Source: Blastococcus sp. CT_GayMR20 (GTDB lineage: Bacteria > Actinomycetota > Actinomycetes > Mycobacteriales > Geodermatophilaceae). From it: a stretch of DNA of 64,000 nucleotides. Below the pieces are notes generated by a model. It saw nothing but the letters and a program-made list of their open reading frames with translations. It had not been told where the DNA came from and did not search any database. Numbering within the stretch: the stretch's first letter is position 1; each line of letters begins with the position of its first letter. This document shows positions 1 to 64,000 of the stretch, piece after piece. The position numbers were made by a program, and so were the translations under genes. The stretch is from assembly GCF_004570345.1 (NCBI RefSeq), contig NZ_SPQM01000008.1, positions 1-64,000 of the forward strand, given 5' to 3'.

Positions 1-257
1 CCCAGTGCGTTCTCCGGCTCCGCGCTGACCGCCTCCGGGGAATGGAACTTCGTCAGCTCGAGCCGGCCGTGGCCGTCCGGGGTCCGCATCATCGCGATGT
101 CGACCCGGACGCCGTCGAGCCCGTTGACGCGGTCCACCCAACGTCCCTCGATCGGCGCCTCGCCCTCCAGCTCCATGCCGAGCTCCAGGAAGAACGCCTT
201 GGCGGCCGCGAGGTCGTCGACGACGACGCTGACGTGGTCCATCCGCTGAATCGTCAT
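1..257 (-). CDS. VOC (glyoxalase/dioxygenase superfamily) protein, 3' part cut by window edge
   Basis: The N-terminal 85 or so residues are visible and the stop lies outside the window. The start is the ATG at 257, preceded by a good AAGGAGAG ribosome binding site. The protein begins MTIQRMDHVSVVVDDL, the first beta strand of a VOC fold with a metal-ligand-type His at position 8, followed by a helix and the phrase ELGMELEGEA, typical of single-domain VOC proteins. The family includes glyoxalases, dioxygenases and fosfomycin-resistance-like enzymes, and the substrate cannot be told. It stands 160 nt downstream of the broken ddaH on the same strand and has its own ribosome binding site. Confidence 0.8.
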   Translation of the reverse strand, partial: MTIQRMDHVSVVVDDLAAAKAFFLELGMELEGEAPIEGRWVDRVNGLDGVRVDIAMMRTPDGHGRLELTKFHSPEAVSAEPENAL

Positions 258-418
258 GGTGGCTCTCCTTCTTACTCGCGCGACCCGTCGTGGCCACTCA
301 TATCCAGAGCGGAGCCGGCGCCGCACTTTCGACATCCCGTACCCCTCGACCGCGCTTCCGCGGAAGCGTTGCGGACGTCGTTGGGCGCGCCGGCGCGCTG
401 CGGACCCTCGAGCCGTCG

Positions 419-1267
419 TCAGGCGCGGATCTCCAGCGTGCAGCACTTGACACTGCCGCCGGCCTTGAGCAGCTCGCTGAGGTCGACGCCGATGGGTTCG
501 TAGCCGCGCTCGCGCAGCTGCTCCATCAGCCCGACCGCGGCCGACGGCAGCACGACGTGCCGGCCGTCGGACACCGCGTTCAGACCGAGCACGACGGCGT
601 CCGCCTCGCTGGCCAGGACGGCGTCAGGGAAGAGGCGCTGCAGGACCCCGCGGCTGCCCGGGCTGAAGGCCTCCGGGTAGTAGGCGACGGTCCGGTCGTC
701 GAGCACCGCGAGCGCGGTGTCGAGGTGGTAGAACCGCGGGTCGACGAGCTGCAGCGAGATCACCGGGATCCCGAACAGCTCCTGCACCTCGGTGTGGGCG
801 CCGGGGTCGGTGCGGAATCCCGTGCCGGCGAGGACCAGCTCCCCGACGACGAGGAAGTCGCCCTCGCCCTCGTTGACGTGGACCGGCTCGGTCACGTCCT
901 CGAGCCCGGCCGCGGCGAGCTAGGCGAGGTACGCCGGGCCCTCAGCGCGCCGCTCTGCGTGGGTGAACCGGGCGCCCAGGGCGCGGCCCTCGACCACGAG
1001 GCCGCCGTTGGCAGCGAAGACCATGTCCGGCAGGCCCGGCACCGCAGGGATGACCTCCACCTCGTGCCCCAGGTCGAGGTAGGTCTGGCGGAGGGTGTCC
1101 CACTGCCGCAGCGCGAGGTCCCGGTCCACGCCGAGGGCGACGTCCATCCACGGGTTGATCGCGTAGCTGACCTCGAAGTGCTCCGGCCGGCACATCAGGT
1201 AGCGGCGCGGGCTGGGGACGCGCTCAAGCGGGGAGGCCGTGCGCGGCCGGGGAAGGACTGCGGTCAC
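419..1267 (-). pseudogene. ddaH: Dimethylargininase-like amidinohydrolase (ddaH) interrupted by an in-frame TAG
   Basis: Two open stretches in the same frame (920-1267 and 419-895) together give one protein of about 282 residues of the N(G),N(G)-dimethylarginine dimethylaminohydrolase/amidinotransferase family. This family hydrolyses methylated arginine to citrulline, or acts on arginine-like compounds. The first part carries MVFAANGG. The second part carries NEGEGDF, the His of FYHLD and the C-terminal catalytic Cys in KCCTLEIR. The only interruption is a TAG at 920-922, between PAYLA and LAAAGLED, where relatives usually have Trp (TGG). A single G-to-A change would explain it. No frameshift is needed. 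It is divergent from an Lrp/AsnC gene, a pairing known for this family in mycobacteria (Rv2323c/Rv2324). The expected ornithine aminotransferase is absent. Confidence 0.85.
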
Positions 1268-1418
1268 CGGGAACTCCTGGGGAAGAGGGCGCCGACGGCG
1301 CCGGTCGGCTGAACGCTATGGCCCGGGTGATTCACAAACAATCGCGTTCCTTTGCGTCTTCTGAGCCCGTATGTTGCATGTACGCCGGGTGAACGTCGAT
1401 TTGTTGCGCGGGGGGCCC
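1268..1418. promoter_or_regulatory. Divergent promoter region between ddaH and the Lrp/AsnC gene
   Basis: This 150-bp stretch separates the divergent ddaH remnant and the Lrp-type regulator. It holds the most AT-rich segment of the neighbourhood (about 1328-1380), where promoters for both genes and a regulator site would be expected. I see no convincing palindrome or -35/-10 pair. The call rests on position and composition only. Confidence 0.4.
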
Positions 1419-1856
1419 ATGGACGGCGTCGACAGCAAGGTGATCGGGTGTCTGCTGCGCAACGCCCGGGCGACACTCGCCGAGATCGGCGCCGAGGTGG
1501 GCCTGTCCGCACCGGCGGTCAAGCGCCGCATCGACCGGCTGGTGACCAGCGGCGCGATCCGCGGCTTCACCGCCCAGATCGACCCCGACGTCCTCGGCTG
1601 GCAGACCGAGGCGTACGTGGAGCTCTACTGCAAGGGCACCGTGGCCCCGGAGGACCTCCGGCGCAATCTCGAGCAGGTGCCCGAGGTCGTCGGCGCCGCG
1701 ACGGTGTCCGGGCAGGCCGACGCCCTGGTCCACATGCTGGCCTCGGACGTGAAGCAGCTGGAGCGGGCGCTCGAGCGGATCCGCGACGAACCGAACGTCG
1801 ACCACACGCGCAGCGTCATCGTGCTCTCCCGGCTGATCGACCGTCCGCGCGCCTGA
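1419..1856 (+). CDS. Lrp/AsnC family transcriptional regulator
   Basis: The 145-residue protein has the standard plan: an N-terminal winged helix-turn-helix (about residues 3-55, with LAEIGAEVGLSAPAVKRRI as the HTH) and a C-terminal RAM/AsnC ligand-binding domain (about 65-140). I chose the ATG at 1419 (MDGVDSKV) over the upstream ATG at 1371, because family members start a few residues before the DxxDxKI-type motif and the extra 16 residues look untranslated. It lies divergent from ddaH and very probably controls it in response to arginine, ornithine or a related amino acid (inference from position). The next gene starts 10 nt downstream and may be co-transcribed. Confidence 0.9.
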   Translation: MDGVDSKVIGCLLRNARATLAEIGAEVGLSAPAVKRRIDRLVTSGAIRGFTAQIDPDVLGWQTEAYVELYCKGTVAPEDLRRNLEQVPEVVGAATVSGQADALVHMLASDVKQLERALERIRDEPNVDHTRSVIVLSRLIDRPRA

Positions 1857-1865
1857 CCCGGCAGG

Positions 1866-2765
1866 ATGCGGCCTGTGGCCGAGACGTTCTTCCAGGGGTT
1901 CGTGGAGGCACGGATCGACGTCGGAAACGGCGTCGAGCTGCGGGTCCGCACCGGTGGCGACGGCCCACCCGTGGTGCTGCTGCACGGGCACCCGCGCACC
2001 CACACCACCTGGCACCGCGTCGCGCCGCAGCTGGTCGCCGCGGGCCACACCGTCGTCTGCCCCGACCTGCGCGGGTACGGCCGCTCCTCCAAGCCGGAGA
2101 CCACCGACGACCACGCCCCGTACTCGAAACGGGCGATGGCGGCGGACGTCGTCCGTCTGATGGCGGGGCTGGGGCACGAGCGGTTCGCCGTCGTCGGGCA
2201 CGACCGGGGCAGCTACGTGGCGATGCGGACGGCGATGGATGCACCTGACGCCGTCACGCACCTCGCCGTCCTCGACTGCCTCCCGATCGTCGAGCACCTC
2301 GAGCGGGCCGATGCCCGGTTCGCCGCCGCCTGGTGGCACTGGTTCTTCTTCGCCCAGCCCGACAAGCCGGAGCGAGCCATCAACGCCGACCCCGCGGCCT
2401 GGTACGGGGCGCACACGCCGGGGAAGGTCGAGGCGCTCGGCGCGGAGAACCACGCCGACCACCTGGCGGCGATCTCCGACCCCGCGACCGTGCGGGCGAT
2501 GCTGGAGGACTACCGGGCGGGTCTCACCGTCGACCGGGGGATCGAGGAGGCCGACCGCGCCGCGGGTCGGAAGGTGACCTGCCCGACCCTGGTGCTGTGG
2601 TCCAGCCGCGACGACCTCGAGGAGCTGCACGGCGACCCGAGGGCGGTCTGGGCCGACTGGACGACGGACCTCCGCGGTGGCGGCCCCATCGACAGCGGCC
2701 ACCACATGGCCGAGGAGGCGCCCGACGAGCTGGTCGCGGCGCTCCTGCCGTTCCTGCGGATGTGA
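1866..2765 (+). CDS. Alpha/beta hydrolase of the fluoroacetate dehalogenase (haloacetate dehalogenase) family
   Basis: The 299-residue protein has the alpha/beta-hydrolase oxyanion motif HGHP (40-43), DLRGYGRSSKP, and the nucleophile elbow GHDRG with Asp113 as nucleophile. An Asp nucleophile marks dehalogenases or epoxide hydrolases rather than esterases. The WWHWFF segment (His158, Trp159) matches the fluoride-binding His-Trp of fluoroacetate dehalogenases, and a C-terminal GHH supplies the catalytic His. Family enzymes hold the substrate carboxylate with Arg111 and Arg114. Here the first Arg is present (R114), but the second position is Tyr117, so the substrate may not be a simple haloacetate. 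The gene starts 10 nt after the Lrp gene. No signal peptide is seen. Confidence 0.82.
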   Translation: MRPVAETFFQGFVEARIDVGNGVELRVRTGGDGPPVVLLHGHPRTHTTWHRVAPQLVAAGHTVVCPDLRGYGRSSKPETTDDHAPYSKRAMAADVVRLMAGLGHERFAVVGHDRGSYVAMRTAMDAPDAVTHLAVLDCLPIVEHLERADARFAAAWWHWFFFAQPDKPERAINADPAAWYGAHTPGKVEALGAENHADHLAAISDPATVRAMLEDYRAGLTVDRGIEEADRAAGRKVTCPTLVLWSSRDDLEELHGDPRAVWADWTTDLRGGGPIDSGHHMAEEAPDELVAALLPFLRM

Positions 2766-2817
2766 TCATCGCGTCCCTGTCGGGTAAGGGCTGGTCCAGG
2801 ACCCGAGAGGAGAGGTC

Positions 2818-3246
2818 ATGCCGAAGACCACGAAGAGCGGCAGCGCGAAGCTGTCGGAACTGCCCAGCACGCTGAAGCGCTCGCCCAAGAAGGCGCAGCG
2901 GACCTTCGCGAAGGCCCACGACTCCGCGGCCTCCGAGTACGGCGACGAGAGGCGCGCCAACCAGGTGGCGTGGGCGGCGGTCAAGCACAGCTTCGAGAAG
3001 GTCGGCGACCACTGGGAGAAGAAGGCCGGCGGCAGGAAGGGCCCCTCCGACGCCCAGGCCGCGGGTGGGAAGAACACGAACCGCACGACCAAGGGCGGCG
3101 TGGACGCCAACGCGACCAAGGACCACCTGCTCACGCTGGCGAAGAAGCTCGGCGTGAAGGGACGGTCGAAGATGAAGAAGAAGGAACTCGTCGACGCCGT
3201 CCAGAAGGCGAACGACAAGAAGACGGCCGACGCCCGCAAGAAGTGA
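2818..3246 (+). CDS. ChaB-domain protein with C-terminal Rho_N/SAP-like domain
   Basis: This is a 142-residue, strongly basic, Lys-rich protein. The first 70 residues match the ChaB fold (SELPSTLKRSPKKAQRTF, then EYGDERRANQVAWAAVKHSFEKVG). After a Gly/Asn/Thr-rich linker, residues 100-142 look like the Rho_N/SAP-type helical motif (LLTLAKKLGVKGRSKMKKKELVDAV) that often binds nucleic acid. It has a strong ribosome binding site (GAGAGGAGAGG) before the ATG. ChaB was first linked to cation transport regulation, but in actinobacteria this two-domain form more likely binds DNA or acts in stress (inference). It converges on the M24 peptidase gene with only 18 nt between the stops. Confidence 0.85.
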   Translation: MPKTTKSGSAKLSELPSTLKRSPKKAQRTFAKAHDSAASEYGDERRANQVAWAAVKHSFEKVGDHWEKKAGGRKGPSDAQAAGGKNTNRTTKGGVDANATKDHLLTLAKKLGVKGRSKMKKKELVDAVQKANDKKTADARKK

Positions 3247-3264
3247 TCCGACCGGGCGAGATCG

Positions 3265-4572
3265 TCAGCCGGGGATGAGGATCAGCTCGGTCTGGCGGCC
3301 GTCGAGGTACTCGACGCCGTCCTGGGTCAGGGCGATGCCCTGCTCGAGCGCCATCCGTACGCACTGCCCGTCCCACTCCGGCACCGGCCGGCGCACCGCG
3401 AGCTCCAGCGCGTAGGCGGTGTCGGGGTGGACGGGGTAGTCGCCTGCCCCGCGGACGCCGTCCTGCTGGTCCCACTGGCCGATCGCCGGACCGGCTCCGT
3501 GCCCGTGGACGCCCACGGGGTGGGAGTAGACGTCGGCGTCGATGCCCTCCTCCGCCGCGGCGGCCCGGGCGGCGGCGAGCACCTCGTTCCCGGTCCGTCC
3601 GGCGGTGAGCTCCGCGGTCGTCAGGTCCTGCATGCGGTTACCTGTGCGCAGCGCCGCGCGGAGGCCCTCCGGCGGTCCCTTCTCCTCGGGACGCAGCACG
3701 TAGCCGTTGCGCTGGGTGTCGGTCTTCAGCCCGAGGCTGGCCAGCCCGACGTCGCAGTGGACGAGGTCGCCGGGCTCGATCACCGCGTCGTAGGGGACGG
3801 CGGGCAGCAGCGTGCCCCGCTCCTCGACCAGCGGCACCCCGGCGCGCTGCAGGCCCACCGTCGGCTGGAACCACGGTTCGACGCCGAGGTCGTGCAGGCG
3901 CTGCCGGATCCACCAGGCGACGTCCAGCGCCGTCGTCGTACCCACCTGGATCACCGCGGGGGAGTAGGCCTCGTCGATGACCTCGTGGACGAGCCGGTTG
4001 AGGGCGTGCAGCGCCCGGATCTCCTCCGGCAGGCGGGTCTCCAGCCAGCCGACCGCCAGCTCCTCGGCCGACACCAGTCGCTCGGCGTACGGGCCGAGCG
4101 CCTCGACGAGCAGGCCGTGCTCGGTGTGCGACAGCCCGTCGGCCAGCGCGAAGGTCCCGGAGACGTCGATGCCGATGCGCCGAGGGTCGGCCTGCTCGAC
4201 GAAGCGGCGGACGGCCGCCCACTGCGACTCCTCCGCCGGCAGGGTCGGCGCCTCGTCGGGCGACCAGGCAGGCAGGAACTGGCCGACCGGGTAGCGGGAG
4301 ACGGCCACGGCCGTGACGCCGTCGTCACTGCGGTGCAGGGCCAGCATCGTGCGGCGGCGGGCCGACAGCCAGGTGGCGGGAAGCAGCGTGGCCAGGACCG
4401 GGTCCTCGTTGTACTCGCGGCCAACGACCAGCCAGAGCTCGATGCCGGTCCGGTCCATCAGGCCGGGCAGCAGGTCGAGGAGGCGCTGGGTGAGCCAGCG
4501 GTCCCGGACGTCGGCCTGCTCTCGCAGCGGCAGGGGAACCGCCCGCGTCGGGTCGGGCGCGCCCAGCGTCAT
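3265..4572 (-). CDS. M24 family metallopeptidase (Xaa-Pro aminopeptidase-like)
   Basis: The 435-residue protein has the two-domain layout of the family: a creatinase-type N-terminal domain (to about 175) and a pita-bread catalytic domain (about 185-435). Likely metal ligands are all present: Asp274 (HCDVG), Asp285 (KTDTQR), a His in the HGHG at 356-359, Glu390 (ALELAV) and Glu410 (RMALEQG). Members remove N-terminal residues before proline or act on small amidino compounds such as creatine. The exact substrate is not clear. There is no signal peptide, so it is probably cytoplasmic. Confidence 0.85.
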   Translation of the reverse strand: MTLGAPDPTRAVPLPLREQADVRDRWLTQRLLDLLPGLMDRTGIELWLVVGREYNEDPVLATLLPATWLSARRRTMLALHRSDDGVTAVAVSRYPVGQFLPAWSPDEAPTLPAEESQWAAVRRFVEQADPRRIGIDVSGTFALADGLSHTEHGLLVEALGPYAERLVSAEELAVGWLETRLPEEIRALHALNRLVHEVIDEAYSPAVIQVGTTTALDVAWWIRQRLHDLGVEPWFQPTVGLQRAGVPLVEERGTLLPAVPYDAVIEPGDLVHCDVGLASLGLKTDTQRNGYVLRPEEKGPPEGLRAALRTGNRMQDLTTAELTAGRTGNEVLAAARAAAAEEGIDADVYSHPVGVHGHGAGPAIGQWDQQDGVRGAGDYPVHPDTAYALELAVRRPVPEWDGQCVRMALEQGIALTQDGVEYLDGRQTELILIPG

Positions 4573-4624
4573 GTGCCCTAGGGAAGCAGAAGACCGGACG
4601 GTCCACCGCTCGAGCGGACAAGCG

Positions 4625-5824
4625 CTAGGCCACGTCGCTGGCCGGAGCCTCGGGCACGGCCCGGTTCTCCCCGGGCAACGGCGACCGGGCCCGCGGCACC
4701 CACATCGACGCCACCCGGTCGCGCCCCTGCTGCTTCGCCTCGTACATGGCCGCGTCGGCGCGGTCGACCAGCCGCCACAGGGCGTCGGTCGCGTCCTCGC
4801 CGTCCACGGGCCGGGTCAGGGCGATCCCGATCGAGGCCGTGACGGCGTGCCCGTCGTCGGTGCGGCTGGCGGACACGGCGCTCCGGAGGCGCTCGGCGAG
4901 CCGTGCCGCCTCGTCCGGGTCGCCGACCAGGCCGAGGACGACGAGCTCCTCACCGCCGGTGCGGGCCAGCACGTCGGCGGGGCGCACGGTCGCGGTCAGC
5001 GACCCGGCGACAGCGCGGAGGACGGCGTCGCCGGCGGCGTGCCCATGGGCGTCGTTGAGCCGCTTGAAGTGGTCGAGGTCGAGCACCATCGCGGCCACCC
5101 GCGTCCCGTCGCGGCGCGCCTGCCGCCACAGCCGGGGCGCCTGCTCGACGAGGTACCGGCGGTTGTGGAGCCCGGTCAGCGGATCGAGGTGGGACAGCGT
5201 CTGCGTCGCCATGAGCAGCCGCTGGATGCGCACGCGGAGGATGAAGATCCCCAGCGCGCCGGCGTTCAGCATGCCCGCGCTCACCCCGACCTGGACCCCG
5301 AGGGCGACGGCGCTGTCGTAGCTCGGCCACAGGGCGACGAGGCAGACCACCGTCGTGACGACCATGTTGACGAGGAGCTCCCAGACGCCCAGGAACCAGG
5401 CGGCCACGAAGGCCGGGAACAGCAGCATCAGGGGTGTCGCGTACCGGACCGGGTCCTCGATGCAGAAGACGATGACGAGGTAGATCAGGTCGCCGAGCAG
5501 GACCAGCCCGAAGGTGTGCCACCGGCTGGCGCGCCTGCGCACGGCCAGGGGGACGGCGGCGACGATGCAGAGACCCATCGTGGCGGCGTAGAGCCACCGG
5601 GGTGCGCCGTCACGCAGCACCCCGTTCACGAAGAGGTTGATCGTGCCCATCGCGGCGCCGACGACGAGCAGCGCGGCCAGGGTGAGCGCCGCGACGCGGT
5701 GCTCGGGTCCGCGGCTCTTGGACGCATCGGGCACGTCGATGCCACCGAAGGGGCCGGGCTGCCACCGTCCGATCACCGGAGAAGGATGCCGCACAACCGG
5801 TCTGAAATGGGAACTTCGTCCCAT
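4625..5824 (-). CDS. Membrane-bound diguanylate cyclase (GGDEF domain)
   Basis: The 399-residue protein begins with about six membrane helices (residues 45-195), then a GGDEF domain (about 215-380) that would make cyclic di-GMP from two GTP. The active-site loop reads GGEEL at 290-294, an accepted variant. An RxxD inhibitory site (RPAD, 281-284) sits exactly five residues upstream, so product inhibition is likely. No extracellular sensor domain is evident, so the helices themselves may sense. The ATG at 5824 was kept as start, but a GTG about 30 codons downstream (before PDASKSRG) is a plausible alternative. It is divergent from the cupin gene. Confidence 0.88.
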   Translation of the reverse strand: MGRSSHFRPVVRHPSPVIGRWQPGPFGGIDVPDASKSRGPEHRVAALTLAALLVVGAAMGTINLFVNGVLRDGAPRWLYAATMGLCIVAAVPLAVRRRASRWHTFGLVLLGDLIYLVIVFCIEDPVRYATPLMLLFPAFVAAWFLGVWELLVNMVVTTVVCLVALWPSYDSAVALGVQVGVSAGMLNAGALGIFILRVRIQRLLMATQTLSHLDPLTGLHNRRYLVEQAPRLWRQARRDGTRVAAMVLDLDHFKRLNDAHGHAAGDAVLRAVAGSLTATVRPADVLARTGGEELVVLGLVGDPDEAARLAERLRSAVSASRTDDGHAVTASIGIALTRPVDGEDATDALWRLVDRADAAMYEAKQQGRDRVASMWVPRARSPLPGENRAVPEAPASDVA

Positions 5825-5916
5825 CGTTACCGAGCCGGTACGCGCACCAGTGACGAGTCTCTCGCCCGCGCGCGGCAGGGTGCCGGTGGATCGGGCCGGC
5901 TGCCAGGGTGGCCCGC

Positions 5917-6390
5917 ATGTCGCATGTGGACCCCGCGCTGGTCGACGTCCGGACCGCGGCCGACCACCCGCTCGTCTCCAACGGGCGGACCAGCAAGCTG
6001 CGCATGGTCGCCCCCGGCTCGGTGACCGCGGGGCGCTACGGCCTCCTCGAGTACCACGTCGCTCCGAACAGCCCCGGTGCGGCGCCGCACTTCCACCAGA
6101 CCTTCTCGGAGTCCTTCTACGTGCTGACCGGGCAGCTCACCGTCTACCACGCAGGGTCGTGGGACCCGTTCGGACCGGGGGACTACGCGCTCGTGCACGA
6201 AGGGGGCGCCCACGGTTTCCGCAACGACGGCGACGAGTGGACGTCCTTCCTCATCCTCTTCGCCCCCGGGATCGCCCGCGAGAACTTCTTCCTGGAGATG
6301 GCCGAGCTCCGCCGGAGCGGCCGCACACCCACGCCCGAGGAGATGACGGCGTTCTACGCGCGCCACGACCAGGTGATGGTCGACCCCTGA
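5917..6390 (+). CDS. Cupin domain protein
   Basis: A 157-residue single cupin. The first motif is seen in PHFHQTFSESFYVLTGQLTVY (two His and a Glu as metal ligands), with a later His in HEGGAHGF. I chose ATG 5917 because AGGGTGG lies 6-7 nt upstream. The ORF could also start at GTG 5908. The family covers small dioxygenases, isomerases and sugar-binding proteins, and substrate cannot be inferred. No signal peptide is present. Confidence 0.8.
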   Translation: MSHVDPALVDVRTAADHPLVSNGRTSKLRMVAPGSVTAGRYGLLEYHVAPNSPGAAPHFHQTFSESFYVLTGQLTVYHAGSWDPFGPGDYALVHEGGAHGFRNDGDEWTSFLILFAPGIARENFFLEMAELRRSGRTPTPEEMTAFYARHDQVMVDP

Positions 6391-6454
6391 GCATCAGTCC
6401 CGCGTCGGTGACAGGCTGGGCCTCGACCGCTCCGACTCCCCGAGGAGGCTGCTC

Positions 6455-6637
6455 ATGGCCGGAGGGCCCTGGTTCTTCTGTCTCAAGCACCACACCGTCG
6501 AACCGCGCGACGGCTGCGCCGAGCGCCACCGGCTGGGCCCGTACGAGACCCGGGAAGAGGCGGAGCGCGCCCTGCAATCGGTGCGGGAGCGCGAGGAGCA
6601 GCTCACCGCGGAGGACCGCAAGTGGGAGGACGACTGA
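6455..6637 (+). CDS. Small conserved actinobacterial protein (SPOR-like annotation)
   Basis: A 60-residue protein starting MAGGPWFFCLKHHTVEP. Proteins with this WFFCLKHxxVEP...GC...RLGPY pattern and an acidic, charged tail are common in actinobacteria, where they are usually labelled SPOR-domain-like. The tail (KWEDD) is typical. It has one Cys near the N-terminus and one at about position 20 that could pair or bind metal. Function is unknown. The start ATG is preceded by GAGGAG. Confidence 0.75.
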   Translation: MAGGPWFFCLKHHTVEPRDGCAERHRLGPYETREEAERALQSVREREEQLTAEDRKWEDD

Positions 6638-6730
6638 CCGACGTCGTCCCCTCGTCACCGTCCCGTCGGCCGGTCCGTGCATGATCGGTCGGAGGGCTCC
6701 GGGCGTTCCGGGGCCGGCGGAGGGGGCGGG

Positions 6731-7426
6731 ATGACCGACGGACGTGCGGTGGAGGACCTGGTCGTCGGGGTGCTGGGCGGCACCGGGCCACAGGGACGCG
6801 GGCTGGCCGTGCGACTGGCCGCCGCCGGCCAGCGGATCCTCCTCGGCTCCCGCGACGCGGACCGTGCCGCCGAGGTCGCCGCCGAGGTCGCCTCCCGGGC
6901 CGCCACCGCCGCCGGGGGGGTCGAGGTGTCGGTGCAGGGCGGCTCGAACGTCGACGTGGCCGGCGCCGCCGACCTGGTGATCGTCGCCGTCCCGTTCGCC
7001 GGGCATGCCGCCACGCTGGCGGAGCTGGCGACCCCGCTGGCCGGGAAGATCGTCGTCGACTGCGTCGTCCCCATGGGCTTCGACGAACTCGGCGCCTACG
7101 TCCTGGACGTCGAGGAGGGCAGCGTCGCCCAGCAGGCCGCGGCGCTGCTGCCCGACAGCCACGTCGTGGGCGCGTTCCACCACCTGTCCGCCGTCCTCCT
7201 CGAGGACCTCTCCCGGCCCACGATGGACGGCGACGTGATGGTCGTCGGCGACGACCGGGCGTCGATGGACACCGTGCAGGCGCTCGCCGGCCGGCTTCCC
7301 GGCATGCGGGGGATCTACGCCGGGCGGCTGCGCAACGCCCGGCAGGTCGAGGCGCTGACGGTCAACCTCGTCTCGGTGAACCGGCGGTACAAGGTGCACG
7401 CCGGGGTCCGTGTCACCGACGTCTGA
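6731..7426 (+). CDS. npdG: F420-dependent NADP oxidoreductase (NpdG)
   Basis: The 231-residue protein begins with a Rossmann fold carrying GVLGGTGPQGRGLA (about residues 11-24) and the 2'-phosphate-binding phrase GSRD. It matches NADPH-dependent F420 reductase, which moves hydride between NADPH and the deazaflavin F420. Length and the VVPMGF and AFHHLSA segments fit the family. The ATG at 6731 was chosen over upstream in-frame starts because the family starts just before the first beta strand. F420 use agrees with the LLM-class oxidoreductase at 49 kb. A 10-bp inverted repeat follows the stop. Confidence 0.88.
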   Translation: MTDGRAVEDLVVGVLGGTGPQGRGLAVRLAAAGQRILLGSRDADRAAEVAAEVASRAATAAGGVEVSVQGGSNVDVAGAADLVIVAVPFAGHAATLAELATPLAGKIVVDCVVPMGFDELGAYVLDVEEGSVAQQAAALLPDSHVVGAFHHLSAVLLEDLSRPTMDGDVMVVGDDRASMDTVQALAGRLPGMRGIYAGRLRNARQVEALTVNLVSVNRRYKVHAGVRVTDV

Positions 7427-7430
7427 AACA

Positions 7431-7483
7431 GGCCCCGTCCTCCCCAGCCTTCGCACGCTCAGGCCGGGACCCGGGACGGGGCC
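7431..7483. terminator. Inverted repeat after npdG
   Basis: A perfect 10-bp inverted repeat (GGCCCCGTCC at 7431-7440, GGACGGGGCC at 7474-7483) spans most of the 72-nt gap after npdG. The loop is long (33 nt) and there is no T-run, so it could be a factor-assisted terminator or a leader structure for the next gene, whose GAGAGGA ribosome binding site starts right after it. Confidence 0.45.
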
Positions 7484-7498
7484 GAGAGGACCGAACCG

Positions 7499-8251
7499 GT
7501 GACTTCGTCCGATGACCAGGGCCAGGCGTTCGCCGGGGCTCCACCGCGGCGGGTCGTCTCCCTCGTCCCCTCGCTGACGGAGGCGATCGCCGCGACGGCC
7601 CCGGAGTTGCTCGTCGGCGCGACCGACTGGTGCACGCACCCCGCCGGGCTGGACGTCGCCCGGGTCGGCGGCACGAAGTGGCCGGACGTCGAGAAGGTGC
7701 TCACCCTCCGGCCGGACCTCGTAGTCGGGAACGCCGAGGAGAACCGGGACGAGGACGTCGCCGCGCTGCGGGCGGCGGGCGTCCCGGTGTGGATGACCGC
7801 TCCGGCGACGGTCGACCAGGCGCTGGACTCCCTGGACCGCCTCTGCGCGGTGCTCGGGACGCCCGGCCCGGCGTGGCTGTGCGAGGCCCGGGCGGTCTGG
7901 ACGGACCCGCCGCAGGTGGCACCGGCGACCGCCGTCGTCCCCATCTGGCGGCGGCCCTGGATGGTGCTCGGGCGGGACACCTTCGCCGGCGACGTCCTCG
8001 CCCGGCTCGGCGTCCACAACGTCTTCGCGGGATCGCCGGACCGGTACCCACGGCTGGCGAAGGACGACCCGGCGGCCGTGCAGGCCAAACTGGTCGTCTT
8101 CCCCGACGAGCCCTACGCGTTCACCGCGGACGACGGCCCGGAGGCGTGGCCGCAGGCACGGCCGGTGTTCGTCAGCGGCCGGCACCTCACCTGGTACGGC
8201 CCGTCGCTGGTCGAGGCGCCCGGGGTGCTGATCGCCCGGCTCGGCGGCTGA
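7499..8251 (+). CDS. Helical-backbone metal receptor, BtuF/cobalamin-binding-protein-like, no signal peptide
   Basis: The 250-residue protein resembles periplasmic cobalamin/iron-siderophore receptors: RRVVSLVPSLTEAI, VGATDWCTHP, VGGTKWPDVEKVLTLRPDLVV and a second lobe with a TFAGDVLARLGVHNVF segment. It starts at GTG 7499 (GAGAGGA upstream) and has neither a Sec signal nor a lipobox. It is therefore likely cytoplasmic, unlike transporter-linked relatives. No ABC permease or ATPase gene is nearby. It may bind a corrinoid or metal complex inside the cell (inference). The downstream DUF2784 gene begins 18 nt later and is probably in the same operon. Confidence 0.82.
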   Translation: MTSSDDQGQAFAGAPPRRVVSLVPSLTEAIAATAPELLVGATDWCTHPAGLDVARVGGTKWPDVEKVLTLRPDLVVGNAEENRDEDVAALRAAGVPVWMTAPATVDQALDSLDRLCAVLGTPGPAWLCEARAVWTDPPQVAPATAVVPIWRRPWMVLGRDTFAGDVLARLGVHNVFAGSPDRYPRLAKDDPAAVQAKLVVFPDEPYAFTADDGPEAWPQARPVFVSGRHLTWYGPSLVEAPGVLIARLGG

Positions 8252-8269
8252 GCGGGCCAGACTGGAACC

Positions 8270-8650
8270 GTGCTGCTCGCTGCCGGGGTCGCCGTCCTGC
8301 ACGCGGCTGCGGTCCTGTTCATGCTCACCGGGTCGCTGCTCGCGCTGCGGTGGCCCCGGGTGCTGTGGCTGCACGTGCCGGTCAGCCTGGCGATCCTCGC
8401 GCTGTACCTGACCGACTCGGACTGCCCGCTCACCACCTGGGAGCTGCAGCTGCGGGAACGCTCGGGGGAGCCCGGCTACGACGGCGGGTTCATCGGGCAC
8501 TACATCACCGCGCCGATGGGGTTCCCGATCGAGGCGACGTCCACCCAGGTCGGCATCTACGTCGTGGCGTTCCTGCCGAACCTCATCGGCTACGGCCTGC
8601 TGCTGGCCCGGGCCCTCCGCGCGAGGGACGCCGTCCGCTCGCCGGTGTGA
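8270..8650 (+). CDS. DUF2784 family membrane protein
   Basis: A 126-residue protein with three to four predicted membrane helices (about 2-24, 28-48, 88-115) and the family hallmark TDSDCPLTTWELQLRER between helices two and three, then GGFIGHYI. It starts at GTG 8270. Its function is unknown, and the conserved Cys and charged residues suggest more than a simple anchor. It ends one base before the stop codon of the convergent glycosyltransferase gene. Confidence 0.85.
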   Translation: MLLAAGVAVLHAAAVLFMLTGSLLALRWPRVLWLHVPVSLAILALYLTDSDCPLTTWELQLRERSGEPGYDGGFIGHYITAPMGFPIEATSTQVGIYVVAFLPNLIGYGLLLARALRARDAVRSPV

Positions 8651-9772
8651 TCAGCGGGCCAGCGCGGCGAGCGGCTCGACCAGCTCGGCCGGCGCAGGCA
8701 TGCCGGCGATCTCGTCGGCCACGTCGCGGGACGCCTGCTTCAGTGCTGGATCGCCGACCAGACGACGGAGATCGGCGGGGGTGATCTGCTCGGTGGGGAT
8801 CGCCAGGCCGACGCCGCGGGCAGCGACGAGCTCGGCGTTCACCGCCCGGTCGCCGGCCCCCGGGGTGACCAGTTGCGGGATGCCGGCGGCCAGCGCCGTC
8901 AGGATCGTGCCGGCACCGCCGTGGTGCACGGTGGCTGCGGCCGCCGGGAAGACCGCCGGGAACGGGAGCCACTCGGTGGTCCGGACGTTGGCCGGCAGCG
9001 GTCCGCGGCTGACGTGCTTGTCCGGCCGGGCGAGGACGATCTCGACGTCCATCCCGGCTGCCGCCTCTACCACCCGGCTCATCAGCCGATCGGGACGCGG
9101 ATCGGCCACCGTGCTGCGGCTGACGATGATCCGCGGCCGGGCGCCGGGGCGGGTGAGGTCCGCCGGCGCCGCACCGTCCCCGGGAACGGGGACGAACCGC
9201 ATCGGCCGGCCACGCCGGGAGCCGACGAGGCTGGGCGGTGCCGTGCCCAGCACCTCGGCGGGTTCGGGCAGGTGCACGAGGCCGTGCCGGCGGGCCACCC
9301 CGCCCAGCCGTGCGGCCGTGACCGCGAACAGCCGCTCCGCGTCGAAGAACGTCATGTTGACGACGACCAACGGCACCCCACGACGGACGGCGGCGAGGGC
9401 TCCGACCGCGGCCAGCGCCTCCTGGACGACGATGTCCGGCCGCCATTCGTCGGCGAGCCGGACGACTCCATCGGCCATCCGGGCACCGAGCGCCGAGAAC
9501 AGGACGCCGACGAAGGAGGGTTCCCGCTCCTCACCCGCGGCGGCGCGGCGTGCCTGCAGGGGGTGCGCCAGCGCCTGGCCCATGAACACCGGCATGACCC
9601 GGAGCCCGGGCGCGACGTCCCGGACGTCCAGCCCGCTCGATCTCCCCGCCGCCAGTCCCTCGGGCCCGGTCGCGAGGACGACGTCGTGTCCGGCGTCGCG
9701 CAGCGCGATGGCGAGGGGGAGCAGCGGCTGGACGTGGCCGACCATCGGTGAGGCGACGAAGAGCGCCCGCAT
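8651..9772 (-). CDS. GT1-family (UDP-glycosyltransferase-like) glycosyltransferase
   Basis: The 373-residue protein has the two Rossmann-like domains of GT-B enzymes. The N-terminus reads MRALFVASPMVGHVQPLLPL, with the GHVxP typical of macrolide and glycolipid glycosyltransferases. The C-terminal domain carries the nucleotide-sugar motif HHGGAGT and PGAGDRAVNAELV. Members attach sugars to macrolides, glycolipids or other lipophilic acceptors. The acceptor here is unknown. ATG 9772 was chosen because the family starts directly at this beta strand. The longer ORF adds 11 residues with no similarity to the family. Confidence 0.85.
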   Translation of the reverse strand: MRALFVASPMVGHVQPLLPLAIALRDAGHDVVLATGPEGLAAGRSSGLDVRDVAPGLRVMPVFMGQALAHPLQARRAAAGEEREPSFVGVLFSALGARMADGVVRLADEWRPDIVVQEALAAVGALAAVRRGVPLVVVNMTFFDAERLFAVTAARLGGVARRHGLVHLPEPAEVLGTAPPSLVGSRRGRPMRFVPVPGDGAAPADLTRPGARPRIIVSRSTVADPRPDRLMSRVVEAAAGMDVEIVLARPDKHVSRGPLPANVRTTEWLPFPAVFPAAAATVHHGGAGTILTALAAGIPQLVTPGAGDRAVNAELVAARGVGLAIPTEQITPADLRRLVGDPALKQASRDVADEIAGMPAPAELVEPLAALAR

Positions 9773-9841
9773 GCGGTCAGACTGGCCGCACGCCCGTTGC
9801 GGCACAAGGGAGTTCGGACCGCTGTGCGGGCGGCGGACGGG

Positions 9842-10672
9842 CTACTCGAACGAATGCTCGGGGCCGGGGAAGGTCCCGCCACGGACGTCGTCGGCGTACT
9901 CCTTGGCCGCGCGCAGCAGTTGGGCCCGCAGGTCGGCGTACTTCTTCACGAACTTCGGGACCCGCCCGCCCGTGTAGCCGGCCATGTCCGGCCAGACCAG
10001 CACCTGGGCGTCGCAGTCCACACCGGCACCGATGCCGATCGTCGGGATGGCCAGCTCCTTGGTGACCTGCCCGGCGATCTCGGCGGGCACCATCTCCATC
10101 ACGACGGCGAACGCCCCGGCCTCCTGGACCGCGAGCGCGTCCTCCATCAGCTTCTCGGCGCCGGCCCCGCGGCCCTGCACGCGGAACCCCCCGAGGGCGT
10201 GCTCGCTCTGCGGCGTGAAGCCGATGTGGGCCATGACCGGGATGCCGGACTCCACGATCTTCCTGATCTGCGGCGCGACCCGGACGCCGCCCTCGAGCTT
10301 GACCGCCTGCGCACCGCCCTCCTTCAGGAACCGGAAGGCAGTGGCCAGCGCCTGGTCGGGGCCGGCCTCGTAGCTGCCGAACGGCATGTCCGCGACGACC
10401 ATGGTCCGCTGCGTCGAGCGGGTCACCGCCTTGGTCAGCAGCAGGATGTCGTCGACGGTCACCGGCACCGTGCTGGTCAGCCCGAGGACGACGTTGCCCG
10501 CGGAGTCGCCCACGAGCAGGACGGGGATGCCGGCCTCCTCGAACACCGAGGCGCTCACGGTGTCGTAGGCGGTGAGCATCGCCCACTTCTCGCCGCGCTC
10601 CTTCGCCTGCTGGAGGTGGTGCACACGCACCCGCGCGGCGGTGCCCCCGCCGTAGACCACGGACTCGCTCAT
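9842..10672 (-). CDS. panB: 3-methyl-2-oxobutanoate hydroxymethyltransferase (PanB)
   Basis: The 276-residue protein makes ketopantoate from alpha-ketoisovalerate and 5,10-methylene-THF, the first committed step toward pantothenate and CoA. It shows the family signatures: [59 protein letters not shown] and TIGIGAG. Metal-binding Asp and Glu residues are in those motifs. The ATG at 10672 has an AAGGAGC site and overlaps the nadE stop by 4 nt (ATGA), which implies translational coupling to nadE. panC and panD are not in the window. Confidence 0.97.
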
Positions 10673-12510
10673 GAGTGGGCTGCTCCTTCGCGCACGCTCG
10701 GCAGGGACTCGCGCCAGCGGTTGGTGATGGGCAGGCGCCGGTCCCGGCCGAACGCCTTCAAGCTGATCTTCGTTCCCGGCGCCGACTGGCGGCGCTTGAA
10801 CTCGGCCGCGTCCACCAGCCGCAGCACGCGGGCCACCGTCTCGGCGTCGTGCCCTCGCTCGAGGAGCTGGGCCATGCCGAGGTCGCCGTCGACGTAGTCG
10901 GCGATGATCGCGTCGAGCTCGTCGTAGGCGGGGAGGGAGTCGCTGTCGACCTGGCCCGGGGCCAGCTCCGCCGACGGCGGCTTGTCGATGCAGTGCTGGG
11001 GGATGGGCTCCACCTCGCCGCGCGTGCGGGCCTGGCGGTTGCGCCAGCGGGCCAGCTCCCACACCAGGGTCTTGGGCACGTCCTTGATCGGGCCGAAACC
11101 GCCCGCCGAGTCGCCGTACAGCGTCGAGTACCCGACGGCGACCTCGCTCTTGTTGCCGGTCGTCAGCAGCAGGTGCCCGTGCTGGTTGGACAGCCCCATG
11201 AGGAGGGTGCCGCGCACCCGCGCCTGCAGGTTCTCGGCCGCGACCCCGGTGAGCTCCACCGAGCCGTGGTACGCGTCGACCATCGGCGCGATCGGCACGA
11301 CCGAGTAGTGCAGTCCCACGCGGTCGGCCAGCTCCTGGGCGTCGCTGAGCGAGTGCGCGCTGGAGTGGACCGACGGCATTCCGACGCCGTGCACCCGGTC
11401 CGCGCCGAGCGCGTCGGCCGCGACCACGGCCACGACCGCGGAGTCGATCCCGCCGGAGAGGCCGAGCACGACCGAGGGCATGCCGTTCTTCTCGATGAAG
11501 TCGCGCAGGCCCAGCACCAGGGCGCGCCAGACCTCCTCGCAGTCGGTCAGCGGCTCGGCGACCGAGCCCGGCCGCGCCTCGAACGCCTGCACCGGCTCCT
11601 CCGAGAGGACGTGCCGGGTGACCGTCATCGGCCCGATCCGGCCGTCACGGCGTTCGGGGACGGCCGACGGATCGATCGCGAGGTCGACGGTCAGCAGGTG
11701 CTCGACGAACTGCGGCGCGCGGGCCAGCAGGTCACCGGTGGGGGAGACGGCCAGCGAGTCGCCGTCGAAGACGAGCTCGTCCTGGCCGCCGACCTGGTTG
11801 CAGTAGACGACCGTCGCCCGCGCCTCTGCCGCCCGGCGGCGGACCAGCGGCAGCCGCAGGTCGTCCTTGGCGCGCTCGTACGGCGACGCGTTGGGGGAGA
11901 CGACGAGGTCGACCCCGGCCTGGCCGGCGACGCCGCACGGTCCGCCCTCCACCCAGAGGTCCTCGCAGATGGTGAGCGCCACGTCGATCCCGCGGAAGCG
12001 CACGACCGGCAGCTCGGTGCCCGGCACGAAGTAGCGCGCCTCGTCGAAGACGCCGTAGTTGGGCAGGTGCCGTTTGTAGTAGCGGACGACGACCTCGCCG
12101 CCGTGCAGCAGCGCGGCGGCGTTGCGCGGGGCACCGCGGCGCGGGTTGGCGTCGCCGGGGGAGTCGAGGTCGTCGGTCGGTGTGTGGTCGACCGGGGCCG
12201 GCCCCGCGCCTTCGGTGTGCGCCAGGTATCCCACGACCACGGCGACCTCCCCGAACCCGTCCTCGGCGAGGCGGGTCGCGAGGTCGACGAGGGCGTGCTC
12301 GCTGGCGGAGGCGAAGGACTCACGCAGCACCAGGTCCTCGGCGGGGTAGCCGGTCAGGGTCATCTCGGGGAAGACGACGAGGTGCGCGCCCTCCCCGGCG
12401 GCCTTCGCCGTCCACGTGCGGACCAGGTCGGAGTTGCCCGCCAGGTCGCCGACGCGGGTGTCGATCTGGGCCAGCCCCACCCGCAACTGCACCTGCTGCC
12501 GATCGCTCAC
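10669..12510 (-). CDS. nadE: Glutamine-dependent NAD+ synthetase
   Basis: The 613-residue protein fuses an N-terminal nitrilase/glutaminase domain with a C-terminal ATP-pyrophosphatase amidating domain, and makes NAD+ from deamido-NAD+ with glutamine. The nitrilase triad is visible: Glu in [10 protein letters not shown], Lys in [10 protein letters not shown] and Cys in LTICEDLW. The synthetase P-loop is GLSGGIDSA. The start is placed at GTG 12510 ([15 protein letters not shown]), with AGGA 8 nt upstream. A longer reading from 12573 would translate through an 11-G tract into a proline run and is not favoured. It overlaps panB by 4 nt and follows the slipin gene. Confidence 0.95.
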
Positions 12511-12551
12511 GGGCACATCCTCGTCTCGCCGCCCGGTGGGGGGCCAGACGA

Positions 12552-12562
12552 GGGGGGGGGGG
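12552..12562. repeat. Homopolymer tract of 11 G
   Basis: Eleven consecutive G residues (11 C on the coding strand) lie in the 72-nt gap between the slipin stop and the nadE start. Such tracts are prone to slippage in replication and to miscounting in sequencing. Here it lies about 41-52 nt upstream of the nadE start. Confidence 0.8.
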
Positions 12563-12582
12563 ACCGGCGTCACGCCGACGGC

Positions 12583-13428
12583 TCAGCGCCCGTTGGCCCC
12601 GCGCGCCGCCGGGCCGGGCACGGCCGCCCGTGGCTCCGGAACCTCGGCGGTGGACGGCGTCGTCCCGGCGTCGGGGGTGGCCCGCTCCAGGAAGCGGAGC
12701 AGCTCGACCGGGAACGGCAGGACCAGCGTCGAGTTCTTCTCGGCCGCGACCTCGACGACGGTCTGGAGCAGGCGGAGCTGCAGCGCCGCCGGGTGCGCGG
12801 CCATCACCTCGGCGGCCTGCGCCAGCTTCTCCGACGCCTGCAGCTCGCCCTCCGCGGTGATGACCCGCGACCGCCGTTCCCGCTCGGCCTCCGCCTGGCG
12901 GGACATCGACCGCTTCATGGACTCCGGCAGTGCGACGTCCTTGATGTCGACCCGGTCGATGTGGATGCCCCAGTCGACGGCGGGACTGTCCAGCATCAGC
13001 TCGAGGCCCTGGTTGAGCCGCTCGCGGTTGGACAGCAGGTCGTCGAGCTCGCTCTTGCCGATGATCGACCGCAGCGACGCCTGGGCGACCTGGGCGATCG
13101 CCGCCTCGTAGCTCTGCACGCCCACGACGACCCGCACCGGGTCGAACACCTTGAAGTAGACGACGGCGTCGACCTTCACGGTGACGTTGTCGCGCGTGAT
13201 GCCCTCCTGTGCGGGCACCGGCATGGTGATGACCTGCATGTTCACCTTGTGCAGCCGGTCGGCGACCGGGGCGATGAAGGTCAGGCCCGGTTCGCGGACC
13301 TCGCCCCGCAACCGGCCGAAGCGGAGCAGCACACCCTTCTCGAACTGGGTGACGACCCGGACGCTGGCGCCCAGCAGCACCAGCACCACGAGGGCCAGGA
13401 TCGCGAGAACTGCGAGAACGACGTCCAT
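12583..13428 (-). CDS. Slipin/stomatin-like SPFH-domain membrane protein
   Basis: The 281-residue protein has one N-terminal membrane helix (about 3-23) followed by an SPFH/band 7 domain (GVLLRFGRLRGEVREPGLTF, then VKVDAVVYFKVFDP), a helical coil rich in Glu/Arg (AEAERERRSRVI), and a Pro/Ala tail. Slipins form ring assemblies in the membrane and scaffold proteases or channels. No NfeD partner is beside it. An alternative start four codons earlier (13440) exists. It precedes nadE-panB on the same strand. Confidence 0.92.
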   Translation of the reverse strand: MDVVLAVLAILALVVLVLLGASVRVVTQFEKGVLLRFGRLRGEVREPGLTFIAPVADRLHKVNMQVITMPVPAQEGITRDNVTVKVDAVVYFKVFDPVRVVVGVQSYEAAIAQVAQASLRSIIGKSELDDLLSNRERLNQGLELMLDSPAVDWGIHIDRVDIKDVALPESMKRSMSRQAEAERERRSRVITAEGELQASEKLAQAAEVMAAHPAALQLRLLQTVVEVAAEKNSTLVLPFPVELLRFLERATPDAGTTPSTAEVPEPRAAVPGPAARGANGR

Positions 13429-13608
13429 GTCGGCCTCCATCGGCGCCGACGTCCGACGGGTCTGGAGGTGGCCGGCGGCCTCGACGTCCTGAGTGCGCCC
13501 AGCGTAGATCCGTTCCGCGTCCTCCGGTGCCCTGTACGGCCTGCTGTGGGAGGACGCTCGTCCCCGTCAGGAGTTCTTCGCCCTCACCGGCTCGGGAGGC
13601 TGACCGCC

Positions 13609-14838
13609 ATGCCTGTTCAGGAACCGTTCGTCATCGTCGGCGGGGGGCTGGCCGGCGCCAAGGCCGCCGAGACCCTCCGGTCCGAGGGTTTCGACGGCCC
13701 ACTGGTCCTCGTGGCGGAGGAGCCCGAGCTGCCCTACGAGCGGCCGCCGTTGTCCAAGGGCTACCTGCTCGGGAAGTCCCCGCGCGCCAGCGCGCAGGTC
13801 CACGACGCCGGGTGGTACGGGACGCACGACGTCGACCTGCGGGCCGGAGTCGGCGCGACGTCCCTGGACCCGGGCGCGCACCGCCTGACGCTCGACACGG
13901 GGGAGGAGCTCGGCTACGCGAAGCTGCTGCTGGCCACCGGCTCGTCCGCACGGCGGTTGCCCGTCCCGGGCGCCGACCTGGACGGCGTCCGGTACCTGCG
14001 CACCCTCGCCGACTCCGACCGCCTCGTCGCCGACCTCTCCGGTGGCGGCCGCACCGTCCTGGTCGTGGGCGCCGGATGGATCGGCCTCGAGGTCGCCGCG
14101 GCCGCACGCCAGCACGGCAACGCGGTGACGGTCGTCGAGCCGCAGCCCACCCCGCTGCACGCCGTCCTCGGCCCGGAGATGGGGAAGGTGTTCGCCCGAC
14201 TGCACCGCGGCCACGGCGTCGACCTGTTCACCGACACCACCGTCCGCGAGTTCCGCGGAACCGGTGGGCGGGTGGAGGCCGTCGTCACCGACGGCCACGC
14301 CGGGCTGCCCGCCGACGTCGTCGTCGTCGGGATCGGTGCGGTGCCGAACACCGGCCTCGCCGCGGCGGCCGGGTTGGACGTCGACAACGGCATCGTCACC
14401 GACCACTCCCTCCGCACGTCGGCGCCCGACGTCTTCGCGGCAGGGGACGTCGCGTCGGCGTTCTCACCGCTCTACGGCCGGTACGTGCGCGTGGAGCACT
14501 GGGCGAACGCGCTGAACCAGGGTCCGGCAGCGGCCCGGTCGATGCTCGGTCAGGAGGTCACCTACGACCGGGTGCCGTACTTCTACACCGACCAGTACGA
14601 CCTGGGCATGGAGTACTCGGGGCTGGCCGGCCCCGGGGCCACGGTGGTCTGCCGGGGCGCCCCGGAGAGCGGGGAGTTCATCGCGTTCTGGATGGAGGAG
14701 GGGCGGGTCACCGCCGGCATGAACGTCAACGTCTGGGACGTCACCGGCCCCATCCAGCAGCTGATCCGGATGCGCCGGCAGGTGCCCGTCGCCTCGCTCA
14801 CCGACCCGGGGACGCCGCTGGAGCGGCTGGCCTCCTGA
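13609..14838 (+). CDS. NAD(P)/FAD-dependent oxidoreductase, ferredoxin (putidaredoxin/rhodocoxin) reductase type
   Basis: The 409-residue protein has two dinucleotide-binding folds: FAD at FVIVGGGLAGAKAAETL (about 7-23) and NAD(P) at VLVVGAGWIGLEVAAAA (about 147-163). The second FAD motif SAPDVFAAGDVAS and the PYERPPLSK segment are typical of reductases feeding Rieske dioxygenases or P450s. The C-terminal domain (about 310-405) fits the family. No ferredoxin or P450 is adjacent, so it may serve several partners. The start ATG 13609 has GGGAGG 9 nt upstream. Confidence 0.9.
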   Translation: MPVQEPFVIVGGGLAGAKAAETLRSEGFDGPLVLVAEEPELPYERPPLSKGYLLGKSPRASAQVHDAGWYGTHDVDLRAGVGATSLDPGAHRLTLDTGEELGYAKLLLATGSSARRLPVPGADLDGVRYLRTLADSDRLVADLSGGGRTVLVVGAGWIGLEVAAAARQHGNAVTVVEPQPTPLHAVLGPEMGKVFARLHRGHGVDLFTDTTVREFRGTGGRVEAVVTDGHAGLPADVVVVGIGAVPNTGLAAAAGLDVDNGIVTDHSLRTSAPDVFAAGDVASAFSPLYGRYVRVEHWANALNQGPAAARSMLGQEVTYDRVPYFYTDQYDLGMEYSGLAGPGATVVCRGAPESGEFIAFWMEEGRVTAGMNVNVWDVTGPIQQLIRMRRQVPVASLTDPGTPLERLAS

Positions 14839-14850
14839 CCGCGACACGCA

Positions 14851-14892
14851 CCTCGTCGGCCGCCCGCCCGTGTGCGGAACGCCGCGACGAGG
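14851..14892. terminator. Inverted repeat after the flavoprotein gene
   Basis: CCTCGTCG (14851-14858) and CGACGAGG (14885-14892) form an 8-bp stem with a 26-nt loop, 13 nt after the stop. There is no T-run. It may act as a weak terminator before glnA2. Confidence 0.4.
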
Positions 14893-14917
14893 CAGGCTGG
14901 GGCCGAATCAAGACGCC

Positions 14918-14933
14918 GTCACACCCCGGAAAC
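14918..14933 (+). promoter_or_regulatory. Candidate GlnR box before glnA2
   Basis: GTCAC-n6-GAAAC matches the actinobacterial GlnR half-site pair gTnAC-n6-GaAAC at every specified base. It lies 14 nt before the glnA2 ATG, close enough to overlap the leader. A second pair at the expected spacing is not visible. The related and more complete site before glnA1 (45027-45064) supports it. Confidence 0.55.
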
Positions 14934-14947
14934 GAGCGGACGCGATC

Positions 14948-16297
14948 ATGGCGAGCATGGACCGACAGCAGGAGTTCGTCCTGCGCACCCTGGAAGAGCG
15001 TGACATCCGGTTCGTCCGGCTGTGGTTCACCGACGTCTCCGGCTACCTGAAGGCCGTCGCCGTGGCACCGGCCGAGATCGAGGCGGCCTTCGCCGAGGGC
15101 ATCGGCTTCGACGGCTCGGCGATCGAGGGCTTCGCCCGCGTCTACGAGTCGGACATGCTCGCCAAGCCCGACCCCGGCACGTTCCAGGTCATGCCCTCGG
15201 CCAAGGGGCAGCCCAGCGACACCGCGCGGATGTTCTGCGACATCACGCTGCCCGACGGGTCACCCGCCTGGGCCGACCCGCGGCACGTGCTGCGCCGGGC
15301 GCTGGCCAAGGCCGCCGACATGGGTTTCACCTTCTACACCCACCCCGAGATCGAGTTCTTCCTCCTGAAGGACCTGCCGACCGACGGCAGCCCGCCGCAG
15401 CCGGCCGACACCGGGGGCTACTTCGACCTGTCCACGCACAACGTGGCGCACGACTTCCGCCGGGAGGCGGTCTTCGCGCTGGAGGCCATGGGCATCTCGG
15501 TGGAGTTCAGCCACCACGAGGTCGCGCCCGGCCAGCAGGAGATCGACCTGCGCTACGCCGATGCGCTGTCCATGGCCGACAACATCATGACGCTGCGGCA
15601 CGTCGTCCGTGAGGTCGCGCTGGCGCAGGGCGTGCACGCCACCTTCATGCCCAAGCCGTTCACCGACCTGGCCGGCTCGGCGATGCACACCCACCTCTCG
15701 CTCTTCGAGGGCGACCGCAATGCCTTCCACGACGCCGCCGACCCGATGCGGCTGTCGGCGACCGGCAAGCAGTTCATCGCCGGCCTGCTCACCCACGCCC
15801 GCGAGTACACGGCCGTCACGAACCAGACGGTCAACTCCTACCGGCGCCTGCTCGCCGGCACCGAGGCGCCGACCGCCGCCACCTGGGGCCGCGCGAACCG
15901 GTCGGCGCTCGTCCGGCTGCCCTCGTACAAGCCGAGCAAGGCGCAGTCCGCCCGCGTCGAGGTGCGCTCGCCGGACTCCGCCTGCAACCCGTACCTGACC
16001 TTCGCCGTCCTCCTCGCCGCGGGACTGCGCGGGATCGAGAAGGGCTACGAGCTCCCGCCGGAGGCCGAGGACGACGTCTGGTCGCTCACCGACACCGAGC
16101 GGCGCGCGGCCGGCTACGAGGACCTGCCCGTCTCCCTGGGCGAGGCCCTCACCGCCATGCAGGGCAGCGAGCTGGTCGCCGAGACCCTCGGGGAGCACGT
16201 CTTCGAGTTCTTCCTCCGCAACAAGTGGGAGGAGTTCAACTCCTACCGGCAGAACGTCACGCCGTTCGAGCTGCGCCGCTACCTGCCCGGCCTGTAA
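14948..16297 (+). CDS. glnA2: Type I glutamine synthetase, GlnA2 type
   Basis: The 449-residue protein has the glutamine synthetase beta-grasp N-domain (VRLWFTDVSGYLKAVAV, GFDGSAIEGF) and the catalytic domain with EIEFFLL, HHEVAPGQQEIDLR, MPKPF, GSAMHTHLSL and NRSALVRLP. Glutamate, ammonia and ATP give glutamine. It is shorter than GlnA1 and resembles the mycobacterial GlnA2 that lies beside glnE. A Tyr occurs in KGYELPPEAED, near the site adenylylated in GlnA1, but the context differs, so control by GlnE is uncertain. ATG 14948 was chosen because 26 upstream codons look like leader. The candidate GlnR box ends 14 nt upstream. Confidence 0.95.
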   Translation: MASMDRQQEFVLRTLEERDIRFVRLWFTDVSGYLKAVAVAPAEIEAAFAEGIGFDGSAIEGFARVYESDMLAKPDPGTFQVMPSAKGQPSDTARMFCDITLPDGSPAWADPRHVLRRALAKAADMGFTFYTHPEIEFFLLKDLPTDGSPPQPADTGGYFDLSTHNVAHDFRREAVFALEAMGISVEFSHHEVAPGQQEIDLRYADALSMADNIMTLRHVVREVALAQGVHATFMPKPFTDLAGSAMHTHLSLFEGDRNAFHDAADPMRLSATGKQFIAGLLTHAREYTAVTNQTVNSYRRLLAGTEAPTAATWGRANRSALVRLPSYKPSKAQSARVEVRSPDSACNPYLTFAVLLAAGLRGIEKGYELPPEAEDDVWSLTDTERRAAGYEDLPVSLGEALTAMQGSELVAETLGEHVFEFFLRNKWEEFNSYRQNVTPFELRRYLPGL

Positions 16298-16303
16298 CCG
16301 GGG

Positions 16304-18232
16304 TCAGGACGACGGCGCGACGTCACCGACCACCCCGGAGTCGATGCAGACGCCGAGACCCACGGTGTCGGAGCGCACCGTCAGCTGACCACCGCCCCCG
16401 GACAGGCGGAGGAACACGGTGTGCAGGCCCTTCTCCACGGGCACCCGGACGGGGTCGCCGGAGTCCAGCGCGACGGTCATGACGCCGTCGCGACCTGCGA
16501 GGTAGTTCAGCTGCACGGTCCAGGGCAGGGGGATGAGCGGTCCGCTCAGTCCGACGGCAGTCGTCTCTCCCGACTGCACTCCCCACCCACAGCCGGTGAG
16601 CGGGCCGGGCTCGACGGTCCTCAGGGGGGTCACGGCGGCCGGCCGGAGGTTCCCGGCCTCGTCGAACACCTGCAGACGGTCCGTCACCTGGCCGAACTGC
16701 GGTCGGTCGGTGTACGGGCGGAAGAGCACGGCGGTGGTGTTGTAGGGCACCCCGAGGCCCCACATGATGTCCTGCGGAACGGCCTGGTCCAGCAGTGGCG
16801 AGTCGCCCGCGGCGGCGAGCTCGGACCGGGCGGTCGTGAAGTAGTCCCGGGCGGGGTCGACCTCCCATGCCTCGACGTGACCGACGGTGGAGATCGTCGC
16901 GCCCGCGAGGTAGACGACGGTGAGCGCGGGAACGAGCAGTCGGCCGACCCAGCGGCCCGGCATGCTGCTGCGCACGCGTGCGCCCGCCTCGGCCGCCGCC
17001 TCCTGGAGCAGCGCCCGGATCCGGCCCGCGGCCGGCGCCGGGGCACGGGCCGGCAGAGCGAACAGCAGCGCGACGACGATCGCCAGGAGCACCGGCTCGG
17101 CCGGGTAGTAGCGGTAGGAGAGGGGCAGGAACTCGGCGAACCCGAACGCCGAGCGCCCGAGGCCGACCAGCACCACGTTGATCGTCACGTAGCCGGTGGC
17201 GATCAACCACAGCACCGGAGCGCCGCGGCGTCGACACGAGGTCCACACCACCAGCGCCAGCAGCGCCACGACGCTCACGGTGAACAGCCCAGGAGGTACC
17301 GCGGCCATCGGGGTACCGCCCGGCTGCTCCGTCCAGGCCCAGGGACCACCGACGAGGCCGGGGACGAGGTTCGAGCCGAAGTGGCGGACCGTGTCGACCA
17401 GCTGGGCGACGGTCACCGCGCTGTACTCCTCGTTCGGCACCGCGGCGAGGAAGGCAGCGGTCCAGCCGGCCAGGACCAGCAGGATGCCCAGCCACAGCGC
17501 GCGGGTACGGCGCCAGACCTCGCGCAGCGGCGTGGCCACACCCTCGACGTGCAGCAGGAGAGCGAGCACCGCGAGCGCAAGGAGCGGGATGGTCACCGCG
17601 CGCTCGGAGAACAACAGGGTGACGGCGAGGCCCAGTGGCGCGGTCACCGCGTAGCGGGTGCGCCCCGTGCGGAGGTAGAGAACGGAGTCGGCCACCACCC
17701 ACGCGACCCCTGCCTGGAGCGGGACCGTCTGCATGGTCGCCGACCACCAGGTGAAGCCGCCGAGGTTGAGGGCGGAGAAGAGGTACGCGGCGAGGGGGAC
17801 GAGCATCGCGGGGCGGTCGCCCATGAACACCCGGATCAGTCGCCAGACGGCCAGGGAGGCCAGGGCGCTCAGGACGACGGACGCAGCGAGAAGAGGCCAC
17901 CACTCCATCGGGTCCAGACGGATGAGCGCGCCGCTGAGGACCAGCGCACCCGGTACGAGGTGGCCTCCGCGCCCCTCGAACAGGAACTCCGAGGAGAACA
18001 GGCTCATCGCCATCGACTGGCTGGCGAGCGAGAGGTCGTCACCGAAGAGCCACCGGTCGTCGAGGACCCAGGCCCGCGAGGCGACCTGGACGAGCACGAG
18101 CACACCGGCGCAGAGCAGCACCACCCGCTGGGATGTCCACCCCTGCCGGAAGCCGGCCCGCCGGGGACCGGCGGTCTCGTTTCCGGATCCCTCGGCGGGG
18201 TCGGAGAGCGACAGCTCTGTCGCTGTGATCAA
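16304..18232 (-). CDS. Large polytopic membrane protein, GT-C-glycosyltransferase-like
   Basis: The 642-residue protein has about 11 membrane helices over residues 35-450 and then an extracytoplasmic beta-rich domain (about 455-642). The first outer loop carries two acidic pairs (DD at 58-59 and DD at 65-66), the arrangement used by GT-C glycosyltransferases that work with polyprenyl-linked sugars. I do not recognise the exact family. It could add a sugar to a wall or surface polymer (inference). Two Cys in the outer domain (GCGWG and GVCIDSG) could form a disulfide. It sits tail-to-tail with glnA2 (6 nt) and divides glnA2 from glnE, an unusual insertion in that neighbourhood. Confidence 0.7.
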   Translation of the reverse strand: MITATELSLSDPAEGSGNETAGPRRAGFRQGWTSQRVVLLCAGVLVLVQVASRAWVLDDRWLFGDDLSLASQSMAMSLFSSEFLFEGRGGHLVPGALVLSGALIRLDPMEWWPLLAASVVLSALASLAVWRLIRVFMGDRPAMLVPLAAYLFSALNLGGFTWWSATMQTVPLQAGVAWVVADSVLYLRTGRTRYAVTAPLGLAVTLLFSERAVTIPLLALAVLALLLHVEGVATPLREVWRRTRALWLGILLVLAGWTAAFLAAVPNEEYSAVTVAQLVDTVRHFGSNLVPGLVGGPWAWTEQPGGTPMAAVPPGLFTVSVVALLALVVWTSCRRRGAPVLWLIATGYVTINVVLVGLGRSAFGFAEFLPLSYRYYPAEPVLLAIVVALLFALPARAPAPAAGRIRALLQEAAAEAGARVRSSMPGRWVGRLLVPALTVVYLAGATISTVGHVEAWEVDPARDYFTTARSELAAAGDSPLLDQAVPQDIMWGLGVPYNTTAVLFRPYTDRPQFGQVTDRLQVFDEAGNLRPAAVTPLRTVEPGPLTGCGWGVQSGETTAVGLSGPLIPLPWTVQLNYLAGRDGVMTVALDSGDPVRVPVEKGLHTVFLRLSGGGGQLTVRSDTVGLGVCIDSGVVGDVAPSS

Positions 18233-18356
18233 TGCGCCTCCTCGATCGGCCCGGCGAGTTTAGAGGCTGATCGGGCTCGTTCCACGCCCGCAGCCGGAAT
18301 CCCACCCGTTGTGTGGGGCCGGGGAACGCCTGGCCGGACGCGACTAACCTCGCGGC

Positions 18357-19088
18357 GTGGCCCGCTTGCTCGTCGTCGTCGTCCATGAGACGGATCCGCC
18401 CGCCCGCCTGGGCGACTGGCTTCGCGCGGCGGGCGCCGAGCTCGACGAACGCCGGGTGCACGAGGGTGACCCGCTCCCGCAGACGCTCGAGGAGCACGAC
18501 GGCCTGGTCGTCCTGGGCGGCCCGCAGTCGGCCCTGGACGACGAGCAGACCAGTCCCGAACTCGTCGGTGTCCGCGAACTGCTCCGGCAGGCGCTGGCGG
18601 CGGACTTCCCGACCCTGGCCGTCTGCCTGGGTGCCCAGCTGCTCGCGCAGGTGGGCGGGGGGAACGTGCGCGCGGGCATCGACGGCCCCGAGGTGGGTGC
18701 CCTGCTTGTCGCCAAGCGCGACGCCGCCGACGCCGATCCGGTGTTCGGCCCGCTGCCGCTGTCGCCCGACGTCATGCAGTTCCACCACGACGAGATCTCC
18801 GAGCTGCCGTCCGGGGCCACGCTGCTGGCCAGCAGCCCGATGTACGTCAACCAGGCCTTCCGGGTCGGCCGGCACGTGTACGGCCTGCAGTTCCACATCG
18901 AGACGACGCCGGAGATCATCCACGAGTGGGCCGAGCGGGACGTCGTCGGCGTGGCCGCCAGCCCGTACGACCGCGAGACCATCTGCCTCCTCTCCGACGA
19001 GGCGCACCCGCACATCGAAGAGGTGTGGGCCCCGTTCGCCGCCCGCTTCGCCGATCTGGTGCGGGCCTGCGCGCGCCAGGCCGCCTGA
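18357..19088 (+). CDS. Class I glutamine amidotransferase (GMP-synthase-like)
   Basis: The 243-residue protein is a stand-alone GATase1 domain. It has the nucleophile elbow in AVCLGAQLLA (Cys at about 83), the LVVLGGPQSAL oxyanion strand, and the triad His in YGLQFHIETTPEI with the following Glu. Such free-standing enzymes hydrolyse glutamine or gamma-glutamyl compounds. Its position just before glnE suggests a tie to glutamine metabolism (inference). It starts at GTG 18357. glnE begins 19 nt after the stop. Confidence 0.87.
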   Translation: MARLLVVVVHETDPPARLGDWLRAAGAELDERRVHEGDPLPQTLEEHDGLVVLGGPQSALDDEQTSPELVGVRELLRQALAADFPTLAVCLGAQLLAQVGGGNVRAGIDGPEVGALLVAKRDAADADPVFGPLPLSPDVMQFHHDEISELPSGATLLASSPMYVNQAFRVGRHVYGLQFHIETTPEIIHEWAERDVVGVAASPYDRETICLLSDEAHPHIEEVWAPFAARFADLVRACARQAA

Positions 19089-19107
19089 CCGGCTCGACGG
19101 GATCGCC

Positions 19108-22100
19108 GTGACGCTGGCAGACGAGGAGATCCCGCGCCCCGCCGTGGTGCGCCTGGTCCGGTTCGGGTTCGAGGACGGCGCCCGGGCCGCCCGGCTGCTG
19201 TCCGACCCCGCGCTCGGCCTCTGGGACCTCGAGCGGAACGAGCCGGCCGATCCGGAGGCGGGTCCGGTGATCGCGGCGCTGGCGCGGGCCGGCGACCCCG
19301 ATCTCGCCGTCCGCTCCCTGCACCGGCTGGTCGAGGCCCTCGACGGCTCCGACACCTCGGGTGCGGCCGCCGCGGCGCTGCTCGCGGGCCTGCGTGGCTC
19401 GGGTCTGCTGCGCAGCCGGCTGCTGTCGGTGCTGGGAGCGAGCTCCGGGCTGGCCGACCACCTCGCCGCGCACCCGGACGACTGGACGGTCCTGGACGAC
19501 GACGCCGACGGCATCCCCCGTGGCTCCGACCGGCCCGGGGCGGAGGACCTGCGACGGGACATGCTGGCCGCCGTCGGCGCCGACCCCGACGACCCGCCGT
19601 GGGGCGTGAAGCTGGGGAAGGGCGCCCCGGACGCCTCGCCCCCGCGGGTCGCGGCGCTGCGGTCGGCCTACCGGCGGGCGATCCTCTCCCTCGCCGGGCG
19701 CGATCTCGGTGACGGGCTGCCCGCCGAGGAGGCGGCCGCCGAGCTGGCCGACATCGCCGGTGCGGTCCTCACCGCGGGGCTGGCGCTCGCCGTCGCCGAG
19801 CAGCCGGCGTCCGCCGCGCCGTGCCGGCTGGCCGTCATCGCCCTCGGCAAGACCGGCGGGCGCGAGCTCAACTACGTCAGCGACGTCGACGTCGTGTTCG
19901 TGGCCGAGCCCGTCGACCCGTCGGACTCCGAGAGCGCGGCCCTGAGCAGCGCCACCAAGGTCGCGGCGGCCCTGATGCGGATCTGCCACCAGGCGGCCTG
20001 GGAGGTCGACGCCGCCCTCCGTCCCGAGGGCAAGGCCGGCGCGCTGGTCCGCACCGTTGCCGGCTTCGAGTCCTACTACCGGCAGTGGGCCAGCACCTGG
20101 GAGTTCCAGGCCCTGCTGAAGATGCGCCCCGTGGCCGGCGATCCGGATCTCGGCCGGGCCTGGGTCGACACCCTCTGGCCGCTGGTCTGGACTGCCGGCG
20201 ACCGCCCGGGGTTCGTGGCCGAGGTGCAGGCGATGCGCCGCCGGGTGGAGGCCAACATCCCGCCCGCGCAGGCCGAACGGGAGCTCAAGCTCGGCCGCGG
20301 CGGTCTGCGCGACGTCGAGTTCGCCGTCCAGCTGCTGCAGATGGTGCACGGGCGGGCTGATCCGACGCTGCGGCTGGGCGGCACGCTGCCGGCGCTGCAG
20401 GCGCTGTCCGCGGGCGGGTACGTCGGGCGGGACGACGCGGCGACGCTCATCGCGTCCTACCGGTTCCTCCGCACCGTCGAGCACCGCCTGCAGCTGCTGC
20501 GGCTGCGGCGCACCCACCTGCTGCCGACCGACGAGCAGCAGCTGCGCTGGCTGGCCCGGTCCCTGGGCTACAAGCCCGACGCCCGCGGCAGCGCCGTCGC
20601 CGTCCTCGAGGCGGAGCTGGCCCTGCACACCCGCGAGGTCCGGCGGCTGCACGAGAAGCTCTTCTACCGGCCGCTGCTGTCGGCGGTGGCCCGCGTCCCT
20701 GGCGAGCACCTGCAGCTCGGCTCGAAGGCGGCGGGGGACTGGCTCCGGGCGCTGGGCTTCGCCGACCCCGAGGGAGCCCTTCGGCACCTCGGGGCGCTCA
20801 CCAGCGGCGTCTCCCGGTCGGCGTCCATGCAGAAGTACCTGTTGCCGGTGCTGCTGCAGACGTTCGCGTCCTGCCCGAACCCGGACGCCGGCGTCCTGGC
20901 CTACCGCCAGGTGAGCGAGGCGCTCGGGGGCAACCAGTGGTTCCTCCGGCTGCTCCGCGACGAGGGGCAGGTGGCCGAGCGGCTGGCCCAGCTCCTCGGC
21001 TCCAGCCAGTACATCGCCTCGCTGCTGACCAGGACCCCGGAGGCGCTGCGCCTGCTGGCCGCCGACGCCGAACTGGAGCCGCGGAGCGCGAGCACGCTGG
21101 CCGGCGCCTGGCGGCAGGCCGCCGGCCGGGCCGTCGACCCGAAGTCCGGCATCCAGGTGCTCCGCGGCCTGCGCCGCCAGGAGCTGCTGCGGATCGCCTC
21201 GGCCGACCTGCTCGGGCGGCTCGACGTCGTGCGGCTGGGGCACGCGCTCACCGACGTCGCCGTCGCCACCCTGCAGGTGGGGCTGGACGTCGCCGAGCGC
21301 GCCTACGCGCTCGAGGCGGGCATCGACGTGGCCGACATGCCGATGGATCTCGCGGTCATCGGCATGGGCCGGCTCGGGGGCGCGGAGATGGGGTTCGGCT
21401 CCGATGCCGACGTCCTGTTCGTGCACCGGGCGCGCCCGGGCGCCGACGAGGGCAGGGCCTCCGCCGCGGCCAACGCGGTCGCCCACGCGCTGCGGCGGCT
21501 GCTGAGCGAGCCGGCGCCCGACCCGGCGTTCGAGGTCGACGCCGACCTGCGGCCGGAGGGTCGCCAGGGGGCGCTGGTCCGCAGCATCGACGCGTTCCGC
21601 GAGTACTACGAGCGCTGGGTCTCCGTCTGGGAGGTGCAGGCGCTGCTGCGCGCCGTGCCGGTCGCCGGGGACGAGGAGCTGGGCGCGGCCTTCGTCGCCC
21701 TGATCGACCCGATCCGGTACCCCGCCGGCGGGCTCACCGACGAGCAGGTCGCCGAGATCCGCCGCATCAAGGCACGGGTGGAGCGCGAGCGGCTGCCGCG
21801 GGGTGCCGATCCGGCGACGCACACCAAGCTCGGCCGCGGTGGGCTGTCCGACGTCGAGTGGACCGTCCAGCTGCTCCAGCTGCAGCACGGAGCCGAGAGG
21901 CCGGCGCTGCGCGCGCCGTCCACCGTCGACGGGCTGCATGCGCTGGGGGACGCGCACCTGCTCGATGCCGCCCAGCTGGACGCCCTGCGCTCGGCCTGGG
22001 AGCTGGCGACGCGTGCCCGGAACGCGATTTTCCTGGTGCGCGGTCGGCCGAGCGACCAGCTGCCGCGGCCCGGCCTCGAGCTGGTCGGCGTCGCGCGGGC

Positions 22101-22218
22101 CTGCGGCTACGGGCCCGACCTGGATCCCGGCCAGTTCCTCGACGACTACCGGCGGGTCACCCGGCACGCGCGGTCGGTCGTCGACGACGTCTTCTACGGC
22201 CGGCCGGCGACGGGGTAG
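19108..22218 (+). CDS. glnE: Bifunctional glutamine synthetase adenylyltransferase/adenylyl-removing enzyme
   Basis: The 1036-residue protein attaches AMP to, and removes it from, the regulatory Tyr of glutamine synthetase. Both nucleotidyltransferase domains are intact. The N-terminal (adenylyl-removing) domain carries GKTGGRELNYVSDVDVVF with Asp259 and Asp261. The C-terminal (adenylylating) domain carries GMGRLGGAEMGFGSDADVLF with Asp766 and Asp768. Each is followed by a GRGGLxDVE(F/W) motif. The start is GTG 19108, 19 nt after the amidotransferase stop; the reading frame stays open upstream only because of GC bias. The likely target is Tyr405 of GlnA1, which is about 21 kb away instead of adjacent as in mycobacteria. 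Confidence 0.96.
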   Translation: MTLADEEIPRPAVVRLVRFGFEDGARAARLLSDPALGLWDLERNEPADPEAGPVIAALARAGDPDLAVRSLHRLVEALDGSDTSGAAAAALLAGLRGSGLLRSRLLSVLGASSGLADHLAAHPDDWTVLDDDADGIPRGSDRPGAEDLRRDMLAAVGADPDDPPWGVKLGKGAPDASPPRVAALRSAYRRAILSLAGRDLGDGLPAEEAAAELADIAGAVLTAGLALAVAEQPASAAPCRLAVIALGKTGGRELNYVSDVDVVFVAEPVDPSDSESAALSSATKVAAALMRICHQAAWEVDAALRPEGKAGALVRTVAGFESYYRQWASTWEFQALLKMRPVAGDPDLGRAWVDTLWPLVWTAGDRPGFVAEVQAMRRRVEANIPPAQAERELKLGRGGLRDVEFAVQLLQMVHGRADPTLRLGGTLPALQALSAGGYVGRDDAATLIASYRFLRTVEHRLQLLRLRRTHLLPTDEQQLRWLARSLGYKPDARGSAVAVLEAELALHTREVRRLHEKLFYRPLLSAVARVPGEHLQLGSKAAGDWLRALGFADPEGALRHLGALTSGVSRSASMQKYLLPVLLQTFASCPNPDAGVLAYRQVSEALGGNQWFLRLLRDEGQVAERLAQLLGSSQYIASLLTRTPEALRLLAADAELEPRSASTLAGAWRQAAGRAVDPKSGIQVLRGLRRQELLRIASADLLGRLDVVRLGHALTDVAVATLQVGLDVAERAYALEAGIDVADMPMDLAVIGMGRLGGAEMGFGSDADVLFVHRARPGADEGRASAAANAVAHALRRLLSEPAPDPAFEVDADLRPEGRQGALVRSIDAFREYYERWVSVWEVQALLRAVPVAGDEELGAAFVALIDPIRYPAGGLTDEQVAEIRRIKARVERERLPRGADPATHTKLGRGGLSDVEWTVQLLQLQHGAERPALRAPSTVDGLHALGDAHLLDAAQLDALRSAWELATRARNAIFLVRGRPSDQLPRPGLELVGVARACGYGPDLDPGQFLDDYRRVTRHARSVVDDVFYGRPATG

Positions 22219-22353
22219 CTGCCGTCGGCACGGCCTCCGGCGGCGTCGGACACGCGCGAGCACCGGCCCGGCCCGACCCGAGCGGGTCACCCGGGCGGGG
22301 GCCCGTCCGGCGGGATGCGTGTGCGGGCAGGAGGAGCGGGGCAGAGTGGACGT

Positions 22354-22695
22354 GTGTCACGACCGCTGCCCACCGAGCCGGACCGCCCCGACGAGGGGCA
22401 GGACCCGGACATCGAGGCCCTGCTGGCGTCGCCGGCGGCCGCCCAGGGGGACGGCGCGACTATCACTCCCTACCGTGACGGCCCGCTGATCGTGCGAGGG
22501 GACTTCCGGCTCGTCGACCCCGACGGCGCCGTGATCGATCCGGGCCGCAAGACCATCGCACTGTGCCGGTGCGGCAAGTCGGGCATCAAGCCGTTCTGCG
22601 ACGGCGCGCACAAGCGGTCGGGCTTCTCCGCCCCTAGCGCCCCCAGCCGGCCGCGGCCCGCGGCCCGGATCGTGCGCGAGGCCGGCGAGGACTGA
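22354..22695 (+). CDS. CDGSH iron-sulfur domain protein
   Basis: The 113-residue protein has an acidic linker, a beta-rich stretch (ITPYRDGPLIVRGDFRLVD) and the CDGSH cluster motif CRCGKSGIKPFCDGAH, in which Cys71, Cys73, Cys82 and His86 hold a 2Fe-2S cluster. These clusters are redox-active and can be passed on. A basic Pro/Arg tail follows. The GTG at 22354 is the best start I can see, but no strong ribosome binding site decides it. In actinobacteria this type often neighbours the di-iron protein found here at 23.7-24.7 kb (recollection). Confidence 0.85.
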   Translation: MSRPLPTEPDRPDEGQDPDIEALLASPAAAQGDGATITPYRDGPLIVRGDFRLVDPDGAVIDPGRKTIALCRCGKSGIKPFCDGAHKRSGFSAPSAPSRPRPAARIVREAGED

Positions 22696-22810
22696 GACCG
22701 TTCACCCTCGCGTGTGCCGCACCTGCGGGATCGCTGTGGCATGGGCCACGATGCACGGGACGTCCCGCCGGGCGGCCACCCCGGCCCCCGGCGCCTGATC
22801 GGAGGGCCGC

Positions 22811-23701
22811 ATGGGTTCCGCGCTCACCACCGTCCTGCTCCCGCTGGCCCTCGCCCTGGTCATGTTCGGGCTGGGGCTGTCCCTGACGGTCGGCGACTTC
22901 GCCCGCGTCGGGCGTCAGCCCAGGGCCGTGGTCATCGCGTTGGTCCTGCAACTCCTCGTCCTGCCGGCGATCTGCTTCGGCCTGGTCCTGGCGTTCGACC
23001 TGCCGCCGCTGCTCGCCGTGGGCCTCCTGCTGCTCGCGGCCTCCCCGGGCGGCACGACCGCGAACCTGTTCAGCCACCTCTACCGCGGTGACGTGGCCCT
23101 CAACATCACGCTGACCGCGGTCAACTCGCTGATCGCCGTGGTCACCCTGCCGGTCGTCACCAACCTGGCGATCGCGTACTTCGACCCCGCGGACGGCGGC
23201 AGCCTCGGGTTGCAGTTCGGCAAGACGCTCCAGGTCTTCGCGGTCGTCCTCGTCCCGGTCCTCCTGGGCATGCTGGTCCGGCAGCGGGCAACGGCGTTCG
23301 CCGAGCGGATGGACAAGCCCGTGCGCATCGCCTCGGCGGTGGTCCTGGCGCTGGTGATCCTGGGCACGATCATCGCCGAACGGGAGAACGTCACCGGCTA
23401 CATCGCCGACGTCGGCCTGCCCGCGCTGTTGTTCTGCCTCATCAGCCTCACGCTCGGGTTCGTCGTCCCGCGGGCCCTGGGCGTCGTCCGGCGGCGGGCG
23501 ATCGCCAGCGCCTTCGAGATCGGGGTGCACAACGGCACGCTGGCCATCGCGATCGCGATCAGCGTGCTGGACAGCGTCGAGCTCGCCGTCCCCGCTGCGG
23601 TCTACAGCTTGATCATGTTCCCGGCGGCCGCGGTGTTCGGCTGGGCGATCACCCGCTCGACCGGCCGCACGGCCGACGAGGAGACGACCGTCGCGGCCTG
23701 A
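22811..23701 (+). CDS. Bile acid:sodium symporter family (BASS) transporter
   Basis: The 296-residue protein has nine or so membrane helices and BASS signatures: LGLSLTVGDFARV, AASPGGTTANLFSHLYRGDVALNI and GVHNGTLAIAIAISVL. Family members co-transport sodium with organic anions such as bile acids, pyruvate or pantoate. The substrate here is open. The start ATG has GGAGGG upstream. It lies between the CDGSH gene and the convergent di-iron protein gene (6 nt). Confidence 0.9.
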   Translation: MGSALTTVLLPLALALVMFGLGLSLTVGDFARVGRQPRAVVIALVLQLLVLPAICFGLVLAFDLPPLLAVGLLLLAASPGGTTANLFSHLYRGDVALNITLTAVNSLIAVVTLPVVTNLAIAYFDPADGGSLGLQFGKTLQVFAVVLVPVLLGMLVRQRATAFAERMDKPVRIASAVVLALVILGTIIAERENVTGYIADVGLPALLFCLISLTLGFVVPRALGVVRRRAIASAFEIGVHNGTLAIAIAISVLDSVELAVPAAVYSLIMFPAAAVFGWAITRSTGRTADEETTVAA

Positions 23702-23707
23702 CCCCCG

Positions 23708-24721
23708 TCAGGCGGCGAGCGGGCGCTCCCGCCGGAGCCCGGAGCGGCCGGACTCCCATGCACCGAGCAGGTGGTGGGCGGCGACGGCGTCCATGGCGAG
23801 GGAGCAGGCGGCGCCGAACAGGACGTCGGCGGCCAGCTCCGGCTCCTCGGCGACCAGCGACCCGCACATGTCGACCGAGGCGATCTGCTCGTGCACGGCG
23901 TCGGCCTCCACGTGCTCGTCGTAGAAGACGGTGACCCGCTCGTCGAAGCCGAGACGGCGGAGGCCGGCCGAGTAGCGCCGGCTCGGCTCCGACGACGTCA
24001 TCTCGACCGCGGCCAGGTGTCCGAGCGCGGCGCCCCGCCAGCGGCGGTGCAGCCCGAAGAGGCTCATCGTGTTGACCGAGGCGAAGGCCGCGGCGGGCGC
24101 CTCGTCCCACAGCGCGCCGTAGGTGGCGTCGAGGTCCAGCGAGCGCATCATCCCGGCGAACAGCGTGCTGTGCATGCGCTCGGCGGTGCCGCCGCCGTAC
24201 TCGTCGGCCTGGATCTCCACCATCGACGACTTGGTCCGGCCGGAGAGCCGCGGGATCGCGAAGCTGTGCGGGTCGCCCTCCTTGAGGTGGTACACCGAGC
24301 GGAGCGCCAGGTACTCGCGCCACTGCTCGAGCGTGCCGTTCTTGGCCATGAAGGACGACAGGGACGGCCCGTCGTCGGCGGCGATGAGCGCGGTGAGCTG
24401 GCGGTCGATGGGCTCGTCGGTCACCGCGAGGGGGCCGACGAGGTCGCGCAGCGCCGCGAGGTGCCGCTTCTCAAGGGCCGCGCGCAGCCGCAGCAGTGCC
24501 GGATCCCACTCCCAGGCGTCGGAGACCTCGTCGAACCCGCGGTAGTGCAGCTCGTAGCAGACCGCCAGGCTGAGCTGCAGGTCCTCGTCGGTCAGCGCCG
24601 GTGCCCGGTCGGCCGCCAGCCGGTCGCCGCGCACGATGCTCGTGGCGGACAACGAGGTGCCGGAGGCCAGATCGGAGAACAGGGCCTCGGTCAGGGGGCC
24701 GCGCGGTTCGGGCAGGTGCAT
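23708..24721 (-). CDS. Haem-oxygenase-fold di-iron protein (iron-containing redox enzyme family)
   Basis: The 337-residue, all-helical protein carries the ligand pattern of haem-oxygenase-like di-iron oxidases: Glu57 and His59 (CYELHYRGF), Glu174 in the ADEYGGG loop, Glu240 (HLAAVEMTSSEP), His270, Asp274 and His277 (DEHVEADAVHEQI). Relatives carry out oxygenations or C-C and N-oxidations in secondary metabolism. The substrate of this broad family is unknown. The ATG at 24721 was selected because the remaining upstream ORF is shadow sequence. It is next to BASS and CDGSH genes, and divergent from an SDR. Confidence 0.85.
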   Translation of the reverse strand: MHLPEPRGPLTEALFSDLASGTSLSATSIVRGDRLAADRAPALTDEDLQLSLAVCYELHYRGFDEVSDAWEWDPALLRLRAALEKRHLAALRDLVGPLAVTDEPIDRQLTALIAADDGPSLSSFMAKNGTLEQWREYLALRSVYHLKEGDPHSFAIPRLSGRTKSSMVEIQADEYGGGTAERMHSTLFAGMMRSLDLDATYGALWDEAPAAAFASVNTMSLFGLHRRWRGAALGHLAAVEMTSSEPSRRYSAGLRRLGFDERVTVFYDEHVEADAVHEQIASVDMCGSLVAEEPELAADVLFGAACSLAMDAVAAHHLLGAWESGRSGLRRERPLAA

Positions 24722-24794
24722 GCCCCGATTCTGCCCAGCGCAGGCAGTTCGATGCGTCCAGGCATGTGATGTCCCCCGTGGGTAGGACACCCGC

Positions 24795-25640
24795 ATGCCC
24801 GATCTGAGCAACCGCGTCGTCCTCGTCACCGGCGGCAGCGCCGGCATCGGCCGGGCGACGGTCGCCGCGCTCGCCGCCGCCGGCGCCCGGGTCGTCACCT
24901 GTGCGCGGGACGGGGAGCGCCTCGAGGAGGCGGTGGCGGAACTCCCCCGCGTGGCCGCGGTGGTCGCCGACGTGGCCGGCGCGGGGGACCGGGCGGTGCT
25001 CATCGACCGGGTGCTGGCCGAGCACGGTCGCCTGGACGCCGTCGTCCTCAACGCGGGCCTCGGCTGGGCCGGCCTCGTGGAGGACATGCCCGGGGAGGCC
25101 GTGGAGGGGATCGTCGCCCTCAACCTCACCGGCGCCGTCGAGCTGACCCGGCTGGCACTGCCGCACCTGCTGGCCTCGGCGGGGGAGCGGGGCCGGGCGG
25201 ACGTGGTCGCGGTGTCGTCGATCGCCGCCTGGGCGCAGGTCCCGCCGCTCACCGTCTACTCCGCGACCAAGGCGGGGCTCGACGGGTTCGTGAAGGGACT
25301 GCGCCGGGAGGTCACGGCCCGGCGCGTGCAGGTGCACTCGGTCAACCCGTTCTTCGTCCGGACCGAGTGGTTGGCCCGGGGGCACGGCGCGCCGCCGCGC
25401 TCCGACGCCGACGCGCGAGGGCGCCTCTCCCGCGGCATCGCGCCCGAGCGGGTGGCGGCGCAGATCAGCGGGTGCCTGACGGCTCCCCGTTCGCGCACGG
25501 TCGCCGTCCCCCGGTGGGCCGGGCTGGCCCGGCTCGGCGAGGTCACCCCGGTCAACCGGCTCCTGGACGCCGTCCTCTCGCGGCAGACCGAGCGGATCCG
25601 GACCCTCGCCGCCCGATCGGTGCAGCGGCGGGTGAGCTGA
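24795..25640 (+). CDS. Short-chain dehydrogenase/reductase
   Basis: The 281-residue classical SDR has the cofactor motif VTGGSAGIGRAT (TGxxxGxG, about 12-20), NAG in VLNAGLG, the catalytic Ser in VAVSSIAAW and YSATK as the Tyr/Lys pair. The C-terminal extension (about 40 residues, TPVNRLLDAVLSRQTERIR) resembles SDRs acting on long-chain or lipid substrates, but the substrate is not defined. Its start is 74 nt from the divergent di-iron protein. Confidence 0.88.
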   Translation: MPDLSNRVVLVTGGSAGIGRATVAALAAAGARVVTCARDGERLEEAVAELPRVAAVVADVAGAGDRAVLIDRVLAEHGRLDAVVLNAGLGWAGLVEDMPGEAVEGIVALNLTGAVELTRLALPHLLASAGERGRADVVAVSSIAAWAQVPPLTVYSATKAGLDGFVKGLRREVTARRVQVHSVNPFFVRTEWLARGHGAPPRSDADARGRLSRGIAPERVAAQISGCLTAPRSRTVAVPRWAGLARLGEVTPVNRLLDAVLSRQTERIRTLAARSVQRRVS

Positions 25641-25748
25641 CCGGGCTTGATCACCGGTCCGGTAACAGAGGTCGTGGCGCCCTTGCCACACCAGGCCCGG
25701 GACGGTTGTCTCCCAGGAAGACTTCCGGCGAGCCAGCGAGGGACACCG

Positions 25749-26633
25749 ATGGACTTCCTGCAACCGACGTCGTGGGCCGACGCCCTCGCCGTCCGTGCCG
25801 AGCGCCTCGACGCCGTCCCGATCGCCGGCGGCACCGACGTGATGGTCGACGTCAACTTCGACCGGAGCCGTCCGGGGGCGCTGCTCGACCTCGGCCGGGT
25901 GCCCGAGCTGCGGGAGTGGACCCCCGAGGACGGCTGGATCCGGCTCGGCGCGGGAGTGCCCTACTCGCGGATCATCGACGACCTCCGTGCGCAGCTGCCG
26001 GGCCTGGCCATGGCGTCGCGGACCGTGGGCTCCCCGCAGATCCGCATCCGCGGCACCGTCGGGGGGAACCTCGGCTCGGCGTCCCCGGCCGGCGACGCTC
26101 ACCCGCCGCTGCTGGCGGCCGGCGCGGTCGTCGAGGTGGCGTCGGCGGCGCGCGGCGCGCGGCGGATCCCCGCGGCGGACTTCTACCTCGGCGTGAAGCG
26201 CAACGCTCTCGAGCCGGACGAGCTGATCTCCGCCGTCCTGGTCCCGCCGGCGGCGGGGCCGCAGCAGTTCTGCAAGGTCGGCACCCGGAACGCCATGGTC
26301 ATCGCCGTCTCGGCGTTCGCGTGCGCGCTGCACCCCGACCGCAAGGGGGTCGGCACCGGCATCGGTTCGGCGGCCCCGACGCCGCGCCGTGCGGTGGACG
26401 CGGAGATCTTCCTCGCGGGAGAGCTCGAGGACGCCGGCCTGTGGGAGTCCCGCGGTCAGCTGCCCGAGGCGCTGGCCCGCGCCTTCGGGGAGCGGGTCGC
26501 CGAGGCGGCGTCCCCCATCGACGACGTCCGGGGGAGCGCGGCCTACCGCCGCCACTCGCTGTCGGTGATGGCGCGGCGGGCCGCCACCTGGGCATGGGCC
26601 GAATACCAGCGCGATCTGCGGAAGGCGGCCTGA
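25749..26633 (+). CDS. pucC: Xanthine dehydrogenase FAD subunit
   Basis: The 294-residue FAD-binding subunit of a molybdenum hydroxylase. Flavin motifs are PIAGGTDVMVD (about 24-34) and TVGSPQIRIRGTVGGNLGSASPAGDAHPPL. It is first in a tight three-gene operon, with 1 nt between its stop and the next ATG. It passes electrons from the Fe-S subunit to the final acceptor. The gene order FAD, Fe-S, Mo matches actinobacterial puc (xanthine dehydrogenase) operons. The start ATG was chosen at the conserved MDFLQPTSWADAL. Confidence 0.88.
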   Translation: MDFLQPTSWADALAVRAERLDAVPIAGGTDVMVDVNFDRSRPGALLDLGRVPELREWTPEDGWIRLGAGVPYSRIIDDLRAQLPGLAMASRTVGSPQIRIRGTVGGNLGSASPAGDAHPPLLAAGAVVEVASAARGARRIPAADFYLGVKRNALEPDELISAVLVPPAAGPQQFCKVGTRNAMVIAVSAFACALHPDRKGVGTGIGSAAPTPRRAVDAEIFLAGELEDAGLWESRGQLPEALARAFGERVAEAASPIDDVRGSAAYRRHSLSVMARRAATWAWAEYQRDLRKAA

Positions 26634-26634
26634 C

Positions 26635-27105
26635 ATGCGCATCACCACCACCGTCAACGGCACCGAGCACGAGGTGGACGACGTCTGGGCCGGTGAGAGC
26701 CTGCTCTACATGCTGCGCGAGCGCATGGGCCTGCCCGGCTCGAAGAACGCCTGCGAACAGGGCGAGTGCGGCTCCTGCACCGTCTACCTCGACGGCGAAC
26801 CGGTCTGCTCGTGCCTCGTCGCGGCGGGACAGGCCGCCGGGCGGCAGGTGATCACGGTCGAGGGTCTCGCCACCGACGACGGGCTCCATCCGGTGCAGGA
26901 GGCGTTCGTCGAGTGCGGGGCCGTGCAGTGCGGCTTCTGCACGCCGGGCCTGCTGGTCGCCGCCCACGACCTGCTGGCCCGGGTGCCGGACCCCTCCGAC
27001 CTGGAGATCCGCGAGGCGCTGGCCGGCAACCTCTGCCGGTGCACCGGGTACGAGAAGATCCTGGACGCGGTCCGGCTCGCCGCGGAGCGGCAGGCGCAGG
27101 CATGA
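26635..27105 (+). CDS. pucE: Xanthine dehydrogenase 2Fe-2S subunit
   Basis: The 156-residue protein binds two 2Fe-2S clusters: a plant-ferredoxin-type site CEQGECGSC...C in the N-terminal half, and a helical-domain site QCGFCTPG with NLCRCTGY in the C-terminal half. It ferries electrons from the molybdenum site to FAD. It starts 1 nt after pucC, and its stop overlaps the pucD ATG by 4 nt (ATGA), which shows tight coupling. Confidence 0.95.
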   Translation: MRITTTVNGTEHEVDDVWAGESLLYMLRERMGLPGSKNACEQGECGSCTVYLDGEPVCSCLVAAGQAAGRQVITVEGLATDDGLHPVQEAFVECGAVQCGFCTPGLLVAAHDLLARVPDPSDLEIREALAGNLCRCTGYEKILDAVRLAAERQAQA

Positions 27106-29402
27106 GCACCGACGCCGGCACGCGGACGACGACGACCACCACGACGCCCGGCCGCATCGGCGACAGCCCGCTCCGGCCCGACGGCACCCTCAAGGTCACC
27201 GGTGAGTTCGCCTACGCCAGCGACCTCTGGCACGACGACATGGTGTGGGGCGTGACTCTGCGCAGCCCGCACCCGCACGCGCGGATCCGGCGGATCGACA
27301 TCACCGAGGCGCTCACGGTGCCGGGCGTGACCGCGGTGCTCACAGCCGACGACGTCCCGGGAGAGAACGCCTTCGGCCTCGAGCACGCCGACCAGCCGGT
27401 TCTCGCCTCCGAGTTCGTGCGCTACGAGGGAGAGCCGGTCGCGCTGGTCGCGGCCGACCACCCGGAGACCGCCCGCCGGGCGGCCGCCCGCATCCGGGTC
27501 GAGTACGAGGTCCTGCCCGCGGTCACCGACCCGCGGCGGGCCATGGACGACGACGCCCCGGCGGTGCACCGTCCCGGCAACCTGGTGCGCCACCTGAAGC
27601 TGCGGCGGGGTGACGCCGAGGCGACCGCGCCGGTCGTGGTGTCGCTCGACTTCGAGGTCGGCATGCAGGACCAGGCATTCCTCGGCCCGGAGTCCGGGCT
27701 CGCCGTCCCGGCGGAGGACGGCGGGGTCGACCTGTACGTGGCGACGCAGTGGCTGCACGTCGACCAGAGGCAGATCTGCCTGGCGCTGGGCATGTCGAGC
27801 GACAAGGTGCGCCTGCACCTGGCCGGCGTCGGCGGCGCGTTCGGCGGTCGCGAGGACCTGTCCGTGCACGTGCACGCCTGCCTCCTGGCGCTGCGCACCA
27901 ACCGTCCGGTCAAGATGTCCTACAGCCGGGAGGAGTCCTTCTTCGGCCACGTGCACCGGCACCCGGCGACGCTGTCGTACGAGTTCGGCGCCCAGCGCGA
28001 CGGCACCCTGGTCTACGCCCGGGCTCGCGTCCTCCTCGACGGCGGCGCCTACGCCTCCTCGACCGCCGCGGTCGTCGGCAACGCGGGCACGCTCGGGCTG
28101 GGCCCCTACCGGATCCCCAACGTGTCGGTCGACGCCTACGGCGTCTTCACCAACAACCCGCCGTGCGGGGCCATGCGCGGGTTCGGCTGCGTGCAGGCGG
28201 CGTTCGCCCACGAGGCGCTGATGGACGAGCTCGCCGACGCCGTCGGGCTGGACCGGGTGGAGATCCGCCAGCTCAACGGCATGCGCGAGGGCGATCTCAA
28301 CATCACCGGCCAGGTCATCGACTCCGCCGCTCCGGTGGCCGAGCTGCTGCAGATCGTGCGGGACATGCCGCTGCCGCCCGAGCTCGGCGAGGACCCCGAC
28401 CTCCGCTCGCTGCCCGGTTCGGTGGGCAACGCCACCCACGGCGAGGGAGTCGTGCGTGGCGTCGGCTACGCGGTCACGTACAAGAACGTCGGCTTCTCCG
28501 AGGGGTTCGACGACTACTCGACCGCCCGGGTGCGGCTGGAGATGACCGGCGGCGAGGCCGTGGCCACGGTGCACACGGCGGCTGCCGAGGTCGGCCAGGG
28601 GCTGATCACCGTCGAGCAGCAGATCTGCCGGACCGAGCTCGGCGTCGAACGCGTCGTCGTCCATCCGAAGAACACCGCCGTCGGGTCCGGCGGCTCGACG
28701 TCGGCGTCCCGGCAGACCTACGTGACCGGTGGTGCGGTGCAGGCGGCCTGCGAGGCGGTGCGGACGGCGGTCCTCGAGCGGGCCGCCCTCGCGCTCGGCC
28801 GCCCGGCCGGCGACCTGCGGCTGGACGGCGAGAAGATCGTCGGCACCGCCGGCGACGTCCTCATCAGCCTCGGCGACGTGCTCGGTGAGGACGCCGTCGA
28901 GGAGACCGTCGAGTGGCGGCACCGCCCGACCCACGCCATCGACCCGGAGACCGGGCAGGGCGACGCGCACGTGCAGTTCGCGTTCTCCGCGCACCGGGCG
29001 GTCGTCGACGTGGACGTGGAGCTCGGGCTGGTGAAGGTCATCGCCCTCGACACCGCGCAGGACGTGGGCAAGGCGATCAACCCCGACGCCGTCCTGGGCC
29101 AGATCCACGGCGGGTCGGCGCAGGGGATGGGCCTGGCCCTGATGGAGGAGATCGTGGTGACCGACGGCCACGTGCGGAACCCGTCGTTCACCGACTACCT
29201 CATCCCGACGATCCTCGACATGCCGCCGATGAAGGTCGAGGTGCTCGAGTACGCCGACCCGCACGCGCCGTACGGCGTCCGTGGGGTGGGGGAGCCGCCG
29301 ACGATCTCCTCGGGGCCGGCCGTCGCAGCCGCCGTCCGCGCCGCTACCGGGAAGCCGCTGCGCCGGGTGCCGATCCGCCCGGAGCACATCACGGGCACCT
29401 GA
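27102..29402 (+). CDS. pucD: Xanthine dehydrogenase molybdopterin subunit
   Basis: The 766-residue catalytic subunit matches actinobacterial PucD in several long segments: LRPDGTLKVTGEFAYASD, QDQAFLGPESGLAVPAEDGG, GVGGAFGGREDLS, CGAMRGFG, EVGQG, and the active-site Glu731 in RGVGEPPT. It would oxidise hypoxanthine and xanthine to urate. The N-terminus carries a run of seven Thr. No XdhC-type cofactor insertion protein or PucR regulator is in the window, so maturation and control must come from elsewhere. A strong inverted repeat follows the stop. Confidence 0.9.
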   Translation: MSTDAGTRTTTTTTTPGRIGDSPLRPDGTLKVTGEFAYASDLWHDDMVWGVTLRSPHPHARIRRIDITEALTVPGVTAVLTADDVPGENAFGLEHADQPVLASEFVRYEGEPVALVAADHPETARRAAARIRVEYEVLPAVTDPRRAMDDDAPAVHRPGNLVRHLKLRRGDAEATAPVVVSLDFEVGMQDQAFLGPESGLAVPAEDGGVDLYVATQWLHVDQRQICLALGMSSDKVRLHLAGVGGAFGGREDLSVHVHACLLALRTNRPVKMSYSREESFFGHVHRHPATLSYEFGAQRDGTLVYARARVLLDGGAYASSTAAVVGNAGTLGLGPYRIPNVSVDAYGVFTNNPPCGAMRGFGCVQAAFAHEALMDELADAVGLDRVEIRQLNGMREGDLNITGQVIDSAAPVAELLQIVRDMPLPPELGEDPDLRSLPGSVGNATHGEGVVRGVGYAVTYKNVGFSEGFDDYSTARVRLEMTGGEAVATVHTAAAEVGQGLITVEQQICRTELGVERVVVHPKNTAVGSGGSTSASRQTYVTGGAVQAACEAVRTAVLERAALALGRPAGDLRLDGEKIVGTAGDVLISLGDVLGEDAVEETVEWRHRPTHAIDPETGQGDAHVQFAFSAHRAVVDVDVELGLVKVIALDTAQDVGKAINPDAVLGQIHGGSAQGMGLALMEEIVVTDGHVRNPSFTDYLIPTILDMPPMKVEVLEYADPHAPYGVRGVGEPPTISSGPAVAAAVRAATGKPLRRVPIRPEHITGT

Positions 29403-29413
29403 CACGCCTGAGT

Positions 29414-29472
29414 TGATCATCGTCAGGTGGCTGCCACCGTCGGCGTGGCGGACAGCCACCTGGCGATGATCG
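29414..29472. repeat. 20-bp imperfect inverted repeat between convergent genes
   Basis: Arms 29414-29433 (TGATCATCGTCAGGTGGCTG) and 29453-29472 match at 18 of 20 positions around a 19-nt spacer. It sits between the pucD stop and the stop of the frameshifted secreted protein. It may act as a bidirectional terminator, although it lacks a T-run, or it may be one copy of a genomic palindromic repeat. Confidence 0.7.
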
Positions 29473-29488
29473 ACTGCGGATCCCTCCC

Positions 29489-30141
29489 TCAGGTGAGGGC
29501 GTCGCAGATGGCCGTGTCGATCGCAGTGGGGTCGGAGTAGGCGTCGTGCACGCCTCCGCTCGAGGCGACCACCTCGAAGTCGGCGCCGGGAGCGAAGGTC
29601 ACCCGCCCGGTGTCCTGCAGCACCAGCCGGCCGCCACCCGGAGCGTGCGCCAGGTAGATGGCCCCGACCTCGGTGAGGGTGCGTGAGATCGGGTCGCCGG
29701 GGACGGCATACACGTAGTGGCGGTTGAAGTGACCGGAGATCGTCAGGCTCGGGCCGTCGCCGGTGGGCGACAGCGAGAACACGTCGCCGGGGTAGTCGAG
29801 GTGGACGACGGTCTTCGTCGCGCGACCGTCGGCGGTGTGCCACCTGGTCATCCGCTCGCGGGCGGTACCGAGAGGTAGACCTCCTGCCCGTCGCACTCCA
29901 GTCCGATGGGCACTCCTGAGTAGGAATCGGCGTAGCTGCCCTGGCAGGTGATGCCGCTGCCGGCTTCCCAGCAGCTCCAGGGCGCGAAGTCGGGGTTCAG
30001 CGTCGGCACCATGAGCGCCGGGTCCACCTGCGTCGGAGGCTTCGCCTCGGCGACGGTGGCCGGCAGGAGTGCGGCGACGGCCAGCACGCCGAGGGCCAGT
30101 CGGCGGGTCCGGCGCAGGCGGGACGAGCGGGTTGCGGGCAC
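29489..30141 (-). pseudogene. Secreted protein split by a one-base frameshift
   Basis: Two ORFs cover this stretch: 29848-30141 (97 residues, Sec signal peptide ending near VAEA-KPP, then CWEAGSGITCQGSY and IGLECDGQEVYLS) and 29489-29851 (120 residues, MTRWHTADGRATKTVVHLDYPG). They overlap by 4 nt. Adding one G (C on the coding strand) between 29870 and 29871 joins them smoothly as EVYLSGTARERMTRW, about 217 residues. The second half has no signal of its own and begins mid-domain, so one ancestral secreted protein is the simplest reading. Function unknown. It has three Cys in the N-terminal part. If the two ORFs are real separate genes, the ATGA overlap would couple them. Confidence 0.75.
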
Positions 30142-30338
30142 GGGAACTCCTCAGGGATGTCCGGTCGGGTGCCGAGAGTCCGGGGGCGGTGTCACGTCCT
30201 CGGATCGATGTCCTCGGTATGGGGACGACGCTAGGAATCCCGTGGCCGGCGGTCGTCCGGGGCAGCTCGGCCATCCCCGCGACGAGCACTGCGGCTGGCC
30301 CCAGTGTGCTGGACGTCGCGACCTGCCAGCATCGGGCG
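30142..30338 (+). promoter_or_regulatory. Divergent upstream region of the signalling locus with a 16-bp dyad
   Basis: The 197-bp region between the secreted protein and the lone receiver carries CTGCGGCTGGCCCCAG at 30289-30304, 34 nt before the receiver ATG. The same pattern (13 of 16 identical) is found at 34158-34173 before kinase 2. Half-sites CTGnGG and CCnCAG are inverted about a 4-nt centre, as expected for a dimeric regulator site. Confidence 0.5.
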
Positions 30339-30692
30339 ATGAGCCCGACGGTGCTGGTCGTCGACGACCACGCATCCTTCCGTGCCGCGGCCTCTGCGCT
30401 GCTGGAGGCCGAGGGCTTCACGGTCGTCGGCGGGGCCGGTGACGGGGAGGAGGCGCTCGCCCAGGTCGGGATGCTGCGCCCCGACGTGGTGCTCCTCGAC
30501 GTCCAGCTCCCGGGGATCGACGGCTTCGAGGTCGCCCGTCGGCTGGCGGCCCTGGCCTTCCCCCCGGCGGTGCTGCTCATCTCCAGCCGGGCGGAGGCGG
30601 AGTACGGCGACCAGGTGGCCCGGTCCCCGGCGCGCGGCTTCCTCGACAAGTGGGCGCTGTCCGGCGCGGAGCTCGCCCGGCTGCTGCCGTGA
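30339..30692 (+). CDS. Single-domain response regulator (receiver only)
   Basis: The 117-residue protein is a receiver domain with no output domain. The acidic pair is in VLVVDDHASF, the phosphorylation Asp in VVLLDVQLPG, the switch Ser in LLISSRAE and the conserved Lys in GFLDKWAL, so it should accept phosphate. Its stop overlaps the kinase 1 GTG start (GTGA). It could be a phosphate sink, a relay, or act by protein binding. The dyad at 30289-30304 lies just upstream. Confidence 0.9.
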   Translation: MSPTVLVVDDHASFRAAASALLEAEGFTVVGGAGDGEEALAQVGMLRPDVVLLDVQLPGIDGFEVARRLAALAFPPAVLLISSRAEAEYGDQVARSPARGFLDKWALSGAELARLLP

Positions 30693-32252
30693 GGCGGCTC
30701 GAGGTCCTCGGCTGGTGCACCGCCATGGGAGCCGGCCTCGCCATCGACCTGGTCGTCTACGGGCCGGGGAACCCGGTCGGCTGGCTCCCTGACGTCGCGG
30801 TGGGGTGGGGCCTTCCTGGGCGGGGCCCTGCTGCTGCGCACGCGCGCCCCCGCGGAGCCGATGGGGGTGCTCATCGGCGGGGTGGGTCTCACCTGGTTCC
30901 TCGGCACGCTGGTACCGGCCCTGGTGTTCGTGCACCGGGGCGTCCTGGTCCACGTGCTGTTCGCCTTTCCGACAGGGCGGCTGTCCGGGATCGGGCGGGT
31001 GGCAGTCCCGGTCGCGTACGGAGTGGCCGTCAGCCAGGGGACCTGGGGCAACGAATGGACGACGATCGGGCTCACCGTGGCGCTGCTGGCGGTTGTCGCG
31101 GTCCACCGAGGGAGGGCCGTCGGGCCCGTCCGCCGGGCTCGCCACCAGGCCACCGTGGCCGCAGCCGCCCTCGGGTTGCTGTTGATCGCTTCCGCGCTGG
31201 CGCGGCTGGCGTTCCCGCTGGGCGACGCCGACGGGGTCACCCTCCTCGGCTACATGGTGGCGCTGCTCGGGGTGGCCGTCGCCGTCACATCGGGCGCTGA
31301 CCGGGCGCGCTGGCGCACGGCTCCGGTCACCGATCTGGTGGTGCAGCTGGGCGGCGAACGATCGGGTGCCGTGCGCGACGCGCTCGCCCGGGCGCTGGGT
31401 GACCCCAGCCTCGAGGTCGGGTACCGGGACGGCGGAGGTTTCGTCGACGCGGCCGGGCGACCGGTGGTGGTGCCCGCCGGCGACGCCGGACGGGCGTCCA
31501 CCTTGGTGCAGCAACTCGGCGAGCCGGTCGCGGTGCTGGTGCACGACCCCGTGGTCCTCGCCGATGCCCAGTTGCTCGACGCGGTCGCCGCCGCCGCGCG
31601 ACTGGTGGCGCGCAACGACCAGCTGCGAGCCGACGTGGAGGCGCGGGTGGCCGACCTCGAGGATTCCCGGCGGCGGCTGGTCGCCGCTGCGGACGGGGAG
31701 CGCGGTCGACTCGCGGATCGGCTCGCCGAGGGCGCGGAGCACAAGCTGGCCGCCCTGGCCGAAGGTCTGGCAGGGGTGACGTCGGACGACGACGGCGTCG
31801 ACCGGGTGCGGGCGGAGCTCGATCGCACCCGCGCCGACCTGCGCCGCTTGGCCGCCGGGTTGGACCCGGTCGGTGCCGGGGGTATCGAGACGGCGCTGCG
31901 CGACCTGGCCGCACGCTGCCCGGTCCCGGTGGACGTGGACGTGGACGCGATGGCGCGACCGCTCGCGGCGCAGGTGGCCCAGGCGATGTGGTTCGTCGGT
32001 GCCGAGGCCGTGGCGAACGCGGTGAAGCACGCCGGTGCCACACGGATCGGCATCGTGCTGGCGGCGGACGACGACGCGGTCGTGCTGACCGTCACCGACG
32101 ACGGCGCCGGCGGTGCGGACCCGGGGACCGGTTCCGGACTCCGTGCCCTCGTCGATCGTGTCGACGCGCTGGGCGGATGGCTCGGGGTGCAGAGCCGCCG
32201 GGGCGGGGGGACGACGGTGCTGGCCGCCGTCCCCGCGTTTCCCGTCAGCTGA
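30689..32252 (+). CDS. Sensor kinase 1: ATPase domain kept, phospho-acceptor His replaced; one-base frameshift near the start
   Basis: The frame-corrected protein is about 520 residues: membrane helices, a cytoplasmic domain ending VAVLVHDPVVL, a NarX-type dimerisation region and an HATPase_c domain. The H-box reads ERGRLADRLAEGAEHKL where relatives have ERRRLERDLHDGAQQRL, so the acceptor His is Ala (codon 31725-31727). The ATP domain is intact: N-box EAVANAVKHAGA (Asn codon 32016-32018), DDGAGG, GSGLRALVDRV and a GGGTT end. The GTG at 30689 (GTGA overlap with the receiver) reads VRRLEVLGWCTAMGAG and then leaves frame at a GGGG run (30807-30810). Removing one G restores GWAFLGGALLLRTRAPAEP and joins the main frame. 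Otherwise translation would begin at ATG 30861 and lack the first helices. Confidence 0.85.
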
Positions 32253-34065
32253 TCCGCCGCCACGGCAGGCCCCAGTAGGTCTCGTTGAAGAGGATGGACG
32301 GCTGGATGGCGGTGAACCTGATGCCGTCGGCCGTCGGCTCCCACCTGCCCATGAAGACGAGCTCCTCGACGGGGCACAGAGGCGGACCGGTGATGAAGGC
32401 GATCCGCGACCCTCGCACCTCGTACGTGCCGCCGCAGTCGGTCGGGTCGGCCCGGCCGTCCACGTGGTGCACCCAGGTGCCGTCCTCCACGGTGAAGGTC
32501 GACAGCCCTCCGTTGTAGAAGGCGTCCCTGGGGTCGACGCCCGCGGCGATCAGCTGGTCCTCGGTCATCTCCCAGCGGTACACACCCTCCGGGAGCGGCC
32601 GCGCCGCCTGGATCTCCTCGATCTTGCGCCACGGCACACTGTGCAGCAGTTCGCGGACCAGTTGGTCGGCCGGATCGTTCGTGACGCGACTCCGGACATC
32701 GGTCCAGCTGATCTCCGCTCCGTCGAGAGCCGGACGGGCCTCCCACCTTCCGCCGCACTGCGGCTCCTCGACGAACTGCAGCACGCCGTCGTCGAGACTG
32801 TAGGTGCCCTCGCACACCTGTTCTCCACGTCGGGACCGCCACTCCCACCGGGACGACCCGCCGTCCAGGGTGACCGTCTGGACGCCGAGCTCCTCGGCTG
32901 CCTCCGTCTCCGACAGGCCGGCGTCCAGGCCGTCCTGGTAGGTGACCTCGTAACGCCACACCCCGTCGTACCTGCCGAGGTCATCCGGCGAGCTGGCCAC
33001 CGGGGTCGCGTCCGCGCAGGTGGTGCCCGCAGAGGGCGGTTCCGAGGACGCGACGATCTCGGTGATCCGGGCCAGGAGCGGGCCGGTCGACTCGTCGGCG
33101 GCCAGGCGATCCCGCACCGGCTGGGTGGCCGCCGCCATCGCGGCCTGCTGCTCCGCCGTGGCGACCACCACCTCGAGGCCTTCGGCGCACACCGCAGCCA
33201 GCTCGTCGGCATCGGAGGGACGGGTCTCGATGCTGTGTTCCAGCGTGTCGTCGGCCGCCGTGAGGAGCAGCTCCCGCTGCTCGTCGGTCAGCGCCTCGAG
33301 CGCCTCGGTGTTCGCGACCAGCACGTTGGCCTTGGCGTAGGGGGTGAGGTTGCCCGTCAGCACGCCGCGCCACGGCAGGGACGACACGTAGGCCGCGCTC
33401 GTCTCCGCGCCACCCAGGCGTCCCTCCCGGAACAGCGTCTGCATCTCCTCGCCGCCGATGTCCAGTGGCGTCGCGCCGAGAGCCTGCAGGGTCTCCCACG
33501 ACAGGTCCGACAACGGCGTCCGGATGCCGACACCGGCGAAGTCGGCGGGTTCCAGCAGCGGCTCCGCGAAGCTCGCCGGGTGACGTAGGCCCTCGGGGAA
33601 CAGGCCGAGCCCGCTCACTCCCAACTCGTCCAGGCCGGACAACATCTCCTCGGCGACCGGATCGCTCACGACGGCGTCCAGCGCCGAGTCGCTGGTCACC
33701 AGGAACGGCGCCTGCAGAGCCTGCAACGTCGTGACGCCGAGGGTGTCCCACGACCGGGCCGGGATGAACCCGAGGTCGGAGGTCCCCTCGATGACCTGCT
33801 GAGCGGCGACCTGGTCCCAGGACGCTCCCCCGTCGCCGACGCCCCATTCGACGTCGACCCGCACCCGGCCCTCGGAGCCCGACGACACCTGTTCGGCGAA
33901 GTACTCGACGTCCCGGCTGCCAGGACGGCCGGGTTGCTCGGGCGAGGCGAGGCTCAGCGTGAGCACGCCCCCCGAGCCACCGCCCTTGTCCACCTCCCCG
34001 GCGGAGCAGCCGGCCACCACCACGCCGACCAGGAGAACCGACGCGGACGTCCTCGGGACCTTCAT
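32245..34065 (-). CDS. DctP-type (TRAP) solute-binding lipoprotein with duplicated C-terminal domain
   Basis: The 606-residue lipoprotein begins with a signal peptide and lipobox VVAGC (Cys20). Residues about 30-345 form a TRAP-transporter DctP-like fold: AEQVSSGSEGRVRVDVEW, QVIEGTSDLGFIPARSWD, GGEEMQTLFREGRLGGAE and ALEALTDEQRELLLTAADDT. Residues 365-482 and 492-606 are two copies of one domain, each with a CxGTY...C pair (Cys418/437 and Cys544/564) and ending PWR(K/R)I. No DctQ or DctM permease gene is near, so this is probably a receptor, not a transporter part. The start ATG 34065 has AAGGG upstream. It overlaps the end of kinase 1 by 8 nt tail-to-tail and is divergent from kinase 2. Confidence 0.85.
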   Translation of the reverse strand: MKVPRTSASVLLVGVVVAGCSAGEVDKGGGSGGVLTLSLASPEQPGRPGSRDVEYFAEQVSSGSEGRVRVDVEWGVGDGGASWDQVAAQQVIEGTSDLGFIPARSWDTLGVTTLQALQAPFLVTSDSALDAVVSDPVAEEMLSGLDELGVSGLGLFPEGLRHPASFAEPLLEPADFAGVGIRTPLSDLSWETLQALGATPLDIGGEEMQTLFREGRLGGAETSAAYVSSLPWRGVLTGNLTPYAKANVLVANTEALEALTDEQRELLLTAADDTLEHSIETRPSDADELAAVCAEGLEVVVATAEQQAAMAAATQPVRDRLAADESTGPLLARITEIVASSEPPSAGTTCADATPVASSPDDLGRYDGVWRYEVTYQDGLDAGLSETEAAEELGVQTVTLDGGSSRWEWRSRRGEQVCEGTYSLDDGVLQFVEEPQCGGRWEARPALDGAEISWTDVRSRVTNDPADQLVRELLHSVPWRKIEEIQAARPLPEGVYRWEMTEDQLIAAGVDPRDAFYNGGLSTFTVEDGTWVHHVDGRADPTDCGGTYEVRGSRIAFITGPPLCPVEELVFMGRWEPTADGIRFTAIQPSILFNETYWGLPWRRIS

Positions 34066-34208
34066 GGGCGTGCCCTTCTGGGAGTTGGAGCTTCCGAGGC
34101 TCGTCGCCCACGCCCGTGCTTCCATCGGAGCCACCCGGGGATCCGGGGATCCGCGACCTGTGGCTGACCACAGTCGAAACGGCACGGTTCGGTGCCACAC
34201 TCGCCAGC
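34066..34208. promoter_or_regulatory. Divergent promoter region with two dyads between the DctP-like gene and kinase 2
   Basis: Two inverted repeats lie here. CTGTGG-CTGA-CCACAG (34158-34173) is a perfect 6-4-6 dyad. GGCAC-n6-GTGCC (34181-34196) is a 5-6-5 dyad centred 23 bp further on, about two helical turns. The first differs at only 3 of 16 positions from the site before the lone receiver, and it ends 35 nt before the kinase 2 ATG, against 34 nt for the receiver. Confidence 0.55.
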
Positions 34209-35969
34209 ATGGCAGCGGCGGCACCGGTTGCGGGGGGCTCGCGACCTCTGCCCGACGTGGCCGGGGTCCTCGCCCTGGCCGTCGCGCTCGGGGCGGGCGT
34301 CCTGGCGTCCACCGGTCTCCCGTCGAGCGAATCCCTCGTCACGAGCTATGCCATGGCGTCCGCGACCGGCCGCACGCTGGGTCTGCTCGCCGGTGGTTGC
34401 CTGCTGACCGCAGGGGCGCTCGCCGTCTGGTTCGGCCGGTCATCCCCCGTGGGCGTGCTGCTCGTCGCTTCCGGGGTCCTCTGGTTCGCACCGGACTGGG
34501 CCGGTTGGGAGGGCGGTCCGGGAGTGGTGCGCGGGTTGGCCACGCTGGTCACCCCGCTGCTGCCGGTGGCGCTGCTCGGCCTGCTGGCAACGCTGTCCGG
34601 CGCCCGCCGCCGCGGACCGGTAGCGGCTGCGGCCGTGGTCGGCGCGCTGAGCGTCGGGTTCGCGGTCGTCGACGACCCGTTCCTGGATCCGGTGTGCTGG
34701 CCGACCTGCTCGGACAACACGCTCCTGATCTCCAGCCAGCCAGCCCTCGCGGATCTGCTGGGCGTGGCCTTGTCGCTGGCCTCGATCGGGGTCGCCGGTC
34801 TGGCCGGGTTCGGTGCAGGGAGAGGTCTGCTCGCAGCGTCGTCGGTGGCCCGTCGCTGGAACGGTGCGCTCCTCGGTGCGCTCGTGGCGGTCGCAGCCGT
34901 CGAGGTGGCGTACGGCCTCGCCGCGCTCCTCGGGACGGAGACTGCCGATGACCCTCTCTTCGTGAGGATCCACGTCGCGCGGGCGGTCGCCTGGTCGTTG
35001 CTGGCGCTCGCGGCGGCGTGGACGACGCATCGGCACCTCGCCCGCCGCCGATCGCTGGCCGGCCTGGCCGCCGAGCTGGAGACGACCGGCGGCCCGCTCC
35101 CGCTGGCGAGCACGCTGCGGTCGGTCACCGGCGATCTCGACCTGGACGTGCGGTACCCGGTCGGCCACGACGAGCGGCAGGTCGGTGCCGACGGCCGGAC
35201 CGCGCCGACGCAGCCGGGACCGGGGCGGACAGCGACGCCCCTCCGACGGGGGGAGCGGACCGTCGCCGTCCTCGTGCACGACCCGGTCGTGCTGCCGGTC
35301 GACGCGCTCGACGCGGTGCTCGGCCCGGCCGCGCGGCTGGCGCTGGACAACGAGCGGCTCTCGGCGGAACGGCTGGCCCGGGCCTACGACGTCCAGGAGT
35401 CCCAGCGCCGCATCGTGCGTACCGGCGACGAGGCGCGCCGGAGGCTGGAGCGCGACCTCCACGACGGCGCCCAGCAGAGTCTGCTGGCGCTGTCCTACCT
35501 GCTGCGACTGACGCGCACCACGGCCGAGCGGGCGGGGGAGTGGAGGGCGGTCGCCGAGCTGGACCGCGGGCTGTCGCTGGCGCAGGGAGCGCTGGACGAC
35601 CTGCGCCGGCTCGCGCACGGCATCCACCCGGCGGTGCTCTCCCAGTCCGGCCTGGCCGTCGCCCTGCGTGCGCTCGCGGAGGAGACCCTGGTGCCGCTCG
35701 AGCTCGAGAAAGTTCCGGACGAGAGGTTCGACGCGAGCATCGAGCTGGCCGCCTGGGTCGTGGTGCGCGACGCCGCCGACCGCGCAGGACGGGACCCGTC
35801 GGCCGCGCTCGTGGTCCGCGCGGGCAGGGACGGCGACCGGCTGGTCGTCGAGGTGGACGGCGCCGGTGACCGGCTGCCGACGGTGACCGCCGACCGGGTC
35901 GGCGCGCTCGGGGGGCACCTCCTGGAAACGGCGACCGGGTTACGGGTGGAGCTGCCGTGCGCGTCGTGA
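34209..35969 (+). CDS. Sensor kinase 2: acceptor His kept, ATP-binding boxes lost
   Basis: The 586-residue protein has about seven or eight membrane helices (10-300), a cytoplasmic domain ending VAVLVHDPVVL (the same phrase as in kinase 1), then an intact H-box ERDLHDGAQQ with His418. The ATPase domain is ruined: the N-box position reads RDAADRAGRDPSA with no Asn, the DxGxG motif reads VDGAG (first Asp is Val) and the GxGxGL loop is deleted. The C-terminus still ends GALGGHLLETATGLRVELPC. The protein should accept phosphate but should not bind ATP. ATG 34209 was preferred to 34116. Its stop overlaps the response regulator start by 13 nt. Confidence 0.88.
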   Translation: MAAAAPVAGGSRPLPDVAGVLALAVALGAGVLASTGLPSSESLVTSYAMASATGRTLGLLAGGCLLTAGALAVWFGRSSPVGVLLVASGVLWFAPDWAGWEGGPGVVRGLATLVTPLLPVALLGLLATLSGARRRGPVAAAAVVGALSVGFAVVDDPFLDPVCWPTCSDNTLLISSQPALADLLGVALSLASIGVAGLAGFGAGRGLLAASSVARRWNGALLGALVAVAAVEVAYGLAALLGTETADDPLFVRIHVARAVAWSLLALAAAWTTHRHLARRRSLAGLAAELETTGGPLPLASTLRSVTGDLDLDVRYPVGHDERQVGADGRTAPTQPGPGRTATPLRRGERTVAVLVHDPVVLPVDALDAVLGPAARLALDNERLSAERLARAYDVQESQRRIVRTGDEARRRLERDLHDGAQQSLLALSYLLRLTRTTAERAGEWRAVAELDRGLSLAQGALDDLRRLAHGIHPAVLSQSGLAVALRALAEETLVPLELEKVPDERFDASIELAAWVVVRDAADRAGRDPSAALVVRAGRDGDRLVVEVDGAGDRLPTVTADRVGALGGHLLETATGLRVELPCAS

Positions 35970-36601
35970 TCGCCGACGACACGATGCTCACCCGGCAGGG
36001 CATCGCCGGTGTCCTCGCCGACTGCGGGATCGACGTGGTGGCGGCCGTTGGCGACCCGGAGTCGCTGATCCGGGAGGTCGACCGGACGAGGCCGGACGCC
36101 GCCGTCGTCGACATCAGGATGCCCCCGATGCACACCGACGAGGGCATCCGGGCGACCGCGCGGCTGCGGGGAGCCCACCCCGCCCTCGGGGTGCTTCTCC
36201 TGTCGGCCTACGTCGAACCCGAGTACGCCGTCCGGCTCCTCGAGGACCACCCCGGCGGCATCGGGTACCTCCTCAAGGACCGGGTGTCGGACGGCGTGCT
36301 GCTGGTCGACGCGCTGCGCCGGTTGTGTGACGGGGAGACCGTGGTCGACCCCACGATCGTGTCGCGGGTGTTCGAGCGGCGGCGGCGGGTCGATCCGCTC
36401 GCCCAGCTCTCCGACCGCGAACGCGAGGTGCTCGGGCTGCTCACCGAAGGTCTCTCCAATCGCGCCCTCGCCGCCCGGCTGTACGTGACCGAGCGGACCG
36501 TGGAAGCGCACATCACCTCGATCTTCGGCAAGCTCGGCCTGGTCGACGGGCCGGGGGTGCACCGTCGCGTGCTCGCCGTCCTCACCTACCTGCGGGCCTG
36601 A
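35957..36601 (+). CDS. NarL/FixJ-type response regulator
   Basis: The 214-residue protein has a receiver domain (acidic pair in VVIADDTM, phosphorylation Asp in AVVDIRMPP, Lys in YLLKDRV) and a C-terminal LuxR helix-turn-helix (about 150-205, LSDREREVLGLLTEGLSNRALAARL followed by VTERTVEAHI). It starts at GTG 35957 inside the end of kinase 2, so the two are coupled. It probably binds the dyads before both arms of the locus (inference). All phosphorylation residues are present. Confidence 0.93.
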   Translation: MRVVIADDTMLTRQGIAGVLADCGIDVVAAVGDPESLIREVDRTRPDAAVVDIRMPPMHTDEGIRATARLRGAHPALGVLLLSAYVEPEYAVRLLEDHPGGIGYLLKDRVSDGVLLVDALRRLCDGETVVDPTIVSRVFERRRRVDPLAQLSDREREVLGLLTEGLSNRALAARLYVTERTVEAHITSIFGKLGLVDGPGVHRRVLAVLTYLRA

Positions 36602-36703
36602 GACCGGCGTGACGATCGGGCGACCTCATCGCCGGACCGATGAGTTCCCGGGACGCTGCCGGTTCCACTCCTCATCAACCGACAGCGAGCGAAGGAGCAG
36701 GTC

Positions 36704-37123
36704 ATGGACTGGAAGCTGGAAGTCGTCATCGTCCCGGTGACGGACGTGGACCGCGCCAAGGAGTTCTACGGCGAGAAGCTGGGTTTCCCGGTGGATGTGG
36801 ATCACCGGGCCGATGAACACTTCCGCGTCGTGCAGGTCACCCCGCCCGGGTCGGCCTGCTCGATCGTCTTCGGCAAGGGCATGGGCAGCGACGTGAAGCC
36901 CGGGTCGCTCAAGGGCAACCAGCTGGTGGTCAGCGACATCGAGGCGGCGCACTCCCACCTGGAGGCCAACGGCATCGCAAACGGCGGCATCGTCCACTTC
37001 GAGGCCGGTCGCATGGCGCCCGGCCCGGACCCGGCGCGCCAGAAGTTCGGTTCGTTCATCTACTTCGACGACCCCGACGGCAACACGTGGGCGGTGCAGG
37101 AGGGTGAGCGGGATGGCAGCTGA
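36704..37123 (+). CDS. VOC (glyoxalase/bleomycin-resistance-like) protein
   Basis: A 139-residue two-module VOC protein: MDWKLEVVIVPVTDVDRAKEFYGEKLGF at the start and FGSFIYFDDPDGNTWAVQE at the end. His and Glu metal-ligand candidates are present, but the first-strand His is replaced, so metal binding may be altered. The stop overlaps the start of the sigma-factor gene by 11 nt, so the pair is co-translated. VOC genes upstream of such sigma factors are common in actinobacteria. Confidence 0.85.
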   Translation: MDWKLEVVIVPVTDVDRAKEFYGEKLGFPVDVDHRADEHFRVVQVTPPGSACSIVFGKGMGSDVKPGSLKGNQLVVSDIEAAHSHLEANGIANGGIVHFEAGRMAPGPDPARQKFGSFIYFDDPDGNTWAVQEGERDGS

Positions 37124-38078
37124 GGCGGCGACGCTGTCCGAGGCCGACCTCGATGCCGCCGCCACGAGCCACCGGCGCGAGCTGCACGTGCACTGCTACC
37201 GGATGCTCGCCTCCTTCGACGACGCCGAGGACGCCGTCCAGGAGACGTTCCTGCGGGCGTGGCGGAGCCGGGCGACGTTCGACGGGCTGCACCTGCGGGC
37301 CTGGCTGTACCGCATCGCCACGAACGTCTGCATCGATCTCATCCAGGCGCGCAAGCGGCACGTGCCGGAGCTGACCTCCTACGCCGAGATCGGGTGGCTG
37401 ACGCCCTATCCCGACCGGCTGCTCGACCAGATCCCGTCCACCGACGACCAGCCGGACGCCGTGGCGGTGGCGAGGGAGACGATCGAGCTGGCGTTCCTGG
37501 CGGCGCTGCAGGTGTTGCCGCCGCGCCAGCGGGCGGCCCTCCTCGCGCGGGAGGTGCTCGGCCTTCCGGCGGCCGAGACGGCGGCGCTCCTGGACACCAG
37601 CGTCGCCGCGGCGAACAGCGCCCTGCAGCGGGCGCGGGCCACGATGCAGGAGCACCTGCCCTCGCACCGTTCCGACTGGACGGCCGCTGCGCCCAACGCG
37701 GCCGAGCGGGAACTGCTCGACCGGTTCATCGACGCCCACCAGCGCTGCGACGCGGCCGCCGCCGTCTCGATCGCGGCGACCGACCTGCGGGTGACCATGC
37801 CGCCGGCGCCGATGGTCTTCGACGGGCTGGCGGGGTTCCAGCCACTGCTGGAACGGGCATTCGGCCCGGGCCGCGACGGCGACTGGCGGCTCCTGCCCAC
37901 GTCGGCGAACCGGATGCCGGCAGCGGCCAGCTACCTGCGCCGGCCCGGGGACACCGAGTTCCGTGCCTTCAAGCTCGACGTGCTGCGCGTGGAGGGCTCG
38001 GAGATCGCCGAGATCACGACCTTCGGCTACTCGATGTTCGAGCTCTTCGGCCTCCCGTCGGTCCTGCCGCGCTCCTGA
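37113..38078 (+). CDS. ECF-type RNA polymerase sigma factor with C-terminal SnoaL-like domain (SigG-like)
   Basis: The 321-residue protein has sigma region 2 (HCYRMLASFDDAEDAVQETFLRAW, about 30-55), region 4 (LPPRQRAALLAREVLGLPAAETA, about 135-160) and a SnoaL/NTF2-like domain (about 200-315, DRFIDAHQRCDAAAAVSI, ending SMFELFGLPSVLP). Such sigma factors usually lack an anti-sigma factor and use the NTF2-like domain for control. The ATG at 37113 has AGGAGGG about 8 nt upstream. A GTG at 37104 is the alternative. Confidence 0.9.
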   Translation: MAAEAATLSEADLDAAATSHRRELHVHCYRMLASFDDAEDAVQETFLRAWRSRATFDGLHLRAWLYRIATNVCIDLIQARKRHVPELTSYAEIGWLTPYPDRLLDQIPSTDDQPDAVAVARETIELAFLAALQVLPPRQRAALLAREVLGLPAAETAALLDTSVAAANSALQRARATMQEHLPSHRSDWTAAAPNAAERELLDRFIDAHQRCDAAAAVSIAATDLRVTMPPAPMVFDGLAGFQPLLERAFGPGRDGDWRLLPTSANRMPAAASYLRRPGDTEFRAFKLDVLRVEGSEIAEITTFGYSMFELFGLPSVLPRS

Positions 38079-38149
38079 GCTCGTCGGCTGGTCAGGCTCG
38101 TGTGCTGCGCGAAGGCCTCGCGCACGGTTCTCGCGTCGCGGTGCATGCC

Positions 38150-38310
38150 AGGAGCCCGGCGAGCAGCACGCACCCCTGGCACGGACGCAGCAGCCTGCTC
38201 GGGACGGCGCAGGCGGCCAGGTCGGCCCCGGCGTCCTGGGCGGTCGCGCCGCCGCGCGGTTGGCGATCGTGCCACCGGTCGCCAGCACGCTCACCACCGG
38301 CACCGGTCCA
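38150..38310 (-). pseudogene. Remnant of an L-asparaginase N-terminus
   Basis: On the minus strand, 38259-38294 encodes VSVLATGGTIAN, the strand-and-loop with the catalytic Thr of asparaginases. A one-base shift downstream then reads GGATAQDAGADLAACAVP, which resembles the segment that normally follows. The frame then closes with no catalytic second motif. This fills most of the 313-nt gap between the sigma factor and the DUF1353 gene. The limits are approximate and the call rests on two short motifs. Confidence 0.5.
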
Positions 38311-38391
38311 CCTGGTCCTCCGTCAGGTGGCGGGCCCGTACCTCCGCGTGTCGGGAAGCCGCCCCCGCGCAGGTCGACGCAGAGTGAGCGG

Positions 38392-38928
38392 GTGCCGTTC
38401 GAACCCGGAACTCTCGTCGTCCGCAGGGTCGGCCCCAACACGTGGGCGCTCGTGGAGGAGCTCGTCTACCGGGGGCGCCGGCAGCGGTTCGTCGTCCCGG
38501 CCGGCTTCCGCACCGACTTCGCCTCCGTGCCCCGGGTCGTCACCTGGCTCGTGCCGCGGTTCGGGGCGTACACCCTGGCGGCGATCCTGCACGACTGGCT
38601 GTGCGGCGAGGGCATCCGCTCGGGTGCGGTCAGCCCTCCCGAGGCCGACGGCATCTTCCGGCGGGTCATGCGCGAGAGCGGGGTGCCGGTGCTGCTCCGC
38701 TGGATGATGTGGGCCGGCGTGCGCTGGGGTGCGTTGACCGATGAGGAGCGGCGGCCGGGCTGGCTCGTCAGCGCGCCGGCGGTGCTGACCATCTCGGTGC
38801 TGGCGGCCCCGCTGGTCGTGCCGCCGGTGGTCGCCATCGCGCCAGGGCTGGTGGTGTACGCCGTCGCGGAGTGGCTCGTGTCGCTCGTGGCGCCGACCCG
38901 CAGGGCCGAGCTGGTTCTCACCACGTGA
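38392..38928 (+). CDS. DUF1353 family protein
   Basis: The 178-residue protein has the DUF1353 core: VRRVGPNTWALVEELVYRG, FRTDFASVPRVVTWLVPRFG and AAILHDWLC, with VSPPEADGIFRRVMRESGV. DUF1353 also occurs in phages and tail-associated genes, and function is unknown. The C-terminal 50 residues form two membrane helices. GTG 38392 is the start with AGAGTGAG before it. Confidence 0.82.
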   Translation: MPFEPGTLVVRRVGPNTWALVEELVYRGRRQRFVVPAGFRTDFASVPRVVTWLVPRFGAYTLAAILHDWLCGEGIRSGAVSPPEADGIFRRVMRESGVPVLLRWMMWAGVRWGALTDEERRPGWLVSAPAVLTISVLAAPLVVPPVVAIAPGLVVYAVAEWLVSLVAPTRRAELVLTT

Positions 38929-38971
38929 GCGAAGGCTGCGGGCCCGGCGCGTCTGCACCAAGCTCAGGGTC

Positions 38972-40096
38972 ATGACAGACAGCTCCGGACCGCCGTTCCG
39001 CGCCGACCACGTCGGCAGCCTCCTGCGCCCGAAGAACCTGCTCGACGCCCGTGCCCGGCACGCCGCGGGGGAGATCGACGACGCCGAACTGCGGGGCATC
39101 GAGGACGAGGCGATCGCCGACGTCGTGCGCGTGCAGGCAGACGTCGGCCTGCGGACGGCGACGGACGGGGAATTCCGCCGCGCCTCGTGGCACATGGACT
39201 TCATCTACGCGATCGACGGCATCACGAAGGTGACCGACCAGAACATCGTCGTCCACTTCAAGAACAGCGACGGGTCGCTCGACTACACGCCGGCGGGCCT
39301 CCACGTGGACGCGCCGCTCCGCATCGACGAGCCGATCTTCGCCGCCGACTTCGCCTACCTGCAGTCGGTCGCGGGGGAGGGGCAGACGCCGAAGCTGACG
39401 ATCCCGTCGCCGTCGATGGTCCACTACCGCGGCGGGGCGGCGGCGATCGATCCGGCGGTCTATCCCGACGAGGACGCCTTCTGGCACGACCTGTCGGCCG
39501 CCTACAACCAGCAGGTCCAGGGCATCGCCGCGCAGGGCTGCACCTACCTGCAGTTCGACGACACGAGTCTGGCCTACCTCAACGACCCCCAGCAGCGCGC
39601 CGAGCTGGCCGCCCAGGGCCGCGACGCCGAGCACCTGCACGAGCGGTACATCCGCCAGATCAACGCCGCCCTCGCCGGGCGGCCCGAGTCGCTCACGGTC
39701 ACGACCCACCTGTGCCGCGGCAACTTCCGCTCCTCGTGGGTCGCCGAGGGAGGGTATGACTTCGTCGCCGAGGCGCTGTTCGGCGGGCTCGAGGTCGACG
39801 GCTTCTTCCTGGAGTACGACGACGACCGGTCCGGCGGCTTCGAGCCGCTGCGGTTCGTCCCGCCGGGCAAGCGGGTCGTGCTCGGCCTGGTCACGACGAA
39901 GCGTCCCGAGCTCGAGCGCAAGGACGACCTCAAGCGCCGCATCGAGGAGGCATCGGCCTTCGTGCCCCTGGAGCAGCTCGCGCTGTCGGGGCAGTGCGGC
40001 TTCTCCTCGACCGTCGAGGGCAACTCGCTCACCCGTGACGAGCAGATCGCCAAGCTGGCGCTGATCGTGGAGACCGCCGAGGAGGTGTGGGGCTGA
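38972..40096 (+). CDS. Cobalamin-independent methionine synthase-like protein (MetE C-terminal domain type)
   Basis: The 374-residue protein has only the C-terminal-domain type of MetE (UROD/MetE-like barrel). The start is FRADHVGSLLRPKNLL, and the zinc-ligand motifs are HLCRGNF (His and Cys) and LSGQCGFSS (Cys). It lacks the N-terminal folate-binding domain, so it may use a different methyl donor, such as S-methylmethionine or methylcobalamin. It lies 43 nt after DUF1353. The homolog group includes YxjG/YxjH of Bacillus. Confidence 0.88.
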   Translation: MTDSSGPPFRADHVGSLLRPKNLLDARARHAAGEIDDAELRGIEDEAIADVVRVQADVGLRTATDGEFRRASWHMDFIYAIDGITKVTDQNIVVHFKNSDGSLDYTPAGLHVDAPLRIDEPIFAADFAYLQSVAGEGQTPKLTIPSPSMVHYRGGAAAIDPAVYPDEDAFWHDLSAAYNQQVQGIAAQGCTYLQFDDTSLAYLNDPQQRAELAAQGRDAEHLHERYIRQINAALAGRPESLTVTTHLCRGNFRSSWVAEGGYDFVAEALFGGLEVDGFFLEYDDDRSGGFEPLRFVPPGKRVVLGLVTTKRPELERKDDLKRRIEEASAFVPLEQLALSGQCGFSSTVEGNSLTRDEQIAKLALIVETAEEVWG

Positions 40097-40099
40097 CGA

Positions 40100-40492
40100 T
40101 CAGCCGGCCGAGGTCTCCTGGTCGACGCACAGGATGTTGCCCTCGCTGTCCTTGAACCAGGCGGCGCGGCCCATGCCCTGCATCGACGCGATCTCGCCGT
40201 CCCACTGCACGCCCGGCATGTCGTAGACCTCGAACGTGACGCCCTTCGCCTTCAGGTCGTGGACCTCCGCCTCGATGTCGTCGACGTGCCACTGGGCGAT
40301 GGTGTGCCCGGCCTGTCCCGCGTAGTCGGTCCGGTAGACCTGGAACGCGGTGCCGCCGGCGGTCCGGTACATCAGGACCTCGCCGCCGAGTTCCCGGGTC
40401 GGGGTGAGGCCCAGCTTCTCCGCGTAGAAGGTGCGGGCGCGCTGGAGGTCGCTCGCCGGAATGTTGGCCTCGACCCTGCTGGCACTCAGCAT
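40100..40492 (-). CDS. VOC family protein (glyoxalase-like)
   Basis: A 130-residue VOC protein starting MLSASRVEANIPASDLQRARTF and ending GRAAWFKDSEGNILCVDQE, a single-module architecture with the Glu in the final strand. The substrate is unknown. It converges on the MetE-like gene with 3 nt between the stops. Its upstream side faces the amidotransferase gene, divergent with about 142 nt between starts. Confidence 0.85.
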   Translation of the reverse strand: MLSASRVEANIPASDLQRARTFYAEKLGLTPTRELGGEVLMYRTAGGTAFQVYRTDYAGQAGHTIAQWHVDDIEAEVHDLKAKGVTFEVYDMPGVQWDGEIASMQGMGRAAWFKDSEGNILCVDQETSAG

Positions 40493-40634
40493 CGGTGTGC
40501 TCCTGACTGGCGATCGGAGTCCCCCGCGATGACGAGGCCGGAAGCTAGTCCTGTCCGGAGCTCGCGCCAACAGAGACCACCGCGTCCGGCGAGCGGAGGG
40601 TGCCCGGTGGGCGGGCGGCCTAGGATCGGCGCCC

Positions 40635-41363
40635 GTGCGGCCCTTCCTCCTGCTCTCCTCGCGTGCCGAGGACGTGGCCGCCGACGGCGAGTACGAGGCG
40701 TTCCTCCGGTTCACCGGTCTGGCCCCGCACGAGCTGCGGCGCGTCCGGATGGAGGCGGCCCCGCTGCCCGAGCTGGACCTCGACGACTACTCGGGCGTGC
40801 TCGTCGGCGGAGGACCGTTCAACTCCAGCGATCCGCCGGCGGAGAAGTCCGCCGTCCAGCACCGCGTGGAGCGTGAGCTCGCGGTGCTGCTGGACGAGAT
40901 CGTCGCGCGTGATTTCCCGTTCTTCGGTGCCTGCTACGGGGTCGGCACGCTCGGCGTGCACCAGGGCGGCGTCATCGACCGCACCTACGCCGAGCCGATC
41001 TCAGCGGTCCGGATCCAGCTCAGCGAGGCCGGCATCGCCGACCCCGTGCTGGCCGGCATGGCGCCGGAGTTCGACGCGTTCGTGGGGCACAAGGAGGCGT
41101 GCAGCGTCCTGCCGCCGAACGCCGTGCTGCTGGCGTCCTCGGCCGCCTGCCCGGTGCAGATGTTCCGGGTGAAGCAGAACCTGTACGCGACGCAGTTCCA
41201 CCCCGAGCTGGACGTGCCGGGGATCGTCACGCGGGTCCACGTCTACCAGCACGCCGGCTACTTCCCGCCCGACGAGATGGACGACCTGATCGCCCGGATC
41301 ACGCCGTCGGTGGTCACCGAGCCCGGGCGGATGCTGACGAACTTCGTCGCACAGTACGCCTGA
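40635..41363 (+). CDS. Class I glutamine amidotransferase (GMP-synthase-like)
   Basis: The 242-residue protein is a stand-alone GATase1 domain with Cys in FFGACYGVGTLGV, a GGGPFNSSD oxyanion segment and the His-Glu pair in TQFHPELDV. It starts at GTG 40635. It is the second such protein in the window, but it is only distantly alike to the one beside glnE. Such enzymes hydrolyse glutamine or gamma-glutamyl compounds, and no partner subunit is seen. Confidence 0.86.
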   Translation: MRPFLLLSSRAEDVAADGEYEAFLRFTGLAPHELRRVRMEAAPLPELDLDDYSGVLVGGGPFNSSDPPAEKSAVQHRVERELAVLLDEIVARDFPFFGACYGVGTLGVHQGGVIDRTYAEPISAVRIQLSEAGIADPVLAGMAPEFDAFVGHKEACSVLPPNAVLLASSAACPVQMFRVKQNLYATQFHPELDVPGIVTRVHVYQHAGYFPPDEMDDLIARITPSVVTEPGRMLTNFVAQYA

Positions 41364-41372
41364 CAGCGGTGC

Positions 41373-41681
41373 TCAGACCGTCGGGTCGGCGTCCGGGCGG
41401 AACGGCGGCACCGGGTTGAACACGTCCAGCGTGTAGCGGTCGAACCGCTCCAGCGAGCTCCTGGTGAACTGGCCGACCCGGCCCAGACGCGTGGTCGCCT
41501 GCCCCGGACGGCGGTTGCTCTGGTCGCGGGTCGGGGCGCGCCGTCCGGTCGGTCGCGGGGCCGCGGGCATCCGCACGTGGCGGCTCTCCGTTCCGTGCGG
41601 GAACGTGCGGGAGGTGTCAGCGGGGACGGCGCCGGGGAACTGGTCCCCGTGGTCGTCATAGGTCCTGATCGATGACGTCAT
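41373..41681 (-). CDS. Hypothetical protein, low-complexity basic
   Basis: A 102-residue protein starting MTSSIRTYDDHGDQFPG and ending with NPVPPFRPDADPTV. It is rich in Arg, Pro and Thr with no recognisable domain, transmembrane helix or signal. It has GGAG before the ATG at 41681. It ends 10 nt from the convergent amidotransferase stop. I cannot name a function and it may be disordered. Confidence 0.5.
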   Translation of the reverse strand: MTSSIRTYDDHGDQFPGAVPADTSRTFPHGTESRHVRMPAAPRPTGRRAPTRDQSNRRPGQATTRLGRVGQFTRSSLERFDRYTLDVFNPVPPFRPDADPTV

Positions 41682-41958
41682 GGTCGGTTCTCCGTCTCGG
41701 GTCCGGCGACCGGGTCGCCGCGGGTGGGGCGAGACAGCTGTGTCTGCGCAGATCCAGGGAAGCCGCATCGCTGCGGGCCGGCGTCACTGCCGGGAATCGG
41801 GCCTCGCGCGCCTCCCGCTCTGCGGTGCGCCTCGATGGGCCGGTCGGCTCCAGTCTAGGAGCCCGGCGTTGCCGCCCGGTGTCCTCGGCGGGAAGCCGCG
41901 GTGACGTCCATCGCGCCGGTCGGCCGCCGACGGCGCCCATCCCTGCGACGATGAACCG
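41682..41958. other. Intergenic region without a recognisable gene
   Basis: This 277-bp gap between two divergent small genes holds shadow ORFs only. I see no tRNA, clear promoter or strong palindrome. It must carry the promoters of the two divergent genes. Confidence 0.5.
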
Positions 41959-42504
41959 GTGACCTCACCGGCGGGCCGACCGCCCCGGTGGGCCACCGTC
42001 GCGCTGCCGATCGCGCTCGCCGGGCTCGTCGTCGTCGTGGTCGGCGCCTACCTGGTCGTCGGCGGACGGCGGGATGCCGGCCCTCGGCCGGGCACCTCGT
42101 TCCCGGCCGGCACGCAAGCGCCGTCGTCCGAGCTGGAGGGGGAGTGGTCCGGCGAGGGGGCGCTGACCCGCTGCGCCGGGTACGAGGACGACGGCTGCCC
42201 CCGCACGCTCTCGATCACGCTCGCGATCGACTGCTCCGGCGACCCCTGCACGGTGACGCCCTTCGAGCCCGCCTACGGCGAGCCGCCGCTGCGGTTCGAG
42301 GACGGCCGGTACCGCGCGGCCGGCCCCGTTCCACCGGAGCTCGCGCCGACCTGCGGTGGGGTGCCCACCCGCAGCGCGCTGTGGCGACTCGAGCTCACCG
42401 TCGTCGGTGGACGCCTGGGCGGGACCTACGAGGAGTCCACGCTGCAGGGCTTCAACTGCGGTGCCACCGGGGTGGAATGGGACGTCGCCCTCGACCGCAC
42501 CTGA
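41959..42504 (+). CDS. Single-pass membrane-anchored extracellular protein, unknown family
   Basis: The 181-residue protein starts at GTG 41959. An N-terminal helix (about 13-36, ALPIALAGLVVVVVGAYLVV) anchors it, with the rest outside. The outside part is beta-rich, with six Cys (for example CAGYEDDGCPRTL, IDCSGDPC, PTCGG, GFNCG) that could form disulfides. The WSGEGALTRC and GGRLGGTYEES phrases resemble the strand repeats of the DctP-fusion protein, but this is weak. Function unknown. Confidence 0.65.
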   Translation: MTSPAGRPPRWATVALPIALAGLVVVVVGAYLVVGGRRDAGPRPGTSFPAGTQAPSSELEGEWSGEGALTRCAGYEDDGCPRTLSITLAIDCSGDPCTVTPFEPAYGEPPLRFEDGRYRAAGPVPPELAPTCGGVPTRSALWRLELTVVGGRLGGTYEESTLQGFNCGATGVEWDVALDRT

Positions 42505-42571
42505 CCGGACGTCGTCACGATTGGGCATCGACGCTGGTCGGCGGCCAGATCACCGGCCTACCGTCCGGACC

Positions 42572-43462
42572 ATGAGGTCCTCCCTCAGCACGGTGGTCGC
42601 GGCGCTGGGCCTGGCGCTGCTCGTCGGCTGTTCCGGCCCGGGCACGGTCTCCGGCGGCGCGGACAGCGGCTCCGCCGGGGGTGCGAGCGTCCCCGAGCCT
42701 GCCGGTCCGGGGAAGCCCGAGAGCGCACCGGAGGGACCGGCTGCCAGTGATGCCGACCGGCAGGTGGTCACGACCGCCTCGGTCTCCCTCGCCGTCGAGG
42801 ACCCGGCCGATGGCGCGCAGCGGGTCAGCGAGCTGGTGGAGGCCGCCGGGGGCCGGGTCGACGAGCGCAGCGAGCAGGCCGCGTCCGGGGAGGACGGGGT
42901 CGAGGGCGCCGTCGCCGACCTCGTGGTGCGGGTGCCGGCGGACGCACTGACCGACGTCCTCGCCGATCTGAAGGACCTCGGCGACGTGGAGAGCGTGTCG
43001 GTGTCCCGCTCCGACGTGACCACCACGGCGGTCGACCTGGACGCACGGATCTCGGCGCTGCAGAGCTCGGTGACGCGACTGCAGACCTTGATGGACGCCG
43101 CGACCTCCACCGAGGCCCTGCTGGCGGCCGAGTCGGCGCTCTCCGAACGGCAGGAGCAGCTGGAGTCGCTGCAGTCCCAGCGCGCGCTCCTGGCCGACCA
43201 GGTGGAGCTCTCGACGCTCCGGGTGCACCTGAGGCCGTTCGGCGTGGCGCCGGCCGGGGGGCCGGACGGCTTCACCGACGGGCTCGGCACCGGCTGGCGG
43301 GCCCTGACCGCCGCCCTGGGCGCCACCGTCGTCGTCCTCGGCATCCTGCTGCCCTGGCTGGGGGTGGCCGTCGTGATCGCCGCGGTGGTGCTGGTGCCGC
43401 TCCGCCTCGCGCGGCGGCGGGCCGCGGTCGAGCCGCCGGCGCCGGTGCCGCCCCCGGCGTAG
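42572..43462 (+). CDS. DUF4349 lipoprotein
   Basis: The 296-residue lipoprotein has a lipobox LLVGC (Cys20), an acidic Ser/Gly/Pro linker, an alpha-beta domain (ADRQVVTTASVSLAVEDP through DLGDVESVSVSRSDVTTT), a long coiled coil (ALQSSVTRLQTLMDAATSTE through LESLQSQRALLADQVEL), and a C-terminal membrane helix pair (about 240-280). This is the DUF4349 layout, whose function is unknown. The ATG 42572 start is preceded by no strong site. A terminator follows. Confidence 0.85.
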   Translation: MRSSLSTVVAALGLALLVGCSGPGTVSGGADSGSAGGASVPEPAGPGKPESAPEGPAASDADRQVVTTASVSLAVEDPADGAQRVSELVEAAGGRVDERSEQAASGEDGVEGAVADLVVRVPADALTDVLADLKDLGDVESVSVSRSDVTTTAVDLDARISALQSSVTRLQTLMDAATSTEALLAAESALSERQEQLESLQSQRALLADQVELSTLRVHLRPFGVAPAGGPDGFTDGLGTGWRALTAALGATVVVLGILLPWLGVAVVIAAVVLVPLRLARRRAAVEPPAPVPPPA

Positions 43463-43490
43463 GCCGACCGCGCTCTGCCCGGACAGCACC

Positions 43491-43525
43491 GCGGCCCCCG
43501 ACCTGGCGAGGAGGTCGGGGGCCGC
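43491..43525. terminator. Bidirectional terminator between DUF4349 and glnA1
   Basis: A perfect 14-bp stem (GCGGCCCCCGACCT at 43491-43504, AGGTCGGGGGCCGC at 43512-43525) with a 7-nt loop lies between the convergent stops. It has no T-run on either strand, as usual for actinobacterial terminators. Confidence 0.8.
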
Positions 43526-43542
43526 GGCGTCGGTACGACGAC

Positions 43543-44976
<1,434 letters not shown>

Positions 44977-45026
44977 CGATCCTCCGGGATTGGGCGGACT
45001 GCCGACCCGCAAGTTACGAGCGCGGA

Positions 45027-45064
45027 GTTGCCCCTGGGTGTCCCGAGTGTTTCGGAGCGGTAAC
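45027..45064 (-). promoter_or_regulatory. GlnR-type operator before glnA1 (four half-sites)
   Basis: Read on the minus strand, four half-sites stand at exact 6-nt spacing: GTTAC (45064-45060), GAAAC (45053-45049), GACAC (45042-45038) and GCAAC (45031-45027). The Streptomyces GlnR consensus is gTnAc-n6-GaAAc-n6-GtnAC-n6-GAAAc. The first pair is exact and the second pair has one mismatch each. It lies 51-88 nt before the glnA1 start codon. A GlnR gene is not in the window. Confidence 0.75.
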
Positions 45065-45142
45065 ACCGCCCCCGGCGTGTCGCCGGGTGGGCAATCTCCT
45101 GGTCGCACAGGAGCCGTTCGAGCAGGTCCTACGCTGGCGGAC

Positions 45143-45565
45143 ATGGTCAGGGACGTGGAACCACCTTCTCAGGAGCGCGTCCGCGGCGCCTCTCTGGGCC
45201 TGCCGGCCGACGGGCCGGGGTCACTGGCGAGCTTCGGCACGCGCGTCACGGCCTTCCTGATCGACGCGCTGGCCTCGGCCCTCGTCGCCGGGCTGTTCAC
45301 CGCGCCCCGCCTGCCGGGCAACTGGGCGCTGGTCGCCTTCGCCGCGGTCACGGTCGTCACCCTCGTCGCGGTGGGCCAGACGCCGGGCATGCACCTGATG
45401 GGGCTGCGGCTGGCGCACCCGCGGGCGGGCGAGCGGCTGGCGCTGTGGCGGGCCGTCGTCCGTACGGGGCTGCTCTGCCTGCTCGTCCCGGCGCTGATCG
45501 TCGACGCCGACGGGCGCGGCATGCACGACCGGCTCACCGACACCGCCGTCGTCCGCGAGCGATGA
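45143..45565 (+). CDS. RDD family membrane protein
   Basis: The 140-residue protein has the RDD layout: after a 30-residue cytoplasmic lead (ATG at 45143), [16 protein letters not shown] opens the first helix, and two or three more follow. It ends [14 protein letters not shown] with the conserved Asp and Arg. RDD proteins are often linked to glnA in actinobacteria, and the function is unknown, though some carry ions. It is divergent from glnA1 across the GlnR box, so it may be co-controlled. Confidence 0.88.
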
Positions 45566-45593
45566 AGGACCACCGTGCCCCCCGCCCTGCACG

Positions 45594-46010
45594 ATGGCCG
45601 TGAGGCCGGAGCGGGCGGCCGACCACGCCGCGGTCCGGGCCCTGCAGACGCCGCCTTCGGCGGGCCGACGGAGGGCCGGTTGACCGACGGGCTCCGCGCG
45701 GACGCCGGCTTCCTGCCGCACCTCTCGACCAGCCGCTCCCCGCCCGCCTCCGCGACGGCGACCAGCGAGTGCACCAGCGCCGTCCCTCGTCGCCGAGGAC
45801 GGCGGCCGCATCGTGGGCCACGTCATCGCCACGCGGGGCCGCGCTGCTGGGCGATCCGGCGTACTACGGGCGCTTCGGCTTCGTGCGCGCCACCGAGCTG
45901 GGCGTCGAGCCACCCGATCCCGCCTGGGGAGCGCACTTCCGGGCGCGCCTCTGGCGGGGCCGCCCGTCAGGGGCACGTTCCGCTACGTCGCCCCGTTCGA
46001 CCGCCTCTTT
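45594..46010 (+). pseudogene. Decayed GNAT acetyltransferase with an internal deletion and several frameshifts
   Basis: Fragments in three frames can be strung together: MAVRPERAADHAAVRALQ, then AAFGGPTEGRLTDGLRADAG, then LVAEDGGRIVGHVIATRG, then ALLGDPAYYGRFGFVRA and finally GTFRYVAPFDRL. These follow the order of GNAT proteins of the YhbS type. At least three frameshifts occur, and the stretch that binds acetyl-CoA (the QxxGxG/A region, about 45 residues) is missing between the third and fourth fragments. A 60-nt insertion-like piece breaks the second and third. The gene cannot make an active enzyme. It lies just before DUF4191, where the neighbours are otherwise well kept. Confidence 0.75.
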
Positions 46011-46011
46011 C

Positions 46012-46842
46012 TCAGCGGCGGCGGACCTGCCGCTGGCTCACCGACATCTGCTTGCCGCCGGGCAGCGGGCCACCGGGCACCGGCATGCGCGCACCGCCGA
46101 GGGCGCTGATCCGTCGGCCGAGGGAGTTGACCTCCGCGCCCGTCAGGTTCCGGGGCAGCTTCATCACGTGCGAGCTGAGCTTGCGCAACGGGACCTGGCC
46201 CTCGTCGTCGCCGACGATGATGTCGTAGATCGGCGTCTCGCCGACGACGCGCGCGACCTTCTTCTTCTCCTGGGCCAGCAGCCCCCGGACCCGGCTCGGC
46301 ACGCCCTCGGCGACCAGGATGATCCCCGGCCGGCCGAGCACCCGGTGGACGGCGTCGAGCTGCTGCGTACCGGCCACGCCGGAGGTCACCCGCCAGTCGC
46401 CGCGCATGCCCTCGAGCACCCAGGCAGCGGCTCCGGGCTGGCCCTCGACCTGCCGGTAGGCCGATCCCTGGGCCCGGCGGCCGAAGATGACCATCGCGGC
46501 GAGGACACCGGTGATGATGGCCAGCGGCAGGACGATGAACGGCGCGCCGAACAGGATGCCGGCCAGCTCGACCAGTCCCGCGACCACCACGAAGGCGATC
46601 AGCATCAGCCACGGGAGCTTCGGGTCGTTCCTGGCGGTCAGCGAGTAGGCCTGCTTGATCATCCGGAGCTGGCCGCCGACCTTCTTCAGGCGGCCCACCT
46701 TCGGCTGGCCCTTCTTGTCCAGCTTGGGCGCCTTGCCGGAGGCGGCGGACGAGCCGGAGGAACGGCCGCGCCCACCGTCCGTCGGACCGCGTCCCGCCTT
46801 GCCGCTGGGACCGGTCGCGTCTGTGGGCTTGCTGCGTGCCAT
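46012..46842 (-). CDS. DUF4191 domain membrane protein
   Basis: The 276-residue protein has a Lys/Gly/Ser-rich cytoplasmic lead (about 55 residues), two membrane helices (about 75-118, LPWLMLIAFVVVAGLVELAG and APFIVLPLAIITGVLAAM) and a soluble domain with AWVLEGMRGDWRVTSGVAGTQQLDAVHRVLGRPG and VPLRKLSSHVMKLPRN. This is the DUF4191 family, usually right after lipA in actinobacteria, as here. Function unknown. It precedes RDD-type genes in most relatives too. Confidence 0.9.
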   Translation of the reverse strand: MARSKPTDATGPSGKAGRGPTDGGRGRSSGSSAASGKAPKLDKKGQPKVGRLKKVGGQLRMIKQAYSLTARNDPKLPWLMLIAFVVVAGLVELAGILFGAPFIVLPLAIITGVLAAMVIFGRRAQGSAYRQVEGQPGAAAWVLEGMRGDWRVTSGVAGTQQLDAVHRVLGRPGIILVAEGVPSRVRGLLAQEKKKVARVVGETPIYDIIVGDDEGQVPLRKLSSHVMKLPRNLTGAEVNSLGRRISALGGARMPVPGGPLPGGKQMSVSQRQVRRR

Positions 46843-46892
46843 GCCCCCAGGATAGGGCGCGGTCACCGGTGGACCCGGCGACCTGCCGCCGG

Positions 46893-47867
46893 TCAGGCGG
46901 GGCGGGAGATCTCGCGCGCCTCGATCGCCTGCTGGTAGAGGCGCCCGGCGCGGTAGGAGCTGCGCACGAGCGGGCCGGCCAGCACCCCGGGGAACCCGAT
47001 GCGCTCGGCCTCGGCCTGGAAGCCGACGAACTCGTCGGGCTTCACCCAGCGGACGACGGGGTGGTGCCGCGGGGAGGGCCGCAGGTACTGGGTGATCGTG
47101 AGCAGGTCGCAGCCGGCGTCGTGCAGCGCCTGCATGGTCTCGACGACCTCGTCCGGCTCCTCGCCCATGCCGAGGATGAGGTTGGACTTGGTGACCAGAC
47201 CCGCCTCGCGGGCGGCGGTGATGACCGCGAGCGAGCGGTCGAAGCGGAAGCCGGGGCGGATGCGCTTGAAGATCCGCGGCACCGTCTCGACGTTGTGCGC
47301 CAGGACCTCCGGGCGGGACGAGAACACCTCGGCCAGCTGGTCGGGGTCGGCGTTGAAGTCGGGGATGAGCAGCTCGACGCCGCAGCCCGGCAGCTGCGCG
47401 TGGATCTGACGCACCGTCTCGGCGTACAGCCAGGCCCCGCCGTCGGGGAGGTCGTCGCGGGCGACACCGGTGACGGTGGCGTACTTCAGTCCCATCGTCG
47501 CGACGCTCTCGGCGACCCGGCGGGGCTCGTCCGCGTCGAAGTCCGCGGGCTTGCCGGTGTCGATCTGGCAGAAGTCGCAGCGCCGGGTGCACTGGTCGCC
47601 GCCGATGAGGAAGGTGGCCTCGCGGTCCTCCCAGCACTCGTAGATGTTGGGGCAGCCGGCCTCTTCGCAGACCGTGTGCAGCCCCTCGCGGCGGACCAGC
47701 GACTTCAGCTCGGTGTACTCCGGGCCCGTCTTCAGGCGGGTCTTGATCCACTCGGGCTTGCGCTCGATCGGGACCTGGCTGTTGCGGACCTCGAGGCGGA
47801 GGAGTCTGCGGCCGGCCGGCTCGAGCGGGGAACCCGTCGCGGGCGTCGGGACGACCGGCTCACTCAT
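46893..47867 (-). CDS. lipA: Lipoyl synthase (radical SAM)
   Basis: The 324-residue enzyme inserts sulfur at C6 and C8 of octanoyl groups on lipoyl domains. It carries the radical-SAM cluster motif CTRRCDFCQ (CxxxCxxC), the auxiliary cluster Cys in [13 protein letters not shown] (CxxxxCxxxxxC), and the C-terminal RSSYRAG with the Ser ligand. Length and order fit. MSEPVV at 47867 was chosen over a GTG three codons earlier (47876). It would act on the SucB lipoyl domain encoded at the end of the window. Its usual partner lipB lies about 9.7 kb away. Confidence 0.96.
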
Positions 47868-47909
47868 GATCTCCACGGTACCCGCAGACGCGCCGTGCCC
47901 CTGACGAAC

Positions 47910-47943
47910 GCCGCCCCCGTCGCGACGAGGCGACGGGGGCGGC
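47910..47943. terminator. Terminator between the alanine-rich gene and lipA
   Basis: A perfect 14-bp stem (GCCGCCCCCGTCGC at 47910-47923, GCGACGGGGGCGGC at 47930-47943) with a 6-nt GACGAG loop. It follows the stop of the alanine-rich gene by 18 nt on the minus strand, upstream of lipA, so lipA should have its own promoter. Confidence 0.82.
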
Positions 47944-47961
47944 GGTGGTGCAGGGGTGCGG

Positions 47962-49065
47962 TCAGACCTGCTTGTCGTCCGGGCCTGCGGTCGGGCCGGC
48001 GCCCTGTGCCCCGCCGCCGGAGCTGAAGGGCTCCGGCCTGGTCTCCTCGGGCGGCGTCACGTCGTCGGGGCCGTCGCCCTTGACGAGCTGGGCATCCCGC
48101 ATGCCCATGTCGGACTCCGGCGGCGCAGAGTCGCTGGGGGTCTCCATGGCGGTGGAGACGGTCTTGCCGGACTCGCTCGGGGAACTGGGCACGGGGTCCT
48201 CTCGGTAGCTGGGCACCGGTCCGTCGCCGGCCGGTGCGGGCGTCCACGCGTCGTCCTTCTTGCGGCGCAGGAGGACGAACACCGCCGTACCCACCGCGAA
48301 GAAGACGAACACCCACGGCCAGCGCCGGGGCTCCTTCTCCACGCCGACCGTGCGCTTGACGGTCTTCGCCGTCGCGAGCGCGGCCTTCTCGAAGTCCTTG
48401 TGCTTCCTGCCGGCCTTCTTGCGGGCCTTCTTCGCGGCCTTGCGGGCCTTGCGGGTGGACTTCTCAGCCGCGGCGACGAACTCGGCGCGGCGGGCGTCGA
48501 GCTCGCTGCGTGCGCTGTCCACGCCGGCGGCCAGCGTCTCCCGGGCGCTCTCCAGCGCCGGCGTCACGGCCTCGCGGGCGGCGGTCACGCGAGGCGTCGC
48601 GTAGGCCAGCGCTGCGGTCTCGGCCGCCACGAGACGCGGGACCACGTCGTCCTTGATCGCCTTCTGCGCCGCCTTCTGGGCCGCCTCGACCCGGGGGGCG
48701 AGGTCGGCGGCGGCCTTGGCCGCGGCGGCCTGGGCCGCCTCGACCCGGGGCGCCAGGGCGTCGCGAGCAGCGTCCACCCGAGGGACGACGGCATCCCGCG
48801 CCGAGGCGACAGCCGGTGCGGCTACCGCCACAGCGGCAGCGACCTTGGGCGCGACGGCCTTCTGCGCCGCGTCGAGCGCCGGGCCGGCCGCCTCTCGGGC
48901 GGCGGCGACCCGGGGGCCGAGTTGCTCGGCCGCGAGGCGCCCGGCCTCGGTGGCCGCCGCCCCGATGTGGGCGAAACCCTCCTGGAGCTCGGTGCCGATG
49001 ACCTGACCACGCGTCTTCTTGCGGAACACGAGCTGCACCTCCGAGTTGATCGTCTCGGCGGCCAT
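47962..49065 (-). CDS. Alanine-rich repeat protein with C-terminal membrane anchor
   Basis: The 367-residue protein is about a third Ala. Residues 50-185 are built from a repeated 11-20 residue unit with a (A/G/V/T)P(R/K)(V/L)xAA core (at least seven copies, for example APRVEAAQ and VPRVDAAR), predicted to be a long amphipathic helix. A Lys/Arg-rich segment follows (202-225, [19 protein letters not shown]), then one membrane helix (249-266) and a disordered acidic Pro/Ser tail. The pattern suggests a structural or membrane-covering protein, similar in style to apolipoprotein-like or granule-coating proteins (inference). ATG 49065 has a plausible lead-in. No homologous family is recognised. 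Confidence 0.75.
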
Positions 49066-49146
49066 CCTGCCCGGTCCGGGCGGCGAGCACACCCCGGGGC
49101 CTCGCGCCGGGCGGCGGGTCACCGTTCGGGTGGCTAGCGTCGGGGC

Positions 49147-50076
49147 GTGCTGTTGCGGATCTTCACCGAGCCCCAGATGGGCGCCACCTACGACGACCTG
49201 CTCGCCGTGGCGCGCCGCACGGAGGAGACCGGCTTCGACGCGTTCTTCCGGTCCGACCACTACCTGACGATGGGTGGGAACGGCCTGCCCGGTCCGACCG
49301 ACGCGTGGGTCACCCTCGCCGGACTGGCCCGCGAGACCAGCCGCATCCGCCTCGGCACGCTCGTCACGGCGGGCACCTTCCGGCTGCCCGGACCGCTGGC
49401 CATCTCCGTCGCCCAGGTCGACCAGATGAGCGGCGGCCGCGTGGAGCTGGGCCTCGGTGCCGGCTGGTTCGAGGCCGAGCACACCGCGTACGGCATCCCG
49501 TTCCCGCCGCTGGGGGAGCGGTTCGACCGGTACGAGGAGCAGCTCGCCGTCCTCACCGGGCTGTGGAGCACCCCCGTCGGGGAGACGTTCGACCACGACG
49601 GGCGGTACTACCAGCTTTCCGGGTCGCCGGCGCTGCCGAAGCCCCTGCAGGACGGGGGGGTACCCATCATCGTCGGCGGACGGGGCAAGCGGCGGACCCC
49701 GCGGCTGGCGGCCCGCTACGCCGGTGAGTTCAACGTGCCGTTCGCCCCGGCCGAGGAGAACGCCGCTCAGTTCGCCGCCGTGCGGTCGGCCTGCGCGGAG
49801 GCCGGCCGCGACCCGGCGTCCATGGTCTACAGCTCGGCGCTCGTGCTGTGCGTGGGCCGGGACGAGGCCGAGTTCGTGCGACGGGCCGAGGCGATCGGCC
49901 GCGAGCCCGGCGAGCTGCGGGCGCACGGCGTCGCCGGAACGCCGTCGGAGGCGGTCGACGTCATCGGCCGGTACGCCGAGGCCGGCGCGGAGCGGGTCTA
50001 CCTGCAGGTGCTCGACCTCGCCGACCTCGATCACCTGGACCTCGTCGCGAGCGAGGTGGCGCCCCAGCTCGGCTGA
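49147..50076 (+). CDS. LLM-class F420-dependent oxidoreductase
   Basis: The 309-residue protein has the luciferase-like TIM barrel with VARRTEETGFDAFFRSDHY, RIRLGTLVTAGTFR, QVDQMSGGRVELGLGAGWF and VPIIVGGRGKRRTPRLAARYA. In actinobacteria, members with this form mostly use F420. The npdG at 6.7 kb could supply F420H2. The substrate is unknown. It starts at GTG 49147. Confidence 0.87.
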   Translation: MLLRIFTEPQMGATYDDLLAVARRTEETGFDAFFRSDHYLTMGGNGLPGPTDAWVTLAGLARETSRIRLGTLVTAGTFRLPGPLAISVAQVDQMSGGRVELGLGAGWFEAEHTAYGIPFPPLGERFDRYEEQLAVLTGLWSTPVGETFDHDGRYYQLSGSPALPKPLQDGGVPIIVGGRGKRRTPRLAARYAGEFNVPFAPAEENAAQFAAVRSACAEAGRDPASMVYSSALVLCVGRDEAEFVRRAEAIGREPGELRAHGVAGTPSEAVDVIGRYAEAGAERVYLQVLDLADLDHLDLVASEVAPQLG

Positions 50077-50090
50077 GGCGCCACCGACAC

Positions 50091-51140
50091 CTACGGACGA
50101 CGTCCGTACGTGACGGCGTGCATCGGCGTGAGCTGGACCGAGCCGATGTCGGTGAACCCGTGCCGCGCCAGCAGGTCGTCGTAGGCGGCCCGAGGGAGCA
50201 GCTGGTCGTCGATCTGCGCCTCGAAGAACTGGATGCCGGTCATGATCCGGCCGGGCACGGTGCGCAGCCCCTCGTCGGTGTCCGGGAACGGGAAGTCGGA
50301 GATCACGAACCAGCCGCCCGGCTCGAGCGCCGCCTTCACGTTCTCGGTCACCCGGTCGATGTCGCGGCACTCGTGCATCGAGATGTTGTTGATGACGACG
50401 CGGGCAGGGACGTCGAGCTCCATGTCCTCCAGTGCGCTGCAGACGAGCTCCACGTGGTCGGCCAGGCCGGCCTCGGTGAGGCGGGTCCGCGCCCGGTCGA
50501 TCGAGTGCTGGTCGCCGTCGACGCCGACGACGGTGCATCCGGGGTAGGTCGTGGCCAGTCGGACCAGGCCGATGCCGGCGCCGCAGGCGGTGTCGACGAC
50601 GCGACAGCACGCCGCGAGCGCCTCGGCGACGCCGGGCACGCGGTCCAGCCCGCCGGGCACCAGCCGGGTGTAGAACGGCGTGCCGGTGCCGGACACCGCC
50701 TGGATCCACTCGGGGCTGGTGTCGTCCCACCACATCCGCTCGCCGGACGCGAAGGCCTCCTCGAACCGGCCGAAGATCTCCGGTGCCTCCAGGACGCCGA
50801 AGACGCCGCCGACGAAGGCCGGCGAGGTGCTGTCGAGCAGCAGCGTGGCCACATGGTCGGCGAGCCGGTGACCGTCGCCGTCGCGGTCGACCACGCCGGC
50901 CGCGACCGCTGCGCGGCACCAGACCGAGACGTAGAAGGCGTCCAGGCCGCACGCCTCGGCGAGGTCGTCTGCGGTGCTGCCCGGGCGGTCGGCGAGCGTG
51001 CGGAGCAGCCCCGTGCGCAGGCCGAGGGAGACCGTGCGGTGGCCGACGTACCCGGCGAGGAGGGACAGCACCTTCGGTGCGGTGTCGGCGAGGGTCGGGG
51101 CGGCCCCGGTCTGGGCGGGGATGCTGGTGGTCGCGGTCAT
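50091..51140 (-). CDS. SAM-dependent methyltransferase with winged-helix dimerisation domain
   Basis: The 349-residue protein has an N-terminal winged-helix-like dimerisation domain (VLSLLAGYVGHRTVSLGLRTGLL) and a Rossmann methyltransferase domain with the SAM motif VVDTACGAGIGLV (about 185-197), VVGVDGDQHSI and a following acidic loop. It resembles O-methyltransferases acting on small molecules, but the substrate is unknown. The start is ATG 51140. It is divergent from the HxlR-type regulator across four phased GTAC sites, and is probably its target. It is convergent with the LLM gene (14 nt). Confidence 0.85.
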   Translation of the reverse strand: MTATTSIPAQTGAAPTLADTAPKVLSLLAGYVGHRTVSLGLRTGLLRTLADRPGSTADDLAEACGLDAFYVSVWCRAAVAAGVVDRDGDGHRLADHVATLLLDSTSPAFVGGVFGVLEAPEIFGRFEEAFASGERMWWDDTSPEWIQAVSGTGTPFYTRLVPGGLDRVPGVAEALAACCRVVDTACGAGIGLVRLATTYPGCTVVGVDGDQHSIDRARTRLTEAGLADHVELVCSALEDMELDVPARVVINNISMHECRDIDRVTENVKAALEPGGWFVISDFPFPDTDEGLRTVPGRIMTGIQFFEAQIDDQLLPRAAYDDLLARHGFTDIGSVQLTPMHAVTYGRRP

Positions 51141-51210
51141 CGGGAACTCCGGTTCGCAGGTGTCGGTCGGGACGCCGTCCACGGTCCTGCCGACGCGACC
51201 CCCGGCTCCA

Positions 51211-51247
51211 GTACGCCGTCTGTACCTGACCGGTACAACATCTGTAC
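51211..51247. promoter_or_regulatory. Four GTAC half-sites at exact 11-bp spacing
   Basis: GTAC occurs at 51211, 51222, 51233 and 51244, 11 bp apart. Adjacent pairs read TGTACC-n5-GGTACA and GTACA-n5-TGTAC as inverted repeats. The set lies between the divergent methyltransferase and the HxlR regulator, 71-107 nt before the methyltransferase ATG and 64-100 nt before the regulator ATG. It is the best operator candidate for the regulator. Confidence 0.72.
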
Positions 51248-51310
51248 TTCCCCTTCCGCTCCGTCGCCCCTACCGTCCGGGTCGGATGCACGCCGGCGGA
51301 AGAGGTCGCG

Positions 51311-52012
51311 ATGCCCTCGCACTACGGACAGTTCTGCCCGGTCGCCAAGGCCATGGAGCTCCTGGACGAGCGGTGGACGCTGCTGGTGGTCCGCGAGCTC
51401 ATGATGGGCAGCCGGCACTTCAACGCGCTGCGCCGCGGGGTGCCGAAGATGTCGCCCGCGCTGCTGTCGAAGCGGCTGCAGACCCTGGTGCGGGCCGGCG
51501 TGGTCGAGCGGTGGGAGGACGGCAACCGGGTCAGCTACCGGCTGACGGAGTCCGGGCGCGAACTCGAGCCGATCGTCGAAGCCCTGGGTCGGTGGGGCAT
51601 GAGATGGATCTCGGAGCTCGGTGACGAGGACCTCGACCCGCACCTGCTGCTCTGGGACATGCACCGGGGCATCGACATGGAGGCGGTGCCCGACGGCCGG
51701 ACCGTCATCGGGTTCGTCTTCCCGGAGATGCCCTCCACCTGCCGGCGCTGGTGGATCGTCATCACGGCGGACGGCGTGGACGCCTGCGACTTCGATCCCG
51801 GTCACCCCGTGCGGGTGACCGTGGAGACGAGCCTGCGCACGATGACCCGCATCTGGCGGGGCGACCTGCCGTGGTCCGCGGCGCTCCGCTCCGGGGACCT
51901 GGTCCTGCACGGGGAGCCCCAGGCCCGGCGGGCGCTGCCGCGCTGGCTCAAGCTGTCGAGCCTGGCGCCCACACCGCGGCCGCCGCTGGCCGACGCCGTC
52001 CTGACCCGCTGA
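51311..52012 (+). CDS. HxlR-family transcriptional regulator with C-terminal SCP2-like domain
   Basis: The 233-residue protein has an HxlR winged helix (residues 5-95, YGQFCPVAKAMELLDERWTL and LLSKRLQTLVRAGVVERWED) with the usual conserved Cys9, plus a C-terminal domain of about 120 residues (LLLWDMHRGIDMEAVPDGRTV) seen in a subset of HxlR proteins and similar to sterol-carrier-like folds. HxlR proteins often sense aldehydes or quinones through a Cys. The regulator is divergent from the methyltransferase and likely binds the phased GTAC sites. Confidence 0.87.
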   Translation: MPSHYGQFCPVAKAMELLDERWTLLVVRELMMGSRHFNALRRGVPKMSPALLSKRLQTLVRAGVVERWEDGNRVSYRLTESGRELEPIVEALGRWGMRWISELGDEDLDPHLLLWDMHRGIDMEAVPDGRTVIGFVFPEMPSTCRRWWIVITADGVDACDFDPGHPVRVTVETSLRTMTRIWRGDLPWSAALRSGDLVLHGEPQARRALPRWLKLSSLAPTPRPPLADAVLTR

Positions 52013-52018
52013 CCGGCG

Positions 52019-54388
52019 TCAGTGCCGGCGGGCGCTCTCCGACACACCCATGTGGCGGACCGGCCGCTCCAGCCAGTCCAGGAAGTCCTCCACCGGCATC
52101 GGGCGCGCGATCGCGTAGCCCTGGGCGATGTCGCAGCCGAGGTCGCGCAGGACGAGCCCGGTGGCGTCGTCCTCGACCCCCTCGGCGACGAGGGAGATCC
52201 CCAGGTCGTGCGCCAGCGCGACCGTGTGCTTGACGATGACGGCCGCCCGCGGGTCCACGCCCACGTCGTGGGTGAGGCTGCGGTCGAGCTTGAGCTCGTC
52301 CGCCGGCAGGTTCCGCAGGTAGGCCAGGGAGCTGTAGCCGGTGCCGTAGTCGTCGATGGACGTGCGGACCCCGAGCCGGCGGAGCTCCCCGAGCACCGTC
52401 CGGCCACGCTCCGGGTCGCTCATGAGGGTGTCCTCGACCAGCTCGAGGGTGAGCGCCCGGGCCGGCAGGCCGTGGCGCACCAGCGCCTGCGCGACCTTGC
52501 CCGGCAGGTCGAGGTCGGTGACGTTGGCGGCGGAGAGGTTGACCGACACCGGCACCGGCCGCTCCTCCCACCAGCGCGCCACCGCGGCGAGGGACAGCTC
52601 GAGCACCGCATCGGCCAGCGGGCGCAGCAGCCCGGCCTGCTCGGCAGCGGGGAGCAGCTCAGCCGGTGAGAGCAGCCCCCGGGTGGGGTGCCGCCAGCGC
52701 ACGAGCGCCTCCGTGCCCACCACCCGGCCGTCCGCGAGGTCGACCTGCGGCTGGAGGAACACCTCGAGCTGGTCGTCGCACTCCAGCGCCGTCCGCAGCT
52801 CCTCCATGGTGCGCAGCCGGTCGCCGGTCCCGCTGCGGGGGTCGGGGACGTAGACGTGCACGCCGGTGCGGCCGGCCTTCGCCGCGTACATCGCGACGTC
52901 CGCGCAGCGGAGCAGCTCCTCGACGGTGGCCGCCGGCACCGGCGCGCTGGCGACGCCGATGCTCACGCCCACGTGCAGGCGGATGCCCTCGACGGTGATC
53001 GGCTTGAGGATCAGCTCGCGCAGCCGGGCCGCGAGCAGTTCCGCCTCGTCGAGGCCGGCGTCGGGCAGCAGGACGGCGAACTCGTCGCCCCCGAGCCGGG
53101 CGAGCAGGTCGCGGCTGCGCAGCGCGGGCCGCAGCCGCGGGCCCACCTGGCGCAGGAGATGGTCGCCGGCGTGGTGACCGAGGCTGTCGTTGACCTCCTT
53201 GAAGCCGTCGAGGTCGAGCAGCAGGAAGGCGGCCGGTCGCTGGGCCGACGCCGTGGCGAGGACGGCGCGCACCTCCTCGAACAGGGCCCTGCGGTTGGGG
53301 AGCCCGGTCAGCTCGTCGGTGCGGGCCTGCTCCTTGACCTCGTTGAAGGCCCGCACCTCGCGGAAGGTGATGGCGGTGCGGCACAGCGCGGTGAGCACGC
53401 AGCCGACGGCGAGCCAGGCGGCGGCCGGGTTGAGCTCGTCGCCGTATCCCGCGCCGAGCACGAGGAGGCTGGCGATGTTGCAGGCCAGGGGGAGCGCGAT
53501 GACCCGCCAGCCGACCCGGGCCGACGGGAGGGGCACCGGTCCGGAGGGGCCGGGCCTGCCCATGTGCGCGGCGAGCGCCATCAGCGCCACCCCGCCCAGC
53601 CAGGTGAGGTCGAGCGCCCCGCCCTCGACGTAGACGTCCTGCGTCGCGAGGTCGAGGAAGACGATGTCGCCGACGAGGTTGGCGACGATGCCCGCGGCCA
53701 GGAGGAGCAGGGTGCGGTCGCGTCGCACACCCAGGATCGCGCCGACGGCGACGAGCAGCGCGAGCAGGACGACGTCCGCAATCGGGTAGGCCAGGCTGGT
53801 CGCGACGACGGCCGGCTCGCCCTCGGTCATCTCCAGTGCGGGCCCCAGCAGGACGGCCACCGAGACGGCTCCGGCGCCCAGCGCACCGACGACGCCGTCC
53901 AGCCACATGCTGGCGTGGAAGCGGGTGACCCGCGTCCTGATCAGCGAGATGAGCGCGACGTAGAGCGGCAGGTAGTAGGCCAGGTAGAAGACGTCGGCGA
54001 CCGACGGGAACGGCTCGTCCGGCATCCGGGCGACGACCAGCGTGTAGATCACGTTGCCGATCACGTTCAGCGTCATCGCGAGGGCGAGCGACCACCACGC
54101 CAGCCGGTCGGCCCGGGCGCCGAGCGCTGAGGCGACGCACACGATCGCCCCGAACGCGTAGACGGCGTTGTAGAGAACGAGGTCGTAGCCGGTGGCCCAC
54201 AGGTCGCCGTCCGGACGCGGACCGATCCCGGTGGCGAACAGCACCAGGCTGCCCAGGGTCAGCAGCAGCGGCAGGCGGGACGCCGGCGCGCGTTCACGCG
54301 GCGCCGCGGACCGTCCGTCGTGTTGCACACAATCTGCATCGGCCGCGACGGCCGGGACTGCAGCCGGCGGGGGGATGACTTGTCCCAT
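52019..54388 (-). CDS. GGDEF-EAL membrane protein (cyclic di-GMP turnover)
   Basis: The 789-residue protein has about eight or nine membrane helices (40-320), then a GGDEF domain with an intact active site (GGDEF, 433-437) and an RSRD inhibitory site at 424-427, then an EAL domain with EAL at 560-562 (GTEALVRWRHP) and the later Glu and Asp residues (LELVEDTLM, IDDYGTGYSSL). Both catalytic centres look intact, so it could make and destroy cyclic di-GMP, or be dominant in one direction depending on signal. No PAS or GAF domain is present, so the helices likely sense. It is the second such enzyme in the window. Confidence 0.92.
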   Translation of the reverse strand: MGQVIPPPAAVPAVAADADCVQHDGRSAAPRERAPASRLPLLLTLGSLVLFATGIGPRPDGDLWATGYDLVLYNAVYAFGAIVCVASALGARADRLAWWSLALAMTLNVIGNVIYTLVVARMPDEPFPSVADVFYLAYYLPLYVALISLIRTRVTRFHASMWLDGVVGALGAGAVSVAVLLGPALEMTEGEPAVVATSLAYPIADVVLLALLVAVGAILGVRRDRTLLLLAAGIVANLVGDIVFLDLATQDVYVEGGALDLTWLGGVALMALAAHMGRPGPSGPVPLPSARVGWRVIALPLACNIASLLVLGAGYGDELNPAAAWLAVGCVLTALCRTAITFREVRAFNEVKEQARTDELTGLPNRRALFEEVRAVLATASAQRPAAFLLLDLDGFKEVNDSLGHHAGDHLLRQVGPRLRPALRSRDLLARLGGDEFAVLLPDAGLDEAELLAARLRELILKPITVEGIRLHVGVSIGVASAPVPAATVEELLRCADVAMYAAKAGRTGVHVYVPDPRSGTGDRLRTMEELRTALECDDQLEVFLQPQVDLADGRVVGTEALVRWRHPTRGLLSPAELLPAAEQAGLLRPLADAVLELSLAAVARWWEERPVPVSVNLSAANVTDLDLPGKVAQALVRHGLPARALTLELVEDTLMSDPERGRTVLGELRRLGVRTSIDDYGTGYSSLAYLRNLPADELKLDRSLTHDVGVDPRAAVIVKHTVALAHDLGISLVAEGVEDDATGLVLRDLGCDIAQGYAIARPMPVEDFLDWLERPVRHMGVSESARRH

Positions 54389-54437
54389 GGCACGGTCCCC
54401 GCCCGGCGACCGCCGCCGCGCCCGGGGTCGGGCGCGG

Positions 54438-54443
54438 TAGGCT
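54438..54443 (+). promoter_or_regulatory. Candidate -10 element of the leuS leader transcript
   Basis: TAGGCT at 54438-54443 fits the actinobacterial TAnnnT -10 pattern. The GTG of the leader peptide begins 7 nt after it, where transcription would start. The leader would thus be leaderless. No clear -35 element is visible. Confidence 0.5.
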
Positions 54444-54450
54444 CGGGCCC

Positions 54451-54486
54451 GTGACCAGGCGGCTCCTCCTTGCGCGGCCGTGCTGA
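54451..54486 (+). CDS. Leader peptide of leuS (MTRRLLLARPC)
   Basis: An 11-codon ORF, GTG to TGA, encodes MTRRLLLARPC with three Leu codons in a row (CTC CTC CTT, 54463-54471). It lies before a hairpin and a T-run terminator, then leuS. This arrangement is typical of ribosome-mediated attenuation: ribosome stalling at the Leu codons when charged tRNA-Leu is scarce would prevent the terminator. It is too short for an ORF search. The start is likely the first transcribed base. Confidence 0.75.
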   Translation: MTRRLLLARPC

Positions 54487-54510
54487 CCTGACCCGATCAG
54501 ACAGCACGGC
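54477..54510 (+). promoter_or_regulatory. Pause/antiterminator-competing hairpin in the leuS leader
   Basis: A perfect 9-bp stem (GCCGTGCTG at 54477-54485 with CAGCACGGC at 54502-54510, loop 16 nt). It overlaps the leader stop, so a ribosome on the leader would mask it. In attenuators this is the 1:2 hairpin that allows the terminator to form. Confidence 0.6.
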
Positions 54511-54512
54511 GA

Positions 54513-54536
54513 CCCCTCCTGCGTGAGGGGTTTTTT
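54513..54536 (+). terminator. Rho-independent attenuator before leuS
   Basis: CCCCTC-n6-GAGGGG (54513-54530) is followed by six T residues (54531-54536). It is the only hairpin with a clear T-run that I see in this window, and it ends 40 nt before the leuS start, so it is an attenuator. Confidence 0.85.
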
Positions 54537-54575
54537 GATGTCCGCCGCCGGTTCGAAACCTTGGGAGCACCCGTC

Positions 54576-57463
<2,888 letters not shown>

Positions 57464-57467
<4 letters not shown>

Positions 57468-57531
57468 GGTGCCAGAACCGCGATTCCGGCACCACCCGAC
57501 GGGTGCCGAAATGGCGGTTTCGGCACCTCAG
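57464..57531. repeat. 30-bp imperfect inverted repeat covering both stop codons of leuS and lipB
   Basis: Arms 57464-57493 and 57502-57531 match at 26 of 30 positions around an 8-nt loop. They begin and end with CTGAGG and CCTCAG, which carry the TGA stop of leuS and the TGA stop of lipB. The core AACCGCnATTnCGGCACC looks like a dispersed palindromic repeat. It can fold into a hairpin in both directions and could end both transcripts. Confidence 0.8.
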
Positions 57532-58163
57532 AGGGTGAGGACGGCGCGGATGGCCTTCTCGACGGGGTCGATCGCCTCGGCGACGGGGACGTCGCGGCCG
57601 AGTTCGGCCGACAGCGACGTGACACCGGCGTCGGGGATCCCGCAGGGGATCATGTTGGCGAACGCCGTCATGTCGGGGTCGCAGTTGAGCGCGAAGCCGT
57701 GCATCGTCACGCCGCGGGCGACCCGCACGCCGATCGCGGCGACCTTGCGCTCGGGACGGGTGCCCTCGGCGGCGACCCAGACACCGCTGCGGCCCTCGAC
57801 CCGGCCGGTGGCCAGGCCGAAGCCGGCGCAGACCTCGATCAGCGCCTCCTCGAGCCGGCGCACGTAGGCGACGACGTCGATGGGGTCCGGCAGCGCGACG
57901 ATGGGGTAGCCGACGAGCTGGCCCGGGCCGTGCCAGGTGATCTTGCCGCCGCGGTCGACGTCGATGACGGGGGTCCCGTCGAAGGGCCGCTCGTGCAGCT
58001 CGGTCCGCTTGCCCGCCGTGTAGACCGAGGGGTGCTCGAGCAGCAGCAGGGTGTCGGGCCCCTCGCCCGCGACCCGTTGCGCGTGCAGCTCGCGCTGGCG
58101 CGCCCACGCCTGCTCGTAGGGGACCAGCCCCGCCCGCACGATCCGCAGCTCGGTCACGAGCAT
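57528..58163 (-). CDS. lipB: Lipoyl(octanoyl) transferase
   Basis: The 211-residue enzyme transfers octanoyl from acyl carrier protein to lipoyl domains, providing the substrate of LipA. It shows the family motifs [34 protein letters not shown], the Lys in [11 protein letters not shown] and the catalytic Cys174 in [10 protein letters not shown]. The ATG overlaps the upstream peptidase stop by one nt (TGATG). It is last in a three-gene operon with an S51 peptidase and a flavoprotein. Confidence 0.96.
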
Positions 58164-58900
58164 CAGCGTAGGCGGCGCGGCTCCATGCGGGTCTCGACGG
58201 CCGTGCCGTCCGGGCCGCGCTCCACGCGGTAGGCCGCAGCGTCCGGGCGGTCGGCCACGGCCTCGACGAGGTCGGTGCCGCGGTAGACCAGGCCGACGCC
58301 GTCGTCGGTGGCGTGGCCGCCCGGCAGCGTGCCGTCGGCGACGAGCCGGTGGTACAGCGGGCGGCGCTGCTCCTCGGAGTCGTAGTGCACCCCGTTGGAC
58401 GTCGGGATGAACCCGAGGCCGTTCGTGACCGGGCGCAGGTCGGGACCGAAGGAGTCGGTGGTCCCCCCGACGTGCCAGCACAGCGAACCGGCGGACACCC
58501 CGCCCAGGACGACGCCGGCCTCCCACACCTCGCGGAAGATCTCGTCGAGCCCGTGCACCCGCCAGAGCGCCAGCAGGTTGGCCACGCTGCCGCCCCCCAC
58601 CCAGATCAGGTCCTGCTCGAGCAGGTGGGTCCGCATGTCCGGCACCGTGGGCATGGTGAAGAGGCTGAGATGGCTCACCTCGACGCGGCTGCCCGCGAAT
58701 GCGGCGTACACGCCGCCCACCCGGACCGGGTCGTCGCCGGTGGCGGTGCCCAGATAGCAGAGTTTGGGCCGCTCGGGCGACCCCGCGAGTTCGACCATGA
58801 GGTCGAACACCGGGGCGGGTTGCCAGTCGTACGGGCCGCGACCCCGGCTGGCGAAGCTGCCCATGCTCGTGGCGACGATCGTCGGTGCGGATGCGGGCAT
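58163..58900 (-). CDS. Peptidase S51 (peptidase E / cyanophycinase-like) family protein
   Basis: The 245-residue protein has the Ser-nucleophile motif [10 protein letters not shown] (about 134-143), a glycine-rich [14 protein letters not shown] strand and a C-terminal His/Glu region. The family includes peptidase E (Asp-X dipeptidase) and cyanophycinase. It overlaps the lipB start by one nt (stop TGA at 58163-58165) and its own start overlaps the flavoprotein stop by one nt (TGATG at 58900). Its role with lipB is not clear. Confidence 0.86.
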
Positions 58901-60150
58901 CAGGCGGCTCCGGTGTGTCGGGCGGTGGGGCGCAGGGCGCGGAGCACGGACCGCGCGGTGCGCGCTCCGCTGGCCATCGCCCCCTGGATGGAGGGGGTGT
59001 CGCGGTGGTCGCCGCACACGTACACGCCGTCGCCGAGGTCGACCGGCCGGCGCAGCTCGAGGGGCGGGAGCGCGGCGGGCTGGGCACCGGTGACGGTGAC
59101 GGTGGCAAGGTGCTCCAGGTCGGACGGCGACACCCCGTGCGCGTGCGCGATATCCTCGCGCACGTCCTCCTCCCGGGTGGGGGCGAGCGTGGAGCTGGCG
59201 ACGAGGGCCCGACCGTCCGGGCTGTAGTGGCGCTGGGCGTCCGACACCACCACGCTGTTCGTCAGCCGGCCGCCCGGTTCGCCGAGCACGATCAGCGGTT
59301 GCGCCCAGGGGGAGACCGGCAGCACGTGGTGATGCGTGGTGACCTGCCGCGGCGCGGCCGCATCGATGCCGGGGAGCAGCGTGGCGGCCGTGCCGGGATC
59401 GGTGGCCACGACGACCGCGTCGGCGCGCCACCGCCCGGCCTCGGTGACGACCGAGCCCGCGGCCACGGCCTGGACCGCCGTGCGCAGGTGCACGCGGCCG
59501 GGCTCCAGCCGGGCGCCGAGCTGCTCCCCGACGGCCTGCATCCCCCCGGCGGGAAGTCCGATCGCGCCCCGGACGAACGACCGCCAGAGCAGGTCGAGGT
59601 ACCGGCTCGACGTGGCCAGCTCGTCCTCCAGGAGGACTCCGGCCAGGAACGGACGCAGGAACCGCTCGAGAGCGGCCTCGCCCACGCCCGCGTGCCGCAG
59701 CGCCTCCTCGGCGGTGCGTTCGGGCGACCGGAGCAGCCTGGCGACAGGCAGGTATGCGGCGCGCACGGAGAACGCGGCCAGCGCGGCCTTCTGCAGCGGA
59801 CCGCCGATCGGGGCGCGCAGGGCGTCCAGCGCCGTACCGGGCAACTGCCGAGGGTCGGCGACACGGTGTGCGCGGCCGCCGTGCCGCACGACCGCACCGC
59901 GGGCGAACCAGCCGAGGTCGAGGGCGGGGACGTCGAGGTCGGCGGCCCGCGGGTAGCCGGTGTTGAGCACCTGGAAGCCGCGGTCGACGACGAAGCCGTC
60001 GATGCGGTCGGTCCTCAGCCGTCCCCCGACGTGTCGGCCCGCTTCCAGCACCTGCACATCGCAGCCGGCCGCCTGCAGCCGCGTGGCAGCGGAGAGACCG
60101 GCGAGCCCGGCGCCGACGACCACGACCTCGGCGCGGGCGGCTGATGACAT
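58900..60150 (-). CDS. FAD-dependent amine oxidase/protoporphyrinogen-oxidase-like protein
   Basis: The 416-residue protein begins with the FAD Rossmann motif [16 protein letters not shown] (about 9-24) and [20 protein letters not shown], and ends with [30 protein letters not shown]. It matches phytoene desaturase/PPO-like flavoproteins of unclear substrate. It is first in the operon with the S51 peptidase and lipB. The start is ATG 60150. Confidence 0.86.
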
Positions 60151-60268
60151 GCCGCGACCGTAGCGACCACGGCCGGGCGCCAACCCGACGGCGTCCGATC
60201 CGTGGACGCCCCGGCCGCCTGTGGACAACGGCCGCACGGGATCGCCGGATCGTCCTACGGTGCCCTGC

Positions 60269-61879
60269 ATGTCCTTCGCCGTCCCGCCCGGAGAGCCGCG
60301 TGCCGTCGCGCCGCCCGTCGTGCCCGGCTACACGCTCGAGGGGCTGCTCGGCCGGGGCGCTTCCGGTGAGGTGTGGCGCGCGGTGCCGCGGCGGGGTGGC
60401 GCGCCGGTCGCGGTGAAGGTGCTGGTGGCCGGCGATCCCGAGCGGCAGGCCCGCGAAGCCGCGCTGCTCGGCGAGCTGGACCATCCGCACCTCGTACGGC
60501 TGATCGAGGTCGTGCACCAGCCCCGCCGCGGCGGAGCGGCCCGCGTCGCCCTGGTCCTCGAGCTGCTGGGAGGAGGCAGCCTGACCGCGCTGCTCGGGCG
60601 TCGGGGCAGGTTGCGCCCCGGTGAGGTGGTGACGGCGATCGCGCCGGTCGCCGCGGCACTGGCCCACGCCCACGGCAACGGGGTCGTGCACGGCGACCTC
60701 TCGCCCGGCAACATCGTCTTCACTGCCGAGGGACGCCCCGTCCTGACCGACCTCGGCGTCGCCCGCGTGCTCGGTGAGACCGCCGTCGGCGAGGTCACGC
60801 CCGCCTACGTCGACCCGACAGTGGCCCGCGGAGGAGCGCCGGGACCGGCGTCGGACGTGTTCGGCGTCGCCGCTGCGGCCTTCCACGCCCTCACCGGCAT
60901 CCCGCCGTGGAACGCCGCCGGTCCGGCCGACACGCTCGGTGTCGCCGCCGACGGGTTCATCCCCGACCTCGCCGAGCTGGCGCCGGAGGCCCCGCCGGAG
61001 CTGGTCACCGTGATCCGGCGCGGCCTGGCTCCCGATCCCCACGACCGGGGCTCCGCCGCGGCGTTCGCCCTCGACCTCCGCCACGCCTGCCGGCCCGAGC
61101 CGGTGCAGCTGCTCCCGGCCGGGGCAGACCTCGGAGTGCGCGCGCCGGATCTTCGGACCGAGCTGACCCACCAGGTCCCCGGCCGCCGGCCGCGCCCGGC
61201 GCCGGCCATCGTGGAGCCGGCCGGCCGCCGCGAGGTGTTCCAGGAGTGGTTCGGCTCGTCGGTGCGGCCCGTGTTGCCGCGGCTGGCCGTCGGCGCGCTG
61301 GTGGTCGGGGGACTGGTCTTCGCGACGTGGGTGGGGGTGCGCTCCACCGGTGCCGGCGAGCGGGCGGCCGAACCGCAGGCCTCGGAGGTCGCGGCCTCCG
61401 CAGAGCTGCCCGAGGCGCCCGCGGTGCTCCCGGACGTCGTCGCGCCCGCCGAACCGGCCCTCGCCGACCGGCCGGAGGACCCGGCGACCGTGCAGGAGTG
61501 GGGCACGCTGGTGGGCGAGCTGTACGAGCGCCGCGCGCGGGTGTTCGGCACTGCGTCCGCACCGGAGCTGGACGACGTCTACACCGCGGGAAGCGCCGTC
61601 CGCGCCGCCGACGAGCGGCATGCCCGGGAGCTCGCCGAGACCGGGGAACTGCTCCTGGGCTTCGCGCCGACGGTGGTGGCGGTGACCGGAGTAACCGTCA
61701 GCGGGGACGTCGCCGAGCTCGACCTCGTGGACCGCTGGCCCGCCTACGAGGTGGTTGCCGCCGGCGGTCCGGACGGTGCACCGCTCCGCACCGTGCCCGG
61801 CCGCCCGGACGCCGGCGTCCGGATGGTGCTGGCCCGGACGGCCGACGGCTGGCGGATCGAGAGCGCTGAGCGGCGCTGA
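60269..61879 (+). CDS. Membrane-anchored Ser/Thr protein kinase with extracellular domain
   Basis: The 536-residue protein has a kinase domain (about 18-280), a linker, one membrane helix (about 334-356) and an extracellular NTF2-like or lipocalin-like region (about 400-536). Lys50 (VAVKVL), catalytic Asp143 and Asn148 are present, in the loop HGDLSPGN, and the DFG is DLG with Asp161. The usual HRDLKP is thus HGDLSP, a non-RD form, without the activation-loop Arg link. Activity is plausible but atypical. No PASTA domains are present, so it is not PknB. ATG 60269 was preferred over 60221. Confidence 0.82.
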   Translation: MSFAVPPGEPRAVAPPVVPGYTLEGLLGRGASGEVWRAVPRRGGAPVAVKVLVAGDPERQAREAALLGELDHPHLVRLIEVVHQPRRGGAARVALVLELLGGGSLTALLGRRGRLRPGEVVTAIAPVAAALAHAHGNGVVHGDLSPGNIVFTAEGRPVLTDLGVARVLGETAVGEVTPAYVDPTVARGGAPGPASDVFGVAAAAFHALTGIPPWNAAGPADTLGVAADGFIPDLAELAPEAPPELVTVIRRGLAPDPHDRGSAAAFALDLRHACRPEPVQLLPAGADLGVRAPDLRTELTHQVPGRRPRPAPAIVEPAGRREVFQEWFGSSVRPVLPRLAVGALVVGGLVFATWVGVRSTGAGERAAEPQASEVAASAELPEAPAVLPDVVAPAEPALADRPEDPATVQEWGTLVGELYERRARVFGTASAPELDDVYTAGSAVRAADERHARELAETGELLLGFAPTVVAVTGVTVSGDVAELDLVDRWPAYEVVAAGGPDGAPLRTVPGRPDAGVRMVLARTADGWRIESAERR

Positions 61880-61882
61880 CCG

Positions 61883-62794
61883 TCAGTCGCCGGTCCGCGC
61901 CGCGTGGAGGGCGTCGTCCAGCGTCTGGTGACGGAAGGTGAAGCCGGCCTTCTGCAGCACGTCCGGGATCGCCCGCTGGCCGGCCAGCACGCTCGACCGC
62001 CCGAACTCGCCCAGGGCCAGCGAGATCGCGAACCGGGGGACGGTCAGGAAGGTCGGCCGGGAGACTGCGGCACCCAGGCGTCGGGTGAACTCGGCGTTGG
62101 TCACCGGTGCGGGGCCGGTCAGGTTCACCGGGCCGGAGACGTCATCGGCCGAGAGCAGGAAGCGCATCGCGCCGATCTCGTCGTGCAGGCTGATCCACGG
62201 CCAGTACTGCCGGCCCGACCCGAGGCGGCCACCGAGTCCGAGGCGGAAGACGAGGCCCAGCACCTGCATGAGCAGTGCCGACCGGTCGATCACCAGGCCG
62301 GTCCGCAGCAACGCCACCCGGACGCCCGCCTCCCGCGCCGGCGCGGTTGCGGCCTCCCACTGCACGCAGACCTGCGCCAGGTAGTCGCTGCCGGCGGGGT
62401 GGTTCTCGATGACCGTCTCGTCACCCGTGTCGCCGTAGTAGCCGACCGCGGACGCCGAGAGCAGCACCCGCCGGCGAGCCGGATCGGCCGCTGCCGCTGC
62501 GGCCAGCGCCTCACTGATGGTGGCCGTGCTGTCCACCCGGCTGCGGAGCAGGCTCTGCTTGTAGGCGCGGGTCCACGGCCGGGGCCGGATCGGCGTCCCG
62601 GCGAGGTTGATCACCGCGTCGACGTCGGCCAGCACGGACGGGTCGATCCGGTGGTGCTGCGGATCCCACCGGTGCTCGTCCGCGGTGCGGGGGGTCCGGC
62701 GGACCAGCCGGATCACGGCGTGGCCGTCGGCCCGGAGTGCGGGCACGAGCGCGCCGCCGATCAGACCCGAGGCGCCGGTGACGGCGATCTTCAT
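61883..62794 (-). CDS. TIGR01777 family NAD-dependent epimerase-like protein
   Basis: The 303-residue protein has an extended-SDR fold with the NAD motif VTGASGLIGGAL (about 5-16), VINLAGTPI, SASAVGYYGD and a C-terminal DUF1731-like region ending QKAGFTFRHQTLDDAL. TIGR01777 proteins are common beside sucB and lipB in actinobacteria and are linked to a cell-division or lipid role in some species, but function is unproven. ATG 62794 has AAGGAGC upstream. It converges on the kinase gene (3 nt). Confidence 0.9.
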   Translation of the reverse strand: MKIAVTGASGLIGGALVPALRADGHAVIRLVRRTPRTADEHRWDPQHHRIDPSVLADVDAVINLAGTPIRPRPWTRAYKQSLLRSRVDSTATISEALAAAAAADPARRRVLLSASAVGYYGDTGDETVIENHPAGSDYLAQVCVQWEAATAPAREAGVRVALLRTGLVIDRSALLMQVLGLVFRLGLGGRLGSGRQYWPWISLHDEIGAMRFLLSADDVSGPVNLTGPAPVTNAEFTRRLGAAVSRPTFLTVPRFAISLALGEFGRSSVLAGQRAIPDVLQKAGFTFRHQTLDDALHAARTGD

Positions 62795-62830
62795 GGACGT
62801 GCTCCTTCGTCGATGCCCCCGGGGAACGGA

Positions 62831-62862
62831 AGGAGGGCCCCGGCTCACACCGGGGCCCTCCT
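62831..62862. terminator. Terminator between sucB and the TIGR01777 gene
   Basis: A 13-bp stem (AGGAGGGCCCCGG at 62831-62843, CCGGGGCCCTCCT at 62850-62862) with a CTCACA loop, directly after the sucB stop on the minus strand. There is no long T-run. Confidence 0.82.
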
Positions 62863-62871
62863 CCGCAGAGC

Positions 62872-64000
62872 TCAGGCGAGGCCGAGCTCGCCCTCGAACT
62901 GGCCGGCTTCCAGGCGCTCCCGCACGGTGGTGAGGAAGCGGGCGGCGTCGGCGCCGTCGACGATCCGGTGGTCGTACGTGAGGGCCAGGTAGACCATCGA
63001 GCGGATGGCGATGACCTCGCCGAGGTCCGGGTCCTGGACCACCACGGGGCGCTTCACCACCGAGCCGACGCCGAGGATCGCGACCTGCGGCTGGTTGATG
63101 ATGGGGGTGTCGAACAGCGCGCCCCGGCTGCCGGTGTTGGTCAGCGTGAAGGTGCCGCCACCGAGCTCGTCCGGCGTGATCTTGTTGGTCCGGGTCCGCT
63201 CCGCCAGGTCGGCGATCTTGCGGGCGATCCCGCCCAGGCTGAGGTCACCGGCGTCGTGGATGACCGGCACGAGGAGCCCGCGCTCGGTGTCCACCGCGAT
63301 CCCGAGGTTCTCGGTGTCGTGGTAGGTGACGGTGCCGGCTTCCTGGTCGATCGAGGAGTTCACCGACGGGTGCGCCTTGAGCGCCTCGATGGCGGCCTTC
63401 GCGAAGAACGGCAGGAACGAGAGCTTGACGCCCTCGCGGCTCTCGAAGTCGCCCTTCGCCCTCTGCCGCAGGCGTGCGATCTTCGTGACGTCGGCCTCGA
63501 CCACCGTGGTCAGCTGCGCACTGACCTGCAGCGACTCCACCATGCGCCGCGCGATGACCGCGCGCAGACGGGAGAGCTTCTCGGTGCGACCGCGGACCGA
63601 CGTGTCGGGCATGGCCGCCGGCGAGGGCGTGCGGGGCGCGGGCGCGGCGGAGGCGGCCGCAGGGGCCGGGGCCGACTTCTGCTCGGCCGCAGCGAGGACG
63701 TCCTGCTTCCGGATGCGACCGCCGACACCGCTGCCGGAGACCGACGTGAGATCGACGCCCCGGTCGGCGGCGAGCCGGCGCACCAACGGGGTCACGTAGC
63801 TGCCGCTGCCGTCGCCGTCGGATGCGGAGGCCTGCTGCGCCGGGGCCTGAGGGGCGACGGCAGCTGCGGGGGAGGGTGCGGAGGTGGGGGACTGGGCCGG
63901 CTGTGCGCCGCTGGACCCGTAGTCGCCGCCGGGCTGCTCGGAGGCCGGCTGGGCCTTCTCCGGCGTCGGCTGCTGCGGGGCCGGGGCCTCCTCGGCGGGC
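62872..64000 (-). CDS. sucB: Dihydrolipoamide acyltransferase E2 (SucB), N-terminus beyond the window
   Basis: The visible 375 residues (stop TGA at 62872-62874) hold the C-terminal end of a linker rich in Pro, Ala and Gln, the peripheral-subunit-binding domain ([21 protein letters not shown]... [14 protein letters not shown]) and the catalytic domain with [55 protein letters not shown] and the [14 protein letters not shown] active site. It is the succinyltransferase of 2-oxoglutarate dehydrogenase or the pyruvate E2; the TIGR01777-sucB link favours sucB. The lipoyl domains are beyond the edge. Confidence 0.93.

Follow-up and report, generated by a model that had tools for sequence, protein, structure and literature searches.

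The region described here lies within a window of 64,000 nucleotides, the whole stretch of DNA that was analyzed, from Blastococcus sp. CT_GayMR20. It holds two sensor kinase genes, kinase 1 (K1) and kinase 2 (K2), preceded by a gene for a receiver-only response regulator (REC) and followed by one for a NarL/LuxR-type regulator. Between the kinases lies a gene for a DctP-like lipoprotein, which was absent from the original prediction. The features are as follows.

30339..30692, + strand: receiver-only response regulator (REC), 117 aa, acceptor Asp present (Pfam Response_reg, E = 1.6e-22)
30689..30860, + strand: upstream part of K1, out of frame, with the first membrane segment (from translation of both frames)
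30861..32252, + strand: K1, putative ATP-only half, with membrane helices, a GAF-like β domain, DHp-like helices without the His and an intact CA domain
31725..31727, + strand: Ala codon at the phospho-acceptor position of K1
32016..32018, + strand: N-box Asn of K1
32097..32141, + strand: DDGAGG and GSGL nucleotide-binding motifs of K1
32245..34065, - strand: DctP-type TRAP solute-binding lipoprotein, 606 aa, lipobox VVAGC, candidate sensor (Pfam DctP, E = 4.3e-25)
34209..35969, + strand: K2, putative His-only half, with membrane helices, a GAF-like β domain, a HisKA_3 DHp domain and a degenerate CA domain
35460..35477, + strand: His418-Asp419-xxx-Gln423 of K2, phospho-acceptor and HisKA_3 phosphatase motif (kept in 119 of 120 listed proteins)
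35697..35957, + strand: degenerate CA domain of K2, without the N-box Asn, the DxGxG Asp and the G2 loop, with a conserved DRVGALGG-like stretch and a terminal PC
35957..36601, + strand: NarL/LuxR-type response regulator, its start overlapping the end of K2 (Pfam Response_reg and GerE)

The two kinases share the phrase VAVLVHDPVVL and carry opposite defects. In K1, the ATP site is intact, with the N-box Asn, DDGAGG and GSGL in place, and an Ala occupies the acceptor position. K2 has an intact H-box, with His418 encoded by 35460-35462, and a degraded ATP site, in which the N-box Asn position holds an Asp (35778-35780), the first Asp of DxGxG is a Val (35853-35855), and the G2 loop is missing. 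All the motif features put forward in the original prediction can be read directly in the sequence. The Pfam matches agree: HATPase_c but not HisKA_3 is recognized in K1, HisKA_3 but none of the HATPase models in K2, and the combination of HisKA_3 and HATPase is found in neither protein singly, only in the pair together. By motifs and Pfam, catalysis and the phospho-His would in the window be on two proteins, as in CheA3/CheA4 of Rhodobacter sphaeroides.

One part of the earlier description, that K1 is a single gene at 30689-32252, did not hold. This interval comprises 1564 bases, and the frame opening at 30689, with a GTG that shares four bases with the REC stop, differs from the frame closing at 32252, which rules out the one-gene reading. 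The break falls inside the first membrane segment (roughly 30795-30815), and the frame is readable from 30861. A relative with 88% identity (P0122) reads through this stretch, so the break stems either from faulty sequencing or assembly or from the genome of this strain itself. The K1 of another locus (L001) is frame-broken too; the module may be dead in the window strain and in L001, or these assemblies may be wrong.

When the paired losses were sought in relatives, as had been suggested, they recurred at 18 loci and in two lists of 120 proteins, one of K1 and one of K2, each counting the protein from the window. As judged from these sequences, the complementary defects are not the decay of one genome. 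The N-box Asn is present, and the ATP motifs are kept, in all 120 K1 proteins; the N-box pattern is found in none of the 120 K2 proteins. H-D-xxx-Q is kept in K2 with a single exception (P0025), which looks frame-shifted at that point, and the Asp and Gln of DxxxQ occur in four of the 120 K1 proteins, two of which have the His as well. Pfam assigned HisKA_3 to 49/49 proteins of the K2 alignment, with no HATPase family listed, and, in the K1 alignment, HATPase_c to 45/45 and HisKA_3 to 6/45. When 128 kinases from the loci and the window were scored, 98 were intact, 16 K2 and 14 K1. By pattern, a His box without an ATP motif was found in 16/16 of the K2-scored kinases, and ATP motifs without a His box in 13/14 of the K1-scored ones, the remaining one being a frame-broken piece with a His. 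K2 may also have an extracellular Cys loop of its own, a loose pattern for which matched 21/27 K2, 0/25 K1 and 3/47 intact kinases. Relaxed constraint across the whole protein, as expected of a pseudogene, was not found, the complementary motifs being kept in the 120 listed proteins of each kind.

The acceptor column of K1 is variable among the 120 listed proteins (52 His, 38 Arg, 10 Ala, 10 Asp and others), with 20 changes between His and other residues by parsimony on the K1 tree. The H-box pattern was dropped as evidence for K1, since it overlooked the His in the K1 of locus L002 and in an intact kinase (L129); the His state at the loci was read from alignment columns instead, by which the K1 of L002 has the His.

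His is kept in the K1 of those 52 relatives and of two of the 18 paired loci (L001 and L002), and an autophosphorylating K1 is possible in some members.

In a tree of 99 rows from which the acceptor columns and the CA region were excluded, K1 (100), K2 (96) and the intact kinases (94) each form one group. K1 and K2 distances are strongly correlated over 13 loci (Mantel r = 0.85), with 0 of 100,000 permutations as high. As for relatives with one gene alone, which had been named as an argument against the pair, 18 loci hold both genes, with the His in K2 at all 18, and K2 occurs without K1 on one fragmentary 9.4-kb contig (L162/L126, from genome G535, counted as a single exception), where DctP is likewise absent and the K2 and regulator frames overlap. 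The two halves are thus inherited together, and the idea that each duplicate kept one half, forming an obligate trans-acting pair, gains from this at the level of sequence, its predicted paired losses being conserved, linked and coevolving. It is highly improbable that the pair consists of pseudogenes or nonfunctional paralogues whose losses of different motifs are coincidental, an origin that we rejected on motif conservation, tree grouping and mirrored distances: decay is common among gene duplicates, and K1 is frame-broken in the window and at L001, but random decay would not preserve opposite halves in two copies, and here each list of 120 proteins retains its own half, among conserved neighbors.

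The K2 type was found in at least 3/296 genomes of the class sample of G001, at least 3/299 of the class sample of G002 (where the places examined were those given as loci), at least 5/196 of the order sample of G004 and at least 2/200 of the order sample of G001, all lower bounds, with G001 present in two samples. A scan of genome contigs gave mostly intact relatives among the matches listed. The carriers known by name, all distant actinobacteria, are a Micromonospora, a Kribbella, Streptomyces olivochromogenes, Humibacillus xanthopallidus and a Solirubrobacterales metagenome genome. Because the losses are reciprocal, and because the same pair, mostly accompanied by the lipoprotein, recurs in distantly related actinobacteria, K1 and K2 probably function only as a single shared kinase.

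The kinase acting on K2 might instead be an intact family member encoded elsewhere in the genome, with K1 as an allosteric or ATP-sensing partner. Such an intact kinase does occur in a module-bearing genome (G801, locus L156), and PMC9491836 reports that, in evolved Corynebacterium glutamicum with a CA-truncated ChrS, the output depends on the paralogous kinase HrrS, which cross-phosphorylates the regulator ChrA. However, K1 has K2 nearby at 18 loci, coevolution of the two is seen across the 13 loci tested, and the ATP motifs of K1, which a mere scaffold would not need, are invariant among the listed proteins. We consider phosphorylation by an outside kinase quite improbable.

A homologue of the NarL-type regulator is present at 16 of the 18 split loci, with the Asp retained in all 16, and a REC homologue at 14, again with the acceptor Asp in each (14/14), REC being absent from the other four. 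The same REC and NarL-type neighbors accompany intact kinases of this family in REC-kinase-NarL operons (L159, L163-L167); in contrast to K1/K2, these relatives have both halves in one protein and no adjoining DctP. The window DctP scores above cut-off with both Pfam DctP and NCBIfam TRAP_S1. By a model built from the hits themselves, DctP is present at 14/16 split loci (window included, and omitting L171, L173 and L174, which were found through DctP) versus 0/53 intact-kinase loci, the latter unfiltered by flank length, many having about 8 kb on each side and others less. Since the split kinases form one clade, the occurrences of DctP beside them do not count as independent. One further locus (L172) has a DctP of the module's family and no kinase of the module's family within its 16 kb.

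TRAP ligand sites have an Arg motif. In the DctP set this Arg is not conserved, and hence no common ligand is implied.

DctP might instead serve as a normal transporter subunit under the control of the two-component system, without any part in sensing. The name itself marks DctP proteins as subunits of TRAP transporters, and a DctM permease was found somewhere in 6 of the 14 genomes carrying the module or its K2; but DctM was not found in the other eight, which are drafts and may be incomplete, and seven of these eight have exactly one DctP, located in the module (in G105, beside a regulator on another contig). The absence of DctP from the 53 intact-kinase loci likewise argues against a pure transport function, which we regard as unlikely. 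Among eight flanking genes of the window, Pfam found no permease. According to PMC9602780, solute-binding proteins outside the membrane can serve as ligand sensors of transmembrane receptors. The module differs from those receptors in that a TRAP-type protein is tied to a split kinase, with DctM unseen in more than half of the genomes.

In the fold models, both proteins have DHp and CA folds similar to those of DesK/NarX-type (HisKA_3) kinases. The modeled CA domain of K1 resembles that of VraS (TM 0.81 by target), which K2 approaches less closely (TM 0.60). In Foldseek, DesK ranked fourth for K1 (E 1.5e-9) and was the top, weak, match for K2 (E 9.3e-4); overall TM scores against DesK are low because the hinge and membrane parts differ. 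The K2 profile, searched against PDB sequences, gave no hits at E 0.01.

The two halves may be homodimers that interact transiently, without a stable heterodimer, free K2 being the phosphatase in a switch. CheA3/CheA4 works in this way, and modeling predicts ultrasensitivity for it (PMC3591291); the H-D-xxx-Q motif, near-universal in K2 and rare in K1, fits as well. Against this, the K1 model has long DHp-like helices adjoining the membrane part, which would suit a shared four-helix bundle, and in DesK the protomers touch crosswise, the CA domain of one against a DHp helix of its partner (PMC5231405), a source that also describes the role of the Gln in DxxxQ. On balance, we consider interacting homodimers rather doubtful.

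We favor, with good confidence, a split module in which K1 and K2 would form a ligand-sensing histidine kinase, K1 phosphorylating the K2 His in trans and K2 both phosphorylating and dephosphorylating the NarL-type regulator. At the sequence level, this reading draws on gene content, reciprocal motif loss, conservation, tree grouping, coevolution and DctP linkage. We infer the following order of events. In an ancestral operon of REC, kinase and NarL-type regulator, the kinase would have been duplicated to give a five-gene sensory module, in which the K1 copy would have retained ATP binding and ceased to need a phospho-His, while the K2 copy would have retained the His and phosphatase motif and lost ATP binding. 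In the membrane, contacts between DHp helices would bring the two together, a heterodimer being the likeliest form, and K1 would use its CA domain to phosphorylate His418 of K2 in trans. From K2, the phosphoryl group would pass to the NarL-type regulator, from which K2 would strip it when not itself being phosphorylated. The DctP lipoprotein would bind a small extracellular solute and signal to the kinase pair, feeding no transporter, and the receiver-only protein may accept phosphate as well, perhaps serving as a sink. More tentatively, and with less than even likelihood, ligand-loaded DctP might gate K1-K2 assembly and flip K2 from phosphatase to phosphodonor, the kinase asymmetry having arisen with a single asymmetric DctP partner, throughout this two-component family; since the phosphatase would belong to K2 alone, the module would then be a built-in ultrasensitive or bistable switch.

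Divided kinases have precedents. In Mycobacterium tuberculosis, HK1-HK2-TcrA (Rv0600c-Rv0601c-Rv0602c), said to have been described by Shrivastava and Das in 2007, is reportedly a three-protein two-component system with the ATP-binding part and the phospho-His on separate proteins, its divided kinase being of another class than K1/K2; we know of no DctP associated with it. PMC3591291 describes how neither CheA3 nor CheA4 of R. sphaeroides autophosphorylates alone, whereas the mixture does, and how phosphatase activity, too, resides in the acceptor protein. As in K1/K2, one protein is without the phospho-acceptor part and the other without the catalytic part; however, these are CheA-type chemotaxis proteins without whole domains, whereas K1/K2 are membrane HisKA_3-type kinases that keep their domain layout, have lost complementary active-site residues, and come with a solute-binding lipoprotein and a NarL-type regulator. 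In Synechocystis, Hik36-Hik43, with Rre6, likewise make one histidine kinase from two proteins, but belong to a tax3/pilG chemotaxis-like cluster, with genes far apart and HPt and CA on separate proteins, and the excerpt of PMC7656254 mentions no solute-binding protein. Caulobacter DivL and the evolved ChrS of C. glutamicum (PMC9491836) are noncatalytic kinase homologues that act on signaling via a partner kinase, with one defective partner, whereas in K1/K2 the defects are reciprocal and conserved. The view that trans-acting pairs are unusual thus needs qualification: split kinases were already known, and what is new is the membrane-bound variant that K1/K2 represent. The open-licence papers searched yielded CheA-type split kinases and pseudokinases, and no prior description of the K1/K2 family.

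In most depictions, a histidine kinase is a homodimer whose chains can each carry out both activities. The label "signal transduction histidine kinase" fully fits neither K1 nor K2, which is a warning for annotation, and an orphan TRAP binding protein gains a likely sensor role. K1/K2 also offer a natural test of models, outlined in PMC3591291, in which splitting kinase from phosphatase can yield a switch-like response. An obligate two-gene kinase, now found in distant actinobacteria, seems to have arisen here from a duplication and the reciprocal losses that came after it.

The two kinases of this locus, K1 and K2, have the complementary defects from which an obligate trans-acting heterodimer was originally predicted. 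As read from the window sequence, K1 has an alanine at the phospho-His position and a complete ATP site, and K2 has His418 together with Gln423 but lacks the G2 loop, with an Asp replacing the N-box Asn and a Val replacing the Asp of DxGxG. The surrounding genes form a module:

30339-30692, plus strand, receiver-only protein
30861-32252 (readable frame), plus strand, K1
32245-34065, minus strand, DctP-type solute-binding lipoprotein, between both kinases
34209-35969, plus strand, K2
35957-36601, plus strand, NarL/LuxR-type regulator

The receiver gene's stop and the upstream GTG of K1 overlap, as do the end of K2 and the regulator start; each kinase gene is thus coupled to a receiver-domain gene. 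K1 had been taken as a single gene spanning 30689-32252, which is incorrect since the frame from 30689 is not the frame ending at 32252. A frame break, either a sequencing error or a real loss, lies in the first membrane segment (window 30689-30861), a stretch through which a close relative (P0122) reads, and the acceptor-region and ATP motifs are all downstream of it. In a Micromonospora locus (L001, 6210-7977), K1 is likewise frame-broken, near the acceptor region, with the His still there.

The same paired losses recur in relatives, as seen in the best 120 of 756 K1 matches and the best 120 of 802 K2 matches, the window's own proteins counted. The N-box Asn, the DxGxG Asp and both G2 glycines are each present in 120/120 listed K1 proteins, and H-D-xxx-Q in 119/120 listed K2 proteins, the sole exception (P0025) being apparently frame-shifted across that stretch. 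Among the same 120 K2 proteins, an N-box pattern search gave no match, and two have an Asn at the N-box position of the alignment. As for Pfam, the K2 working alignment matches HisKA_3 (49/49) and no HATPase family, and the K1 one matches HATPase_c (45/45) and, in 6/45, HisKA_3. The acceptor column of the best 120 K1 proteins is variable (His in 52, Arg in 38, Ala and Asp in 10 each, plus others), with His and Arg swapping among proteins whose boxes are otherwise near-identical and 20 changes between His and not-His by parsimony on a quick tree; the top 19 have Ala (10), Asp (7), Val (1) or Leu (1).

How did this split arise? We scored 128 distinct family kinases, drawn from fetched loci and the window, as intact, that is, with both halves (98), K2-like (16) or K1-like (14). 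By pattern, all 16 K2-like proteins have a His box without ATP motif and 13/14 K1-like proteins the reverse, the remaining one being the frame-broken L001 piece with its His. An unrooted tree of 99 rows (quick method, SH-aLRT only), from which acceptor columns and the CA (ATP-binding catalytic) region were left out, separates K1, K2 and intact kinases by branches with support of 100, 96 and 94, respectively. This three-way grouping fits a single old duplication followed by reciprocal loss. The acceptor is His in 27/27 K2, 47/47 intact and 5/25 K1 rows of the tree alignment. Pairwise K1 and K2 distances across 13 loci correlate (r = 0.85, matched by 0/100,000 permutations), a correlation partly fed by whole-genome shared ancestry.

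A search for relatives with a single half found K1 and K2 together at 18 loci (window, L001, L002, L004, L005, L057, L107, L108, L157, L158, L160, L161, L168, L169, L170, L171, L173 and L174), and K2 without K1 only at L162, a fragmentary 9.4-kb contig. At the 18 loci, K2 always has the His and K1 has it in two, L001 and, judged by alignment column, L002, in whose sister genome (G437) it is Gln. Since gene order and strand vary among loci, the linkage has outlived rearrangement. At the cut-off used, the receiver-only protein is present at 14/18 and the regulator at 16/18 of these loci, with the acceptor Asp every time; the L107 regulator is partial, at a contig end. The closely inspected intact relatives (L159, L163-L167) lie in receiver-kinase-regulator operons, so receiver and regulator are probably older than the split, with which DctP probably arrived.

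DctP occurs at 14/16 split loci (window plus loci found via kinases) versus 0/53 loci with only intact kinases, for which the Fisher value of 7.8e-13 is descriptive only because the split kinases form one clade. The two split loci without it are short contigs, L108 and L162, and the L108 genome has DctP and regulator on another contig (L176). Three loci reached via DctP (L171, L173, L174) have a diverged split pair too. A same-family DctP at L172 (G801 contig 11) has no family kinase in the fetched 16 kb. In at least 13/14 DctP proteins, a conserved Cys lines up with the lipobox of the window protein, and a pattern search picked out a lipobox in 11/14. Of 14 genomes holding the module or K2, 13 have DctP and 6 the TRAP permease DctM. 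In seven (G002, G129, G105, G437, G695, G613 and G792), we found no DctM and exactly one DctP, lying in the module or, in G105, beside a regulator on another contig, absences that are soft because completeness figures are absent and some genomes are draft metagenome ones. DctP is probably a sensor. Stimulation of transmembrane receptors by solute-binding proteins has been reported (PMC9602780). The C-terminal extension of DctP (window 32245-33000, minus strand) apparently comprises two repeated domains with no Pfam match. Between K2 membrane helices, a Cys-rich CWxxC loop (window 34689-34739, residues about 161-177), common in K2 and rare in intact relatives, is a candidate DctP docking site.

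Structure models of K1 and K2 have a mean pLDDT of 83 alike. The CA domain of K1 resembles that of VraS (TM 0.81 by target, rmsd 2.1); the best, though weak, matches of the K2 model are DesK structures (best E 9.3e-4). What remains of the K2 CA domain still resembles VraS (TM 0.60, rmsd 4.1), so that a CA-like fold appears retained without the nucleotide site. A conserved DRVGALGG-like stretch and a terminal PC suggest that this remnant still serves a function.

PMC5231405 describes, for HisKA_3 kinases, a Gln following the His that places the water molecule for dephosphorylation and, for DesK in its phosphotransfer complex, a contact between the CA of one protomer and the DHp (phospho-His) helix of the other. 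Given that K2 carries the His and this Gln, and K1 the ATP-binding part, K1 would on the simplest reading act on K2. K2 alone would be phosphodonor and phosphatase, a likeness to CheA3/CheA4, whose modelling indicates that such an arrangement allows ultrasensitivity (PMC3591291). We infer a K1/K2 heterodimer, input through DctP and a role for the receiver. A possible target is the upstream molybdenum hydroxylase operon (window 25647-29402; FAD, 2Fe-2S and molybdopterin subunits, CO/xanthine dehydrogenase type). Just downstream of the regulator (window 36704-38078) are encoded a protein of the glyoxalase family and a factor of the sigma-70 family that carries a SnoaL-like domain.

In an Acidimicrobiales locus (L023, 5889-12073), two adjoining large ORFs (981 and 1141 codons), with response regulators nearby, have by pattern a His box without ATP motifs and ATP motifs without His box, respectively, and may be another split pair. 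The HK1-HK2-TcrA set of M. tuberculosis is a precedent. That set is mentioned in PMC8965865 and PMC9274095, and CheA-type split kinases are already known (PMC3591291 and PMC7656254). Searches of an open-licence library turned up no account of the present family, in which a membrane kinase of the HisKA_3 type is divided by complementary loss of residues, is conserved in this form and is linked with a TRAP-type solute-binding protein.
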